A stretch of DNA of 64,000 nt, from positions 124,001 through 188,000 of the forward strand of contig NGBS01000001.1 in NCBI GenBank assembly GCA_002245135.1, written 5' to 3'. The first letter of the stretch is position 1; the number at the start of each line of letters is the position of its first letter. Position numbers and translations under genes: made by a program. The notes beneath the pieces were generated by a model. It was not told where the DNA came from, did not search any database, and saw only the letters and a list, made by a program, of their open reading frames with translations. Below, piece after piece: positions 1 to 64,000 of the stretch. This DNA is from Proteromonas lacertae (lineage: Eukaryota; Sar; Bigyra; Opalinata; Proteromonadidae).

Positions 1-1523
1 ATGCCCAAGACCAGAATGTGGTATAAAGTTCAGAATTGATACATGGGCATTAAACCAAAAAGTGTTAAACAAACAAGAATATGACGATAATGAAAAATCA
101 CAATGGAATTTAATGTTGACTGAAGGATTAGTAATCAGTTGTCCCAATCCAAAATGTGGTTCAGTGTTTGCAGTAGAACCATCAGAAATACATAATAAAA
201 TAACAGGAGAAAAAGATGATAATGGAAATGAGATGAGTTTAGAAGCAATTCAGAATAGAGATAGATATAGAATTAGGTGTATTAAATGTGAGTATATATA
301 ATTTATATTTATATATTATTATTGTATTTCTATTATAGTACAACGCTTTGTATAAAATGTAAAGTATCACCATATCACTTAGGAAAGACATGTGAAGAAT
401 ATTATGAATATGTACATAACCCCAAATGTAGATATTGTCATAGACAATTGCTTAATAATAATAATAATAATATAGATGTATGTGAAGATACAGAATGTCA
501 AACTAAATTGAATATAGCTTGTACAAAAATATTAGTATATTCATATATTGTTATATTGTTATATTATTATTAGAAATGTGGACATAGATGTAATAGTATA
601 AAGAGTTCAGCATGTTTGGGCTGTTTTAATACAGATTGTAAACACCAAAAAATCAATGGAGATGATTATTGTACTATATGCTTTGTAGAAGCGTTGATAG
701 ATGCACCTTGTATTCAATTGAGTTGTTCACATGTGTTTCATTATTTATGTTTAAAAGTATATTTACTATATGAAGTGTATATATATATTATGATAGAAAA
801 GAATACAATCAGGTTATACGACTAAAAGAATCACATTTACTCATATACAATGTCCAGAATGTCGAAAATATATAGATCACCCTTGTTTATCAAGTGAAAT
901 ACAAAAAGATATTTTATTATTAAAGAAAATAAAAGAAAATGCAGTGAGGTGTTTGAGAGAAGAGAATATGTTGAATGACAAAGCTTTGATTGATCCAGTA
1001 TAATATCATATTTTTATTATTATTGTACTTTTTAATAGAAAAGTAAATTTTATAAGAAACCTGAAGAATATGGTTTATCAAAATTAGCGTTTTATATGTG
1101 TAGTAAATGTAGAGAACCATATTTTGCTGGTTTAGTGGAATGTGGTGAAAATGATACAGATAAAGTGTTGTTATGTCGTATATATTATTTTTTATCATTG
1201 TTATTATCTAAATAGCTAAATGTATACCTCCCAAATATGGTATTGATTGTTGTGAAAAGCATGGAAAAGAGTTTATTAAATGGAAATGTCGATTCTGTTG
1301 TAATGTAGCCAATTGGTATTGTTGGAATTCTACACATTTTTGTGATGCTTGTCATACAAAACAAGTAGGTGGTGATTATTTAACAAAAAAGAAGAAAAGT
1401 GAATTACCACAGTGTCCTGGAGTAGATAAATGTCCTCTCCATATTCCACATCCTCCTCCTGGAGAAGAATTTTCATTAGGTTGTTTTGAATGTGAATTAG
1501 AAAGAGTAAATCTGTCACTTTAA
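1..1523 (+). CDS. RCR-type E3 ubiquitin ligase, MYCBP2/highwire-like C-terminal part (5' partial)
   Basis: The gene enters from the left edge; about 420 C-terminal residues are visible, in exons separated by short GT-AG introns (starting near 297, 523, 757, 1000, 1176). Order: two Cys pairs of the CPxPECG / CPNPKCG kind, an IBR-like CIKC...CRYC region, a short CGHRC / CLGC linker, a RING (YCTICF...LSCSHVFHYLC...CPECRKY), then a long Cys-rich tail with YMCSKCREPYF, CCEKHG, KWKCRFCCNVANWYCW, THFCDACH, ELPQCPG and a final CPLH-x2-HPPPGEEFSLGC. That tail is the tandem-cysteine (TC) module of MYCBP2/PAM/highwire, which relays ubiquitin between two cysteines and esterifies threonine. The family is known (RING-Cys-relay); which cysteines are catalytic here I have not mapped. 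The IBR-like zinc region ahead of the RING is less familiar in this family. Stop TAA at 1521-1523. RING plus TC identification is firm; substrate unknown. Confidence 0.85.
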
Positions 1524-1641
1524 CTAATAATTAGTGTTTAAGTTATTTCATTTAATCTTTTTATCATCAAAATAAAAGCAAGAAATATATATATATATAG
1601 TAAATAAAAAACAATTTAAATAAGATTTATTCTTAATTCAC

Positions 1642-3009
1642 TTAATTTTGCCAGGGTGGACGACCATCGTTATATTCTTCTTCTTCATTACCTTCAGCTC
1701 TTTCAATTTCATTTTTTCTAATCTTCAGAATATCTCCCTTTCTTAATTCAATTTGTTTTGATTCAATTACATCTTCAGGGATATCTCTTGCTCTAAATTT
1801 ATTAACATTTCTTTTTTGTTCTTCTATTCTTTGTTGAAACTCTTGCAACGCTCTTTGATGTAATATTTCTGACTGTAAATGAAATGGTTCAAATTGTGTT
1901 AATGGTTTTTCACTCATTTTAGCAAAATTCATTTGTGAATAGGAACATACAGGACGTGCTTTGAAATTATGTTGCTTTTTTTCTTCTTCCTTCTCTTTTT
2001 CCAACTTTTCATTCAATTCTATAACTGTCTTTTCATGGATTATATCAGTCTTTAAATGGAATGGCTCTGGAGTTGTCAATGGTTTTTCTGATACTACAGG
2101 TGTCATTGGTCTATATTTTGGCATTTTTCTTGCTTTGAATTTATATTTATTTTCTTCTTCTTCTTCTTCTTTCTGTAATCGAGCTGATCTTGATCTTTTC
2201 TTAGAAACTTCTTTAGTTTTTAATTTGAATTCTTTGAATGTGGTTAATGGTTTTTTCTCAACTTTAGGAACGCCTAAATCTCCATTAGATTCAAATATTT
2301 TATGATTTAAAGGAAGCGCTTTGAACTTTGGTGTTTTCTGGAACTTTTCATATTCTATTTCTTCTGATGATTTAATATTATCATGTTTAGCTAATTTGGA
2401 TGTTTGCAGATTTGGAGTTTTTGGAACAACTATTTTCATCTTTTTATATTTTGGTGATTCATCGTTTCTTATGTTTGCTTTACCTGGGAATTTTCCATTA
2501 AATTCATCAATTAATTCAGCTGTTGTTTTATATTCATTTTTTGTTCTTTTATTTACATCTGTTACTCTTTTATCTGTTTCTAAATTAAATGGAATTGTTT
2601 TCGTTGGTTTTTTACCAACAGCATAATGTGTTAATTGTGGAGTATCATCTGATTTAGGTCTTGAATGAAATCTTTGAGGTGATCTATTAAACATTCTGTT
2701 TATAAATTCAGCTTGAGAAACAAATTTAGCTGGCCTATTTTCTTTCCCTCTTTTCATTGCTTTATCAGCTGTGTGGAAATGAGGTGTTTTTGGTTGAGTA
2801 GGATTAAGAGGTCTTTGATTTGATTCTGTTTTAAGTTGCAACACACTTTTTGACCTGGATGAATTGTCAAGATGATATGCTCTAATCATCTCAGCTTGTG
2901 ATTTGAATTGTTTTATTGAACCTAAATCAAGAGTTTCTCTCTTATTTATATGCTCATCTGTTTCTGATGATGGTAATTCTGTATCGATAACACTGCAAGA
3001 TTGTCTCAT
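1642..3009 (-). CDS. TPX2-like spindle assembly factor
   Basis: Intronless 455-residue reading frame. I start at ATG 3009 (MRQSCSVIDTELP); the frame extends a few codons upstream only without an ATG. The C-terminal half carries repeated TPX2 signatures: FKALPLNHKIFESNGDLGVP followed by KKPLTTFKEFKL, then KPLTTPEPFHLKTD and KPLTQFEPFHLQSE, each preceded by a FKAR motif and flanked by charged helices. In TPX2 these stretches bind microtubules and the protein nucleates spindle microtubules and activates Aurora A. The N-terminal part has repeated SQAE(M/F)I motifs (near residues 35 and 95) and a related TTAELI near residue 165, possible short linear repeats whose role I do not know. Aurora-binding residues were not located with certainty. 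It is divergent from the acylated CBM gene across about 315 bp. Confidence 0.8.
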   Translation of the reverse strand: MRQSCSVIDTELPSSETDEHINKRETLDLGSIKQFKSQAEMIRAYHLDNSSRSKSVLQLKTESNQRPLNPTQPKTPHFHTADKAMKRGKENRPAKFVSQAEFINRMFNRSPQRFHSRPKSDDTPQLTHYAVGKKPTKTIPFNLETDKRVTDVNKRTKNEYKTTAELIDEFNGKFPGKANIRNDESPKYKKMKIVVPKTPNLQTSKLAKHDNIKSSEEIEYEKFQKTPKFKALPLNHKIFESNGDLGVPKVEKKPLTTFKEFKLKTKEVSKKRSRSARLQKEEEEEENKYKFKARKMPKYRPMTPVVSEKPLTTPEPFHLKTDIIHEKTVIELNEKLEKEKEEEKKQHNFKARPVCSYSQMNFAKMSEKPLTQFEPFHLQSEILHQRALQEFQQRIEEQKRNVNKFRARDIPEDVIESKQIELRKGDILKIRKNEIERAEGNEEEEYNDGRPPWQN

Positions 3010-3324
3010 TTTTATCAAAACAAAACTGGGATTTTTGAATTATCAACTGTCACTTTTTGATTTGAAGATTATTCTTTTAATAGCTAGAAATTTTTAAAAC
3101 ATTTGAATAGTATAATATATTAATAATATTAACAATAGCTTTGGTGTTAGAATAGCTGAATAATGAGAATAATTTACATTTGTGTATTGATGTGATAGTG
3201 TAAACAATTCTGATAATATATTTAAGCCCATTAGAACATATTTTTAACGATGATGATGAAGATAAGTAAAATAAACACACTGAACACAAGCTCTTCAAGC
3301 CTTTGATATTCAAAAATCATTTAA
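3010..3324. promoter_or_regulatory. Divergent intergenic region between the TPX2-like and CBM26 genes
   Basis: About 315 bp between two opposed start codons, AT-rich, with no convincing coding capacity. It must hold both promoters. I see no recognisable repeated motif or RNA gene in it; the short reading frames here are not supported by codon use or homology. Confidence 0.4.
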
Positions 3325-4291
3325 ATGGGTTCTTGTTGTGATAAGAACTCGAGTATAATATATATATTTCATTATTTGTATTAATTTATTTATAGCTTCT
3401 GCTGTGCAAGAACCACTTCTTGATACTAACAAAAAGTAAGAAAAATTCGTCTTAACCTCTTATAGCAATAAAATTAATGAAAATAACGTCAATATTCCAC
3501 AGACTGAACATCATGACTATGAACCAGTGCCAATAGCAAGTAACAAAGAACAGATGATTAAAGCTTTGGATGATAACGAGAAACACAGTTCTCATCATGA
3601 AGAAAAACCAGAAAGAAAGGGATCAAAATCACACTCGAGTCGTAAAAATTCTGAGAATGTAGAGAATAAAAAGCATCAAGAAGAACTAGAAAGACAAAAG
3701 AAAGAAGAAGCTGAGAAGAAACAACAAGAAGAAGAACGTAAGAGAAAAGAGGCAGAAGAAGCTGAGAAAAAACGAAAAGAAGAGGAAGAAGAACGTAAGA
3801 GAAAGGAAGAAGAGGAGAAAAAGAGAAAAGAAGAAGAAGAAGCTGAAAAGAAGAGAAAAGAAGAAGAAGAAGAGAGAAAACGAAGAGAAGCTGAAGAAGA
3901 GGAAAGAAAGAGACAAGAAGAGGCTGAAAAGCAAAGACTTGAAGAAGAAAGACAAAGACATGAACAAGAAGATGTAAGACCAGCAGAACCAACAGAAGAA
4001 ACAAAGCCAACAGAAGTAGTAGAAGAAGAAAGTAAAAAGAATATAGTTCACATTCACACTCAAGGTTATAGTAATGCACATATATGGAATGATGCTGGTA
4101 CGACTGAATGGCCAGGTGAACCATTAACAATAGGAGAAGATGGATGGTGTAATATTGAAATTAGTAAAGATATACCTTATAATGTAATATTCAACAATAA
4201 TGGAAATGGTATTCAAACTGGGCCTATTCCTGTAAATGAATATGGCGATTATTGGTATGTTAATGGAGCTTTACATACCACTAAACCATAA
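3325..4291 (+). CDS. Predicted myristoylated/palmitoylated coiled-coil protein with C-terminal CBM26-like starch-binding module
   Basis: Three exons joined by introns at 3353-3395 (43 nt) and 3436-3465 (30 nt, with CTTAAC before TATAG). The product is about 297 residues. It begins MGSCCDKNS, a strong N-myristoylation context (Gly2) with adjacent Cys4/Cys5 for palmitoylation, so the N-terminus should sit on a membrane. Residues about 75-215 are an uninterrupted Glu/Lys/Arg helix (many KRKEEEE-like turns). The last 80 or so residues hold HIWNDAG, TEWPGEPL, a WCNIEI strand, VIFNNNGNGIQTGPI and a closing WYVNG, which is the pattern of family 26/25 starch-binding modules (W..WPG..., IFNN...QT.). 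There is no catalytic domain. By inference it could tether glycogen or starch-like grains to a membrane. Lipidation and glucan binding are predictions. Confidence 0.72.
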
Positions 4292-4411
4292 TTCTTTTCT
4301 ATTTTTACTTTATGTCTTTCTTTTTAGATGTTGTTTGTTGGAGTTTAAGAAATGATATATTCATTAATAAAATATTCATAATAAAACAAAAATTAATATA
4401 ATTACATCTAA

Positions 4412-4733
4412 TTAAGAAGACTCATCAACTACACTTGATAGTCTTTTAATACTATTTTCAATATTCAACAAATTCTCTTGACACGATGATACTTCAGTCT
4501 GTAATATTGATTCTGAGGATTTGTGAGGAAAATACAAAAAACAATGACCTCTCCAAATAAAATCTCCTGATTGCTTATTAGATTGGATATATTCAAGTCC
4601 TTTTACATTTTCATCAAAATCCTTTTTCAAATATTGTAGCTATAAAGATAATTAACTATATAAAGCATACATCTCTAATATTTTTCTGTAATAATAATCT
4701 AGAATATTCTTTATCTAATGGATTATCTGACAT
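4412..4733 (-). CDS. Small prefoldin-like coiled-coil protein
   Basis: Two exons, joined over a 31-nt GTATGC...TTTATAG intron near 4642-4672; 93 residues from ATG 4733 (MSDNPLDKEYSRLLLQKN). Two helices flank a beta-hairpin-like centre (GDFIWRGHCFLYFPHKSSES), the layout of beta-class prefoldin subunits and of PDRG1-type proteins, where the hairpin reads roughly W.CFGNMFI..P. Prefoldins hand nascent actin and tubulin to the CCT chaperonin, so a cytosolic chaperone role is plausible. Sequence is too short and diverged to choose a subunit. It shares an 87-bp divergent promoter with the PFK gene. Confidence 0.5.
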
Positions 4734-4820
4734 TTTTAATATTTGGGTTTATGAAAACAAAAACAATTTTTCATTAACCTATCATTAAAAAAGTGAATTG
4801 CGAAGAATTGTAAAGCTAAA
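4734..4820. promoter_or_regulatory. Compact divergent promoter (prefoldin-like / PFK)
   Basis: Only 87 bp separate the opposed start codons at 4733 and 4821. The stretch is AT-rich and must serve both genes; no specific binding site is recognisable. Confidence 0.4.
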
Positions 4821-6582
4821 ATGGATCGATCTTCATTAGTTAGTGTATTAATTGGTTGTGGAATGGGAACTATGATAGGATATAGTCTTGCCAAACACTC
4901 TAAGAAAAGAAATGAAGAAGATCAAGAGAAAAATGGTATAAAAACGATGAAAATAAATAAAAACAGAGGTATAGATGATGATAAAGGAAAAATTAAATTC
5001 AAAATAGAAGAATCTGGTATTTACAAAGTTGGTCATTTGAAAGAGACTGTTGGAATATCAAAAGGAGCAATGGTTCCTAATATAATGTGGAAGAAAAGTC
5101 GTACGCTTATTATCTCAAACTTATGAATTTTTAGAGATAATGAAGAAAGAAATCAAATTAAAGAATTTTCAGACTGAACATGATGTTATACTCTTTGATA
5201 TAGTACGAAAACTAAGAAAACAGGAAAATCTAATTGAATCTAGACCAAATACATTCATAGTTGATAAAGATTACCAGATAGATAATATCACTGGGTTTAT
5301 AAGAGCTGGTCCAAGAGAATTATGTTGGTTTAATCCTCGTAATAGTAATGTAGCGTTATGTACAACAGGTGGATTATGTCCAGGCTTGAACAACATTATA
5401 AGAGGAATTACTTTAGCATTGTATATATATATGATAGCAATAATATAAATTTTTATAGAATTCATACATATGGTGTTAATCGTGTATACGGTGTGAAGAA
5501 TGGGTTTAATGGTTTTAATGAAGATCCAATCGAATTAACCTCTTGTTATGTCAGACATATTCATGAAAGTGGTGGATCTGTAATAGGAACAAATCGAGGT
5601 GGATTTAATAGTGAAATAATCATTAATTGGTGTTTGAAATATAGCGTAAATATAATAATCTTAATAGGAGGTGATGGTACTCATCGAGCTGGTAATATAT
5701 TATACAATGTAATAAGTGAAAAGAAATTAAATATATGTGTAGCTTGTGTTCCTAAAACAATAGATAATGATATAGCTTTTATTGATCGATCTTTTGGTTT
5801 TGATACAGCAGTAGAAGAAGCAGCGAAAGTAGTAAAATGTGCAGTAACCGAAGCTAAATCTACTCCTCGTGGTGTTGGTATAGTTAAATTGATGGGTCGA
5901 ACAGCTGGTAGTATTGCTGCCTTCTGTTGTATGTCTACTGGATTAGTTGATCTATGTTTAATTCCTGAAGTATATATATATATTTATATATTTATCATTG
6001 TTGTTATTTCTCTTTATTATTATATAGCAACCAATTATTTGGAGTGGTGAATATGGAGGTTTAAAATGGATAGAAAGAGTATTAGAGAGAAAAGGATATG
6101 CTGTGATTGTATTAGCTGAAGGAATATATGATAAAGTATTAGAATCAGGCGAAAGAGAGAATTTAATTGAAAAAGAGTTATTAGAGTCTATAAGGATAAA
6201 GAATTCAAGATATGAAAAGAATGATGAAGGTGGGAATAAAAGAATATTTGATGCTGGTCCAATCGTTGTGGAAATAGTGAAAAATTATTTTAGAGATAAT
6301 AAAGTTCATATAAAATATATAGATCCGTCTTATATCATTCGAAGTGTACCTGCTAATTCAAGTGATAGTGTGATGTGCTTAATTTTAAGTCAAAGTGTAG
6401 CACATGGAGTTATGTCTGGCTATAGTGGATTTTCAGTTGGTGTAGTAAATAATAGAACTGTTTATATTCCAATAAGTCTGATTACTGCGAATTCTCCGAA
6501 ATTATTAAGGCCAAATGGTAGAACGTGGGAAAGAATATGTATTACAACTGGTCAACCTGATGTTCAAGATTTAAATAGATAA
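4821..6582 (+). CDS. 6-phosphofructokinase, plant/trypanosomatid-type, with N-terminal membrane segment
   Basis: Four exons; introns 5101-5134, 5421-5458 and 5970-6027; 543 residues. Catalytic landmarks in order: RAGPRE, CTTGGLCPGLNNIIR, YGVNRVYGVKNG, IGGDGTHRAGN, VPKTIDNDI (catalytic Asp in TIDND), SFGFDTAVEEAAK, GIVKLMGRTAG, LIPE, and a C-terminal ITANSP...TTGQPD. It phosphorylates fructose 6-phosphate in glycolysis. The residue after GGD is Gly, not the Asp of pyrophosphate-dependent enzymes, so ATP is the expected donor even though the PKTIDND lysine is shared with PPi enzymes and with plant and trypanosome ATP-PFKs. Oddity: the first 25 residues (MDRSSLVSVLIGCGMGTMIG) form a glycine-zipper-like hydrophobic segment followed by KKRNEEDQEK, i.e. 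a predicted signal anchor absent from ordinary PFKs. ATG 4821 is the only start that leads into the first exon. Confidence 0.9.
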
Positions 6583-7307
6583 TATTACAATTTTGAAGTG
6601 ATTTTTCTTAATTTTGTGTTTAATGTCTCTTGAATAGAATAATAAATTTTATTTTCATAATATTTATGGATAAAATTGTATATTATTATAGTCAAAGAAC
6701 TACTTAGAACATAAAATACACCCATTTAGTAATCCTACAACCATATGTGAATATTTCCTCCACAAAACAACACAAAATTGAACATCCAATCAAATATATA
6801 AGTATTTTAAAAAGATAGATGAATCTAAAACATAAAACATATAGTCGTTACAAATTATTATGAATGAAGAATTACATCAATTAATCCACTCTATTCTGTA
6901 TATATATCGCTTAATTATTTTTAGATGATTATATTGCTCGTAATGGTGCGATAATTAGAATGAATTAATGGCTCATTATGTTGAAATTTACAGAAAGTAG
7001 AGATTCAGAAAAAACATTGCAGTATGGAAACAATGACGTGAATTGGATTAAAGATATGGTAATTATGTGAAAAGAACTGCATTAGTTGAAGATTATTTGA
7101 TCCGGTGTCAAGAACACAATATATAACACGTTTATGATGATTTATAACAGAATTAGATATGAATATAGCAAAGAATAGAAAAACGAAATTAATAGTCTTC
7201 CAAATGAAGTAGGAGTGGTATAAATTGTATTTAATTATATAGTATCCCCAAACAAACATTTTTAAAAACCATAGAAGGTTAAACAATATTAATCTCTTCT
7301 ACTGTTA
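6583..7307. other. Intergenic tract downstream of PFK
   Basis: About 725 bp between the PFK stop and the first zinc-finger gene. No frame with credible codon use, no RNA gene motif and no clear repeat was found. It begins the gene-poor block that runs to about 11.2 kb. Confidence 0.4.
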
Positions 7308-7638
7308 TTATGAAAGAAATTTATCCATCATTTTCCTCATTCTTACTCTTCTCATACAAGATTCACATGTTGAAACAACTCTCCCATTTCTTTGAAATTG
7401 CTGGAGTGGTAGATTGCGGTGACATCTTGAACATCGACGTGTAGCTATGACTAAACCATTAGCATTAACATTATTAGGATTAATAGGGTTATGCTGTTGT
7501 TGTTGTTGGTGGTGGTGGTGGAGGTGAAACTGGTGATAGGTTGGATAATGAATCTTCTTCACTATCACTACCATCATTGTAGTTTAATGATGAAATGTAG
7601 CCCAAAGTATGGGCATTATTGGGTGTAGAGGTTGCCAT
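7308..7638 (-). pseudogene. Small C4 zinc-finger gene, copy 1, with apparent frameshift in a Pro/Gln repeat
   Basis: From ATG 7638 the frame reads MATSTPNNAHTLGYISS, an acidic GSDSEEDS stretch and a polyproline/polythreonine run, then hits TAA. The neighbouring frame continues through the same CCA/CAA microsatellite as Gln/His, then NPINPNNVNANG and a finger CSRCHR...FQRN...STCESCMRRV to TAA at 7308. The two halves read as one protein broken by a net +1 shift (for instance a 2-base loss) where CCA repeats meet CAA repeats near 7510. A GT-AG intron restoring the frame would need to be about 110-130 nt, longer than the typical introns here. The finger (C-x2-C, then about 17 residues, C-x2-C) is shared with the gene at 11177-11482. 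Function unknown. Could be a true pseudogene, a polymorphism or a sequencing error. Confidence 0.55.
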
Positions 7639-8589
7639 AGTTCAAATGACGAGAGCTAAATTTTTGAAATGGATATTTGAATATTATTGGTTAAAGGTAA
7701 AAGAGAGTGAAAATTTGAATTTAAAAATAAAACCGTTGGAGTATGTATTATGTATTAATGCAAAAACTGATAGATATTGATACATATTTAGTTTATTTTT
7801 TTATATTGAAAAGTAAATTGAGGGTGTTTGCTTATGTTTTTCTGATTTTCTGATAAATTGCGAGTAGAACTAGACACATGTTGATGAAACAACACAGTCA
7901 TGTATAGTTTATGCGTTTTAAATGATATAATAAATACGATGAGGTTCGACTCGATTTGATGACGATTCATGTTATAAATATAAAATTCATAATTTTTGTG
8001 CCTCATTACTAAAACATCTAACAAAACCCCCAATTAAAAAATCTATTATATGATAAACCTATTTATGCATTATTCTTTTGTAAGATATTCACTTCATTAT
8101 ACTGATTAAGGTTTTGATGAAAGCTTGATAGTTTGCTTGATTACATCTCAAAAACCGTAACATATTTCGAATATGAAATAACAACATGTAAGCATATAAC
8201 CTCATATGTCAATATATAGAACATATTTGAGTGAACAGAGTAATCAGATCTACAGATGTTGAATAGATGCTAATTTAACGGGTTATTATATTTATGCTAG
8301 CAACAATATAGTGTGTTCTATTAGTTTTCTATGATAGAATTATAATTTGTCCTACAATTGTATTTATCAAGTTGTCAGTGATGTAAACCCCCAAATATTA
8401 GAAGAATATAAGTGAATAATATAGCAGCATAATATATAATTCTATGTATTATGAAAGAATTAAAAGTACTGAATTTGTACAAACTACTCCTAATTAACAT
8501 GCTGCGTGGGTATTATACCGCAATATTGAATATAAAACGTAGTATATAACTGAAAATGAGTATTTATGAAAATGCAGCTTAATTTCTTA

Positions 8590-8960
8590 CATAAGCAAGT
8601 GTTACTATCTATACGATTTAAAGTTTTTATTAGTTATTAGATAATAAGTATTAGATATATATCCATATATGATTATTAACAAATATAGACAGATTCTAAA
8701 CATATACATACGAAAGAAATTAGAATAATAGCTTTACAGGAATATTAAACAAAATAATGCGATATCCCCGAATATATAATAATCATTTGGAATTCTGTTT
8801 TTGTAACAGCATGTATGTAATTATTATTAAAAATGGAATGAAAATAAAATAAAATAATAAAAATTAGAAAATAAACAAAAATAACATAATGATTTATCAC
8901 ATTTTCATGTTTATTTATCATAATCTTTTCATTCTTTTTATGAAACGAATATTTTTTTGA
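8590..8960 (+). repeat. Diverged direct repeat, copy A
   Basis: Collinear similarity with 10390-10760. The best-conserved core is at 8751-8787, where AATAATG..ATATCCCCGA and a following AATCATTT match 10545-10581. Flanking matches include GATTATT..., TAAACATATACAT (8698 on) and a shared AAAAATAACATA near 8877. No coding potential. Boundaries are approximate because similarity fades into AT-rich sequence. Confidence 0.55.
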
Positions 8961-9329
8961 AACTATTGGTGTGAAATGCTGATTAAAAAATGCAGTTATT
9001 TTGCATTTTTGAATTTATTTTGTTATTATTTGTTATTTTTCTATTTTTTATATAGTTGTGTATATATAAGAGTTTTTAAATATGATTACATTTTTAGAGC
9101 TTTCTATAGAGAGGCACACTTCATTTATGATATAAAAAAGTATAATTGTTATATAGTTCAGTAAAAAACAATTTTATATAGATTTTGGTTTGATTTTCAT
9201 CAAAACTGCATCATAATTCCTATTTTTTGATCATTACTGGATATCAACAGCATATGAATACGTATGCATGCTATTTCATGTCTCCTCTAGATTGTTAAGC
9301 TGTTTATGTTTAGATCAGTTATTTATGCT

Positions 9330-9500
9330 AATTAATTATAGTTCATTAAGCAGAATACTTCAATTTTTTAATAGATTTGATAAAGCAGTAGAAGAAGCAG
9401 CAAAAGAAGCAAAATGTGCAAATACTAAAACTAAATCTTCTTCTTATGGTATTATAATTATAAAGTCAGTTGTATTACAGTATGCTGCTGTAATTATTCA
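9330..9500 (+). pseudogene. Decayed phosphofructokinase fragment
   Basis: The stretch at about 9373-9475 translates as FDKAVEEAAKEAKCANTKTK followed by SSSYGIIIIK, clearly derived from the PFK region at 5800-5900 (FDTAVEEAAKVVKCAVTEAK, STPRGVGIVK). Nucleotide identity is plain across AGCAGTAGAAGAAGCAGC. Downstream GTATGCTGCTG resembles the PFK GTATTGCTGCC. The surrounding motifs TIDND and MGR are gone, and stops close the frame at 9511. It is a relic of a second PFK copy; a possible second scrap lies near 9915 (CTGCTAATTCA). Confidence 0.75.
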
Positions 9501-10389
9501 TGAATTTATGTAATTATTCATGATTCTATACAATTTTCGAATTATCTACTAAATTTACTAGAGTTTATAAGCAAATTTAGATATATTGAGTAATTTTCAT
9601 GCTATATACATATAGTCATGTATTTATTTTATACTACTATCTTCTTAATATTTTGTTGAGTAATTACACTTACACTTTAGTATTATACCACATGATATGG
9701 TTTGCATAATATCTCTATTCTACTTATCTTATCAGTTTTAAACCAGTATAAACATTTTCAAGTTTTTTGTAAACATTGTATCAATCTTAAAATATCTCTG
9801 TAGGCATAAAATTTTGGGCAAAATTTATCTCATGATATTATCTGTATTACTAAAAGTCTAGCTCCACAAAAGATTTGCTTATACAATGAGTTTCAACCAT
9901 AGGTTGTTATATGTCTGCTAATTCATCTACTTACTTAACATTATGAACATATGTACTATTTATTTCTTCTCTATATTTCAGTTTTACGTAGTGCTTTATA
10001 CTGGCTTGAATGATGGTTTGTTAATCTAAAAACATTCAGATTCTTAGATATGAAAAATCTACTTTCTTTTAATAGATAGTTAACCCAGATTTAGCTTATT
10101 TTTTGAATGTATGGCTTCATAAAAACGATAAAGATAGTATTTGTTTAACTGTAAACAAATATTGTATTATCAATGATAAAAAGTATGAATTGTATAAGAG
10201 CAACTATGAATAATACAGCTGTATTATAGATAATTTATTGGATACTGATTGATAAATCAATTTTTTATTTTTATGAACTTCATTATAATATACCATTCTG
10301 ATGATTATTTACCGCTATTATGTTTATTTTAAGCAATATATGCTTAATATAAGTTACTTTGAGAATTATAGCAACATTTATTATGATGG

Positions 10390-10760
10390 CATATGCAGTT
10401 ATCTACATTGTTTAAAAACATTATCAATAGTTAGATAATTGGCATTAAAAGTATATTCATTTACGATTATTGATAATTGCATATAGATTTTAAACATATG
10501 TATGTGAAATAATTGATTACCATATCTTAATAGTTAAGCAAGGAAAATAATGTAATATCCCCGAGTATAATATAGTCATTTATAAATCTTTTATGTAGGT
10601 ATATAATATATAACAACTATATAATTAATACAAAATATAATAGTAATAAAAAGATGAAATAATAAAAATAACATATAATATAACCACATATTTATGTACA
10701 TTTATATAAAAAGATTGATTTAATATTGTTTGAAAGTTTTAAGCTATTTTTTTGATAAAA
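10390..10760 (+). repeat. Diverged direct repeat, copy B
   Basis: Partner of copy A at 8590-8960, same orientation, core at 10545-10581. The PFK relic sits between the two copies, and the second zinc-finger gene follows copy B, which suggests an old segmental duplication that has since decayed. Confidence 0.55.
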
Positions 10761-11176
10761 CTCTTAAGAAATGCTATTTAGGTAGATACAGTAGTGTTTA
10801 TTATACTTGCTTACCTATCAATCTCTTAATATATTTATAGATAGATAGATTTTTCAGAGGAATGCATAATTACATAGCTTTTAAATCATAGAAAAAATAA
10901 TAATTTTATAACTATTTTTTTATATTAAAACTAGTAAATAATGGAGGTTTTTTACTAATTTATTTAGTTTATATATGTTATTATTTTATTATTTATTATT
11001 TTTATATATTTTAATATCCTTTTATATGACATAGCAAAAATTAGTAAATTTTTTTTACTACCATTTCAATAGAGCTATAAAAACAACTATCAAATATGTT
11101 AATGAAATTTAAAACCACCCACCCCCCAAAAAGTATTTAATGACTTGTAGTTAGTATACTTAAAAATGTCAGTCAT

Positions 11177-11482
11177 TTATATGGATGCTTTCATCATTAA
11201 GGAATGCTCAAACTTTATCATCGCTTTGTGTAATCGAGCCATCCTTCTACATCTATTACACGTTTTCATCAAATTACCATTCTTCTTCATCCCAAATTCA
11301 GCAGTGCTTTTTCTACAGAAACATCTGCTGCACCTAATTTTCTCGCGAGCTTGATGTTGTGGTCGATATTCTAAATCAATTATGAGATCAAAGCATGAAG
11401 GTTTTAACTCTTCATATTCGGGGTATAAGGGATCCAAGTCATAGTATATATCTTCTTCCTCTGTTGTTTGTTGAGTAGACAT
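11177..11482 (-). CDS. Small C4 zinc-finger protein, copy 2
   Basis: Single-exon, 101 residues from ATG 11482 (MSTQQTTEEEDIYYD). The N-terminal half is acidic and aromatic (DLDPLYPEYEELKPS); the C-terminal half has CSRCFCRKSTAEF...GNLMKTCNRCRRMARLHKAM, a C-x2-C ... T-C-x2-C-R finger followed by a basic helix. This pattern is widespread in small proteins of fungi and protists without assigned function. It is a paralogue of the broken gene at 7308-7638 and, unlike it, is intact. Confidence 0.7.
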   Translation of the reverse strand: MSTQQTTEEEDIYYDLDPLYPEYEELKPSCFDLIIDLEYRPQHQAREKIRCSRCFCRKSTAEFGMKKNGNLMKTCNRCRRMARLHKAMIKFEHSLMMKASI

Positions 11483-11652
11483 GGAGCAAATTCAAATAAA
11501 GAATCAAAAGATTTGAAGTGAAATTATATTGGATAAAAGAAAAGTAGAGTAGATTATTTAAATAATTTTAAACTGTCAACTGATAAAACGGCTATTCTAA
11601 CTCTATAATTTCAAACAAAATTGAATATTTATTAAACATTATATATTTCTAC

Positions 11653-12454
11653 TCAATGTAATTTGTTTTTAACAATGTTCTTCGTTATTTCTAGCAATGA
11701 TACATCTTGACACTGCACACTTTCTTCTGCAGTTATAGTATCTGCATTTTCACTTACTTTTGATTTACAATGTGAAAATCCAGTCTTCCACCTTTTCATA
11801 TTCCATTCATAATCGCTTGGATATTCTTTATTTCCTACATATCTACTAACTTCATTATGAAATTCGCTTAACCATACAACATACTCTTTTTGAGAATTTA
11901 ATTGAGGAGGGTTATGTTTCATATACATTCTCATGTGTAAAGCACACAATCTACAAGGATATAAATTACTTAGAGATATTAAAAAATTCAATAGATATTG
12001 TTGATTTTCTTTGGTAGGATTGTAATATACAGACATTGTGTGTAATAAAGTCCATGTATCATGCCCCAGCCTTCTTCTGTCAGGTGGGCAATCTTCATGA
12101 TCGTGAAATGGAATGGATTCTGTTAATTTTGATTCTTCGTTCGTCTTATCTTCTGACATTTGGGATGTTATATTGAAAAAATTAGTCATTGTATCATGAC
12201 ATACTGGATCGTCACAATTTTCTTTAATATCGTTTATACTAACTGCGATTCCTCTATTATACATCCAGCAACTTCCAACACCTAGTAGTACTCCACCAAA
12301 CACATAATATTTACTTAAATTAGAATTATTCTAACAAACATAACTCCAAAATCTATACTTTTACAGAATGTGTGGTTATTGATCTAGATATTTGGGGTAC
12401 ACTTTTAATTAATGAAATATTCTTAATAGGTAACTTTATAATTCTAGAAAACAT
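11653..12454 (-). CDS. Erv1/ALR-type mitochondrial sulfhydryl oxidase with predicted presequence and membrane anchor
   Basis: Two exons around a 28-nt intron (12331-12358); 257 residues from ATG 12454; stop TGA at 11653-11655. The core has the Erv1 landmarks: RRRLGHDTWTLLHTMSVYY, the redox pair in NLYPCRLCALHMR (CxxC), EFHNEVSRYVGNKEYP, and a closing WKTGFSHC. Such flavoenzymes oxidise thiols in the mitochondrial intermembrane space and feed electrons to cytochrome c. The first 32 residues (MFSRIIKLPIKNISLIKSVP...) are basic and hydroxylated with no acids, typical of a mitochondrial targeting sequence, and are followed by a hydrophobic stretch YYVFGGVLLGVGSCWMY that should span the inner membrane. 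Canonical Erv1 is soluble, so the anchor is unusual. Additional Cys pairs near residues 75-80 and 115 could be shuttle cysteines. Confidence 0.88.
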
Positions 12455-12524
12455 GAATAGAAGAGAAGAAGAAGAAAAAAGAAAAATCAGAAATAACTTG
12501 ACTTGATCAAAATAAAATTTAAAA
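12455..12524. promoter_or_regulatory. 70-bp divergent promoter of two predicted mitochondrial genes
   Basis: The start codons at 12454 (minus) and 12525 (plus) are 70 bp apart. The interval is purine-rich on the plus strand (AGAAGAAGAAGAA-like). Sharing of one promoter by two genes with presequence-like N-termini suggests co-expression. Confidence 0.4.
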
Positions 12525-14018
12525 ATGTCATTTCTTGGATTGTTTAGAAGGACTAATAGAATAATTAATGGAATATCTATACCAAAATCAATTACTGATA
12601 GAATGAAGAATTATAGGATTAGTAAAGACACAATTCAACAAATTCAGAAAGGTATGATGATTGTAGCTTAACGTCTTATAGATAGCACTTTATTTAATAA
12701 TGAAGAATTGAGAATGTTGACAATAGCTGGCAAATCAAAATCGTTTTTGAAGTATGAAGAAAAGAAAGCTGAAGAAAGTGATAAAATAAGAGAAGCGTAT
12801 TCTCCATTAATTCGTTCAAAAAAAGCCACAGTTGAAATGATGCAAGATGCAATTAAGAAACAAAATGATTTACTATACGAAGAATATTCTCCTTTATTTG
12901 CAAAAGAATTCTCATATGAATATAGAAAGTTGATGTTAGAAGAAGATTTCCCTGAATTAGATGATGAAACAAAGAATTACATATTATCATTATCAGAATC
13001 TGAGTGGAATAAACTGGTAAATAATGTTAACAAATTTGTTTTATCTCCTTCAGAACAACTAGAAGCAGAGAAATCAAACAAAATATTTCAAGAGAAATTG
13101 AATACGCTAAATTACGTCATGTCAAAAGCAATGAATGAAGTAGAAGAAAAGAAACTATTAGATGATAAAAGCACAGAAAAAATCAAACAGAAACAAAGTC
13201 AATTAAAAGAAAATTCAATGGATTTAGAAGTGAAAGATATGTTGGGATATAATTTAAAAGATTTAGAAACAATGACAGATGAGCAAATGGATTATTTCTT
13301 AAAGAAAAACTCAAAGCTATTTGATAATATAGTTAATGAAGGAATGGGTGAAGATGCTGATAAAATAATAAACTCTAATGAGTTTAAGAACTTTGTAAAG
13401 ACAATGGATAGTAGTAACTCTTTTGATAAACTGTCAGATTTGCCAGGAATGAAAGATATAATGAAAACAACTAATAAACTAGAAGTATTAATATTATCTT
13501 ATATTTTATAGTCATTAACTGCAATGTCTAATTCATCTTTTAGTGACGATATTAGGAAAGATTTATCTTCAAAAATAAATGATAATTTATTGGATGGTGA
13601 TGTTAATAATGATGATAATAATACAGGTGAATCAAAGGTGAATAATGACATAGATAATAATGTAGATATGAAAAATGAAGAAGAGTTTAATGAAATAAAG
13701 GACCAAATGATTAGATATTTTGAAAAGAGAGTAAAAATTGATCCAAATACCCCTAAGGATGTTAGACAAATGAAAAATGCAGAAAATTTCATTAAAGAAT
13801 ATATTGATCTTCAAAATCAGATGAAAAAAGAGAATAAAAATGGTAAAATTGTTAGTGAAAACAAAGATTTGAATGAAGTTACTGAAAAATTGAACGAATT
13901 AGTTGATGAAATGAAGAAAGAATTCATGAAAGAAGAGGATATGGATGAAAATGAATTAAAGGGATGGATTGATGTAATAAGTGACAAAATGGAAGGCAAA
14001 GTAAATAAAAAGCAATAA
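12525..14018 (+). CDS. Unassigned helical protein with presequence-like N-terminus
   Basis: Three exons; introns 12652-12681 (30 nt) and 13485-13511 (27 nt); 478 residues. The N-terminus MSFLGLFRRTNRIINGISIP is amphipathic and Arg-rich without acids, as in matrix-targeted proteins. The rest is Lys/Glu-rich, almost entirely helical, with no Cys motifs and few aromatic residues except YRKLMLEEDFPELDDET and EEYSPLFAKEF near residues 110-135. An acidic Asn/Asp-rich linker (DGDVNNDDNNTG) lies near residue 340. I do not recognise the family; a mitochondrial ribosomal or ribosome-associated protein is one possibility, on general character only. Confidence 0.6.
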
Positions 14019-14138
14019 CCGTTATTTTTAGTTTGTATAAGTGTTTTTAATAGAGTATTTCATAAAAAAACAGAATTAAGCTCGATTATGGTTTGATTCA
14101 TTCAATTTTTTTTGTTTTCTTCCTGATATTAAACTTGA

Positions 14139-15870
14139 ATGTCATTAAACACATTCCCAACAGACAAGCCTAATGTTCCTGAAGTATTGGACAAAACATT
14201 TCATACAGTTACTGAAAGATTAACAGTATATACTTCTTTTGAGGTTTATTTAACTAGAATTTAAATGAAAAATTTAGTAAGCTACTGACAGATTTAAATT
14301 TGAGTGAATGGAATATCCAGACACCACCAATATTAATAAAATGCCCATTAACAGATGGCCATTTGCTTCCGCAAGATTCACTTAACTCCCATCTTGTATA
14401 ATTGTGATTTATGTAATTAAAATTAGAGAATAGTCCATCATATAAAAAATCAATATGACAATTCGCAGAGTCATGATTTTTTCTATCAAAACTGTCCTAA
14501 TGTTAAAACTAAAATCAAATACTCACACAGAACATTCAATTTTCAAAACAATCAACAGCAACAAACCCAACAAGCATCAGAAACTCAATCAGATAATTAT
14601 GAGAATAACAATATAATTGATCCATCCATTGTAATGAATAATAACATCTCTCTTATCCCTTACAGTCAAGTAAACCAATTAAATTCCAATGAAATTGATG
14701 AAAATCTATTGGTTGTTGATAATAATACAGTTGATGATAATAATACAGAAATACCATTAGTTGAAAAACAATATAGAGATATTAATCTATCAATACTTCC
14801 ATTGCATGAGATGGATAAACAAATAGAATCATTGAATCAAATACCACAACATTATTGTAAGTTAGAAATTAATCCGATAGAAGGAATAAGATTACAGAAT
14901 ATTATCAAAAGAATATTAGAAAAATTATCATTACATTGTGATGATGATTTAGTGAATTATATTTGTGGTTTATTAAAATCAGATGAGAATTCAAATCCAC
15001 AAAAGATATATGAAGAAATAAAAGAATTCTATGGATCGAAGACTAAAACTTTTGTATTAGCTCTATGGAAATATATAATGAAAATTACACTTCGAATTGA
15101 ACATGAAAAAGTATATATATATATACTTTATGTTATTTATAAAATAATAGTTATTAGAAAGAGGTATTATCTCCTTAAAATCAATAGTACATGACAGTGA
15201 AGATGAAATGTTGAAAGATAAACCAAAAGAAAGTGAAAATACTGAATTATTGAATATATTTATGGAAAAAGAGAAGATTGATAGAGATTTAGAGAATGAA
15301 ATGCCAAAGAATCTGACAGAAGAACAAAAAGCTCAATGGATAGAAACAATGAATAAAAAAGATTATAAACGAAGAAGACAAACTTATCGAGCCAAATTAA
15401 CTCATTTAACAAAAAGAACTCCTATTCAAGTGCAAAGAGATTTAATTAATACAACTTATTTATTATTGTGTGATGAATATGGATTTAAACTGAATGGTGA
15501 AGTATTATATATATATATATATATATATCATTAGATTGAGAGAGTCACTACAATAACAACCCCTCAAGATTTAGATGCTGAATCAAGAGTGAAAGCAGCT
15601 GTTAAGATAGAACAATATGATGATCCTTTAGATGCAAGAGATGAAATACATAGAAATGGTGAGTATAATAATAGAAGTAGTAGGAGTAGAAGTAGAAGTA
15701 GAAGAAGTAATAGTAATAGAAGAAGAAGTAATAGAGATGAAAGTAGAAGTAGAAGTATAGATGAAAGTAAAGAAAGAGAGAATAGTAGTAAAAAAAGAAA
15801 AAGATCAAGATCTCATTCTTCTTCTCATCATCATCACCACCATCACAGTAGTAAAAGGAGTAAACATTAA
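14139..15870 (+). CDS. SNRNP48: U11/U12 snRNP 48-kDa protein homologue (minor spliceosome)
   Basis: Five exons, introns about 14226-14257, 14395-14425, 15111-15150 and 15503-15533; roughly 530 residues. Near residue 55 there is a zinc-finger candidate CPLTDGHLLPQDSLNSHL, matching the first C and two H of the U11-48K CHHC finger; the fourth ligand is not an obvious Cys (a His follows instead). Downstream SHDFFYQN resembles the conserved FFYEN of the family. The signature block DYKRRRQTYRAKLTHLTKRT ... IQVQRDLI (about 15361-15450) is very close to the U11-48K sequence around DYKRRRQSYRAK. The C-terminus is an RS-type tail with poly-His. In animals and plants this protein contacts the 5' splice site of U12-type introns within the U11/U12 di-snRNP. 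Confidence 0.85.
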
Positions 15871-16016
15871 GTATATATTTCGTTGTTTTTTCCCAATTAA
15901 TAATTACATTAATCAAATAAGTAAAAGATATATGTATATATATTTTACTTCATGTATTGAAATGAACAATTATAACATCATAAAAATAATTAAAAAACAC
16001 TAAGATAATTATCACA

Positions 16017-17179
16017 TCAGTTCACTTCTTCATTCTTACTATCTTTTACTATGAAATATAATCCTAAAAATATTCCAATTCCACCAATAATACTCATATC
16101 TATTTTTTCACCAAGTAAAGGATAAGCAACTAAAGCAGAAACTAATGGTTGAAGAGTTGAATAACATGAAACAATCGAAGCATCTAAATAATTATTAGCA
16201 ACTGTCATTAAAAAATACCCAGCAACTGAGGAAAAGAAAATCCAATACAACAGAGGAAGAATAGCATTCTTTGGTATTATAAATAAAGAAGGAGTTGGTA
16301 GATAATAAGAACATGTTAATGTCATTAATACAAACGCAATTAGATAGGAGAAAGTACAAACAGTTATTGCAGAATACTTCTTTAAAGGTTTCTTTGATAG
16401 TATCTAAATGCTAATAGAAAATAATTAACAATACAACATATAATGAACTACAAAGACAATTCCCAAAGAAGAATAACGATCCAATAATTAAATCATTTTG
16501 TTGAGCGTTAATATTTCCATCAGAATTGGGATTAATATAATATTCAATAATTACAATAGAAAAAGCTCCAAGCATTGATAAAGCAATACCAATTATTTTA
16601 TTCATTGATGCTTTTTCGATCTTTATTATAATAGCTATAATAATAGTAAAAGCTGGCTGGCTTGTCTGCCATAGTGAACCTATTACAGCTGGAGCTTTTG
16701 ATAAACCCAAAACCATTAGAGCTTGATTGCCATACATTGCTAATCCTGTATATATAACCATTCCAACATCTTCTGTTTGAAATGGAATTATGGATTTTGT
16801 TTTACATAAATACTTCTACATATATTATATTTTAATACCATATATATATACATAAACCATATACATAATCAATCCAGCAAATCCTTCTCTATACATTGCA
16901 AATATAAGCGACGGAACTGACGATTTACCATTAAAGGCATATCTACCAATCGGACTACCACAACCAAATATTACCTATCAAAACACATACCATAATCACA
17001 GTATTTATACTTGGACTGCCACACATGCTAAATGAGATAAAACAAAAACCGAATAATGAATGTTCTTATCTTTTGTTTTACCAAGTAGTGAAGCAGATTC
17101 TTCAACATCGTAATCACCTATTACAAGACAGATTAAAATTAAAACTACTCAAATGATCTTGTGATCCCTTTCTTTGCAT
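16017..17179 (-). CDS. EamA-family (drug/metabolite) transporter
   Basis: At least five exons from ATG 17179 (MQRKGSQDHL), about 340 residues; stop TGA at 16017. The frame contains two EamA repeats: the first around IFGCGSPIGRYAF, AMYREGFAGL and YTGLAMYGNQALMVLGLSKA; the second around YWIFFSSVAGYFLMTVANNY and STLQPLVSALVAYPLLGEKI, ending in a short cytosolic NEEVN tail. About ten transmembrane helices are expected. Members move nucleotide sugars, amino acids or other metabolites across plasma or organelle membranes; substrate cannot be told. Introns are 30-45 nt. An acidic cytosolic N-terminus (DYDVEESASLL) contains a possible acidic dileucine sorting signal. Confidence 0.82.
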
Positions 17180-17322
17180 TTTATTAACCGATTAAATAGA
17201 TTATCTGATTATATAAAAATCAACAAATCAAAATTGATGATTCTATGAAGAAATAAACTTTATGAAAATATATCCGTTTCAATATTTAGTTTTTTAATTC
17301 AAAACATTAATACAATCAGTAA

Positions 17323-20300
17323 TTATTTAATTTTCGTTTTTAATGATATAACACCGCTAATTTCTTCATCCACTTTTAATTTTCTTTCAACAATATCCTT
17401 CTTTTTTTCTCCAAAATGAATTGGCTTTCTTCCATGATACCAATTCTTATGCACAAGTGGAGCTATTTATGTAAATAGTAATAAAATAAATAATACGATG
17501 AGCTTCAATTATAGCTGGAGGTATTGACAATAAATAATCAATGTCATTCATTTTACTATCATTTTCTACATCTGGCTCTTGCAACTGCAATATATTATTC
17601 AGAGAAACATCAACAATTCTGTCATATGGATTAATTAAATAATCATAATGACTATATTATAAAACAATATAAATATAATAAAATACTAGTTTGGATATAA
17701 TTCTAAAGGTAATAAAGTTTCAAGTTTTTCCTCTGCAATTATAGACTTAGTGGCTGATGAAATAATAGGAACTATTCCTTCACAACTTATTCTTATTTTC
17801 CATAAATAATTATTATGTCCTTTCAAATATATATAAATGTAATTATAATATTTCTTTACCTTTCTTAACTTCATTAATACATTCAACTCTCTTTCTTCAC
17901 CAGGTAATAGAATGAATTTATTGATTGGTTCAATCTTTATTGTACATATATCCGTTATAAGTGTTGGTAAAAATGGTTCTGTATCTAATGGAAATAATGA
18001 TAATTGTAATGGAATCTTCGATTTATTCTTTAATGTGAATGGCTTCTTTTCTACAAAATCTAAAGTAATTTCATTAAAATCAATTTCTATAATAATTACA
18101 ATATAATAATATTTATACCATTTGGATAATTTAAATTTAATATATCTCCAATTCCTTTTAATATGATATTTGTTACTAGAATATGATTTGCATATACTTC
18201 AATATTACCATTATAATCTCTTTCTTCTTTTGGTGTAAATTTTATGGTTATTCTCTCTGTTCCATCTATCTTCAACAACCTTGAATCTGTAGAAAATTTA
18301 AAACCTTCTGGAATATTCTTGAATGAAACGACAAATGGACATTGACATATATTTGATACAGAAATAACTTCTTCATATTCTTCATTCAATATACCAACAC
18401 CAAAATCTATAGAATTAGATTTTTCTATATATATCTTTGGCTTAACAGCTTTTCCATCAAGAGATGTAGAAAAACTGAATTAAAGAATACTTTATATTAT
18501 ATATTATAAAATGATATATTTTCATTGTGTCTTCATTATCATCTTCTATTTCTATTAACAACATTCCTTCACACAGTTGTTCATATTTTGGATTAAATAA
18601 AACAGTTACTCCATAATGAGTATGAGAAGATATTTGGAAATGTCTTTCATCATTTATTGAGAAATCACCTCCTTTGACGACACTTTTACAGTTCAATACT
18701 CTATCTGATTTATTTTCCATATCAAATTTCATTTGCCTTTTTTCACCTAACAAAATTGTTCCAAAGTGTAATGTTCTATGTTCTCTCTTGATGAATAAGG
18801 TTGTTTGTTTAGAGATTGCATGTAAAGGTATTATCTTCGTTTGGAATCTATTAATAAACAGCAATAGGACAATTATAATATACAGTTCTTTGTAAGTGGA
18901 TATTGATATTGTAACTGGATTTTTTGATGAATTGAATGGTTGAAAAGCACAATAACTCAACAAAAAGTCTAACGAAGCATTTGGATAAATGAAACCTTGT
19001 GATGGATTACAGGTGAAATATGTTATATTGGATAATTCAATATTGAACGGAACTGGAAAATTGTTTGGATTGGTGATTTGGAATGTTAAAGATACTGTCT
19101 CTTCTACATCTGCTTTACCAAAATCATATCCAGTAACTATTAATAATAATATATAGAGTATAATATACTTGGTAAATCTTTTAGTACTGGTTCTGTTAGC
19201 CCAATAACATTGTATTTAATCAATATTCCATATATTCTAAAGTTTCTAAAAGTAATAAAAATATAGTCGTTATGAATTCCTAAATCTTCTCTTGTGATTT
19301 TTAATAAGTCTGATTCTGATGGAACACCATTCTTATCAATTGAATAATTGGATGTTATATTGAATATAATCTCTATTATTAATAAATAAATCTTTATATA
19401 TATATATATATACTCTTATCAATCTTTTCATTTTTCATATTCAAATAACTATCTACAACATCACCTGTTATTGATAAATAATTGTTATATTTATAACTAT
19501 CTCCCATTAATGTAGCTGGATTTGTATTGTTATATCCATTAGGTAAATTAATACCTGCATAATTAGTAAGACTTACTGGAGGTTGATATGATATGGAATA
19601 TGGAATACTATAGAAATTATTTATATAATTATACGGAATATCACATAGATTTCTCAATATTATTTCATTTGTATATGTCTTTCCAATATAAATCTTACCA
19701 AAATCAATTTCTTTTGGTATTTCATCAATTCTAATGTAATAACAATACAAAATAAATATACTTATATTCAATTCCACTACCTTTAAAAAACACTTTAATC
19801 ACTGTACAATTCAAATTGATAGTCATTTCAGCTTTGATTTGACAAGTATGTTTTGGTTCAAAGAAAACAATAACACTTTTAGTTTCATTCTAAACATAAT
19901 AATAATAATAACCAATAGATAATCAATACTTCAGATATATCATCAAATACTAATGTTGATATATAATCTATTGGAGTATCATATTTCGATTTGTACTTAT
20001 TCTTTGGTACAAGTGAAACTGTCCCATTTCCTTTAGCTAATCCCAATGAATATACACATTTTTCCTAACAAATAAACAATAACAATAAAATATATATACT
20101 TCATCTGATTTTAATACATTCAATACAGCTCTTCCTTCAATAATACCACTTCCTTTATTAGTTAAAGGCAATTTCCATTTCATTTTGCATTGTAAAGGAC
20201 AATAACCAAAATCATATGTTATATAAATATGACCATTCTCATCTTTCTTAATTGTAGTGGGAGTTCTACCATCATTTATACTATTATTATTACTATTATC

Positions 20301-23300
20301 TACTGAATTAGAAGTTGTAGAAGTTTTATTCTGTAAATAATTTGCATTTTGAATATTTTCTATCATTGCATCATAATCAAGTATTGGATGACCAACTTTC
20401 GCTTTTAAATTAAACTCCAAATCTGGATTTTGATCTTTTCGAGTAAAGATTAATATTTTACCATTATATTCTACATCTTCTTCACCATTCAATGCTTTAA
20501 ATACTATCATCATTTGCGTACTTTCATGTGGTTGAACTTCAGAATTCTCAAATTCACAGGTGAAATAACCATTAGGAGTATTATCACCTAATTGTAATTC
20601 ATAATTGAAGTTGATTATATTATTTGATCTATTTTTGATTGTTCTTATTACTATCTTTGTATGACCATATGCAACTCTATAAGAATAGATAAATGAAGTA
20701 TATATATATATATACCTTTTAAAATCAATATTGAGATATTCATCCTTTTTATCCTTTTTCTTCTTCTCTCGTTTCTTTATTTTACTTTCTTTTAATCGAG
20801 GAATCTTCTTCAGTTTTATATAGTTACCAATTTCATCTATATATCCTCCATTTTCATCTAATTTAATATTACTAACATCAATTATATCACCATTATCATT
20901 ACAATATACATATTGTATCTCATTATTCTCATTCTTTACAAAATCTTCTTCAGATAATACTTCTCCATTTATATCAATATATTCGCCATTCTCATTTATA
21001 CTTACTCTCACAGTATCTGGTGGTATTTCATATACTTTATGGTAATTACCTTCTGCATCAGTATATCCATTATTTTCATCTAATTGTATATCTTCAATAT
21101 TCACTTTTCTACCCTTTTCATCAATATATATTACTGTATTCTTTAACTTCATTATATCTTCATTCTCACTATTACTGTCATCATCTTCATCATCATCACT
21201 TATTTCTCTCACTATTTCTTCACCTGTTTCTTCATCAACAACAATCTCAGTTTTATGTTTTTTCTTTTTATTCATTATTAATCCACCTTGCTTCACTAAC
21301 TCACGCTGATGCTTTAGGAATTGTTTTCTTTTCAAAATACTTTTCTTTCTTTTAATTATTTCTTCATTGTCTTTACTACCTTCTAATCTCTTTATTTCAT
21401 TCTCCAATTCACTTAATTCATCCATTTCTTCATCTTCATCCTTATTATAATTGTAATTATTATATTCGTCATTATTATCATCATCATATTTCTCTATACC
21501 ATTATTATCATTATTCATTTCATCTTCATCATCATTTATGATTAAATTTGGCTGTGGTTTATCTATTGAACTGTTTATGCTAACAATAATATCATAATTA
21601 TCATTGTAAAGATTCAATATTCCAATATTTGTCTTATATTCTTTACCAATTTTACCTTTTCCTGTATTTATAAAGAGAGTTAACAATAATTCACTATTTC
21701 CATTAATTTGACCTGTTGATGGTTGAATAGAATAAATTTCTTCATTTGAATTAATATCTATTTTGAATGAAACTGTTTCTTTGGAAATATTTTGGATTTT
21801 TATTGACTTTTCGATAATTTCATCATGAGGTAGTTTTCCATAATCTATTTCTTTATTTTCATTATACACTAGTGATGGAGGTGGTAAAATAAGTGATGCT
21901 TCTATAGTCTCAGTACAATCAACACATTCATTACCTTTATTAACTATATCAAACTTACAATCGATTTTTCTATTGCCTTCTTCATCATACAAGACTTCAG
22001 CATCATTATCTAATAGTAGTGGTTTATTTGCATCTAATTTCACCTTGAAATTGATTTTTTCTTTCGGTTTACATGTTCCATGTAATGGATTAACCGTCCA
22101 ATAATATAGCGAATCACTTTTCATATTAATTACAAATGGAACTGTTACAGTAGACTTATTAATAATTGTAAATTCACTATTTAACTGTGTTTTATACATA
22201 CATTTACCAATATTAATCAGTTTTGGAGTTGTTAAGTATAACTGTGGATCAGGTAGCTTTATTCCAGCAACAAGTGTAACTTTACCATCATAACTATTCA
22301 TAAACTCATTAAACACTTTGATTTCTATTTCACTTTCTGGTTTTTGCACATTTGCTACAAATGCTATATCTAATGTAATTTTATTATTTGCTGGAACACA
22401 ATTATCATGTATTATTTGCCATGAACTTATATCGTCTGTTAAATACTCAATCTTAGTGTGAATGGGCATATTTGAGTCATTTGTTATATCTAATTTATAA
22501 GTTCCTTTTCTTCTCCAATCAATATTACCAATTGTTATTTTGGATCTATTACTTTCGACTTTTAATGGAGCTTCTATTATATCGATTGTGGTTGGAATAT
22601 TGATTACTTTATTCACATGTCTAAGTGGTATAACTGTTAAACTTCCGTTATATATCTATTCATAATAAGAAACAAATAATATACTTCAACTGCGTTTGGA
22701 CTATAAATAACTACTAATAAATTGATACTTTCTTGTGATTTCAATGTATAATTATTCATTTGTTTCTTTTCACTGTATATTGGGAATATATTATAATATG
22801 TTTCATCTCTATAATACTCAATGTCTTTGTTATTCTGAAATACAGACATTATTCTATCATCAGAAACTGGAGTATTTTTATTGTAAAATACTTTACAAAT
22901 ATGATATAAATCTGGATTATTAGTAGCTAATAGAAACTATTCAAATAACATAATAAATATAATAATAATAATAATATACTCTTCCAATGAATGAACCAGT
23001 ATTAGTAATATTAATCACTTTCTTATGTAAAAATCCTGGACAGATAGCACCAAATGACAGATTCTCTTTTACTATATATTCTGTATTACCACCTTCAATA
23101 ACTACAGGTATTTCCTTCTTTGAATAAATGGCATCAATTATCAAATTACCATGCTGAATTCCTGTTTCTAATATTGTAGCTTCTACACTGAAACAAACTA
23201 TAGTTTGAGGTTGTAATTCATATCTATTATCTTCACCTAATTCACATTTACCATTGGTTTTATCTTTCTCTAACATTATATTTAATGGAAAAATATCGCC

Positions 23301-26300
23301 TTCAGTGTACAATTTCAATTTCAACGGTAATTGTCCTGTATTTTGAATACCAACATATTTAGCGACTTTTGTTTGAATATGAATTCTACCATAATCCAAG
23401 ATTGCTCTAGAAAATGGAACTGGTTTAATAAATTCTCTTTCATTTTCAGGTATAATAATTGAAGGTAATTTCAATATTCTCCAATCTAAAGTGGCTGTAG
23501 CACCAATACCATCTACAGAAAATATGATTTCTAGGACCATCCCATAAAACTAAAACGAATATTTTATAATTTGGTTCATTACTATTCTCTGATACTTCTT
23601 TTGGACAGAATTCTATTGAAATTGAATTGTTTGTTTTTGGTTCTAAAAATCCATTCGTTTTATCTAATTTGAATATTTGTGTTAATTCATCAGAGAGTGG
23701 ATTATTATCACAATCAACTAATTGTATTTCATATTTAGATGGATAAGTACCTTGATTTTCAACTACAAATACAACATTCTTCTTTGAATGAACTTGAACT
23801 CTGTCAAAATGAATTACATCTTGGTTAAGCACAATTTTTGGTTCACCAATTTCAATCGCAATATGAACACTTTCCATACATTTTGTAACTTTTCCATTTC
23901 CTAATACATCAATGGTAAAGTCAAATAATGCTGGATTATTTCTCTGTATAAACTTCAACGTAATTGGTATTACATCATTAGGTTCTAAATGTGAACTATT
24001 TGGTTGTATTACTATTGTACAATCATCTGGATTAACTGGCTGTTCTGATAGTGTTTCTATTGACATGAATATATGATGTGATATATCCATTTCTACTGGA
24101 ATATTACCTATGTTTTGTATAGTAAATATCTCCGTAACATATGATTCATTTACTTTAATAATACCCAAATCTATACTACTGTCATTAGTTGATGCTGGAT
24201 TGGTTGGAGTGATTAAAAATTCTCCTTTTCCACCAATGAAACGAACAAATCCTGTATAATATTCTCCACCAGTATAATGGAATAACAATTTATAATTATA
24301 TTCCTTTTTATATTCATTGGATTTTAGCTGAAAATTAATCGTCTGTTTTGTTGTACATTTTATATAATTCCTATAATTTGTAACGAATAGATTATTATTA
24401 TTGTTCAATATTTCATTATTATATTCCAACTGTTTTCTTTCTACACTCTTTGTATCTCTCATATTTATATCATTTGCCATTACTTCTAATATTTTATCAG
24501 CTTGATCCTTCAAATCTTCATCACTTATATCTAATCCTAGTACGAAAACATATGCTAAATGAATATTTCCTGTATTAGCTATTGTAACTGAGAATTCTTT
24601 TGTTGTTCCTATTTCTATTATATCATAATCATAATCCAACATTGTTGGGAATGATAATGACGGTATTCCAACCAAGCCATGACAAACTATTTCATATTTT
24701 CCACAATCCCAATCTAATTTTAAACTATCATATAATGTTAATGGCATTGTTGGTTTGTAAATAACATAGATCTTCTGTTGAGAATAAGGTAATATATTAC
24801 CTTCCATTGGTTCTATAGTTATTCCTTTAATGTTATATTCTTCAATATTCCAATCACAATCTGCATCACCATCATTAGTTAGAATTATTTCTATTCTTTT
24901 GGTTAAATTCACAAACGTCAAGCCAAAATCAATATCATTCACATTAATTGTTAGTTTTGGACTACCAAATTTACATTCTATTAATAATGGCTGAATTTGA
25001 TAAGTACCATAAGTTACACCTCTCCATTTAATATTAGTTTCAATAATAGAAGGTAATTCTTGATCTTTCCTATATAATTCAGGTATAAATGTGATTTCTT
25101 CATTTGCATTTTCACCTTTTTCTAATATTCCTTTCTTCTTCAAAGAACCATTGATTGAAAATGGATAGAGTGAATCTAATACGATTTTATATGGCATTGA
25201 CAATAATCCAGAGTTTCTAATTTCTAATATTTTGGGGTATTTTTTCCATGGTTTTATAACCCCAAATGATAAAACATATTTATTATTTTCATGCTTCAAA
25301 TATTCTGATGTTTTTATAGATAATTGTGCACTTGCTCCTAATCCTCTTACTTGTATTATATGTTCAGTAAACTTGTCTTTAAATGAAATAACTCCTGTAT
25401 ATTCTACATTTGGATATTTTGGTAAGAAATAAATAGGTATTTTTATCTGCAAACCACTTGGTATATTCCATTCATTACCAGTAATAGTAAATACATCAGA
25501 TGATATATTATATAACTTTATGATTTGATTCTTACTGCTTGAATTCTGTACTGTCAACATAAATGGTTTTGTATTAAATGATAATGCTGAAGAAGTTGCT
25601 ATAGTTAATGATGGATATGGTCCAAATGAATATTTTACTGGACTAAATACAACTTTTGATAGACAATTACCTTTTAATGATATAGGTAATAGTTTAATTC
25701 TATTCTCTGATGTTATTAATTGTTCAGAATCTAATGATTTAATAACTTCTTCATCTTCTACAGTTTCATAATATAGTTCTAATAAGGATTCGAATTCCAC
25801 TTGTATTTCTGGTTCACATTCTAATGCGATTGTATATGATTCAAATGGATTAAGAGGTTGAAAAATAGACGAATAATCTATTTCAGTTTTGATTAAATCA
25901 ATATTATTATAAATATTCTCATTTCTTTGATAATTATTAATTTCTTCCTCTTTCTTTGTCTTAGTTTTATTAAAACTTTCATCTTCATTTTCATCATCAC
26001 TGTATTCTTCAATTATCTTTTCATATGGCACATAATTAACATTATTATTGTTTTTATTACTCTTATTTAAATGACTTTGATATCCTAACTTAGACAATCT
26101 CAATATTCCTGCCAATCTTTGAGCTGCTATATATCCTCTGTGATGTTGGATTTCTTCTAATATTTCACCATGATTACAATATAAATCATCTTTTACTGCA
26201 TCATCTAATAGTACATTGGTAATTGCTAAGAATAAATTTTGTCTAAGTATTGTCCATCCATTTCGTTTAACTGTCAATGTGGGTGATGTCATTTTGTTTT

Positions 26301-29300
26301 TTATCGTTACACCTTTATATTTGATTTTGATTGGTGTTTGATCTGTCATTTTGATTTGTCGTATTCGTAGTGGATTTGTACCTGTGTTTGTGAAATGTAC
26401 AATTAGTGTATGTTTTGCACCATATTCCATTAGTTGATAATCGTATAGATTATTAACCAAATTACAACATAATTCACTATAACCACCAATACCTTTTACT
26501 TTAATAATAGATGGTTTATTAGCTATTAATAATTCTAAATTCTCTTCTATTAAACCACATCTTGTTGGTGAAAAGGAAATGATTATTTCAATCTCTTGCT
26601 TTGGTCTTATTAGAAACTTTTCTTCATTGATATAAAACGGCTCATTTACATGTAAATTACATGTCACTACATGATTGGATTGGTTTTGAAGTTGATATCT
26701 CATTTCTCTCGATTTACCAACACTTATTATACCAAAATTGATATTACCAGTTGGAAGACCAAATATTTGATTAGAAAAAGCTGTTGCTTTTAATATCCAC
26801 TTCTTCTTATAAACAATTTTATTATTATCATCATTTCTACATACACAAGTCAAATAATCACTATATTTACCATTCATAAATGCATTAAACTGTATTTTTG
26901 TCTTTATTTTCTCACCAGCTTTAACAATACCATTATCATTATCATATATCACAAATGAAGACACTAAATCACTATCAGTATGAAGAATCTTAAATTGATA
27001 TTTCAACTGTATATTTGACTGATTAATTACTTGAATTATCTTCATTGATTTCTCTTCATCATCGATATTACATAATCCAAAATCAACTGTATTTTTTGGA
27101 GTAAAGTCAATATTTATCTTTGGCATTATTGTTATTGGAATTACTTGTTTTTCTCCATTTTCTCTTTCTATTTCTATAAACTCATGGATTTCATTTTGAT
27201 TGTCATTTTCTAAGTTTGTTTCTATGGTTAATTCAATGTTTCCTGTTTCTTTATTGAGTATTTTATCTATTTTGATGTTTTTATTTTCGGATTTTATTTT
27301 TATTTTTGATAAATCAGGTGATGATTCTCCTGTTATTGATTTTAATGTGATTGTTTTCATTACCTTTTTGTTTGTTGATTTTTTCTTTTCCTTTTCTTTT
27401 TTATTCTTTTCTTTTTTGGTTTTTGTTGTTGTTGCATCTTCATTAGTTAATTTATCTTCTTCATTTTTATTTGTGTTGTTATTTTCAAATTCATTAAATC
27501 TCTCATTATCACTATTTTCATCATTCTTTTTATTCTTACTCTTCCTTTTAATACCATTCTCATCTATATTTTCCTTGTCTACATCCTTATATCCATTCTG
27601 ATTCTCATTCATATTCTCTTCATTATCACTTTCTTCTTCTTCTTCATAATCATAGTCATCATCATTATCTTCATCTTCATTACCATTTCCACTATCATCT
27701 AACAATATACCTCCACTCACTATCTCATTACCATCATCATCTACTTCAGATATTAAGAAATCTGTTGGTTTCATTGATGGTATAAACAACGGAATATTAT
27801 CACCATTACTAGATAATTGTTGCGGGAATGGATTAAATGGTTCATCTCTATCTTTAGGTACATTCACACCATTAGATTCTTCTTTAAGCTGTAGTGGTGG
27901 ATGAGGAACAAGCGCAGTTGATGATAATGATGCTGTATCTGATGAAGATGGAGCACTATTTACTCTGTTATTATTACTACTAACATTAGACTGTTGTATT
28001 TGCTGTATATTCTTACTATTAATATTATCATTATAACAATTACCACAAAACTCAATTGTATTTACTGGAAATTTATCACATAACAATTCATTAGGATTTA
28101 CTATTAATATCTGTAATTTCATAGAATGTTCTCCAATATCAGTAGGGTAAAATGTTACAATAAATTGCATTGATTTATTTGGTTTTAATGATTGTAAATG
28201 ATCTTGACCAACTCCAGTACTTACTAAAAACTGATTTGATTCAATATCAACAAAGAAATCGATATTATAAGATGATTTATTATATAAAGTAGTAGATAAT
28301 GGATAATAATCACTTAATTTAGTTGATGGAAACTTGGTAATTGACTGTAAATTACATTGAATTGGATTACCTATATAACCATAACATAATATTGGTTGTT
28401 GGCTGAATTGAGATGATTTTATATAGATAATATCTTCAAATCCTCCTTGTGGTTTTTTCTATTTAAATAATAATAATAATAATAAATATGTAAATATATA
28501 CTTCATATAGTAATTCTATTGATATTTCAACAGTTGATTGTTTTGGTACAATAACCGACTCTACAAAATCATAATCTTTGGATATAGAAAATATCCACAA
28601 TGTCATATCAATATTACTTCTATTGGTAAATGGAAATATCTCTATTAAATCATCTTCTACTGTCTCTGGATTAATAATACCAAAATCTATTGAATAGGAT
28701 GGTTTTATATCAGTAATTGGTTGATAAGAGAGATTATCTTCATCATTTTCATTCATTTCTTCTCCATCTTCCTCTTCATTATCATTTTCTTCATCTTCGT
28801 TTTCTTCATCATAAAAACTATCTGAATAATTTGAACAGAAACTACTTCTCACTGTTGGTCTTACAGAATCAAGTGGTGTAGATGGTGAAACAATATTCAT
28901 CTTTGATTCATTAATCTTCAATGGTGTTGTAATACCAGTATTAAGTGTATTTGTATTAGCTGTATTAATAAATGAAATATTAGTTGGCAAATATGTCAAA
29001 TTACTTGGTTCAATCTTATTAGGAATAATGTTATATTTTGGAGATGTATTACCATTCTCTTCAATATCTTCTTCATTAAAATCAAATGATCTTGGTGTAG
29101 ATGGAGTTGTACAATTTGAAAATATACTTCTTCTTTTACCTTTCTTACCTAATACAGATATTCTTCGTGGAGTTGGTTTAAGATTGAGTAATTTCCTAGA
29201 TGACGTAGTAGAACCACTATTCATTTGTTTCGCTTTACTATTCATTCTTCTTACGGATTGATTTGGTGTAAATGCTCTTGAACGAGGTGTATGTATATGA

Positions 29301-32300
29301 GATAGTCTTAATTTACTATTTCTTTTACTACCTTTTCTTCTATTAGTTCTATTCTTTATGTTACTATTACGTTTTCTATGCCTTGGAGTATTTGCTTCTG
29401 AATTTATATCACTTTCATCAGTTTCTTCATCATCATCATCATTATCATCATCTCCTTTTTCTCCTTTACTTTTCCTTGGTTTTATTTCCTTCTTCAATCT
29501 TGATACGACTGTTTTATGAACTAATTTCTTTGATTTCTTTTTCTTTTTGTTATTCTTTTTACCAATATCAAATAGACTACCACAAATTGCTGTTATTGTT
29601 AAGACATATACTTCATCAAAACATTTAATCTGAATTTCATTATCATAATTACCTTTCTATTTGAATATATATTATAAAATATTAAATATTTATACTTTTA
29701 ATGGTAAATATGACATTTTTATATTCTTTGTTTCTTCTGATGATATTATCATTTCAGAATTATAGAAATCCATTACAGTCTGACCTTCATAATTAATCGG
29801 TTTAACTTCCATAGATAATGAAGCATTATTAAAGTTATAATTTTCAATGGAAATACTGAATGTATTTTCCATATTTGGTTCACTAATAATTGTTCCTTTT
29901 TCTGGTATTTTAATGTTTAATGAAGGACCTTTATAACATTTAATTGGTATTTTTAATAATTTTTCACCTTTGGTTGAATATATATTAACATTACCTTCAA
30001 CAATATGTGATTTATCACTTACATTCTATTCATATAATAATATTAAAATGATAATATATATACATATGGATTATATTTAACATCAATATTATGTATTTCA
30101 GTTCCACTCTTTACTTCAATAATTAATGGATCAATTGAGAAAATAGATGTTGGTGTAACTGTAATAATACAGCTTTGTATTGGAATTGTGGTTGATGATG
30201 ATATTTCTATTGATTTTGTTTGTTCAGTCATAGTATTGTCGAATGTGATACATTCATTGATATACTCTAATTTTAGATCATTGTCATCTTCTGTTAAATT
30301 GATAATTTCATCTTTTCTTTCAATATAATTACCCATCTATAATATATTAATATATATAGCAATTAATATACAGTATCATATAATTCTTCATAGTCATTTT
30401 CTATCAGTTCTTTTAATGGTTCACTATTCTGTATAACTTCACCATCTTTATTCCTTTTATCACTCTCATTCTCAACCTTTTGAATTGATTCAATTACTAA
30501 TGGTATTGTATCATTACTGGGAGTAACTTTAACAATATCATTTACAATCTAATAGACATATAAATATGATAATCATTATACTGCTGTTACTTCATATAAT
30601 AGATTCATCTTTGTATCATGTATCTTATTAGCTTGACTGAATCTTTCATTTATTTCTTTTGTTAGTGTATTTGTACCTGGTAAATATTCTACTTCACATT
30701 TCAAAAACTCAGCTGCTTTCTCCTTCAATTCATAAGATATTGATTCATCTTTAAATAATGATGTAATTAAGAATAAATTATCAAGAAATGATCTTTCTAA
30801 TTGTTTCTATATTCACAATAAAATATATAACAATATTGATACTTTCATTTCATCTCCTGGTTTAATACTTTGATATTGTAATCTGATTCTATGACAATCT
30901 TGAAGTAAATCATTCACTATTATTTCACTATGAATGAATTAATTATGTTATTATACTTTGTAAGATTATCATCATATAAATGAGTAGTAAAATATGCTTC
31001 ACTTTCTAATATAAATTGATAATTGTAATATGGTACTCCAGTATAGGAATAACCACTTGGAGTTGGTAAATTTGTATCTTTTGGAATAAAGAATGGAATT
31101 CCTTTACGATTAAAACCAGCAAATTGTAATGGAGTGGTAGTTTCTACAGAATTTTCTGAATTTGATTGGTTATTATTATTTACATTATACATTGATGGAA
31201 TTGGTTGAATATTTGGTAATTTACCATACCATGCAATACCATCATCATCTTACACAATATAATTAAAGAAATATAAATATAAATAAAAGAATATGATAAT
31301 AATAAAAAAAAGATATATAATAATCTGGTTTAAGATTAACATTAGTAGGAGGCATATACACAACAGTATCATCATTATATTTACCACAACCCATTGAATG
31401 TTTAATAGGAGGAATATACTTAGGTATAACAATATCATTCACTTTGTTAATTATTTCATTAATCAATATTGTTACTGTATAATACTTACCATCATTCTCT
31501 TTAATTTTGAGATATAAAACATCACCATTATGTAAATCATTGAATTTATCAATCTCTAAATGAGTATCTTCATCGCATTGATAGATTGATAAGATAATTC
31601 CATTAATTTCGTATATTTCATTAGTTTTAATAGATATATATATTGGATTATTAATCATAAAATCATGAATGGTGTTTATATGATTTACATTTGGTCTGTA
31701 TGGAGATAATAATGGTTGAGTAGATGTTGTATAATCATCATTTATCTCATCTCCCATTACTATTGGTTCATTCCATATTCCAGTTGGTTTGATTGGATAA
31801 TTATAATACTCAAACGGTTTGGTGGAATAACCATTTGGAATATTCTGGAATATTCCATTATTGGGTAAATTATAATCATTTTGATTCATTGTTTTTTGTG
31901 TTTGAACATTATTATAGGTTTGATTTTGAATATTTTCACATTCAGGAAGTGGAATATAACCAATATTCATCATTGATGATAAACATTTCAATTTCTTATT
32001 CTTATTCCTCACTATCATTGCTGATGAATAATCCTTAAATAGAACAGGAGGAATAGTAGTACAAGATTCTGGAACTCCACCAATTGGAGGATTTGGTAAT
32101 GAAATGAATATATTTTCATCTATTAACACAATAATAACAATTATAATAAATACAATATCCACTAATTGATAGTATAATTTCGTTTGTATAATCCATATCA
32201 ATTGTAGTTGATTTATAATTGATATTTCCATTAGAATTCTCATTATCAAGTGGAGTTAATACGGCATTAGGAGTATCAATATATCTCAACTGCTTATATA

Positions 32301-33524
32301 ATTTATACTTATCTAAAGCTTCTACTTTTAATTGATATGATTTCAATTCTAATTTCTATATAGCATAATAATAATAATAATATAATATACTTCTATTTCA
32401 TCTTGATATTTCTGTATCAATTGACAATGTTCTGATATTAATTTCAATCCATTTAACAGTGATTCAGTCATATTGAGTGTCTGTATTATGTAATATTTAT
32501 TCTGAGATACTTCAATATGATGAGATATAAATAATAATGCCTAAATATAATAATAATATTAATCATATACTTCTGATGACAGTTCTTTGTTATCTGATTT
32601 AACATATTCTTTGATTGTACTCATAAATATATCACTTATATTTGTTTCATCAATAAACAATTGATTTATTAACTAGAATATTAATAAATTCAAAACTAAG
32701 AAATATATACTTTTAATATCATCACTTTAATCCTTTCAGTTTCTATCTCATTTGATTCTAATATTTCAGTGAATATATAATATATTAAGTCATTATTATT
32801 CTCTATCTTTGGTACTATTGAATTATGAAATTGACATAAACAATATAACAGAAATCCTCTTTCCATTATAAAAGATGTAATCTATTATTAATATATTTAT
32901 ATATTTATACGTTATTTTCTCTGTTAAACAACCATATTACTTCTTTTAATATGATATCATACACATTTAGTATAAATGACTCTTCTAATGGTATTGGTTC
33001 TAGTGTATTATCTTTCATTTTCTTAGTTGTTTCTATCGCTATTAATGAACCTAATGAATAACATGCTAAACACCTTGATTTTAAATAATTCTAATTAATT
33101 AAAATATGTAAAGGTTTATACATCATTTCTGATTATATTAACCAATGTATTTATTAATGAGATAATTATAGTTGGATCATCAACTGAATAAGGGAATAAA
33201 GAGATATATTTTGAAACTTCATGTAATAAGAAATATCTCAGAGTGGGTTCTTCTGAATTTAGGTGCTTTGAAAGAAATTTCCAACATATTGAATAGAAAC
33301 TTCTCTTTGCAATTGTGAAAGGGAATGAAATGTAGTTAGATAGCTATTCAAATATAAATCCAAAAATATTTACTTACCTGTTTGGAAAAGTAAAATATCT
33401 CTGATAATGTCAAAGTCGGATCATCTAGAAGAGGACTTTGTAAGAACAACTCCACTTCTCGAACAATAGACTCATTATCGCCTGTTCTAACTAATCAATA
33501 TATTTTTATCCAATATATACTCAT
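17323..33524 (-). CDS. Giant Hydin-like ASH/MSP-repeat protein, probable axonemal component
   Basis: I read one continuous gene of several dozen exons, about 5,000 residues, from ATG 33524 to TAA 17323-17325. Exon joins at the starts and ends that I checked keep frame. Residues up to about 900 are helical (FLQSPLLDDPTLTLSEIFYF, RYFLLHEVSKYI), HEAT-like, followed by a proline-rich part with GIPFFIPKDTNLPTPSGYSY. The rest is a series of immunoglobulin-like ASH/MSP domains: recurring patterns such as INFGIISVGKSREMRYQLQN, FGLTFVNLTKRIEIILTNDG and IDFGKIYIGKTYTNEIILRN. Long acidic linkers (27.5-27.7 kb, 28.7-28.8 kb, 21.2-21.5 kb) separate blocks. The C-terminus ends PPLVHKNWYHGRKPIHFGEK. Hydin is a central-pair protein of motile cilia; size fits Hydin, but CFAP47- or CFAP65-like identity is not excluded, and the helical N-terminus is unusual. 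Confidence 0.75.
20740..21150 (-). repeat. Internal Asp/Glu-Gly-x-Tyr repeat within the Hydin-like protein
   Basis: Within the giant frame, a run of about 110 residues repeats a motif of the form (D/N)ENG-x-Y-(I/T)-D-x-x-G: LDENNGYTDAEGNYHKV, INENGEYIDINGEVL, NDNGDIIDVSNIKL and LDENGGYIDEIGNYIKL. It is followed by a Lys/Arg block (KKREKKKKDKK). The repeat is not an ASH fold and resembles short beta-hairpin tandem repeats. Confidence 0.6.
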
Positions 33525-33690
33525 AGATGACTCTTAAAAAACAAAAATAATGATTCTTTAAAAACAGTTTGAGTCAAGCTAAAGCTTGTTTATTATTTTC
33601 TTTATATCTCACCAATTATTACTTCAATACCAATAAAAACATATAGAAAATCTTATATAAGAATTAGGTTATAATTAGATGTGAAATATT

Positions 33691-36600
33691 TTACATTAAA
33701 ACCATAATTACCATAATCACCATTAAAATACTCATACAAACAGTTGTACTTTCATTCTTTTTACTTTTACTGACAGAATTATTGTTAGTTTTACTATTTA
33801 CTGCTGAATTTGATACTGATGGATTATCAACAACTTCATTCCTAGATCCACTTGGATTTGGATTAATAATCTCTATATCTTCAATGGCAAATACCTGTGA
33901 TTTATATTCATCAGTATATTCATTATTTTTAATTGATTCTATAATTTGACTTTTTTTATTAGATATTGTCAATTGAACTGATGTAGGTTTTAACGTATAA
34001 ATATAAGCATATATGTAATTAGATCCATCAAGTATACGAGATTTAGTTCCTATAGGTCTTATTGAATCGAGCAAAATGATTGTATCTGTTGTTGTAATAA
34101 CACTTTGAATTCCTTTTACTAAACCTAAATAACTCTTTGAATTAGATAAATCAACAGGTTCAATAAATGTGAAGGGTAAAACAATAAGAGTTTTATCAAC
34201 TGAAGTGCCTATTACTTTTGATTTTGATACACAATAACTAGTAGAAACATGATTCCATTCACCATATGGTATTGGTTCAGGTGTTGGTGTTATTTCATCA
34301 CATCTTCTTTGAATATGATATTTCTGGTTCTTTCCACTACATTTTATATATCCATAATTATTAATAGCTGTCTGAGGCCAAAGACCATCTTGTGGACATG
34401 ATGTTACTGTTGATTCAATTATAATCTTTACACTTGATTCTCCATTTTCATTCTTCACAGTTATTGCACATTCTTGATATTTCTTTTCTTTTGGAATTCC
34501 ATATATTAAACCACTCTTTGAATCATACTTCAAACCATTAGGTAGTTCTTCTGGTGATATAGTTATTGATGTTGGATTTCCAGTCATCTTGTAAGGTTTA
34601 ATTGATACATTTACATAATCAATAATCACTTGATAATAACTATCCAGATATATTAATGATGGTTTTGGTTGTTTGCATTCTCCATATTCATCTCCTAGTT
34701 TTGGATTCTCTTTTTCTATTGGGCAATCTCTAATTAAAACACCTTCTAAATCACCTGAACATGGCTTCGTTGATTGAAATCCTATTGGAACAGATTCATA
34801 ACCATTATCAGCTGGACAATAAACCATTTTAATAGAAATTGTTAAACTAAATGTCAGAGATGTATAATCACCATTTACTGCCGCAATTTTTATTGTCTTT
34901 GCATCTGATGGTACATATGCACTGACGGCTAATTCACCAGTTGAAGGATCTAATTCAATACCAAGTGGCAATATACCTTCTATTATCTTCACTTCTTTGA
35001 CTGGTCCTAACAATTGAGGTGTATAAAAATCATCATAATAAACAATAAATTCTACTGATGAAGCTGGATACACAATACCTGGTATTTCAGAATCGCAATT
35101 CATTTCTATATTTCCCCATTCTGCTATTTTATCATCTTTTGAAGAAGCAATACATTTACCTTTAGTTGTTCCTGAATATCCATATGGACATTCAAACACC
35201 ACTTCAGTTGATTCATTAGCTATTGGCCAATCAAAACCATAATATAATGCTTTACCACATTGAACTTGAGTTATTGACAATTTCAATGTAGCTACTTTAA
35301 TTACATCATCTTCAGCTTGTATTATTACTGTTATATATTTTCCAAAATACTCTTCTGACTTAACAACACCAACAATTGCTCCTTTTTCAACCCTAAGTCC
35401 TTCTGGTAATTCTCCTTTTATAACAGTAAATACTGTAAAATCTTCTCTACCTACAAATGTTGGTTTGATGTTTGTTTCTCTTCCAATATAAACTAACACT
35501 GCTGTATCATTATACTCAAATTTACTTGGTGATAACTCATGACAGTAATTCACTGGAGATGACCAAGATGGTGTATTAGAATCAGAACATTTATATTCAA
35601 TATAACCATATAATCCATCACTACATGTTAAATGATAAGTTGTATTCTTTGGACTTTCAGGAACTCCTACTCCTAAAGCAGGACATGTTTGTTCATTAAC
35701 AGTAATAGTGATTTCTGTAGATATTCTTTCTGTAGCAATATTTCCATAAACAGTAAATTTGTATTGTCCTTTACTTCCTTTTAGTGGCATACCATAAACA
35801 CTTCCATTTACTGCAGATATATACACTCCTGGAATAGTGATTTGTGGTGTTGTTGAAAAATAATCAACTGATCCACCTTCAAGAGTTAAATCATATACAC
35901 TATATGCATCAGTATAAAAGACTAAACTATCCTTATATTCCATCTTCTTTGGTCTTTCTTTCAAAACTGTAAATGAAAGAATAGTCTTTGATTCATCTCT
36001 TTCATTGCTGAATGTGAGAATGGTTTGAAAATGTCCAGGTATTGTTGGAATACCAGTAATATCATATGATTCTGGATTAATGGATAAACCGATTGGTAGA
36101 TTAACAACATCATATTTAGTAATTGCTGATGCATCTCTTATTGCTGTAATATTCACATATTCACTTTGATATAATGTAAATGAGGAAGATCCATAAGCAA
36201 CATTTGGTAATAAATAAGTACAAAATCCTTTATTAATCATACCCCATTGTGGATTTGTACCACTACCACATTCTCTTGATTCTATACCACTATAACCTAC
36301 ACCACATTCTTTATAGACAATTTTACCAGCAATTGTTTCTTCATATCCATTTTCAGGATCAGCTGGACACTTTGGCATTATTATAATGAATGAAATATTA
36401 GTAAACATACTTCTTTCATCTCTTGCTTCTATTTCTACTATTCTCACTTCTGGAACATCTTCAGCTGGAATACCGCTTATTTTACCTGTTCTCTCATTCA
36501 GTGATAAACCAGTTGGTAGTTTATTTTTTGATATATAAAATCTAGTACTTTCTTGACCTTCAAAAACAGGGAAAATTGGATTAATCAATTCAGCTCCTCT

Positions 36601-39600
36601 TAATTCATATACTTCTGTATTATAACTGAATTGATATGGATATCTTGGTCTACAATAGAACACTTCATTTTCAAACTGTGGATTTAATCTATCATAACTA
36701 CATGATATAGTTATATTACCCCATAAATTGTCTAAACAATCTCTGTATGTTTTATCACCAGCATCTGTATCATTATAGTTTTCATTGCCAGAACAATAAC
36801 TATGGGATATTCTTATCTTAAATTCATTGGATAATGTATAATTGCCAGTATATATTGCTTTTACTTGATATGAACCTTCGAATGATTTAACTTTTGGCAT
36901 TCCACTTATCTTTCCATTTGTCTTGTCAAATGACAAACCTTCAACATTCAATTCAGGTTCAATTGAATATTCATCAGCATATCCTCGATTTAATACTGGT
37001 AAATGCTCATCTGTGAATTTATAATAGAATTGACAAATCTCTTCATATTTAACATCTGTAGGCCTTGTATGAGAAACAATCAATCTAATAGGAAGTGTTA
37101 CTTCATTTGCAGAATTTCTTCCATATATGGTTATATCATATTCACCTACTACTGTAGGAGTACCAGTTAGAATACCTGTGTGACTGTCGAAAGTAAAACC
37201 AGAAACATCTGTACAAGTGATTGTACTAAACAGATTCTCTTTCACTGTTGGCGCTAATGTAAATTCTTCATTCATATAAAGATAATAATGATCTGAACTA
37301 TATTCCAAACTAATAGGTAGTAATACACATCCACTTCTATCAATTTCACCCCATTCAGGTGGATTTGTATCAAGACATTTACGTGTTTCATTACCTGAAT
37401 ATCCATATGCACATTCTTTAGACACAATTTCATTTCTCTTAGTTTCTTCATAGTTATTAATAGTATCAGCTAAACATGATGGAACTACAACAACTAATGT
37501 AAGTCCAACTCTTATTGTCCTTTCATATGTAGCAGTAATGAAGATATTATACATTCCTACTTCTGTTGTAACACCACTTATTACACCTGTTTTATCATTT
37601 ATAGTTAAACCAGTAGGTAAATGTCCTTCTGATAATTCTACTTTAGTTCCTGATTCATTACCTTGGTCTAATTCTGGTTGAATATGTGTTTCATCTCCTG
37701 AGAATACAATAAATGATGTAGAACTATATTTGAAAGTAGTTGGATAATAATGGCAATGACTAACTTCCTCTTCATATGTAGGATTCATTTCATTTGGACA
37801 ATAAACACTGTATTTTCCTGAATATGGTTCTTCACATTCTCTTTCATATGTATTTCCTGGAATACCTGGATTGCCATTGTTATATCTTGGATCAGCTGGA
37901 CAAGTTGGCTCAATCACCTTTACTACAACAGTTACATAAATTATACTACCTTCATAATTAGCAGCAACAATTATCTTCATATCATCTGAAGATGTAGTTA
38001 TTTTAGCAGTAATAACACCTGTATTTTCATCAAATGTGAACTTTCCATCATTATTATCATTTGTTATAAACTGATAAGAATCAAATACACCATCAGTTTT
38101 AGGATATTCTGATAATGTAAAACCTTTATAGAATGTTATTGTATCACTAATGCCATATGTTAAATAAGTTGGTGCTTTTCTCACATTAATTGTAATTGTT
38201 GATGGAATAATATAATCTCTGTTTCCATACTCAATATTCAATACAAATTTACCTGCAACTGAAGTCTTTCCAGATATAGCACCAGTCGTAATATCAAAAG
38301 ACAAGCCAGATGGTATTTCATTACAATTACTACAATGAATAAATTCAATAATATTTTCAGAGGATGATGGTTTTATTGAAGTTGCAACATTTACATCTAT
38401 AACGAAAACTCCATTATTCTCATAAGTCAGAACTGGTTTCAAATATTTACATTCAGATATATCTGCATCTAATAATTTGGTTGTTGTTTCATCAATAGCA
38501 ATACATTTTCTTTTCATTCCACTATCATTATTCTCAAATCCATCTCCACAAGGATATGAAAAGATTGTATTTACTGCAATAGAATTACCTTTATCATCAT
38601 TACAAACTAAATTCTTAATTTCAAATTTTACAGTAGATTTGAATATTTCATTTAATCTTGTAGCTTCAACTACTACTTCAAAAGAATAATCTGTATTTTC
38701 AGGTGTAGCACTAATAGTTCCAGTTTTTTCATCAAATGTCAGCCAGTCTGGATGTTCACCAACAATTGAATATGAAATAGCTCCAGAACCACTTAATAAT
38801 AGATAATCTGTTCTAATATCTGGAATTGGTTTTAACAGATTATCAACACCATAAACAATAGATGAATCATAATCTGGTAAATAACATGAATCAGTATTAT
38901 CCAACCACTCATGATCAGTACCACATGTTCTCTGATATGTTCCTCTATAACCATTTCTACATGGTAATGTTAATACAGTTCCTTCAATAAATGGACCATT
39001 ATATTCATCATTACAATAGTTATAACCTTTTCCTAATGGATTGCAAGTTTCTAATCCAATTTCTGATGTTATCATATAAGAATTTTTATTAGCACCACCT
39101 TCATGTTGTCCATTAATTATCTTCCATTGAAAAGAATTATAATGAGAAGTTATTGCTACTGATAATGGAAATTCAACTAATGTATATTTTTTTGAAATAT
39201 CTGATCTACTGAACGAATCACTTAATTCATATTCTCCGTTTTGATTCTTTAAATAGAATTCCCATTTGTTTGAATTCTTACCATCTTCATTACCAGTTAC
39301 ATAGTAATATTTATTAGCATAACATTCAAAATTATCAGGAAAATCACCTGTAAATGTTATTGGCTTATACTCTTTAGTTCCCCATATAATACCTTTGAAA
39401 TAATGAACAAATGAATTGTATGTTTCATCATTATTATCAACAAGTTTTTGGCAATCAGGACTTTCCCCTTGATTATTTCTAGATGAACATGTCAAAGGTG
39501 AATATGCTACACATCTTTTACATCCATAATCTTTCACTAATTCAATTGATAATTCAAATTTGGGTGTTAATATCTCAAATATCTCAGCTTTATGTATTTC

Positions 39601-41484
39601 AACAGAAATGTAATTCTCTCCGACATGTAATAATTGAATAGCTAAAACAAGATTAAACTCATAACCTACTGTATTATAATCAGTTCCAAATGTATCAGGT
39701 GTTACAATTTCAGGTAAGTTTTTCTTAAATGCAATCTCACCATTAATATACATTATAACTCCTGAAGTGTAGAATATTTTAGCAAAGATATGACTAAACT
39801 CTGCTACATTATCATATAGAATGAATATTCTTCTGTAATATGTAGTAACTTCAGTTTGTTCTGGATAATTATCATCAGTAAATTCTTCCCAATCACCAAT
39901 ACTAAATCCTGTATTCCAACTATTATCATACTGCTTTGTGTTTGAATATTGCCATTCTCCATACATTCCTAAATAAGGAGAGTATTGTTCTACTTCTGGA
40001 TTTGAACTTCCTATATATCTATAAGTTTTAGTATTAGCAAGATGTTCATATATAACAACAACTGAGGAAGTAGAACTCCAAGCATTACCATCGCTACTTG
40101 ATAAATGTAAAGTGATTTTAGGGGTATTCAAGCAAAAGATCAATTGCTTTGTTGTAAAATCTTCATCACCTTTATAAATATATAAAAGATTCCCATAAAT
40201 ATTATAAATTGACAGTTTCATTTTCCTACTTTCACTTTCACTATTCATATTTACAACTATTTTATTCTCCTTCTCATTACATTGTGTTGGTAGTGGGGCA
40301 ATTGGTGTTGGTGATGGAATAGCATCAGATACAGTAAATGAAAGATCAACAGTTGATGTACCATATGGATTTGTTACTACAACTTGAAATGCCACTGAAT
40401 TATCCAATACACCACTTATTTCACCAGTTTGTTTATTTAGTAAGAATGATGATGGTAAATTAACAGCTTCAAAATTTGTAACACCATAATGAACAAATGG
40501 AGTAGTGTATATATTATCTCCAGCATATGTTGTTATAGTTTGAGAAGAATAAAATGGTTTAGGAGGTTGATTATTGATTGTATAAAACATTCTTTTAATT
40601 GTAGTTTTCTCACCATTAAATACTAAATGTTGATTCATCATTTCATTCACAATTAATGTAAAATAACCTTCTGTTTTATCAGGTAAATCAAATGATAATG
40701 TAAGATGTGTTGTTGATGGAATATAACATTCAGCATATACATATTCTTGATTTAGATGACTTGATTTTGAGTATAATACTTGTCCATTACTCTTTTCTAT
40801 CATCACTTTTGTATTAGGTACATCTACTTTATATTTAAGATATATTGCATTAAATGGTTGTAAACAACCTATTATTCTAATTGACACTGTAACTGAAGTA
40901 GTCTCTGTTGAACTAACAACATTAATGTTAATTGATCCATCAAAACTAGCAGCTGGAGTTCCTGATATTACACCATTTTCTTCATTTAGATCTAAACCTA
41001 ATGGGAGTGGTGTATCTGGATTAACTGTGAACTTCAATCCTTCGGAATTTGATGGAGTTACTTCAGCTATTTCTATACCTATTTCTCCAAAAATACTAGG
41101 ATATGTAACTTCTACAACACTTCTAATCTCTTTTCCTCCTACTTTGTCACCTAATTTATCATTTTGACTCATAGGAGATCTTATTGATAAACTGAAAGAT
41201 ATTTCAGAGAAGAAATTATTATCTCCTTGTAATTTAAGAGTATATTCTTGTCTATATGGTGAAACATTTGATCTTCCACTGATTGTACCATTTTCGTACA
41301 ATATAATACCATTTGGCAATCGAGGAATTATAAAAGCACTTATAATATGAGTATTACAACTAGGATTCACTAGAATGTCAGAATCTTTTTCAAATGTTAA
41401 TTTAGTGTTGGGTAAACTACAAACTATACGTGACTCTAAACCATAGCAACCCACTAGTAGTAGAATAAACACTCTAAGTATCAT
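33691..41484 (-). CDS. Large modular surface protein with Ig-like (He_PIG-type) and Cys-rich CCP-like repeats
   Basis: A single 7.8-kb exon encoding 2,597 residues, striking among intron-rich neighbours. Signal peptide MILRVFILLLVGCYGLES. The N-terminal 500 residues hold several putative-Ig modules (LPLGLDLNEENGVISGTP type). Around residues 500-690 a jelly-roll/PA14-like region (YYRRIFILYDNVAEF, VIMYINGEIAFKK) is followed by a discoidin-like segment with paired cysteines. From residue about 830 on, Ig-like modules (consensus LPTGLSLNERTGKISGIP) alternate with CCP-like modules (CPADP..GY...KECGVGYSGIESRECG). The C-terminus ends in a hydrophobic run (CMSILMVIMVIMVLM) with no cytosolic tail after a Ser/Asn-rich stretch, as expected for GPI attachment. 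Likely an extracellular adhesion or recognition protein. Confidence 0.8.
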   Translation of the reverse strand: MILRVFILLLVGCYGLESRIVCSLPNTKLTFEKDSDILVNPSCNTHIISAFIIPRLPNGIILYENGTISGRSNVSPYRQEYTLKLQGDNNFFSEISFSLSIRSPMSQNDKLGDKVGGKEIRSVVEVTYPSIFGEIGIEIAEVTPSNSEGLKFTVNPDTPLPLGLDLNEENGVISGTPAASFDGSININVVSSTETTSVTVSIRIIGCLQPFNAIYLKYKVDVPNTKVMIEKSNGQVLYSKSSHLNQEYVYAECYIPSTTHLTLSFDLPDKTEGYFTLIVNEMMNQHLVFNGEKTTIKRMFYTINNQPPKPFYSSQTITTYAGDNIYTTPFVHYGVTNFEAVNLPSSFLLNKQTGEISGVLDNSVAFQVVVTNPYGTSTVDLSFTVSDAIPSPTPIAPLPTQCNEKENKIVVNMNSESESRKMKLSIYNIYGNLLYIYKGDEDFTTKQLIFCLNTPKITLHLSSSDGNAWSSTSSVVVIYEHLANTKTYRYIGSSNPEVEQYSPYLGMYGEWQYSNTKQYDNSWNTGFSIGDWEEFTDDNYPEQTEVTTYYRRIFILYDNVAEFSHIFAKIFYTSGVIMYINGEIAFKKNLPEIVTPDTFGTDYNTVGYEFNLVLAIQLLHVGENYISVEIHKAEIFEILTPKFELSIELVKDYGCKRCVAYSPLTCSSRNNQGESPDCQKLVDNNDETYNSFVHYFKGIIWGTKEYKPITFTGDFPDNFECYANKYYYVTGNEDGKNSNKWEFYLKNQNGEYELSDSFSRSDISKKYTLVEFPLSVAITSHYNSFQWKIINGQHEGGANKNSYMITSEIGLETCNPLGKGYNYCNDEYNGPFIEGTVLTLPCRNGYRGTYQRTCGTDHEWLDNTDSCYLPDYDSSIVYGVDNLLKPIPDIRTDYLLLSGSGAISYSIVGEHPDWLTFDEKTGTISATPENTDYSFEVVVEATRLNEIFKSTVKFEIKNLVCNDDKGNSIAVNTIFSYPCGDGFENNDSGMKRKCIAIDETTTKLLDADISECKYLKPVLTYENNGVFVIDVNVATSIKPSSSENIIEFIHCSNCNEIPSGLSFDITTGAISGKTSVAGKFVLNIEYGNRDYIIPSTITINVRKAPTYLTYGISDTITFYKGFTLSEYPKTDGVFDSYQFITNDNNDGKFTFDENTGVITAKITTSSDDMKIIVAANYEGSIIYVTVVVKVIEPTCPADPRYNNGNPGIPGNTYERECEEPYSGKYSVYCPNEMNPTYEEEVSHCHYYPTTFKYSSTSFIVFSGDETHIQPELDQGNESGTKVELSEGHLPTGLTINDKTGVISGVTTEVGMYNIFITATYERTIRVGLTLVVVVPSCLADTINNYEETKRNEIVSKECAYGYSGNETRKCLDTNPPEWGEIDRSGCVLLPISLEYSSDHYYLYMNEEFTLAPTVKENLFSTITCTDVSGFTFDSHTGILTGTPTVVGEYDITIYGRNSANEVTLPIRLIVSHTRPTDVKYEEICQFYYKFTDEHLPVLNRGYADEYSIEPELNVEGLSFDKTNGKISGMPKVKSFEGSYQVKAIYTGNYTLSNEFKIRISHSYCSGNENYNDTDAGDKTYRDCLDNLWGNITISCSYDRLNPQFENEVFYCRPRYPYQFSYNTEVYELRGAELINPIFPVFEGQESTRFYISKNKLPTGLSLNERTGKISGIPAEDVPEVRIVEIEARDERSMFTNISFIIIMPKCPADPENGYEETIAGKIVYKECGVGYSGIESRECGSGTNPQWGMINKGFCTYLLPNVAYGSSSFTLYQSEYVNITAIRDASAITKYDVVNLPIGLSINPESYDITGIPTIPGHFQTILTFSNERDESKTILSFTVLKERPKKMEYKDSLVFYTDAYSVYDLTLEGGSVDYFSTTPQITIPGVYISAVNGSVYGMPLKGSKGQYKFTVYGNIATERISTEITITVNEQTCPALGVGVPESPKNTTYHLTCSDGLYGYIEYKCSDSNTPSWSSPVNYCHELSPSKFEYNDTAVLVYIGRETNIKPTFVGREDFTVFTVIKGELPEGLRVEKGAIVGVVKSEEYFGKYITVIIQAEDDVIKVATLKLSITQVQCGKALYYGFDWPIANESTEVVFECPYGYSGTTKGKCIASSKDDKIAEWGNIEMNCDSEIPGIVYPASSVEFIVYYDDFYTPQLLGPVKEVKIIEGILPLGIELDPSTGELAVSAYVPSDAKTIKIAAVNGDYTSLTFSLTISIKMVYCPADNGYESVPIGFQSTKPCSGDLEGVLIRDCPIEKENPKLGDEYGECKQPKPSLIYLDSYYQVIIDYVNVSIKPYKMTGNPTSITISPEELPNGLKYDSKSGLIYGIPKEKKYQECAITVKNENGESSVKIIIESTVTSCPQDGLWPQTAINNYGYIKCSGKNQKYHIQRRCDEITPTPEPIPYGEWNHVSTSYCVSKSKVIGTSVDKTLIVLPFTFIEPVDLSNSKSYLGLVKGIQSVITTTDTIILLDSIRPIGTKSRILDGSNYIYAYIYTLKPTSVQLTISNKKSQIIESIKNNEYTDEYKSQVFAIEDIEIINPNPSGSRNEVVDNPSVSNSAVNSKTNNNSVSKSKKNESTTVCMSILMVIMVIMVLM

Positions 41485-41619
41485 AATTCAATGATGAAAC
41501 ACTTTGTGATGTGTTTCAACACTTTTGAAACGGATAGTTTTCATTTTTTATTTTTTTTAATGTTTTCTCAACTAATAGAAAGATAAATTAATAAAGTCAT
41601 GTAACTTAATATGTATAAA

Positions 41620-44603
41620 TTATATATGATTCGATTCTGGATGTTTAATACATCTTCTGACATGTCTTTCAGTCACAATATTGTCTAAAGTCTCTTTAAC
41701 ACCATCAATCTTTCTAACAACCCTAATACAAGCTTTGCTTCTTTTATTTTCATTGGTACTTGGTTCTATAACAATTCCACCACCTAGAATAAGCATTATC
41801 TTTATAGAGTTATCATCTTCAAATCTTTCAACTTGAAATGTTTGATCACTAAACACTTTCAAACAATGATGAGGTGGTTCTACAAGATAATAAACAGGAT
41901 CAAGAAATTTCTTATTCATAAAACTATCCTCTAAATATTTATAAGATAATAATCTACAATTCTCACTTAATAAGTAGCAATAATAGCCAAACTGATTCTT
42001 ATAATCACAAGTCTTAATCAACTGTGAATGAACAAAAACATAAGATATATTGACTTTCTTACTTTGAAAAGCTATATATGGTGTATCAGCATTGATAGCA
42101 GATATATTGAAAAAATTACAATAATCTTCTGCATCTGTTTTTTCAATTCCACTAAATATTGCATAAGCTATAAAAACATATAAACAATATAATATATCTA
42201 TACATTGAGCATGTTGTTGATTTGTCATATTCAATCTTGGATCTAATATCACTCCACTATCATAATCATTATTATTAAATGATGATGGTTGAACATAAGG
42301 ATATTGTTGTTGTTGCTGTGATGGTAGTGATGGTAGTTGAATTGGTGGTGGTGGTGGTGGTGGTGGTGGTTGATATGATTGGTCAATCTGTGGTATTAGT
42401 GAAGGTAGTGGTGTTGGATATGATCTATTATTATTATTATTATTATTATTATCTATAACAGTGTTATCCATTGTATTAATAGAAACAAGTGGTGGTGGTG
42501 GTGGTGGTGGTTGAATGATTGGTATTTGTGAAGGAAAAGGTTTTTTATCATTTCCTTTAATATTATTATCAGTTACTACTATATTTAATGGTTTTATCTT
42601 CTTAGGTTCTTCAGGTTTATTGAGTTTCACTGCATTCACTGATTCTCCTGGTCTACATGGTGCATATAGTGGAACTTTCCAATCAATTGTAGTATAATCA
42701 ACTGAATCATCATGTTTATCACTATTATTATTATTATTATTAAATAAAGGATCATCAATGATTGGTCGTAATTGATTCTTCTTTTCTTCTGCTGATTTTA
42801 TAAAGTCAGTAAATGCACTTTGGCTTATTATATTATCCTGATCTTGAGATTCACTCTCTGTTTCTTCCATCATTGGCAATAATTCTCCTCTATTAAATGA
42901 TAGATTATTAGCTTGTTGGTTTACTACTGGTATTTTTAGTTCAGGTGGTTTAACAGTTGGTGTGTTTGGCTTTTCTTTCTCTATCTGTTTTGGTGGAGGT
43001 GTTGGTATTGGTTTAACCACAGTTATATTTAAATTTTCTTTTTCTGTTGTTGGTGGTTTAACTGAAGGTAAATTTGGTTTTTCTATTTGTTTTGGTGGAG
43101 TAATTGGTGGTTTAACAGTGGGAATATTTGTCTTTTCTTTCTCTTTATCTAACTGTTTTGATGAACTTGCTGGTGGTGTTATATTCTTATATATTGGAGG
43201 TTTATCATTAATTCTTTTCTCTTTTGGTTTAACTGTTGGTCTATTATTCTTAATACTTTTACTATGACTGCTGTGAGTATTATATTTTCTATCATAACTT
43301 CCACTTCTGCTTCTACTATTACTATAACTCCTGCTATAACTCCTACTTGGACTTCGATTATATCGATTACGTCTTTTATAACTATTACTTCGACTTCGAC
43401 TATATCTTCTATCTCTATCTCTACTATAACTTCTTCTTCTTCTATTCTTACCATTCCTACTACTGCTACTACTGCTTCTACTACTACTTATATTTCTACG
43501 ATATCTTCTATTTCTATTTCTACTGTCACTTCTACTTCTACTTCTTTTGTTTCTTCTATTATAATCTTTATTTCTATTTTGATCATTATTAACTCTCCAA
43601 CTCTCATTATTATCACTTCGATTATCTTTAAATTTATCTTTAGTATTCCTTTTATCTGTAGTTGATTGTATATCCTTCTTCTTATTTTCTTTTTCTTTTG
43701 TTTTATCATTATTATCTACCACATCTTTACTCTTTTCCTTATTCTTTCTATTTGTATTATCTTTCTCTATCATTTTATTACCACTGATCTTTTCTTTACT
43801 ATCTGTTTTGCTTGTTTTTTCGACTATATCTTCATTCACACTTTTACTATTTTCATCACATTCCTCAATCATTTCCATACTATCCTCATTTCTATTATCT
43901 TCCTCCATTCTTTCCTTACCACTGACACTTATCATACTATTGTAATCATTATTCTCTTTTTTTATCATTTCCTCCTTCTTCTCCTCTTTCACTTTCTCTT
44001 TTTCATCAAGATGATTGATTATTTGTATTGAATCATAATCTTTATCCAAATCACATTTTACAGAAATGTCTGATATTCTTGTAACCTGTTGCAAACTTAA
44101 AATAGAGCTGTCTGCACTATTAATTGTAATTGGTGAAACATCATTCATAGGAAATAATTCATCAACATCATCTAATCCGTCTGATTCATCTACATTTATA
44201 ATATTCAAGTAATTTCCTCTTAGTTCCCCCTTATTTGAATCATTTTGAATTTCTTGAAGTTTAGAGCCTAGCTCCGAAGTTTGAATTAAATTAATTATGT
44301 CTTTCTATTGGAATACAGAATCAATTATATACAATAAGTGTTGCACTTCTAGATTCTCTTTTTGAGCATTTACATCTTAATTTCTTTTTGCATTTACTTA
44401 AACAACGTCTAAATAATATGATAAATATAAAATATCATACTCACAAACAACTTTCGAACAACATTGACATGGATAGTAAGGTTCTGTAGGAATTTCGCCA
44501 CTATAGCATGTATACAAAGTCAAATATACCATTTATCACATTTAAGTCTAGAATAGATCTGTTTTAACGTAGAAAACGAAGATCTTTCAAAAAAGCTTGT
44601 CAT
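41620..44603 (-). CDS. RING-like / RS-rich / tandem-BRCT protein (BRCA1-BARD1-like layout)
   Basis: Five exons; three introns near 44280-44550 and one in-frame 36-nt intron near 42170-42205 that has no stop. About 950 residues from ATG 44603. N-terminus: LKCDKCGEIPTEPYYPCQCC, then CERCLSKC and RCKC, a RING-like set of cysteines whose usual His is replaced by Lys, followed by a helix (ATLIKDIINLIQTSELGSKL) as in BRCA1/BARD1. Middle: acidic/Lys region, a long RS domain (43.2-43.6 kb), PTVKPP-type repeats and polyproline. C-terminus: two BRCT folds, IFSGIEKTDAEDYC...YVFVHSQLIK...LLSYKYLEDSF and LKVFSDQTFQVER...LILGGGIVI...VTERHVRRCI, with the usual tryptophans replaced by Tyr and His. Suggested role: nuclear, DNA-damage or RNA-linked ubiquitin ligase. 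The layout is seen; orthology to BRCA1 or BARD1 is not shown. Confidence 0.65.
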
Positions 44604-44715
44604 TATGCTTGTGTGAGAGAGCTATTTTTGTATTTTTTGTAGAATGAAAAATGATATCAACATCGCATTCTTAACAAAAACAGTCAGAGTAATAAAATTC
44701 ATATTATCATGCTAG

Positions 44716-46768
44716 TTATTCTTCTGCAAGAACTGTTTCATCTGTTTGGTCTTGTTGCACAGTTTCAACTATTTTTAATAATAAAATGTATTTTAAAATG
44801 ATAAATAATAGTAAAAGATTAAATATATACTTGTTTCTTCATTTGTTTGTGGTATTTCTGTTTGATTGGGTTTAACAACGTTATTTCCTTTGAATAGTAT
44901 GCTATCAATATATTGTTGTCTTTCAGGCTATATTAAATTAAATAATTGTTAATCTATACATCACTGTCATGATTGAAAGGACAGAACAACTTCCTACATC
45001 CTTGCACATTGCATGGAGTAGCTTCAGGATTTGAATGAGAAACATGATGCAAAAATTGACAAAATTTGTTTGAACATTTTGCTCCAAATCGACAAACTGT
45101 TGCTCCTGTTTAATTGTATTAATATATATCTTATACTTTGTCTAATCATTGGGTGTTTATGTTTACAATCTATTCTATAACATTTAACACCATGTGGACA
45201 ATCTTTTGGATGCTGAAATGGACATAAAGGATTATTACAATTTACTCCAAATTTACACCACTATAATATATATATACATATATCAATAAAATAATATACT
45301 GTATTAATTTTACTACCAACAGTTGGTATATTATTGTTAGTATTAATTTCATGTAGGAATGGACAGTCTTTATTAGTACAATTTGGATAGAATCTACACT
45401 TTGGTTTAGATGGTTGTTGTTGTGGTGTAATAGTTGGATTAACAGTAGTAGAATCAGTTGATGTTATTGTTGCTTCTGTTGTAGCTCCTTCTGTTGATGG
45501 TATTGGATTAGTTTCTGATAAAGTATTGTTACTGATATTATCTTTAGATTCAGCTGTTGTTACTGGATTTGTTGGTGTTGTATTTGCTTCATCATGAAGA
45601 TAAGGACAACTATTATTCGTGCAATTTGGATAGAATTTACATCTCTATAAAATAATAAATGCAATAATAGATAATATACAACTTGGTTCAATTGTTTATT
45701 CAATGGTGATGTTGATGGTTGATATTTTAATAACGATTTATCATGAATATATGGACAATCTTTATTACTACAGTTTGGATAAAATTTACATTTCTATTAA
45801 TGAAAATAAATAAAGAGAGTATATATATACTTGATAAGAAATAGAATTAGGAACAACATGTAAAAATGGACAATCCTTATTTGTACAATGAGGATAGAAT
45901 TTACATACTAAAATATAATAAATCATAATTACATATACTATCTTTTGAAGTGATTACTTGTTCTTCTTTACTTTTATTATTCTTATTCTTCTTTCTCATA
46001 TTATTATTATTATTATCTTGTTGTTGTGATGGAGTTGGTTCTATTTTCTTACCAAGTCTACTTAATATACTACTACCTCCTCCATTACTTTTAGATGTTG
46101 ATTTTACTGTTGTTTTAGTTGGTGTGTTGTTATTACTGTTCTTCTTTGATTTTGCTTTATCTAATGCTGAGATTGGTGATGATACTATTATTATATATAT
46201 ATATATAGACTAAACATACAATTCTTCTGTAATGCTTTTGATAAATTGATTATTCTGGATTTTTTATTTTGCGAATTATCATTTGAATTATCATCAGATA
46301 CTTTCCTTTTTGTTGGTTTACTCTCTTCTATTGCAACATCTGAATCATTTTTCTCATCATCACTGATAGCTTCTGCATTTTCATCACTATTTTCTCTTCA
46401 AAATTATAATATTTATTCATACATGTTGACTATTCATATATTAAATACAATATTTATACCATTAGTTTTAACATTTAAATTATTGAATAATCTACAACAA
46501 TAGCATCTATAAATCATACATCTCACAAAATGAATCTGTTTGCTCTTTCAATATTTCTTTTACATCCTCGTAATTGTCTTTAAAAATATAACCTTCCTTA
46601 TTCAATATAGCCATAAAATAATCCTAACTTTATAACTTAAAATTATACAATAACTGCATCATTTGATTCAATTCCAGATTCTTCCAATGCATTTTCGATA
46701 CACTTCTTCATAAACACCTGTTGTTCACCAGAAAATGCTGCAGATAAATAGAATTCTTTAAAAGACAT
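44716..46768 (-). CDS. Nab2/ZC3H14-like poly(A)-binding CCCH zinc-finger protein
   Basis: Many exons with 25-45-nt introns (one of 25 nt at 46624-46648). The N-terminus (MSFKEFYLSAAFSGEQQ... IENALEESGIESNDAV, YFMAILNKEGYIF) fits the PWI-like helical domain of Nab2/ZC3H14. A basic, Ser/Asn-rich linker follows. The C-terminal half has about eight C-x4/5-C-x4-C-x3-H fingers: four CKFYPNCTNKDCPFLH-like, then CKFGVNCNNPLCPFQH, CPHGVKCYRIDCKHKH, CRFGAKCSNKFCQFLH and CNVQGCRKLFCPFNH. In yeast and animals these bind polyadenosine and control poly(A) tail length and mRNA export. Eight fingers is slightly more than human ZC3H14 (five) or yeast Nab2 (seven). The tail is Gln/Thr/Glu-rich. Exon joins in the linker are approximate. 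Confidence 0.85.
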
Positions 46769-46812
46769 TTTTCAATATTTGTAACCCCTATATTTTATTG
46801 TTAACTTGAATC
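46769..46812. promoter_or_regulatory. 44-bp bidirectional promoter
   Basis: The ZC3H14-like start codon (46768, minus) and the RPABC4 start codon (46813, plus) are only 44 bp apart, so untranslated leaders and core promoters must overlap. The interval is AT-rich with no recognisable TATA arrangement that favours one side. Confidence 0.45.
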
Positions 46813-47063
46813 ATGAATTCAGCTGGTATTTGATGATCGTTTATAGTTTCAATAGGTCCAATTGTTGATGGAGTAGAATATACATGCGGAGGTATGATTT
46901 TTAATCTATATATTTAGCATGTAGAGCTACTGTTACATTAAAGCCTCAAGAAGCTATTCAATGTAGAAATTGTGGTCATCGTATATTATACAAAGTCCGT
47001 ACTAATGCTCGTATATTTGTTGAGTATATTTATCAATTAGCACAACAATTAGAAGCTCGTTAA
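46813..47063 (+). CDS. RNA polymerases I/II/III subunit RPABC4 (Rpb12/Rpc10)
   Basis: Three exons, about 64 residues. Exon 1 is MNSAG; the first intron is 30 nt if the second TAG is used as acceptor, the second is 26 nt. The product reads EYTCGACRATVTLKP, QEAIQCRNCGHRILYKVRT and ARIFVEYIYQLAQQLEAR, the complete zinc-ribbon subunit with both CxxC pairs and the conserved C-terminal tail. It is shared by all three nuclear RNA polymerases and bridges Rpb3 and Rpb2. Length and motif spacing are normal. Confidence 0.93.
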
Positions 47064-47297
47064 TTAATCTTTGGTTTGATTTATTATTATTTTTTGTTCT
47101 TAATTATATTCTATGAAATATCATATGAAAATAAACATTCAGTTCAAAAATAGATGAATGAAATATTTTGTTATATATTCGTAGTTACTTCTAATTAAAA
47201 AGTTGTTATGCAAAATCTTATAGTCTAAATCGATGTACATCCTTCAAAAAGAAAATATCAGCTTGATAAAAACAAACATATTTGACAAAAAGCTTGA

Positions 47298-47682
47298 ATG
47301 AAAAAACCAAAACCACCACCACACGAAGGAGTTGGTCAAATTGCTGTCAAGTATAATATTTCTTATTAATCGAATAGAATTGATGGGAATCTTACATGGA
47401 ATAACGTTTTTTTAAAGATAAATCCTGATACTTATAGTCTATGTGTATATAAATCTGAAAAAGAAAGTAGCAAAGTAAAATCAGCGATTGGTATATTATT
47501 TGAATGATCACTAAAATCAATTAGATAAAATACAGCTTCAGACTGTTACAAAGTTACAAAGGATGGATAAACATGCATTTGAAATTATAGATAGTTTAAA
47601 TCCTAGAATTGTTCAGTTTACTAAAGTAACTGACTGTGATAATTGGTATAATTATCTAGAAGAGTATAATTTGTGTATATAA
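47298..47682 (+). CDS. Small stand-alone PH-domain protein
   Basis: Three exons; introns of 27 and 34 nt; about 107 residues. After MKKPKPPPHEGVG the sequence follows a PH fold: DGNLTWNNVFLKINPDTYSL (strands 1-3), VYKSEKESSKVKSAI, DKIQLQTVTKL, HAFEIID and the closing helix with the invariant tryptophan (CDNWYNYLEEYN). The domain fills the protein. PH domains bind phosphoinositides or proteins; the basic residues in the strand 1-2 loop typical of PIP3 binding are not evident, so a protein-binding role is as likely. Confidence 0.7.
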
Positions 47683-47826
47683 ATGAATAGATATATTCAT
47701 GATTATAGTACATTCATAAATAGTTTAATTATGGATTAATGTGATTTGTCATTAAATTATAATTTAAAACCTTTTTTTATTGATATGTGTAATTCTCTAC
47801 AATAATACATATAAATACATAATTAT

Positions 47827-50800
47827 TTACTCATCCTCTATTAAAATAAAATCTGGTTGAGTTATTTCACTATTTTCTACTTTATCTTCCTTATCCTTTT
47901 GATAATTATCTATTAGCTTTAGTTTTTCAGTCTTTTCATCAAAACTATAGAATAACCTTTGATCAGTATATAATTCAATAAACACTACTGATTTCTCATA
48001 TGTACATTTTATTACATCCTATATAAATATAAATATATAATGAGTATAAAATTAATACAGAAACACAACTGTAATGAAATACTTCCTTTAATTCAATACT
48101 CTCAAATTCACCATCCAATTTAAACACAAATAATTCTCTGCCAATTGTAATAATATAATATTTATCATTAATATTTGTTATTTGAGAATTAGAACATAAT
48201 TGATATTCTTTGTGAAATTGTAATATTATATTACTCTCTTTATTATCTAACAACAAATACCACAACGATATTATCGTTTTATTTGGTATTGTTGTTGAAA
48301 GTGGTGATTCTATTGGAGATACTACTTCAGAAACAGTAATAATATAATAATTATTATTGTATTTAAGCATTTTATGTGAATAGATGAAATGATTCTGTTG
48401 TAATTTATAACTTATCATTTCCTTAAAACTTGAAACATCATAAACAGATAAAATATTCTGTCTATTATCACTTACTAGATTCAATGATATATATTTATCA
48501 TCCTTAATATAAGAGAGTGATAGTATTCTATTTGATATTGGTATTGAAGAATAATAAACATTTGATTCGTTAGATAAACAACATAAATGAAATGTATTAT
48601 CACATGTTATTGTAATGAAAGAGATTTGATCTGAATGTGATATAATTGGATATATATGAGAATAATTTGATGAATTGTTTAATACAGTCTATATATTATT
48701 AATGTATATATATATATACCATTGCATATTGTGATTTGTTAAGTGATAATATATATGGTATTTTCATTGGAATGAATAATCTATTATTTGTAAGGAAAAA
48801 TGGTTGAGATGTGAATATATTGTTATTTGGTAAATATGATATTATATGAAATTGATTAGTGTTAGATATACTCCATTTTGATATTAATATTACACCATTA
48901 TCTATATATTACAATAATAAATAAACAAAAAGATAATAATACTATAAAAGACGAATAAATCATATTTATCATTTCCATTGTCAAAAGCAACCAAGTACTG
49001 TATTTGTGAATCTAAATCTGTTGATGTAATTGTGTTGATTTTGGAAGATCCAATTTCTTTAAGTGAATTATCACTCATCATTTTATACACATAGACAATG
49101 CACGAAGACCATTCACTGATGAATATAATTGAATGATTATTAGTGTTTATTGTAGAGACACTACCAATCTATTTTGATAAATATATTTATATATTTATAC
49201 TTCATAATCCATTGCAGACTTATATATTTCACTCAACTCTAGATTATTATACTTCAACAACAATATATTCTTATCTCCCCATATATAAATGATATCATTG
49301 TTATTATTGCTTTTATCTGTTGATATTAAAGTATGAAATAAAGCAAATGATATATTATATTGAAGTGATTTATCTTTATCAATAATATTCACTTTATCAT
49401 TTGTTATTTGATAGATAGTATTCTTTTTATGATCACTTTGAATATATTGAGTAAATGAATCACTTATTAATCCAGAAATCTCTTCATATTTCATATACTT
49501 TTCATTGAATAAATAACTCTGAGTACAATTTTCATTATACCAAGTCAAAATTACATAATTCCTATTATTATAACTTATTGTATATATTATCGGTTTATCT
49601 GATTCACTATAACTATCTAATACTACATCATTATATTCATATTGACATAATAACCTATTGCCAAATAATCCACAACTTAAATAACTACATTTGTTATTAT
49701 AATTACCATATCTTATTAAATATTCAGATTTGAAGCTATTGAATAAAATTGTTGATTTAAATTGTGATATAATTGGGCCAGGTTCAGAAAACTCATAATC
49801 ATGAGTATTGATATAATTGTAATCATTATCATTAATAAGATAATAATGAATAGTAAATGGAATTGTAAATAGTATAAGATAGGTTGAGTTTATTATATCA
49901 ATATACTGTATCTATTTATAATATATTTATTATTATTATGTATATTATACTTTATTATTGAGTGGTATTTTCATTGATATTTGGTTAATTGAAATCTCTT
50001 TCTTGGTTTTGTGATAGGTTATTTGTTGAATTAAATTATTAGTTGATAATACATATGTTATTGTCATTTGATTCTTTTCAATACAACTATTACACACTGT
50101 TTCAACATTTATATTCATGTTTTTATTATCTAATATACATACATTGCTGTTATTATAAATCAATATTTCATTTCTACATATTAGCCATAACAACTCACTA
50201 TAACATCTTATACAAATCAAATCATCAGGAAGTACTGATATATCATATGAACCATCTTCTAATATCATCTTACGAGAATTATAACAGCATAATTTCAACT
50301 GTCTAAGTAAATTATGATTATAAAAATCTTGTGGAATAAAGTCAAATGCAATGACTGGATTATGATGATAATTGTTAGTTAAATACATTGCATTTATTAT
50401 GTAAATAGTGAAATATTGATCTGTTATAGTTACTTACATATTATTAAGCTATACTAATTATTATTATTATTATTATATTAATAAAAAAGGATATATCATC
50501 AGGTTTCGGTAAAAATAAATTGACATGATTAAACATGTTTGATTTATACTCCCATTTATTAGACTTTTTGTAATATGTGAATTTCAATATTTCAATTAAT
50601 TTACCACTATGTAGTAGTAGGATTGAAAATATCAATGGATTCTTTAAAGAAGGAGGTAAGGTAATTATTCTAACATTTGAATCTAATAAATCACATTCTC
50701 TATTCTATAATTATTATAGTTCGTTATATCAATACTGACAAATCTGCTGATATCCATGTCTTCATTGTGTCCGAATGAAAATCATAGTGATAAATCTGCC

Positions 50801-50936
50801 ATGAATGTTCACACCAACAAAATAAAAAATCTGAATATAATGTATATAATATACCAATATCATTTTCTATGTTTATTGTTTTGATTGCGATTACGTTACA
50901 GTCTAACGTTATTCTTAATATGTCACTATTTATCAT
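47827..50936 (-). CDS. Unassigned beta-rich protein, probable multi-blade propeller
   Basis: About ten exons and roughly 950 residues from ATG 50936 (MINSDILRITLDC) to TAA at 47827. The sequence is a chain of short hydrophobic strands with turn residues (ELLWLICRNEILIYNNSNVC, IYIWGDKNILLLKYNN, IIFISEWSSCIVYVYK), few charged helices and many Asn/Tyr, as in large propeller proteins. CPSF160/DDB1 or nucleoporin relatives are possible, but I see no diagnostic motif. One junction, 50434-50494, is a U12-like non-GT intron described separately. Codon use and ordinary introns support a real gene. Confidence 0.6.
50434..50494 (-). other. Candidate U12-type intron (AT-AA) in the propeller gene
   Basis: On the minus strand the exon ends ...CCG AAA CCT GAT GAT and is followed by ATATCCTTTTTT, a perfect U12-type 5' splice site. 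The next exon frame (…GTA ACT ATA ACA GAT CAA TAT TTC) resumes after TATGTAA. The 61-nt interval gives phase 0 at both ends and removes an isoleucine homopolymer. AGCTTAATAA, a partial match to the U12 branch site, lies about 10 nt from the 3' end. A GT-AG reading would need a 22-nt intron and keep the Ile run. Confidence 0.5.
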
Positions 50937-51206
50937 CTAATAGATGATAATATAACTTGAATACAGAGAAACAATCACCTTTTTTTATTTCTATCTGATT
51001 ATAGAGAAATGAAGCAACTAGATAATCAAAAATCTTTGAATATACTAGATAGATCACTCTTATTGAAAAAATGTCCAAATTGAAATGGTGGATTCTGTAG
51101 ATCATTCATTAAGAAAGAAAAAACTGACAAACTAGTTTGAAATTTTGAATGAACGAAAATTTTGAATCACCACCACAAAAATAAAAAAAACATAAACAAG
51201 ACTAAA

Positions 51207-52472
51207 TTAAATAATTTCTTTTATTCTTAAATCATGAATAGATAATTTCAAACCTTCTGGATCAAAACAAGTAAATGAATCTGTTTTAGTTATAATATCA
51301 TAAATAACATCACTTGTCTATATTAATAAGCATTAAAAATAAATATAAAAATATACATTATAATTCTTCAAATTCCCATGTAAATATAAAAAATCTCTAA
51401 CTATAAACTTCAATCCAATAATTCCATTATCAAGTTTGTTTTCATTTCTTAAGTTTTCTTTAAAACAAATAGAACTCCTTTGAAACCTCATAAAATTGGA
51501 AAACCAATAGCATGTAGTTAATATCTCTTTTATTGATTCATAATCTACAATATGAAATCCATATCTTAAATTCTCTCTTAATGGAACATCATCTACACCT
51601 GCTACTTTTATTTTGTTATTATCACCTCTTGCTAGTTTGAATAATCTTTCCTTATGTTGTAATACTTTATATTCTTTTGATTTTGGTATTATTTCACTGA
51701 AATTATTTTCGTAGAAATCACAAATCTATGGATAAAAACACCAAAAATATACTTCTTTTATATGATTTACTGGTATTATTATATGTGAAAGCCATACTTC
51801 ATATGCTCGACTATTGCTTGTTGATTTTATTGATCTATGACAAATTAATGGAATGAGAAAGCATAATACTTTGTGAAATACTGTTGAACTGGTAAATTAT
51901 TACAGCAAGGGAATTTGTTTTCTATAAATAATAAATCAAATATCATTCAACAATACTGAATTGAACAAATGATATTGGTTTATCTAATTGAATTATAACT
52001 AACATATATCCACTTGGATCTAGTAGTTGCATTGATTTTACTCCATAATGAATTGATGGTTCTGAATATACATGAAAGTTATGTCTTTCTTTTCTCATAT
52101 TTAAATATTCATTGAATGTTTTTAAACTACTAACATAATAAATAAAGTGTTCTCGAAACTATTTGAAATGATAAATTACATGATACTTCTGCAACATGTA
52201 TCAATTTATTTCCCCATACATGACATCCATCATGTTGAACAAAATGAAGCGTTAATGTTTTTGTATCTCCACCTTCCATTATTAAGTGTTCTTCATAACT
52301 TTCTGAGTATCTTGCTACTGGTCTCATACACTATTATCAAATAAATACATCTAATCTATACAAATAAATCTTCATAAAACCTTTGAGACTCTTCATTATT
52401 TTTGACCTTCATAATAACTGAATGCAGACAGCACGGACCTAACTCTGGGTCTAATGTATTCTTATTTGACAT
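51207..52472 (-). CDS. Two-domain VOC (glyoxalase-like) protein
   Basis: About six exons, roughly 350 residues, ATG 52472 to TAA 51207. Domain 1: LHSVIMKVKNNEESQRFYED, then MRPVARYSES, LTLHFVQHDG, and HYGVKSMQLLDPSGYMLVII, the beta-alpha-beta-beta-beta pattern of the vicinal oxygen chelate fold with a DPSG turn before the last strand. Domain 2 repeats it in weaker form: LSHIIIPVNHIKEICDFYEN, GFHIVDYESIKE, and FTCFDPEGLKLSIHDL. The pair could form one pseudo-dimeric active site as in two-domain glyoxalases or dioxygenases. Metal ligands are not obvious beyond His in domain 1, so catalytic activity is uncertain. Confidence 0.65.
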
Positions 52473-52631
52473 TTAATTCAAAAATTAAAATAAAACAGTC
52501 AAATCAGAATCAAACTTATTTAAACATTAATTGTTTATCTCTTAAACAAAACAATGAAAAAATATAAATTTCATTTAAAATACATTACTTAAACCTGCTT
52601 CTTTTATCTATTACAAAAATATACATAAATA

Positions 52632-53829
52632 TTATACATTCTCTACTTTTTCCATTATTCCTTCAAATATTTTATTTATTTCCTCTTTTCTGTTTTTATC
52701 CAGCACACTAGATTCAATTAATTTCATTAATTCATTAGTTTCCGATTTAATTTCACTATACACTGTCAGAATATGTTCAGAGTGTTTAGCTTTCTGTTCA
52801 ATTGATCTAATTACAAATTCAGCCTATAAACATAATAATAATAAAATATAAATACAGTTGAATTTCTAGGTTTTTCATTCACCTCAATTTGTTGATAAAA
52901 AGGATCTTCAATGGGTAGTGTAATAAAATGATCAATACATTCATCAATTGATTTACCAACATATTTGCTTATTAATTGCCAATTATCATTATACAATCTC
53001 ATTGCTTCTAATAAATTATGAGTCTCAGAAACTGACCAAGTCTGTTCTGGTGATATTTTGATGAACAAATCATCATCGAAATTAGCAGGATATTGTTTCT
53101 TTCCATAACAGTCTACACATATGAAATATGATTGATTGTTATATTGGTAATAGATTGATTGATTTTCTATTCCACAGCTAGAACATTGCTGATTGGCTGA
53201 TGCATAAAATTTGTTTATGAATTGTTTTAATTGTCTCTTTAGAGGAATCTATGAATAATAAAATTAAGTAAATACATTACTATCAAATGAAATGTTAATA
53301 TCATTCTCAGGATTGATAACCTTTTCATTTTCTTCTTTTTGATTGTCATCTTCAGAATGACAATCATTTTGATTAATTATTTGTAATTTATTTAATGTAT
53401 TATAAATATGCATTATTTGACTGCTTTCAGCAATACTAATAAAAGTCAAATAAAAATAAAAATACATATTTCGCCTACATGCAATATAGGAGAGATGTTC
53501 TTTTGGATGTGATAAATATAAATCAATAATTGCATTTCTAATACTATGATACACCTAGATTATATTCAATATAGCTATTCAATACATCTAATGTCTTTCC
53601 TGGTATACTTCCCTTAACATACTCAGGAAACAACTCCTTTTCTTTATTACTAACAGTACTAAATGAAAACCACTCTGGGAAATGTAAATCAAACTGTTTC
53701 TCACATGTAAGATTATTATACAACTATTATCATCAAATAAAGTCAGCATACTTTAATTTTCTTGGGCTCTGGAAATAAATCATCTCTTTCAGATTTTGGA
53801 CGTATTTTAGCTTCATTCATTTTGCTCAT
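52632..53829 (-). CDS. SWI3/SMARCC/RSC8-like SWIRM-SANT chromatin-remodelling subunit
   Basis: About six exons, roughly 340 residues from ATG 53829 (MSKMNEAKIRPKSERDD). Order: a SWIRM domain (FPEWFSFSTV...LFPEYVKGSIPGKTLD, HSIRNAIIDLYLSHPKEHLS, YIACRRN), a Cys-rich finger (CSSCG...CVDCYGKKQYP), a SANT domain (WSVSETHNLLEAMRLYNDNW, QLISKYVGKSIDECIDHFIT, LPIEDPFY) and a C-terminal leucine-zipper-like helix (EHILTVYSEIKSETNELMKL). This is the diagnostic layout of the core scaffold subunit of SWI/SNF and RSC complexes. It is shorter than animal or yeast members, lacking the long Pro/Gln tails. Confidence 0.88.
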
Positions 53830-53950
53830 TAATGAAAAATTTAGAATTAAAAAATCGATCAAACAATTAGCTTGATAATCTATTTTGAATAATCTCTAAA
53901 AAAACATAACATATGTAATAATATCAAATATTATAATGCTAATAAATTAA

Positions 53951-55071
53951 TTACTTAGACCTATGATATAAATGAGCTAGTAAATCAGTCAACACTTCAC
54001 GATTTATAGGACTTTTAGCAATCATTGCTTCTATCGCTTTCTTCTTCTCCTCTTCATATTTTTCATACTGTTCATTGATTTTTAAATCTTGATACACTTT
54101 CTTGACAGCTTTTTCATCAGCTATATTATCTTTACCAATATGTTCATATATTGTTTTCTTTTGTAGTTCATTTCCAATTTCTAAAGCTTTAATCAACACC
54201 CAACTACACTTCTTATTCTTAATATCAGTACCTACTTTACCAGCAATCTTTGAATCAGTAAAACAATCAATATAATCATCTTGAATCTGGAAATATTCAC
54301 CAAATTGAAGTGATATATCTCTAATTGCTTTTAATATATCTTCATTTGAGTGTTTCATGTATATATAACCTGCTGCTATTGGTAAATAGAATGTATAAAT
54401 TGCTGTCTTCATGTGAGCAATCTTTAAATAAGTATCCATTGTATAATCACTAAATAGATAGAAAAATAAATAATAAATAAAAAAATATACTCATCAGGAA
54501 GTTTAGCAGAATCTACTAATTTACCTAAAGCCGTTTCCATTGCAGCTTTTCTAAATAATTCTACTAATTCCACATAATTAGGATGCTTTCGGAATTTCAC
54601 TTCTAAAATGTGATACATTTGATCTTGCAATATAAATCCATCATTTGTTGATTCTAATCCAACCTAAACAGATATTATACATAAAATATATGTTTCTATA
54701 CCTCTTCTCTCAAATGCCAACAAGATTTGTCTCTACGTGTTTTTGCTTGGTCTATAACATCGTCAACTACAATTACTGATGATTGCAACCATTCTACACA
54801 CCATCCTAGGGAGCAAGCTCTATTGATAGTAAAAACCGTTTTTATACTCACTAAACTGTTCGTCGCTCAATTTACCTCCAGACAATTTGTAAATAGTTTT
54901 TAAAGTAGTTAGACCTCTATACATTTTTCCACCAACAAGATTATAAGAAATCATTCCATCAATGTAATCCAAATGATAAGATGGAAGTTCAAATGATTTC
55001 ATATAATCGACTACAATGTTTTTCACCTTAGGATATTCAGAAACGAATCGAGGTAATAGAGTTGCATCCAT
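53951..55071 (-). CDS. Trans-prenyl diphosphate synthase, copy 1 (predicted longer-chain product)
   Basis: Four exons, about 340 residues from ATG 55071 (MDATLLPRFVSEYPK); an in-frame ATG 75 bp upstream is not preferred because copy 2 starts at the equivalent Met. Motifs: GGKMYRGLTT, first Asp-rich motif VVDDVIDQAKTRRDKSCWH, FQIQDDYIDCFTDSKIAGKV, and TDIKNKKCSW. The enzyme condenses isopentenyl diphosphate with allylic diphosphates. Residues 5 and 4 before the first Asp-rich motif are Ser and Val, where farnesyl diphosphate synthases, including the neighbour, have Phe-Phe. That change opens the product pocket in known mutants, so geranylgeranyl or longer products are expected. Head-to-tail tandem duplicate of copy 2, 101 bp away. 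Confidence 0.88.
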
Positions 55072-55172
55072 TTTTTCAATTTGGTTTACCAAGCCAAAAC
55101 GAGTTTTTTCGATTAATACATTTAACCCCACAAAAATAAAAATCATTGAATAATAATTTATTATTCATTAAT

Positions 55173-56245
55173 TTACTTTTGTCTTTTATATATCTTGTTA
55201 ATCAAACTCAAAAATATATTTTTATTCTCTTTTAACAAAGATCCTTCAACCATTTCTTCAAGTTCTCTATAACAATTTATAAATATTATAAATATACCTT
55301 TTCATAGATTCTTCCAATTCCATATACTTTTCTGGAATTTTTAATTTGGAATATAAATCTTTCACAATCTTTATATCATTCTCACTATCTATACCAACAT
55401 GATCAAATATTGCTTTCTTTTCTTCCTCATTTGCAGCTTCTAATGCTTTTATCATCACCCAACTGCATTTCTTATCTTGAATATCAGTGCCAACTTTACC
55501 CATCAATTTTGAATCACCAAAACAATCCAAATAATCATCTTGAATCTGAAAATACTCTCCTATTTTCAATGAAAATTGACGTATTAATGAGAGCAATTCA
55601 TCACTGTTCTTGTTCATATAAATAAACCCTGCAGCTAATGGTAAATAGAATGTGTAAATTGAAGTTTTCATTTGAACGATTTTTAAATAGGTCTCTGCAT
55701 TGTAATCTTTGTTTTCTTTTAGTGTTGAATCAATTAATTGACCAACTGATGTTTCAAGAACTGTTTCATGATATAACTCGATAAATTTAACATAATTTGG
55801 ATGAGTTTGAAATCTTTCTTTTAGAATCATGTATATTTGTTGCTCTAATAGCAAACCATCATTGATGGCTTCAAGATCAACATCTTTATTCAAATACCAA
55901 CAATCATGTCCTCTTCTTTTAATACTTCTATCCATTATATCATCATCAACCAGAAAGAATGCTTCACTCCATTCATTACACCAACCAAGTGTACAAGCAC
56001 TAAAACAATAAAAATGTTATAATTTACTCTTTGAACGCTTCATCCAATAGTTTACTACCACTCAATTCTTCTATTGTTTTTACTGTAGTGAGACCTCTTG
56101 TCATTTTACCTCCTAAGACATTATATTGAATCATTCTATCAATATAATCTTGATATTTCTCTGGTAAATGAAATTTACGAATATTGCTCATTACCAATGA
56201 TTTTATTTCATTAAAATTAGCTGTAAAACGAGAAACTAAATCCAT
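55173..56245 (-). CDS. Farnesyl diphosphate synthase, copy 2
   Basis: Four exons, about 330 residues from ATG 56245 (MDLVSRFTANFNE). GGKMTRGLTTVKT, first Asp-rich motif AFFLVDDDIMDRSIKRRG, second FQIQDDYLDCFGDSKLMGKV, TDIQDKKCSW and a C-terminal KIYKRQK, close to the R/K tail of the family. The Phe-Phe at positions -5/-4 before DDIMD is the classic determinant for stopping at C15, so farnesyl diphosphate is the expected product, supplying sterol and prenyl-protein synthesis. Intron positions match copy 1 in at least the exon carrying the first Asp-rich motif. Confidence 0.9.
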
Positions 56246-56306
56246 TTTTAAAATAGGATTACAAACAATAATCAAACTTGTATATGTAAATATTATAGAT
56301 TAATCT

Positions 56307-59300
56307 TTATTTATTAGTTATTTTTGTTGGAATACCGTAACATACTACACTACCTGCATTGAGAGTTTTAAGTTTACATTTATTTCTTGATTCAAGTATT
56401 AATTGAAATATATTCTTTTCTTCATCAATGTTCTATAATGTAATATTATAATATATTCAAATATATAATCATACTTTCCAATGTTCAAACAGAGAAATAC
56501 AGAATTTATCAATATCAGCATCTGTAACATCCCAAAGACAGCCAACTACCCATTGAGAACCGCTTAGCAAATATGATAAAGCTGTTCCATATGCTTCAAA
56601 ACATCCTTTTACTTTTAACCTTCCACTTGAACAACCCATTAATAATGCAGGTGGACATCTCTAATAGTATATTGTTAATAATAGTGATAAATACCTTCAG
56701 CTCATATAATTTGTCTCTATTAAAGTATTGTTCACCATTACCATGTCCATTATATGCAAATACTGATGATTCTTCTAATAATTCACGATATTCTCTTTCT
56801 GTTGGCATTTCACCACTTTTACCTGTCCAATTGTATTCTTCTGCTAATTCTTCAAATATATCTTTTAGACGTTTCTCTGTAGCTTTTAAATCGCCAGCAG
56901 GGTAGAATAAATTAAAGAACATTATATGTAATTATTAATAAAAAAAGATATATTAACAATATAAGCTCCATCTTTTAACTCAATTGTTTTTGAATTAATG
57001 TGATTCTATAATGAATAAATAATAATATATTATACTTTATAAACCATTAAACCAAATTCTAATGAAGGTAATCTATAAACATATTCTGATTTCATTATTG
57101 GCAACATTTCAATAGGTAGCCAATGTAAATCATCAGAGAGTATAATATGAACTGTATTTACATCAACTTCATTATTATCTCTTTCAACTATTTTATCATT
57201 ATTATTATCTTCTGCTTCTAATGTATCTGACAGTAATTTGAGTAATTCATCTTTTCTCTTTAATCCTTCGTAAGTTACTTTTCTATCATCTAATTCTTTC
57301 TTTATTGCTGCTATTGTCATTCTATTATCAACTTTTCTTTTCTTATTATTTAGCCTTTCTTGCTGGTTTGGAAGATCTGATGTTCTTTTTATTCTTGATG
57401 TTATTTCGAATATCATTTCATCATTTGGTTCAGGATAAGTTATAGATTTTATTGCCTTTGTTAATTCATCAGATTTTAAGATATTTCTTGCATTTATTAC
57501 TCTGAAAAGTATTGGATAATTCATCATTAAATCTTTATTCTATATATTGCATAATAATAATAATATACATTACAATATTTCTTAATACTCTTATATATTA
57601 TCATATTATTACTATCATTCATATTTTGATGAATTAATAAACATTTTCTCCATCCAAATACATTATTCTCCATTTCAATAAAGTAGTTTATATATTCATT
57701 CTCAACAATATCTATTAATAAGATTGATATTATATAATTACTATACTTCTACCTTCCCACCAATGTTGTTTATCAGTCGATTGAATTGATTTTTGATTGT
57801 GTTCCATTATGATTTTATATTCTTTGGTATATTTATCTAAAACGCTTTTACCATCTTTATTTGGAGGTATTCTGTAAATGACTGGTTCAATATTAGAATA
57901 TGGAATAATGTTTGTTATAAATAAACTATTGTCTATTCCTGTTGATATTGTTATGATTGTTGAAACTACTTTTAATTCTTTTAATGTGTTTATAAGTGAT
58001 GGATATGCTTTTTCTTTCTCTTCAAGATAGTAATTTTGATTAACCTAAAGAATATATTACTATTTATTATATATACAGATTCTTGTTTCCCTATTCTTAT
58101 AGATTCTAAATAGGTATGTTGTTCCATGACTTAATTGAAGCGAATAAGTAGCAAACGATAAACTAAATAATAGTAATAATAATAGAAAATACTCTGTTGA
58201 TGAAATATATAGTAATTGCATTATCTTTTTATGGTAAAATGGAGATATGATTCTATAATCAGATGATAATAATTGTGTGATTTCTTCATTACATTTTCTA
58301 TTAAATCAATAATAACAAATATAAAAATACAATAATGATGATGATTTGTTAATAGTTGGAGTATTTGAACTCCACAGTTTATCAAGCGATTTATCATCTT
58401 CGCTTTTATATAAATACAACATACATCTTTGAATAACTAACTTCTGATTATCTTCTATTGTTCTCTTATACTTTTCTGCTTTCTTTAAATATTTCTCACT
58501 CTCTTCATAGTTTCTAGGATATACTGAAGTATAGAATGAAGCAACAAGTAGATATAACTCATTATTTAATGATTTATAACACTTCTTATTTGATATTTCT
58601 TTTATTATCTTTTCAGCTGTTCTTAAGTAATTATATCCTTCTTCTAAACCATCTTTCTTTGAAACTATACACAATTATAATAAAGTAATATATATACAGT
58701 AATAATTACATACAGTGAGTAATGATTTTGCATTAATATAAGTACTTCTCTCATCAAAACTATTTTTAATTTGTTTATCATTAAATTCATTCACTATTAT
58801 TTGAAAATTCATATATCTTTCTCTTTGAACTTTGCTCCAATATGTTGAATGTAATATTTGTTCTAATTCATTACTCTTTACATAATAATATTCACATTTT
58901 CCTGGAATACCTCTATAAAACCATATATTACCTAACATAATCAATCTACTTTGATTTAAGTATAAATAATTATAGTGATATTTACATATATATGGTTGAT
59001 TTAATGAATAACTATATTACAATATAATAACATTAAAGTATACATTTTACTATAAACACTGTCGATTATCTTTTCTGAATTGTTATAATTGGCATTTAAC
59101 ATCTCTACTTCTGCAAATAACAATCTATTCGTTATTAATAGTATTCTTTCATTCACATAATCTGTAGCAGTAAAGCAATTTGGATCACTTGCTTGAGTCT
59201 TTCTTAATTCTATTAAATTGGTTAATATTAAGTGTATTTTGTTCAGTTTCTTTGATAAATCATTATAATTGAATGATTCTCCTTCTAATCTATATTCTAT

Positions 59301-62115
59301 CTCAATAAGTTCAATTGCTAATGTAAATAATTCACTCTTTGATTTTGTAAGACAACTCTTCAAAGGTTTTAACTATTATTTTAACAATAATAATAATATA
59401 TTTATATAATACTTTTTGTATATATTCTAATATATCATCTAGTTTTCCTATTTTGATTATTAATTTCATGATTATTAATATTATTGATATATATTCCTGA
59501 ATAATACTCTCTTTTATTGTTGTTGATTTGATATATACCATCAATTGATCAAAGAATGAAGTAATTAATCCACTGAACTGTGAAAATAACTCCAAATGAT
59601 CATTATCAAATGTATAATATAATGAATGTATCAATATATCTGAATTATTAAACAAAATCATCATGTTAACTTCATTCTTCTCTTCATTTATTACTTTATT
59701 CAAACTTGTATAAGCCTTAGATATGTAGTGTAATATCTTATCATTAGTATAATCTCTTGTAGATTCATACATAGCTAAATATGAGTTGATTATTCCAGTT
59801 GCAATATTGTAATATTCTCTTTTTTCAGATATTTGTTTTGTATCTTCCAACAGTGTAATTGCTCTTTCTATTAAGTCACTATTATTCTCACAACATCCTT
59901 TACAGTAATAAGCTCTCGATTCTAATACTTTAACATACCAATAATAATCATTCTTTTCATCTAGATTGATATATGTGGTAATAAATTGTATTACCCAATC
60001 ATAATAACTTGATTTTAGATTAACATCAACAGTATATGCTAATGTATATTCATCACATTGTCTAAATCCTTGTGATAATTTGTTTAATAGAATATCAAGT
60101 CTAATACTTAATGCTGCTAGTAATATTTCACTGTTTTTATCTGACAATTTCACTTCAATATTCTATAACAATGTAAAAAGCAATAATTTATACATTAATT
60201 TTCTGATTGAATAATGAATAATAAAAGTTTGAAGTGATTGATGGTTTGTATATTCCCCATAAGAAGGATCTACATCTACAATCAAATATCACATCATTAT
60301 TACCACTGTCTATTATGTCTGCAAGGGTTGAATATTTAATACATATCTTTGATGATTCTATAATGCTATCTATTTGATTCATTTTACTTGGTAATTGATA
60401 GGTTATATAATAATCACAGAATGTACAAGACAGATTAAGAATATAAACACAACACTCTTCAAATCTAATACTTTTCAATGAATGAAGCTGTAAATAAATA
60501 TAATTTAAAATTGCACTGATATTCTTAATCTCTATTAAGATAGGTGAATCAGATTTTTGAAATGATTCACTAAACTGTTTAAAGAAAGGAATCATTTTGT
60601 TTGATATACTGCAAATTGTCTTTGAATAATCTAATATTTGGTCAATTAAACTCTCTGATAATTGAACTCTATCAGTTAATAGTTTGATCTTCATATAATA
60701 AACCCATAATAATCTTCTATTGATTAAATAGAAATGATATAATATTCCATCTAAATCTTTTGATTTACTTGTTATCTTTTCTTGCTGTGGTGAGTTGTAT
60801 AAGTATAAGGATATATCCAATAATAAATCAATATTACCTTCATGATCAACTTCAAATACTTTCTCAATCACTTTTGAAAACTGTTTTATTAATCTGAAAT
60901 ATTCATTTAACTCATTATTGGATAGTTTGAGATGGAGAGATAGAAGAAGATTTATCTTTTGTTTTGTTTCTTGATTGTCAGTTTTATCAAATATTAGTTT
61001 CTAAAAGAACATATAAATAATATATAGATATACAAGACAATAGAGTATTAAATTATTTGTAAATAATAATACTCTTGCTTTATTATCATTCAAATCACAT
61101 TTACAGTTTTGATTCTTTTCAATTAACAATTGTGTGATATTGCTATTTGGATTGAACTGACTTAATATTACATAATCATCAAATATATCAATAATATCTG
61201 ATAGAATAACTACATTATCTTCTAATTTGTATTTCTTTAATAACATTTTTATCATTTTATCATAGAATATGAGTATATCATTGTATAATGATTGATTCTT
61301 CATTAAACTATTCATTTGTTTTGTAATGTCTTTTAATCTCTTCATAAACTCATTAGAAATTGTATTTGATGAATGTATATAACTCTTTATTGCAATATTG
61401 TAATATTCAATTAAGTGATTATATTTTTTATTAACAAATAAAGATGTTGAGATTGTCAATAACATTAAATGAATTTGTGTGAATAAATCTTTCGAACATT
61501 TCTCATTTTCATATGATAAATACTTCAACCAAGGATATAACTATTAATATAATACAATAAAATGTTGTTTATACCATTTTGGTTACTATTTGACCTGATA
61601 TATCAAGGTTTACAGTAGATTTTAAATCAATAAAGTATAACTTTGATATATTGAAGAGTATTTTACATAAATAACTGGCATAACCATCAATTTTTATTGA
61701 ATTACATGTGGTGGGTGCTAAAGGACATACCAATTCTCCTATTTTGATTGTAGATGTTCCTAAATTGAATTTAGAAAATATTTTCAAAGATATAGGTGCT
61801 AATGATAAACCTAGATCCGTCTAAATATGCAATAAAAATATTTAATCATACTAACTTATCCTTCGTAATTAAACTAAATGAATTTGATAGAGTGACCAAT
61901 ATTGATTTGTATGTGGTTATATCAACACCATCTAATGATGAATATTGCATGTATTCTATTATATTGCTAATAAGTTCTTCAGAATCGTTTCTCTTGTAAA
62001 AGTTTTTATTAACAAACATTAACTTCACTTTGTTATTATAATCATTAAATGCATCCAAAATATTCCTATTGATAGTCAGATATAATTTATACTTTGAAGA
62101 TTTACATTGAGACAT
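56307..62115 (-). CDS. Separase (cohesin-cleaving cysteine protease)
   Basis: A large gene of about twenty exons, roughly 1,750 residues, ATG 62115 to TAA 56307. The N-terminal two thirds is helical, TPR-like and poorly conserved, as in all separases. The C-terminal peptidase C50 domain has LFYPAGDLKATEKRLKDIFE, the catalytic His in FAYNGHGNGEQYF (about 56735-56765), the catalytic Cys in PALLMGCSSGRLKVKGCFEA (about 56600-56655), followed by GSQWVVGCLWDVTDADID and the end motif SVVCYGIP. It cleaves the kleisin subunit of cohesin at anaphase onset. Only the exon joins of the catalytic part and several internal ones were checked by hand; boundaries elsewhere are approximate. Securin was not found in the window. 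Confidence 0.92.
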
Positions 62116-62277
62116 TATTCTGTTTTACTAATTCTTTGATTTGATAAATTAATCGAGATTACTAAGATAAATATAATCAAATTTCTACAAAAATGAGTAC
62201 TTCAATAGATAAATGAAAAATAAATTCAAATTTCAAACAGTTATAAGAAATTTGATCGTTTCAAATTCATTTCAAAA
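62116..62277. promoter_or_regulatory. Divergent promoter between separase and the thiamine-salvage gene
   Basis: 162 bp of AT-rich sequence between opposed start codons at 62115 and 62278. No coding sequence or recognisable element beyond AT-rich tracts; no thiamine (TPP) riboswitch core could be recognised in it. Confidence 0.35.
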
Positions 62278-64000
62278 ATGGTTTTATCTGCAAAACCCCT
62301 TTGGAAAGCAATATATGATGATTTAGTTGCTATACTGTGTTACTTTATTGAATATATTATATAGATATCATCCTATTCTTTCTGATTGTCGAAAGAACAT
62401 TCTTTGTTCTCCTGTCCTAAAGTCAATATTAGGTCAGGTGCATTTAATCATTGAGTATTTATAATAATTCAGTATATTATAGTAAAATAATTACAGATGA
62501 GAATAATTTGAATAGTTTATTGAAAAAAGAAGGATTTCTAGATGAATTAATGTATAATCAAATGCATGAATGGTTAAATCAAATCAATAATTTAATAAAT
62601 TCACTAATTCAACCTACAGATTATGAAATTTTATTTGATTGTACTAAAAAGTTAATGAAGAGAATTGAAGCTGCATTTACTGATAATAGTTCAGAATCAT
62701 TGTGTTTGGTTATATATGCATGTTGTAAAACGTAAGAAATAGCATGTTTATCTTATATTCATAGTTTATTCTCTTTCTTTCAAACAATAACTGATGAAAA
62801 AATGTTATTAGCTTTATCAACTGTATACACTACAACAACACCCTTTCCAAATTGGTTAAATCGATTAGAAACTTCATTATTTCCAGATTGTGAAGATAAT
62901 ATAAATGAATTGAGAAAAATAATTCATGAAATCTATTTCTTTATCAATCAACAACCTTATAAGTTATATGAATCAATTCCATTGAATTATTTCTCATCAG
63001 ATTTTGATGAAACAATGACTATTATTGATACTGTCGTATAATTATTATATTTTTGGTATAGGAAACAATAATGCGTTATTATTTAGATGAAGAACCAGAA
63101 AAAGGACAAAAATGGATAGAATTAGTCCAGAATTATATTACTCAACTAGAAAATTTCGAAAAGAGTTATGTAAAACCACCCAAAGATACTTCGTTTTCTA
63201 TTGATACATTAATAGAATATTTCAATAAAAGAGAGAAAATGGAATATGATTTAGTAGATCCAGTCGTAAAGAGTAATTTATTAAAAGGAATAGGAATGTC
63301 AACATTTATTGATTTGTCTGATAGAATATCCTTTTTATTATTATTATTATTATATTCATTTAGTATATATTTAATTCTGCTTGTAAGTTAGATTCCATCC
63401 TAATTGCTTAGAAACATTTAAACTATTACATTCAATGAAAATTACACCTCATATAATCAGTGTAAATTGGGCTAAGAATTGTATTAAAGTTCCATTAGAA
63501 AGAAGAAATATCACAGACTTCATTGTTTCATCCTGTGATTTGTTATTTGATAAAGAAAATCTTTCAACAGGAGATATTACTAAAGATATGTTGAGTGGTA
63601 TTGATAAAGTAAGAGAAATGAATAAGTATTGAATATATTCAATAACATTATTATTGTATAGAGTATTGGATAAAAACAAACCTGGTTTGTCAGTGTACAT
63701 TGGTGATGGATCGACTGATGTTTTACCTGCATTAGAAACTGATATTGGAATAATCATCTACAAATCTGAAAATCCTAGTATAATCAGTTTTTGTAATGAT
63801 TTTCATATTGAATTAAAACCATTATACAACTGTAATAGAGACAATATAAAGAAGGATAGTAATAAACCAGTATTGTATTATGTACATTCGTGGTCTGAAA
63901 TTGGTTGGTTTTTATTTGGATCAAAGTACAGTCAATATATTCAAGGTTATGAATGGATATACAATATTCCAAGAATGTTAATCATTGCTGGAAGTGATAG
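62278..64000 (+). CDS. TH2-like thiamine-salvage protein (TenA-like + HAD phosphatase) running into a ThiD-like domain (3' partial)
   Basis: Several exons from ATG 62278; the gene leaves the right edge. N-terminus PLWKAIYDDLVAILYHPILS aligns without gaps to the start of plant TenA domains (W, LY and P conserved), but the QD motif that should follow is not evident. From about 62998 a HAD phosphatase begins: SSDFDETMTIID (DxDxT motif I), LLKGIGMSTFIDLSDR, LLHSMKITPHIISVNWAKN, DLLFDKENLSTGDITK, LSVYIGDGSTDVLPALETDI, and VHSWSEIGWFLFGS, all matching plant TH2, a bifunctional aminopyrimidine aminohydrolase and thiamine-monophosphate phosphatase. After a linker the last visible residues are IPRMLIIAGSDS, the opening of hydroxymethylpyrimidine (phosphate) kinases. 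A 61-nt U12-like intron interrupts it at 63326-63386. Confidence 0.78.
63326..63386 (+). other. Candidate U12-type intron (AT-AA) in the TH2-like gene
   Basis: The exon ends ...TCT GAT AGA and is followed by ATATCCTTTTTATT; the next exon frame GTT AGA TTC CAT CCT AAT TGC resumes after CTTGTAA. Splicing here gives DR-V-RFHPNC, the same spacing as ERLSLQDGC in plant TH2 proteins, and removes a leucine homopolymer. A branch-like TTTAATTC lies about 12 nt before the 3' end. Length is 61 nt, the same as the candidate at 50434-50494. Confidence 0.5.

Follow-up and report, generated by a model that had tools for sequence, protein, structure and literature searches.

The intron at positions 63326-63386 of the window (the whole 64-kb stretch of DNA analysed, with a G+C content of 26.5 per cent) is very probably a minor, U12-dependent spliceosomal intron of the AT-AA subtype, and one of several hundred or more such introns in the genome. 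Minor introns are usually described as carrying strongly conserved signals and AC or AG ends. Here, to judge from reading frames and motif counts, the genome-wide system is apparently of the A-type only and its introns end in AA or AC, a reading that we hold with good confidence, and AT-AA is apparently the main subtype. No report of a minor-intron system dominated by AT-AA introns was found in the open-access literature searched, and within that literature the present system, AT-AA dominated and apparently A-type-only, is apparently an unreported variant.

From its 5' end the intron consists of ATATCCTTTTT, an ATT-rich stretch, TTAGTATA and a terminal TGTAA, in all 61 nt. When it is cut out the TH2 frame contains no stops; an AT-AG cut of 62 nt, which ends one base later, breaks the frame and meets at least eight stops in every frame. 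Spliced at the 61-nt intron and at three GT-AG introns (33, 26 and 36 nt), the host gene forms one open frame of 447 residues. A protein search with this product gave four matches, of which three span the junction and are gapless there, in agreement with the first-pass annotation, which had held that protein homology fixes the junction; the fourth, P0001, covers the downstream part only. An ordinary GT-AG intron of 76 nt (63316-63391), removed by the major spliceosome and containing the ATATCC start by chance, would likewise keep the frame open, but at the cost of five residues in the stretch that is gapless against the three homologues. It would also leave unexplained both the genome-wide motif counts given below and the AA or AC ends of introns in other genes, and we consider it very improbable. 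The GT-AG alternatives at this site are thus disfavoured by the frame check together with the homologue alignment. The AA end of the intron lies within the AT-AN class, yet is not the usual AC or AG.

Since the Pfam HAD match of the host gene is weak (15.5 bits, below the cut-off of 27), the label TH2-like rests on homologues. In three protein searches, that with this product among them, close relatives were 80-91% identical, two of the searches matching part of the query, and in one protein search the matches from named organisms were about 40% identical at the nearest (best 120 of 1476); a PDB search with the TH2 protein gave no match at E <= 1. The gene (62502-63998, +) probably forms a fusion with a ThiD-type kinase, because P0001, a close relative, carries PF08543 downstream of the HAD part.

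The window holds a second 61-nt intron, at 50434-50494, in an unrelated gene (Table). The two agree in the same 11-nt start, the terminal TGTAA, TTAGTATA and the length of 61 nt each, as had been noticed on first inspection. All Pfam matches of the gene around the second intron fall below cut-off, and because this gene is without a homologue its junction is not fixed by homology. According to PMC2846911 the U12-type 5' splice site reads RTATCCTT, in which one C at +5 or +6 may become T, not A, and both 61-nt introns conform to this rule; many class members break it, for example the 52-nt intron of the window with A at +6. Both 61-nt introns also have branch motifs, TATTTAAT and AGCTTAAT, that are weaker than TCTTTAAT. 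Each of them very probably belongs to a genome-wide U12-type class.

Table. Features of the window, and proteins matched by spliced products of introns elsewhere in the genome.
Feature	Position	Strand	Basis
U12-type AT-AA intron, TH2-like (HAD) gene	63326..63386	+	61-nt excision keeps frame and residue spacing against three homologues
5' splice site ATATCCTTTTT, complementary to U11 5' end AAAAAGG	63326..63336	+	sequence and pairing
Putative U12-type branch motif TATTTAAT, weak variant of TCTTTAAT	63368..63375	+	sequence, analogy with genome-wide class
3' end TGTAA	63382..63386	+	frame and homologue alignment
TH2-like HAD region, exons 62765-63035, 63062-63325, 63387-63625, 63662-63998	62765..63998	+	homologues
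Ordinary GT-AG intron of TH2-like gene, 33 nt	62732..62764	+	frame
Ordinary GT-AG intron of TH2-like gene, 26 nt	63036..63061	+	frame
Ordinary GT-AG intron of TH2-like gene, 36 nt	63626..63661	+	frame
Second U12-type AT-AA intron, 61 nt, in a gene unrelated to the TH2-like gene	50434..50494	-	open frame after excision
Putative branch motif AGCTTAAT in second 61-nt intron	50443..50450	-	sequence
U12-type intron ATATCT...TCTTTAAT...TGTAA, 67 nt, AT-AA, T at +6	31250..31316	-	frame only
U12-type intron ATATCA...TCTTTAAT...CTAC, 52 nt, AT-AC, A at +6	18466..18517	-	frame only
PDB match: topoisomerase 3-alpha (TOP3A), AA end			alignment through junction
PDB match: sphingosine kinase 1 (SPHK1), AA end			alignment through junction
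PDB match: AGC kinase, greatwall-type, AA end			alignment through junction, gaps nearby
PDB match: PP2C, AC end			alignment through junction, one-residue gap just before
PDB match: YegS-type lipid kinase, AA end			alignment through junction, gapless over match
PDB match: CaMKK2, AA end			alignment through junction, gapless over match

The extent of this class was gauged from motif counts in the source assembly (50.2 Mb in 1181 contigs), whose spliceosomal RNAs mark it as eukaryotic. The start ATATCCTTTTT occurs 409 times, as against 109 for the reversed pattern, and many of these sites look coding. A composite motif, defined as the 5' site followed by TCTTTAAT within 8-38 nt, was found at 84 places where +6 is C, against 6 in the control, and at 418 where it is A or T, against 33; these are the numbers that a chance ATATCC within a 76-nt GT-AG intron would leave unaccounted for. 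Genome-wide, the corresponding composites with a G start showed no excess, either with C at +6 (0 against a control of 4) or with A or T there (9 against 14). With +6 left free, ATATC combined with TTTCTTTAAT gave 561 places against 153, and among the 29 whose letters were inspected several have A at +6. The summed composite excess amounts to about 460 places, a figure that applies to the strict motifs, includes probable duplicate contigs and excludes introns with other branch motifs, such as the two 61-nt introns themselves. Within this excess the ratio of A/T to C at +6 is 4.9, near the 5.5 of the window base composition, and +6 therefore looks nearly free. The recurring intron class proposed in the first-pass annotation is borne out by this coupling of the 5' motif to a U12-type branch motif, and similar introns are not confined to the two genes from which it was proposed, since hundreds of composite motifs lie beyond them. 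The start ATATCC, by which the first-pass annotation proposed to collect introns, marks a sub-class only, +6 being more often A or T.

Could the likeness of the two 61-nt introns reflect a mobile, introner-like element that placed the same sequence in two unrelated genes? Their length, ends and TTAGTATA are indeed common to both, ATATCCTTTTT is enriched genome-wide, and the whole-core score of the pair, 10, was reached by 40 of 1000 shuffles. The interior score, for which the branch and 3' motifs are omitted, is 8, a value that 53 of the 406 pairs compared attain, this pair included. The likeness is moreover inflated by the ATT repeats present in both introns, and the near-identical stretches among the 84 composites look, by eye, like duplicated contigs. 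Because 27 introns of the class, placed as described below, span 46-71 nt, the equal lengths of 61 nt look like coincidence. Near-identical copies at unrelated sites were not found among the 27 introns and the two of the window. Given the interior score and the varying lengths, the earlier suggestion of spread by a mobile intron is not supported, and we regard it as a most unlikely account of the pair.

The ends of these introns were derived from 64 of the 84 places with C at +6, which represent 58 distinct sequences. The reading frame was determined on both sides, over 75 nt upstream and over the stretch 35-125 nt beyond the branch motif, and hence without reference to the 3' end, and 31 of the 58 sequences passed confident framing. 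If the first YA[AC] lying 7 nt or more beyond the branch motif is taken as the end, it is in frame in 29 of these 31, for which P is about 3e-12 at a chance of 1/3, a value that flatters because the sequences that gave the rule also served to test it. When L076 and L099, which look like unbroken coding sequence, and L001, a miss with no clean solution, are dropped, the rule fits 27 of 28, with L068 as the miss. Seventeen of the 27 introns so placed end in AA and ten in AC; two of the AC introns are near-identical copies (L100, L101), and L069, L095 and L104 are ambiguous by joint scoring. Phases 0, 1 and 2 are represented by 13, 9 and 5 introns respectively. Other rules give in-frame counts near or below chance (first AG 8/24, first YAG 5/12, after AAG 3/17), and the first YAA and first YAC taken separately give 22/27 and 10/16. 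At 21 control sites with GTA[AT]G starts YAG is the favoured end, in frame in 12 of 17 (first YAA 6/21), a control that is noisy because the first YAC is also in frame in 8 of 14. A looser and partly new scan of 262 kb, in which both motif and thresholds were relaxed, found the YA[AC] rule to fit 7 of 13 candidates. One ATATCC intron, at L023 4866 (-), has a frame that, by eye, would fit the end TTTTAA, not the later TGTAA, and a different branch motif.

The placed ends were also checked at the protein level. Of 27 spliced products made, four came from outside the 27 placed introns, and six, chosen as conserved-looking, were sent to a PDB sequence search. All six align through the junction, five with AA ends and one, PP2C, with an AC end (Table). 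Both lipid kinases fit AA|G and not AAG, to judge by the G that follows GGD and the GLM that follows the junction N.

A search for minor-spliceosome RNA genes, as the first-pass annotation had proposed, succeeded for U12, U6atac and also U11, but not for U4atac. U6atac gave one match (81.5 bits, with 46 of 1832 candidates scored), U12 one match (56.9 bits) and U11 three loci (63.4, 63.4 and 61.7 bits), all over the Rfam cut-off; for U4atac a genome search that scored 48 of 1767 candidates gave no match at E <= 10. None of 14 control genomes exceeded the cut-off for U11, U12 or U6atac, the control genomes named in the searches for these RNAs and for U4atac being bacteria and archaea. U12 GUAAGGAAA is intact. 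Likewise, the CENATAC family PF14968 is represented on a single contig by two matches that lie 1.4 kb from each other and score 40.5 and 30.9 bits, with a third, weak piece besides, and by none in the 14 control genomes. The early hint of a U12-type class is thus strongly supported by the presence of U11, U12 and U6atac genes and from the coupling of the 5' motif to a U12-type branch motif.

The U6atac gene itself (L029 1501-1615) is altered, with GCC instead of AAG at bases 12-14, so that opposite the 5' site it has GAGCCGAGAG in place of the Rfam consensus GAAAGGAGAG. In what we take to be the usual register, +4 and +5 still pair with U6atac, and +6 and +7 each face C; +8 to +10 could pair weakly. 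The predicted duplex with ATATCCTTTTT has -1.6 kcal/mol for the U6atac here versus -7.1 for the Rfam consensus, and -6.0 kcal/mol is predicted for U11. With A at +6 the predicted values become -3.2 kcal/mol for the U6atac here, probably in another register, versus -1.8 for the consensus, and U11 pairing is predicted to be poor (0.6 kcal/mol). So weak a duplex between U6atac and the 5' site would be odd for a working minor spliceosome. The exact core AGAGAAGGTTAGCA occurs once in the genome and has seven places with one mismatch: the major U6, and six others without an Rfam match at E <= 0.01. A further U6atac that has diverged more may have escaped the search.

With so weak a U6atac helix and no U4atac found, and with the major U6 in good order (98.3 bits, ACAGAGA box unchanged), one may ask whether the AT-AA introns are real and are spliced by a major spliceosome that tolerates other ends. 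Against this stand the coupling of their 5' site to a U12-type branch motif, its complementarity to U11 and the tendency of the GTA[AT]G introns of the same genome toward YAG ends; we think the proposal scarcely tenable. A standard U12-type system, with AT-AC and AT-AG introns and a few AT-AA cases, would be somewhat less improbable, though still unlikely. Such a system would have the U11, U12 and U6atac genes found here, and among the non-canonical minor subtypes of animals and plants AT-AA is the commonest, according to PMC10639083. What it would not explain is the excess of AA over AC (17 versus 10) in the 27 placed introns, the lack of a G-type excess, a C at +6 that is close to background and the alteration of U6atac.

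Observed here are the reading frames, the enriched motifs, the sequences of the snRNAs and the match to CENATAC; that the introns are spliced by the minor spliceosome we infer, and the following sequence of events can be proposed. The U11 5' end AAAAAGG would pair with CCTTTTT of the 5' site, a mismatch at +6 being tolerated, and U12 GUAAGGAA would pair with the branch motif TCTTTAAT or its variants. U6atac would then replace U11 by a weakened helix (U4-A16, C5-G15, +6/+7 mismatched, U8.G12, U9-A11), and the second step would take the first YAA or YAC that lies 7 nt or more beyond the branch motif, leaving AG unused. CENATAC, which in human promotes the splicing of AT-AN introns, is encoded here.

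The loss of the +6 partner in U6atac would fit the loss of C at +6, as seen in one genome and one gene; the change in U6atac may have caused or allowed that loss, and co-evolution of the 5' site with the altered U6atac is plausible. Since an AT start and AA or AC ends meet an unusual U6atac, intron ends seem to be read by altered rules. We give an even chance to the full picture of a rewired minor spliceosome, in which U6atac lacks partners for +6 and +7, the base at +6 has come down to background, the 5' motif is held chiefly by U11, the G-type is gone and the first YAA or YAC is taken with AG excluded, hence AT-AA as the main type. A set of A-type, mostly AT-AA introns, with a U6atac changed together with the site, would offer a natural experiment on U6atac pairing and on the requirements for the 3' end. 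By the same token, annotation limited to GT-AG, GC-AG and AT-AC ends would probably miss or misframe such genes.

Physarum polycephalum resembles the present case, going by description, in its expanded minor introns and diverged splice signals; Larue et al. 2021 are said to have described there a transformed minor spliceosome with >20,000 introns, whereas here there are at least several hundred. Pelomyxa schiedti, weighed as a possible source of the DNA, is unlikely, given 149,016 introns of which 98.41 per cent are GT-AG. In animals and plants the AT-AA minor introns have the same ends as those described here, but among conserved minor introns about 4 per cent have non-canonical termini according to PMC10639083, as compared with AA in 17 of 27 here, where C at +6 is also not conserved. 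The same source gives the minor introns of Blastocystis sp. subtype 1 a median length of 39 bp, with 77 per cent AT-AC and 49 per cent in phase 0; like those here they are short, A-type rich and phase-0 rich, but they have AC ends, whereas ours have mainly AA ends, an altered U6atac and no G-type excess in two pattern tests. In humans, according to PMC8280824, CENATAC promotes the splicing of AT-AN introns, the class to which the introns here belong in a genome that also has a CENATAC-family gene; AT-AN is a minority subtype in humans and here the sole kind with an excess.

Two further observations concern the contigs on which these searches drew. Two of the U11 genes, L031 and L032, lie on two contigs and have equal scores, and their adjoining open reading frames share coordinates and opening residues, which suggests uncollapsed haplotypes or recent duplications. 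Elsewhere, at L013 8540-9898 (-), an open frame resembles, by eye, the core of a retroelement integrase.
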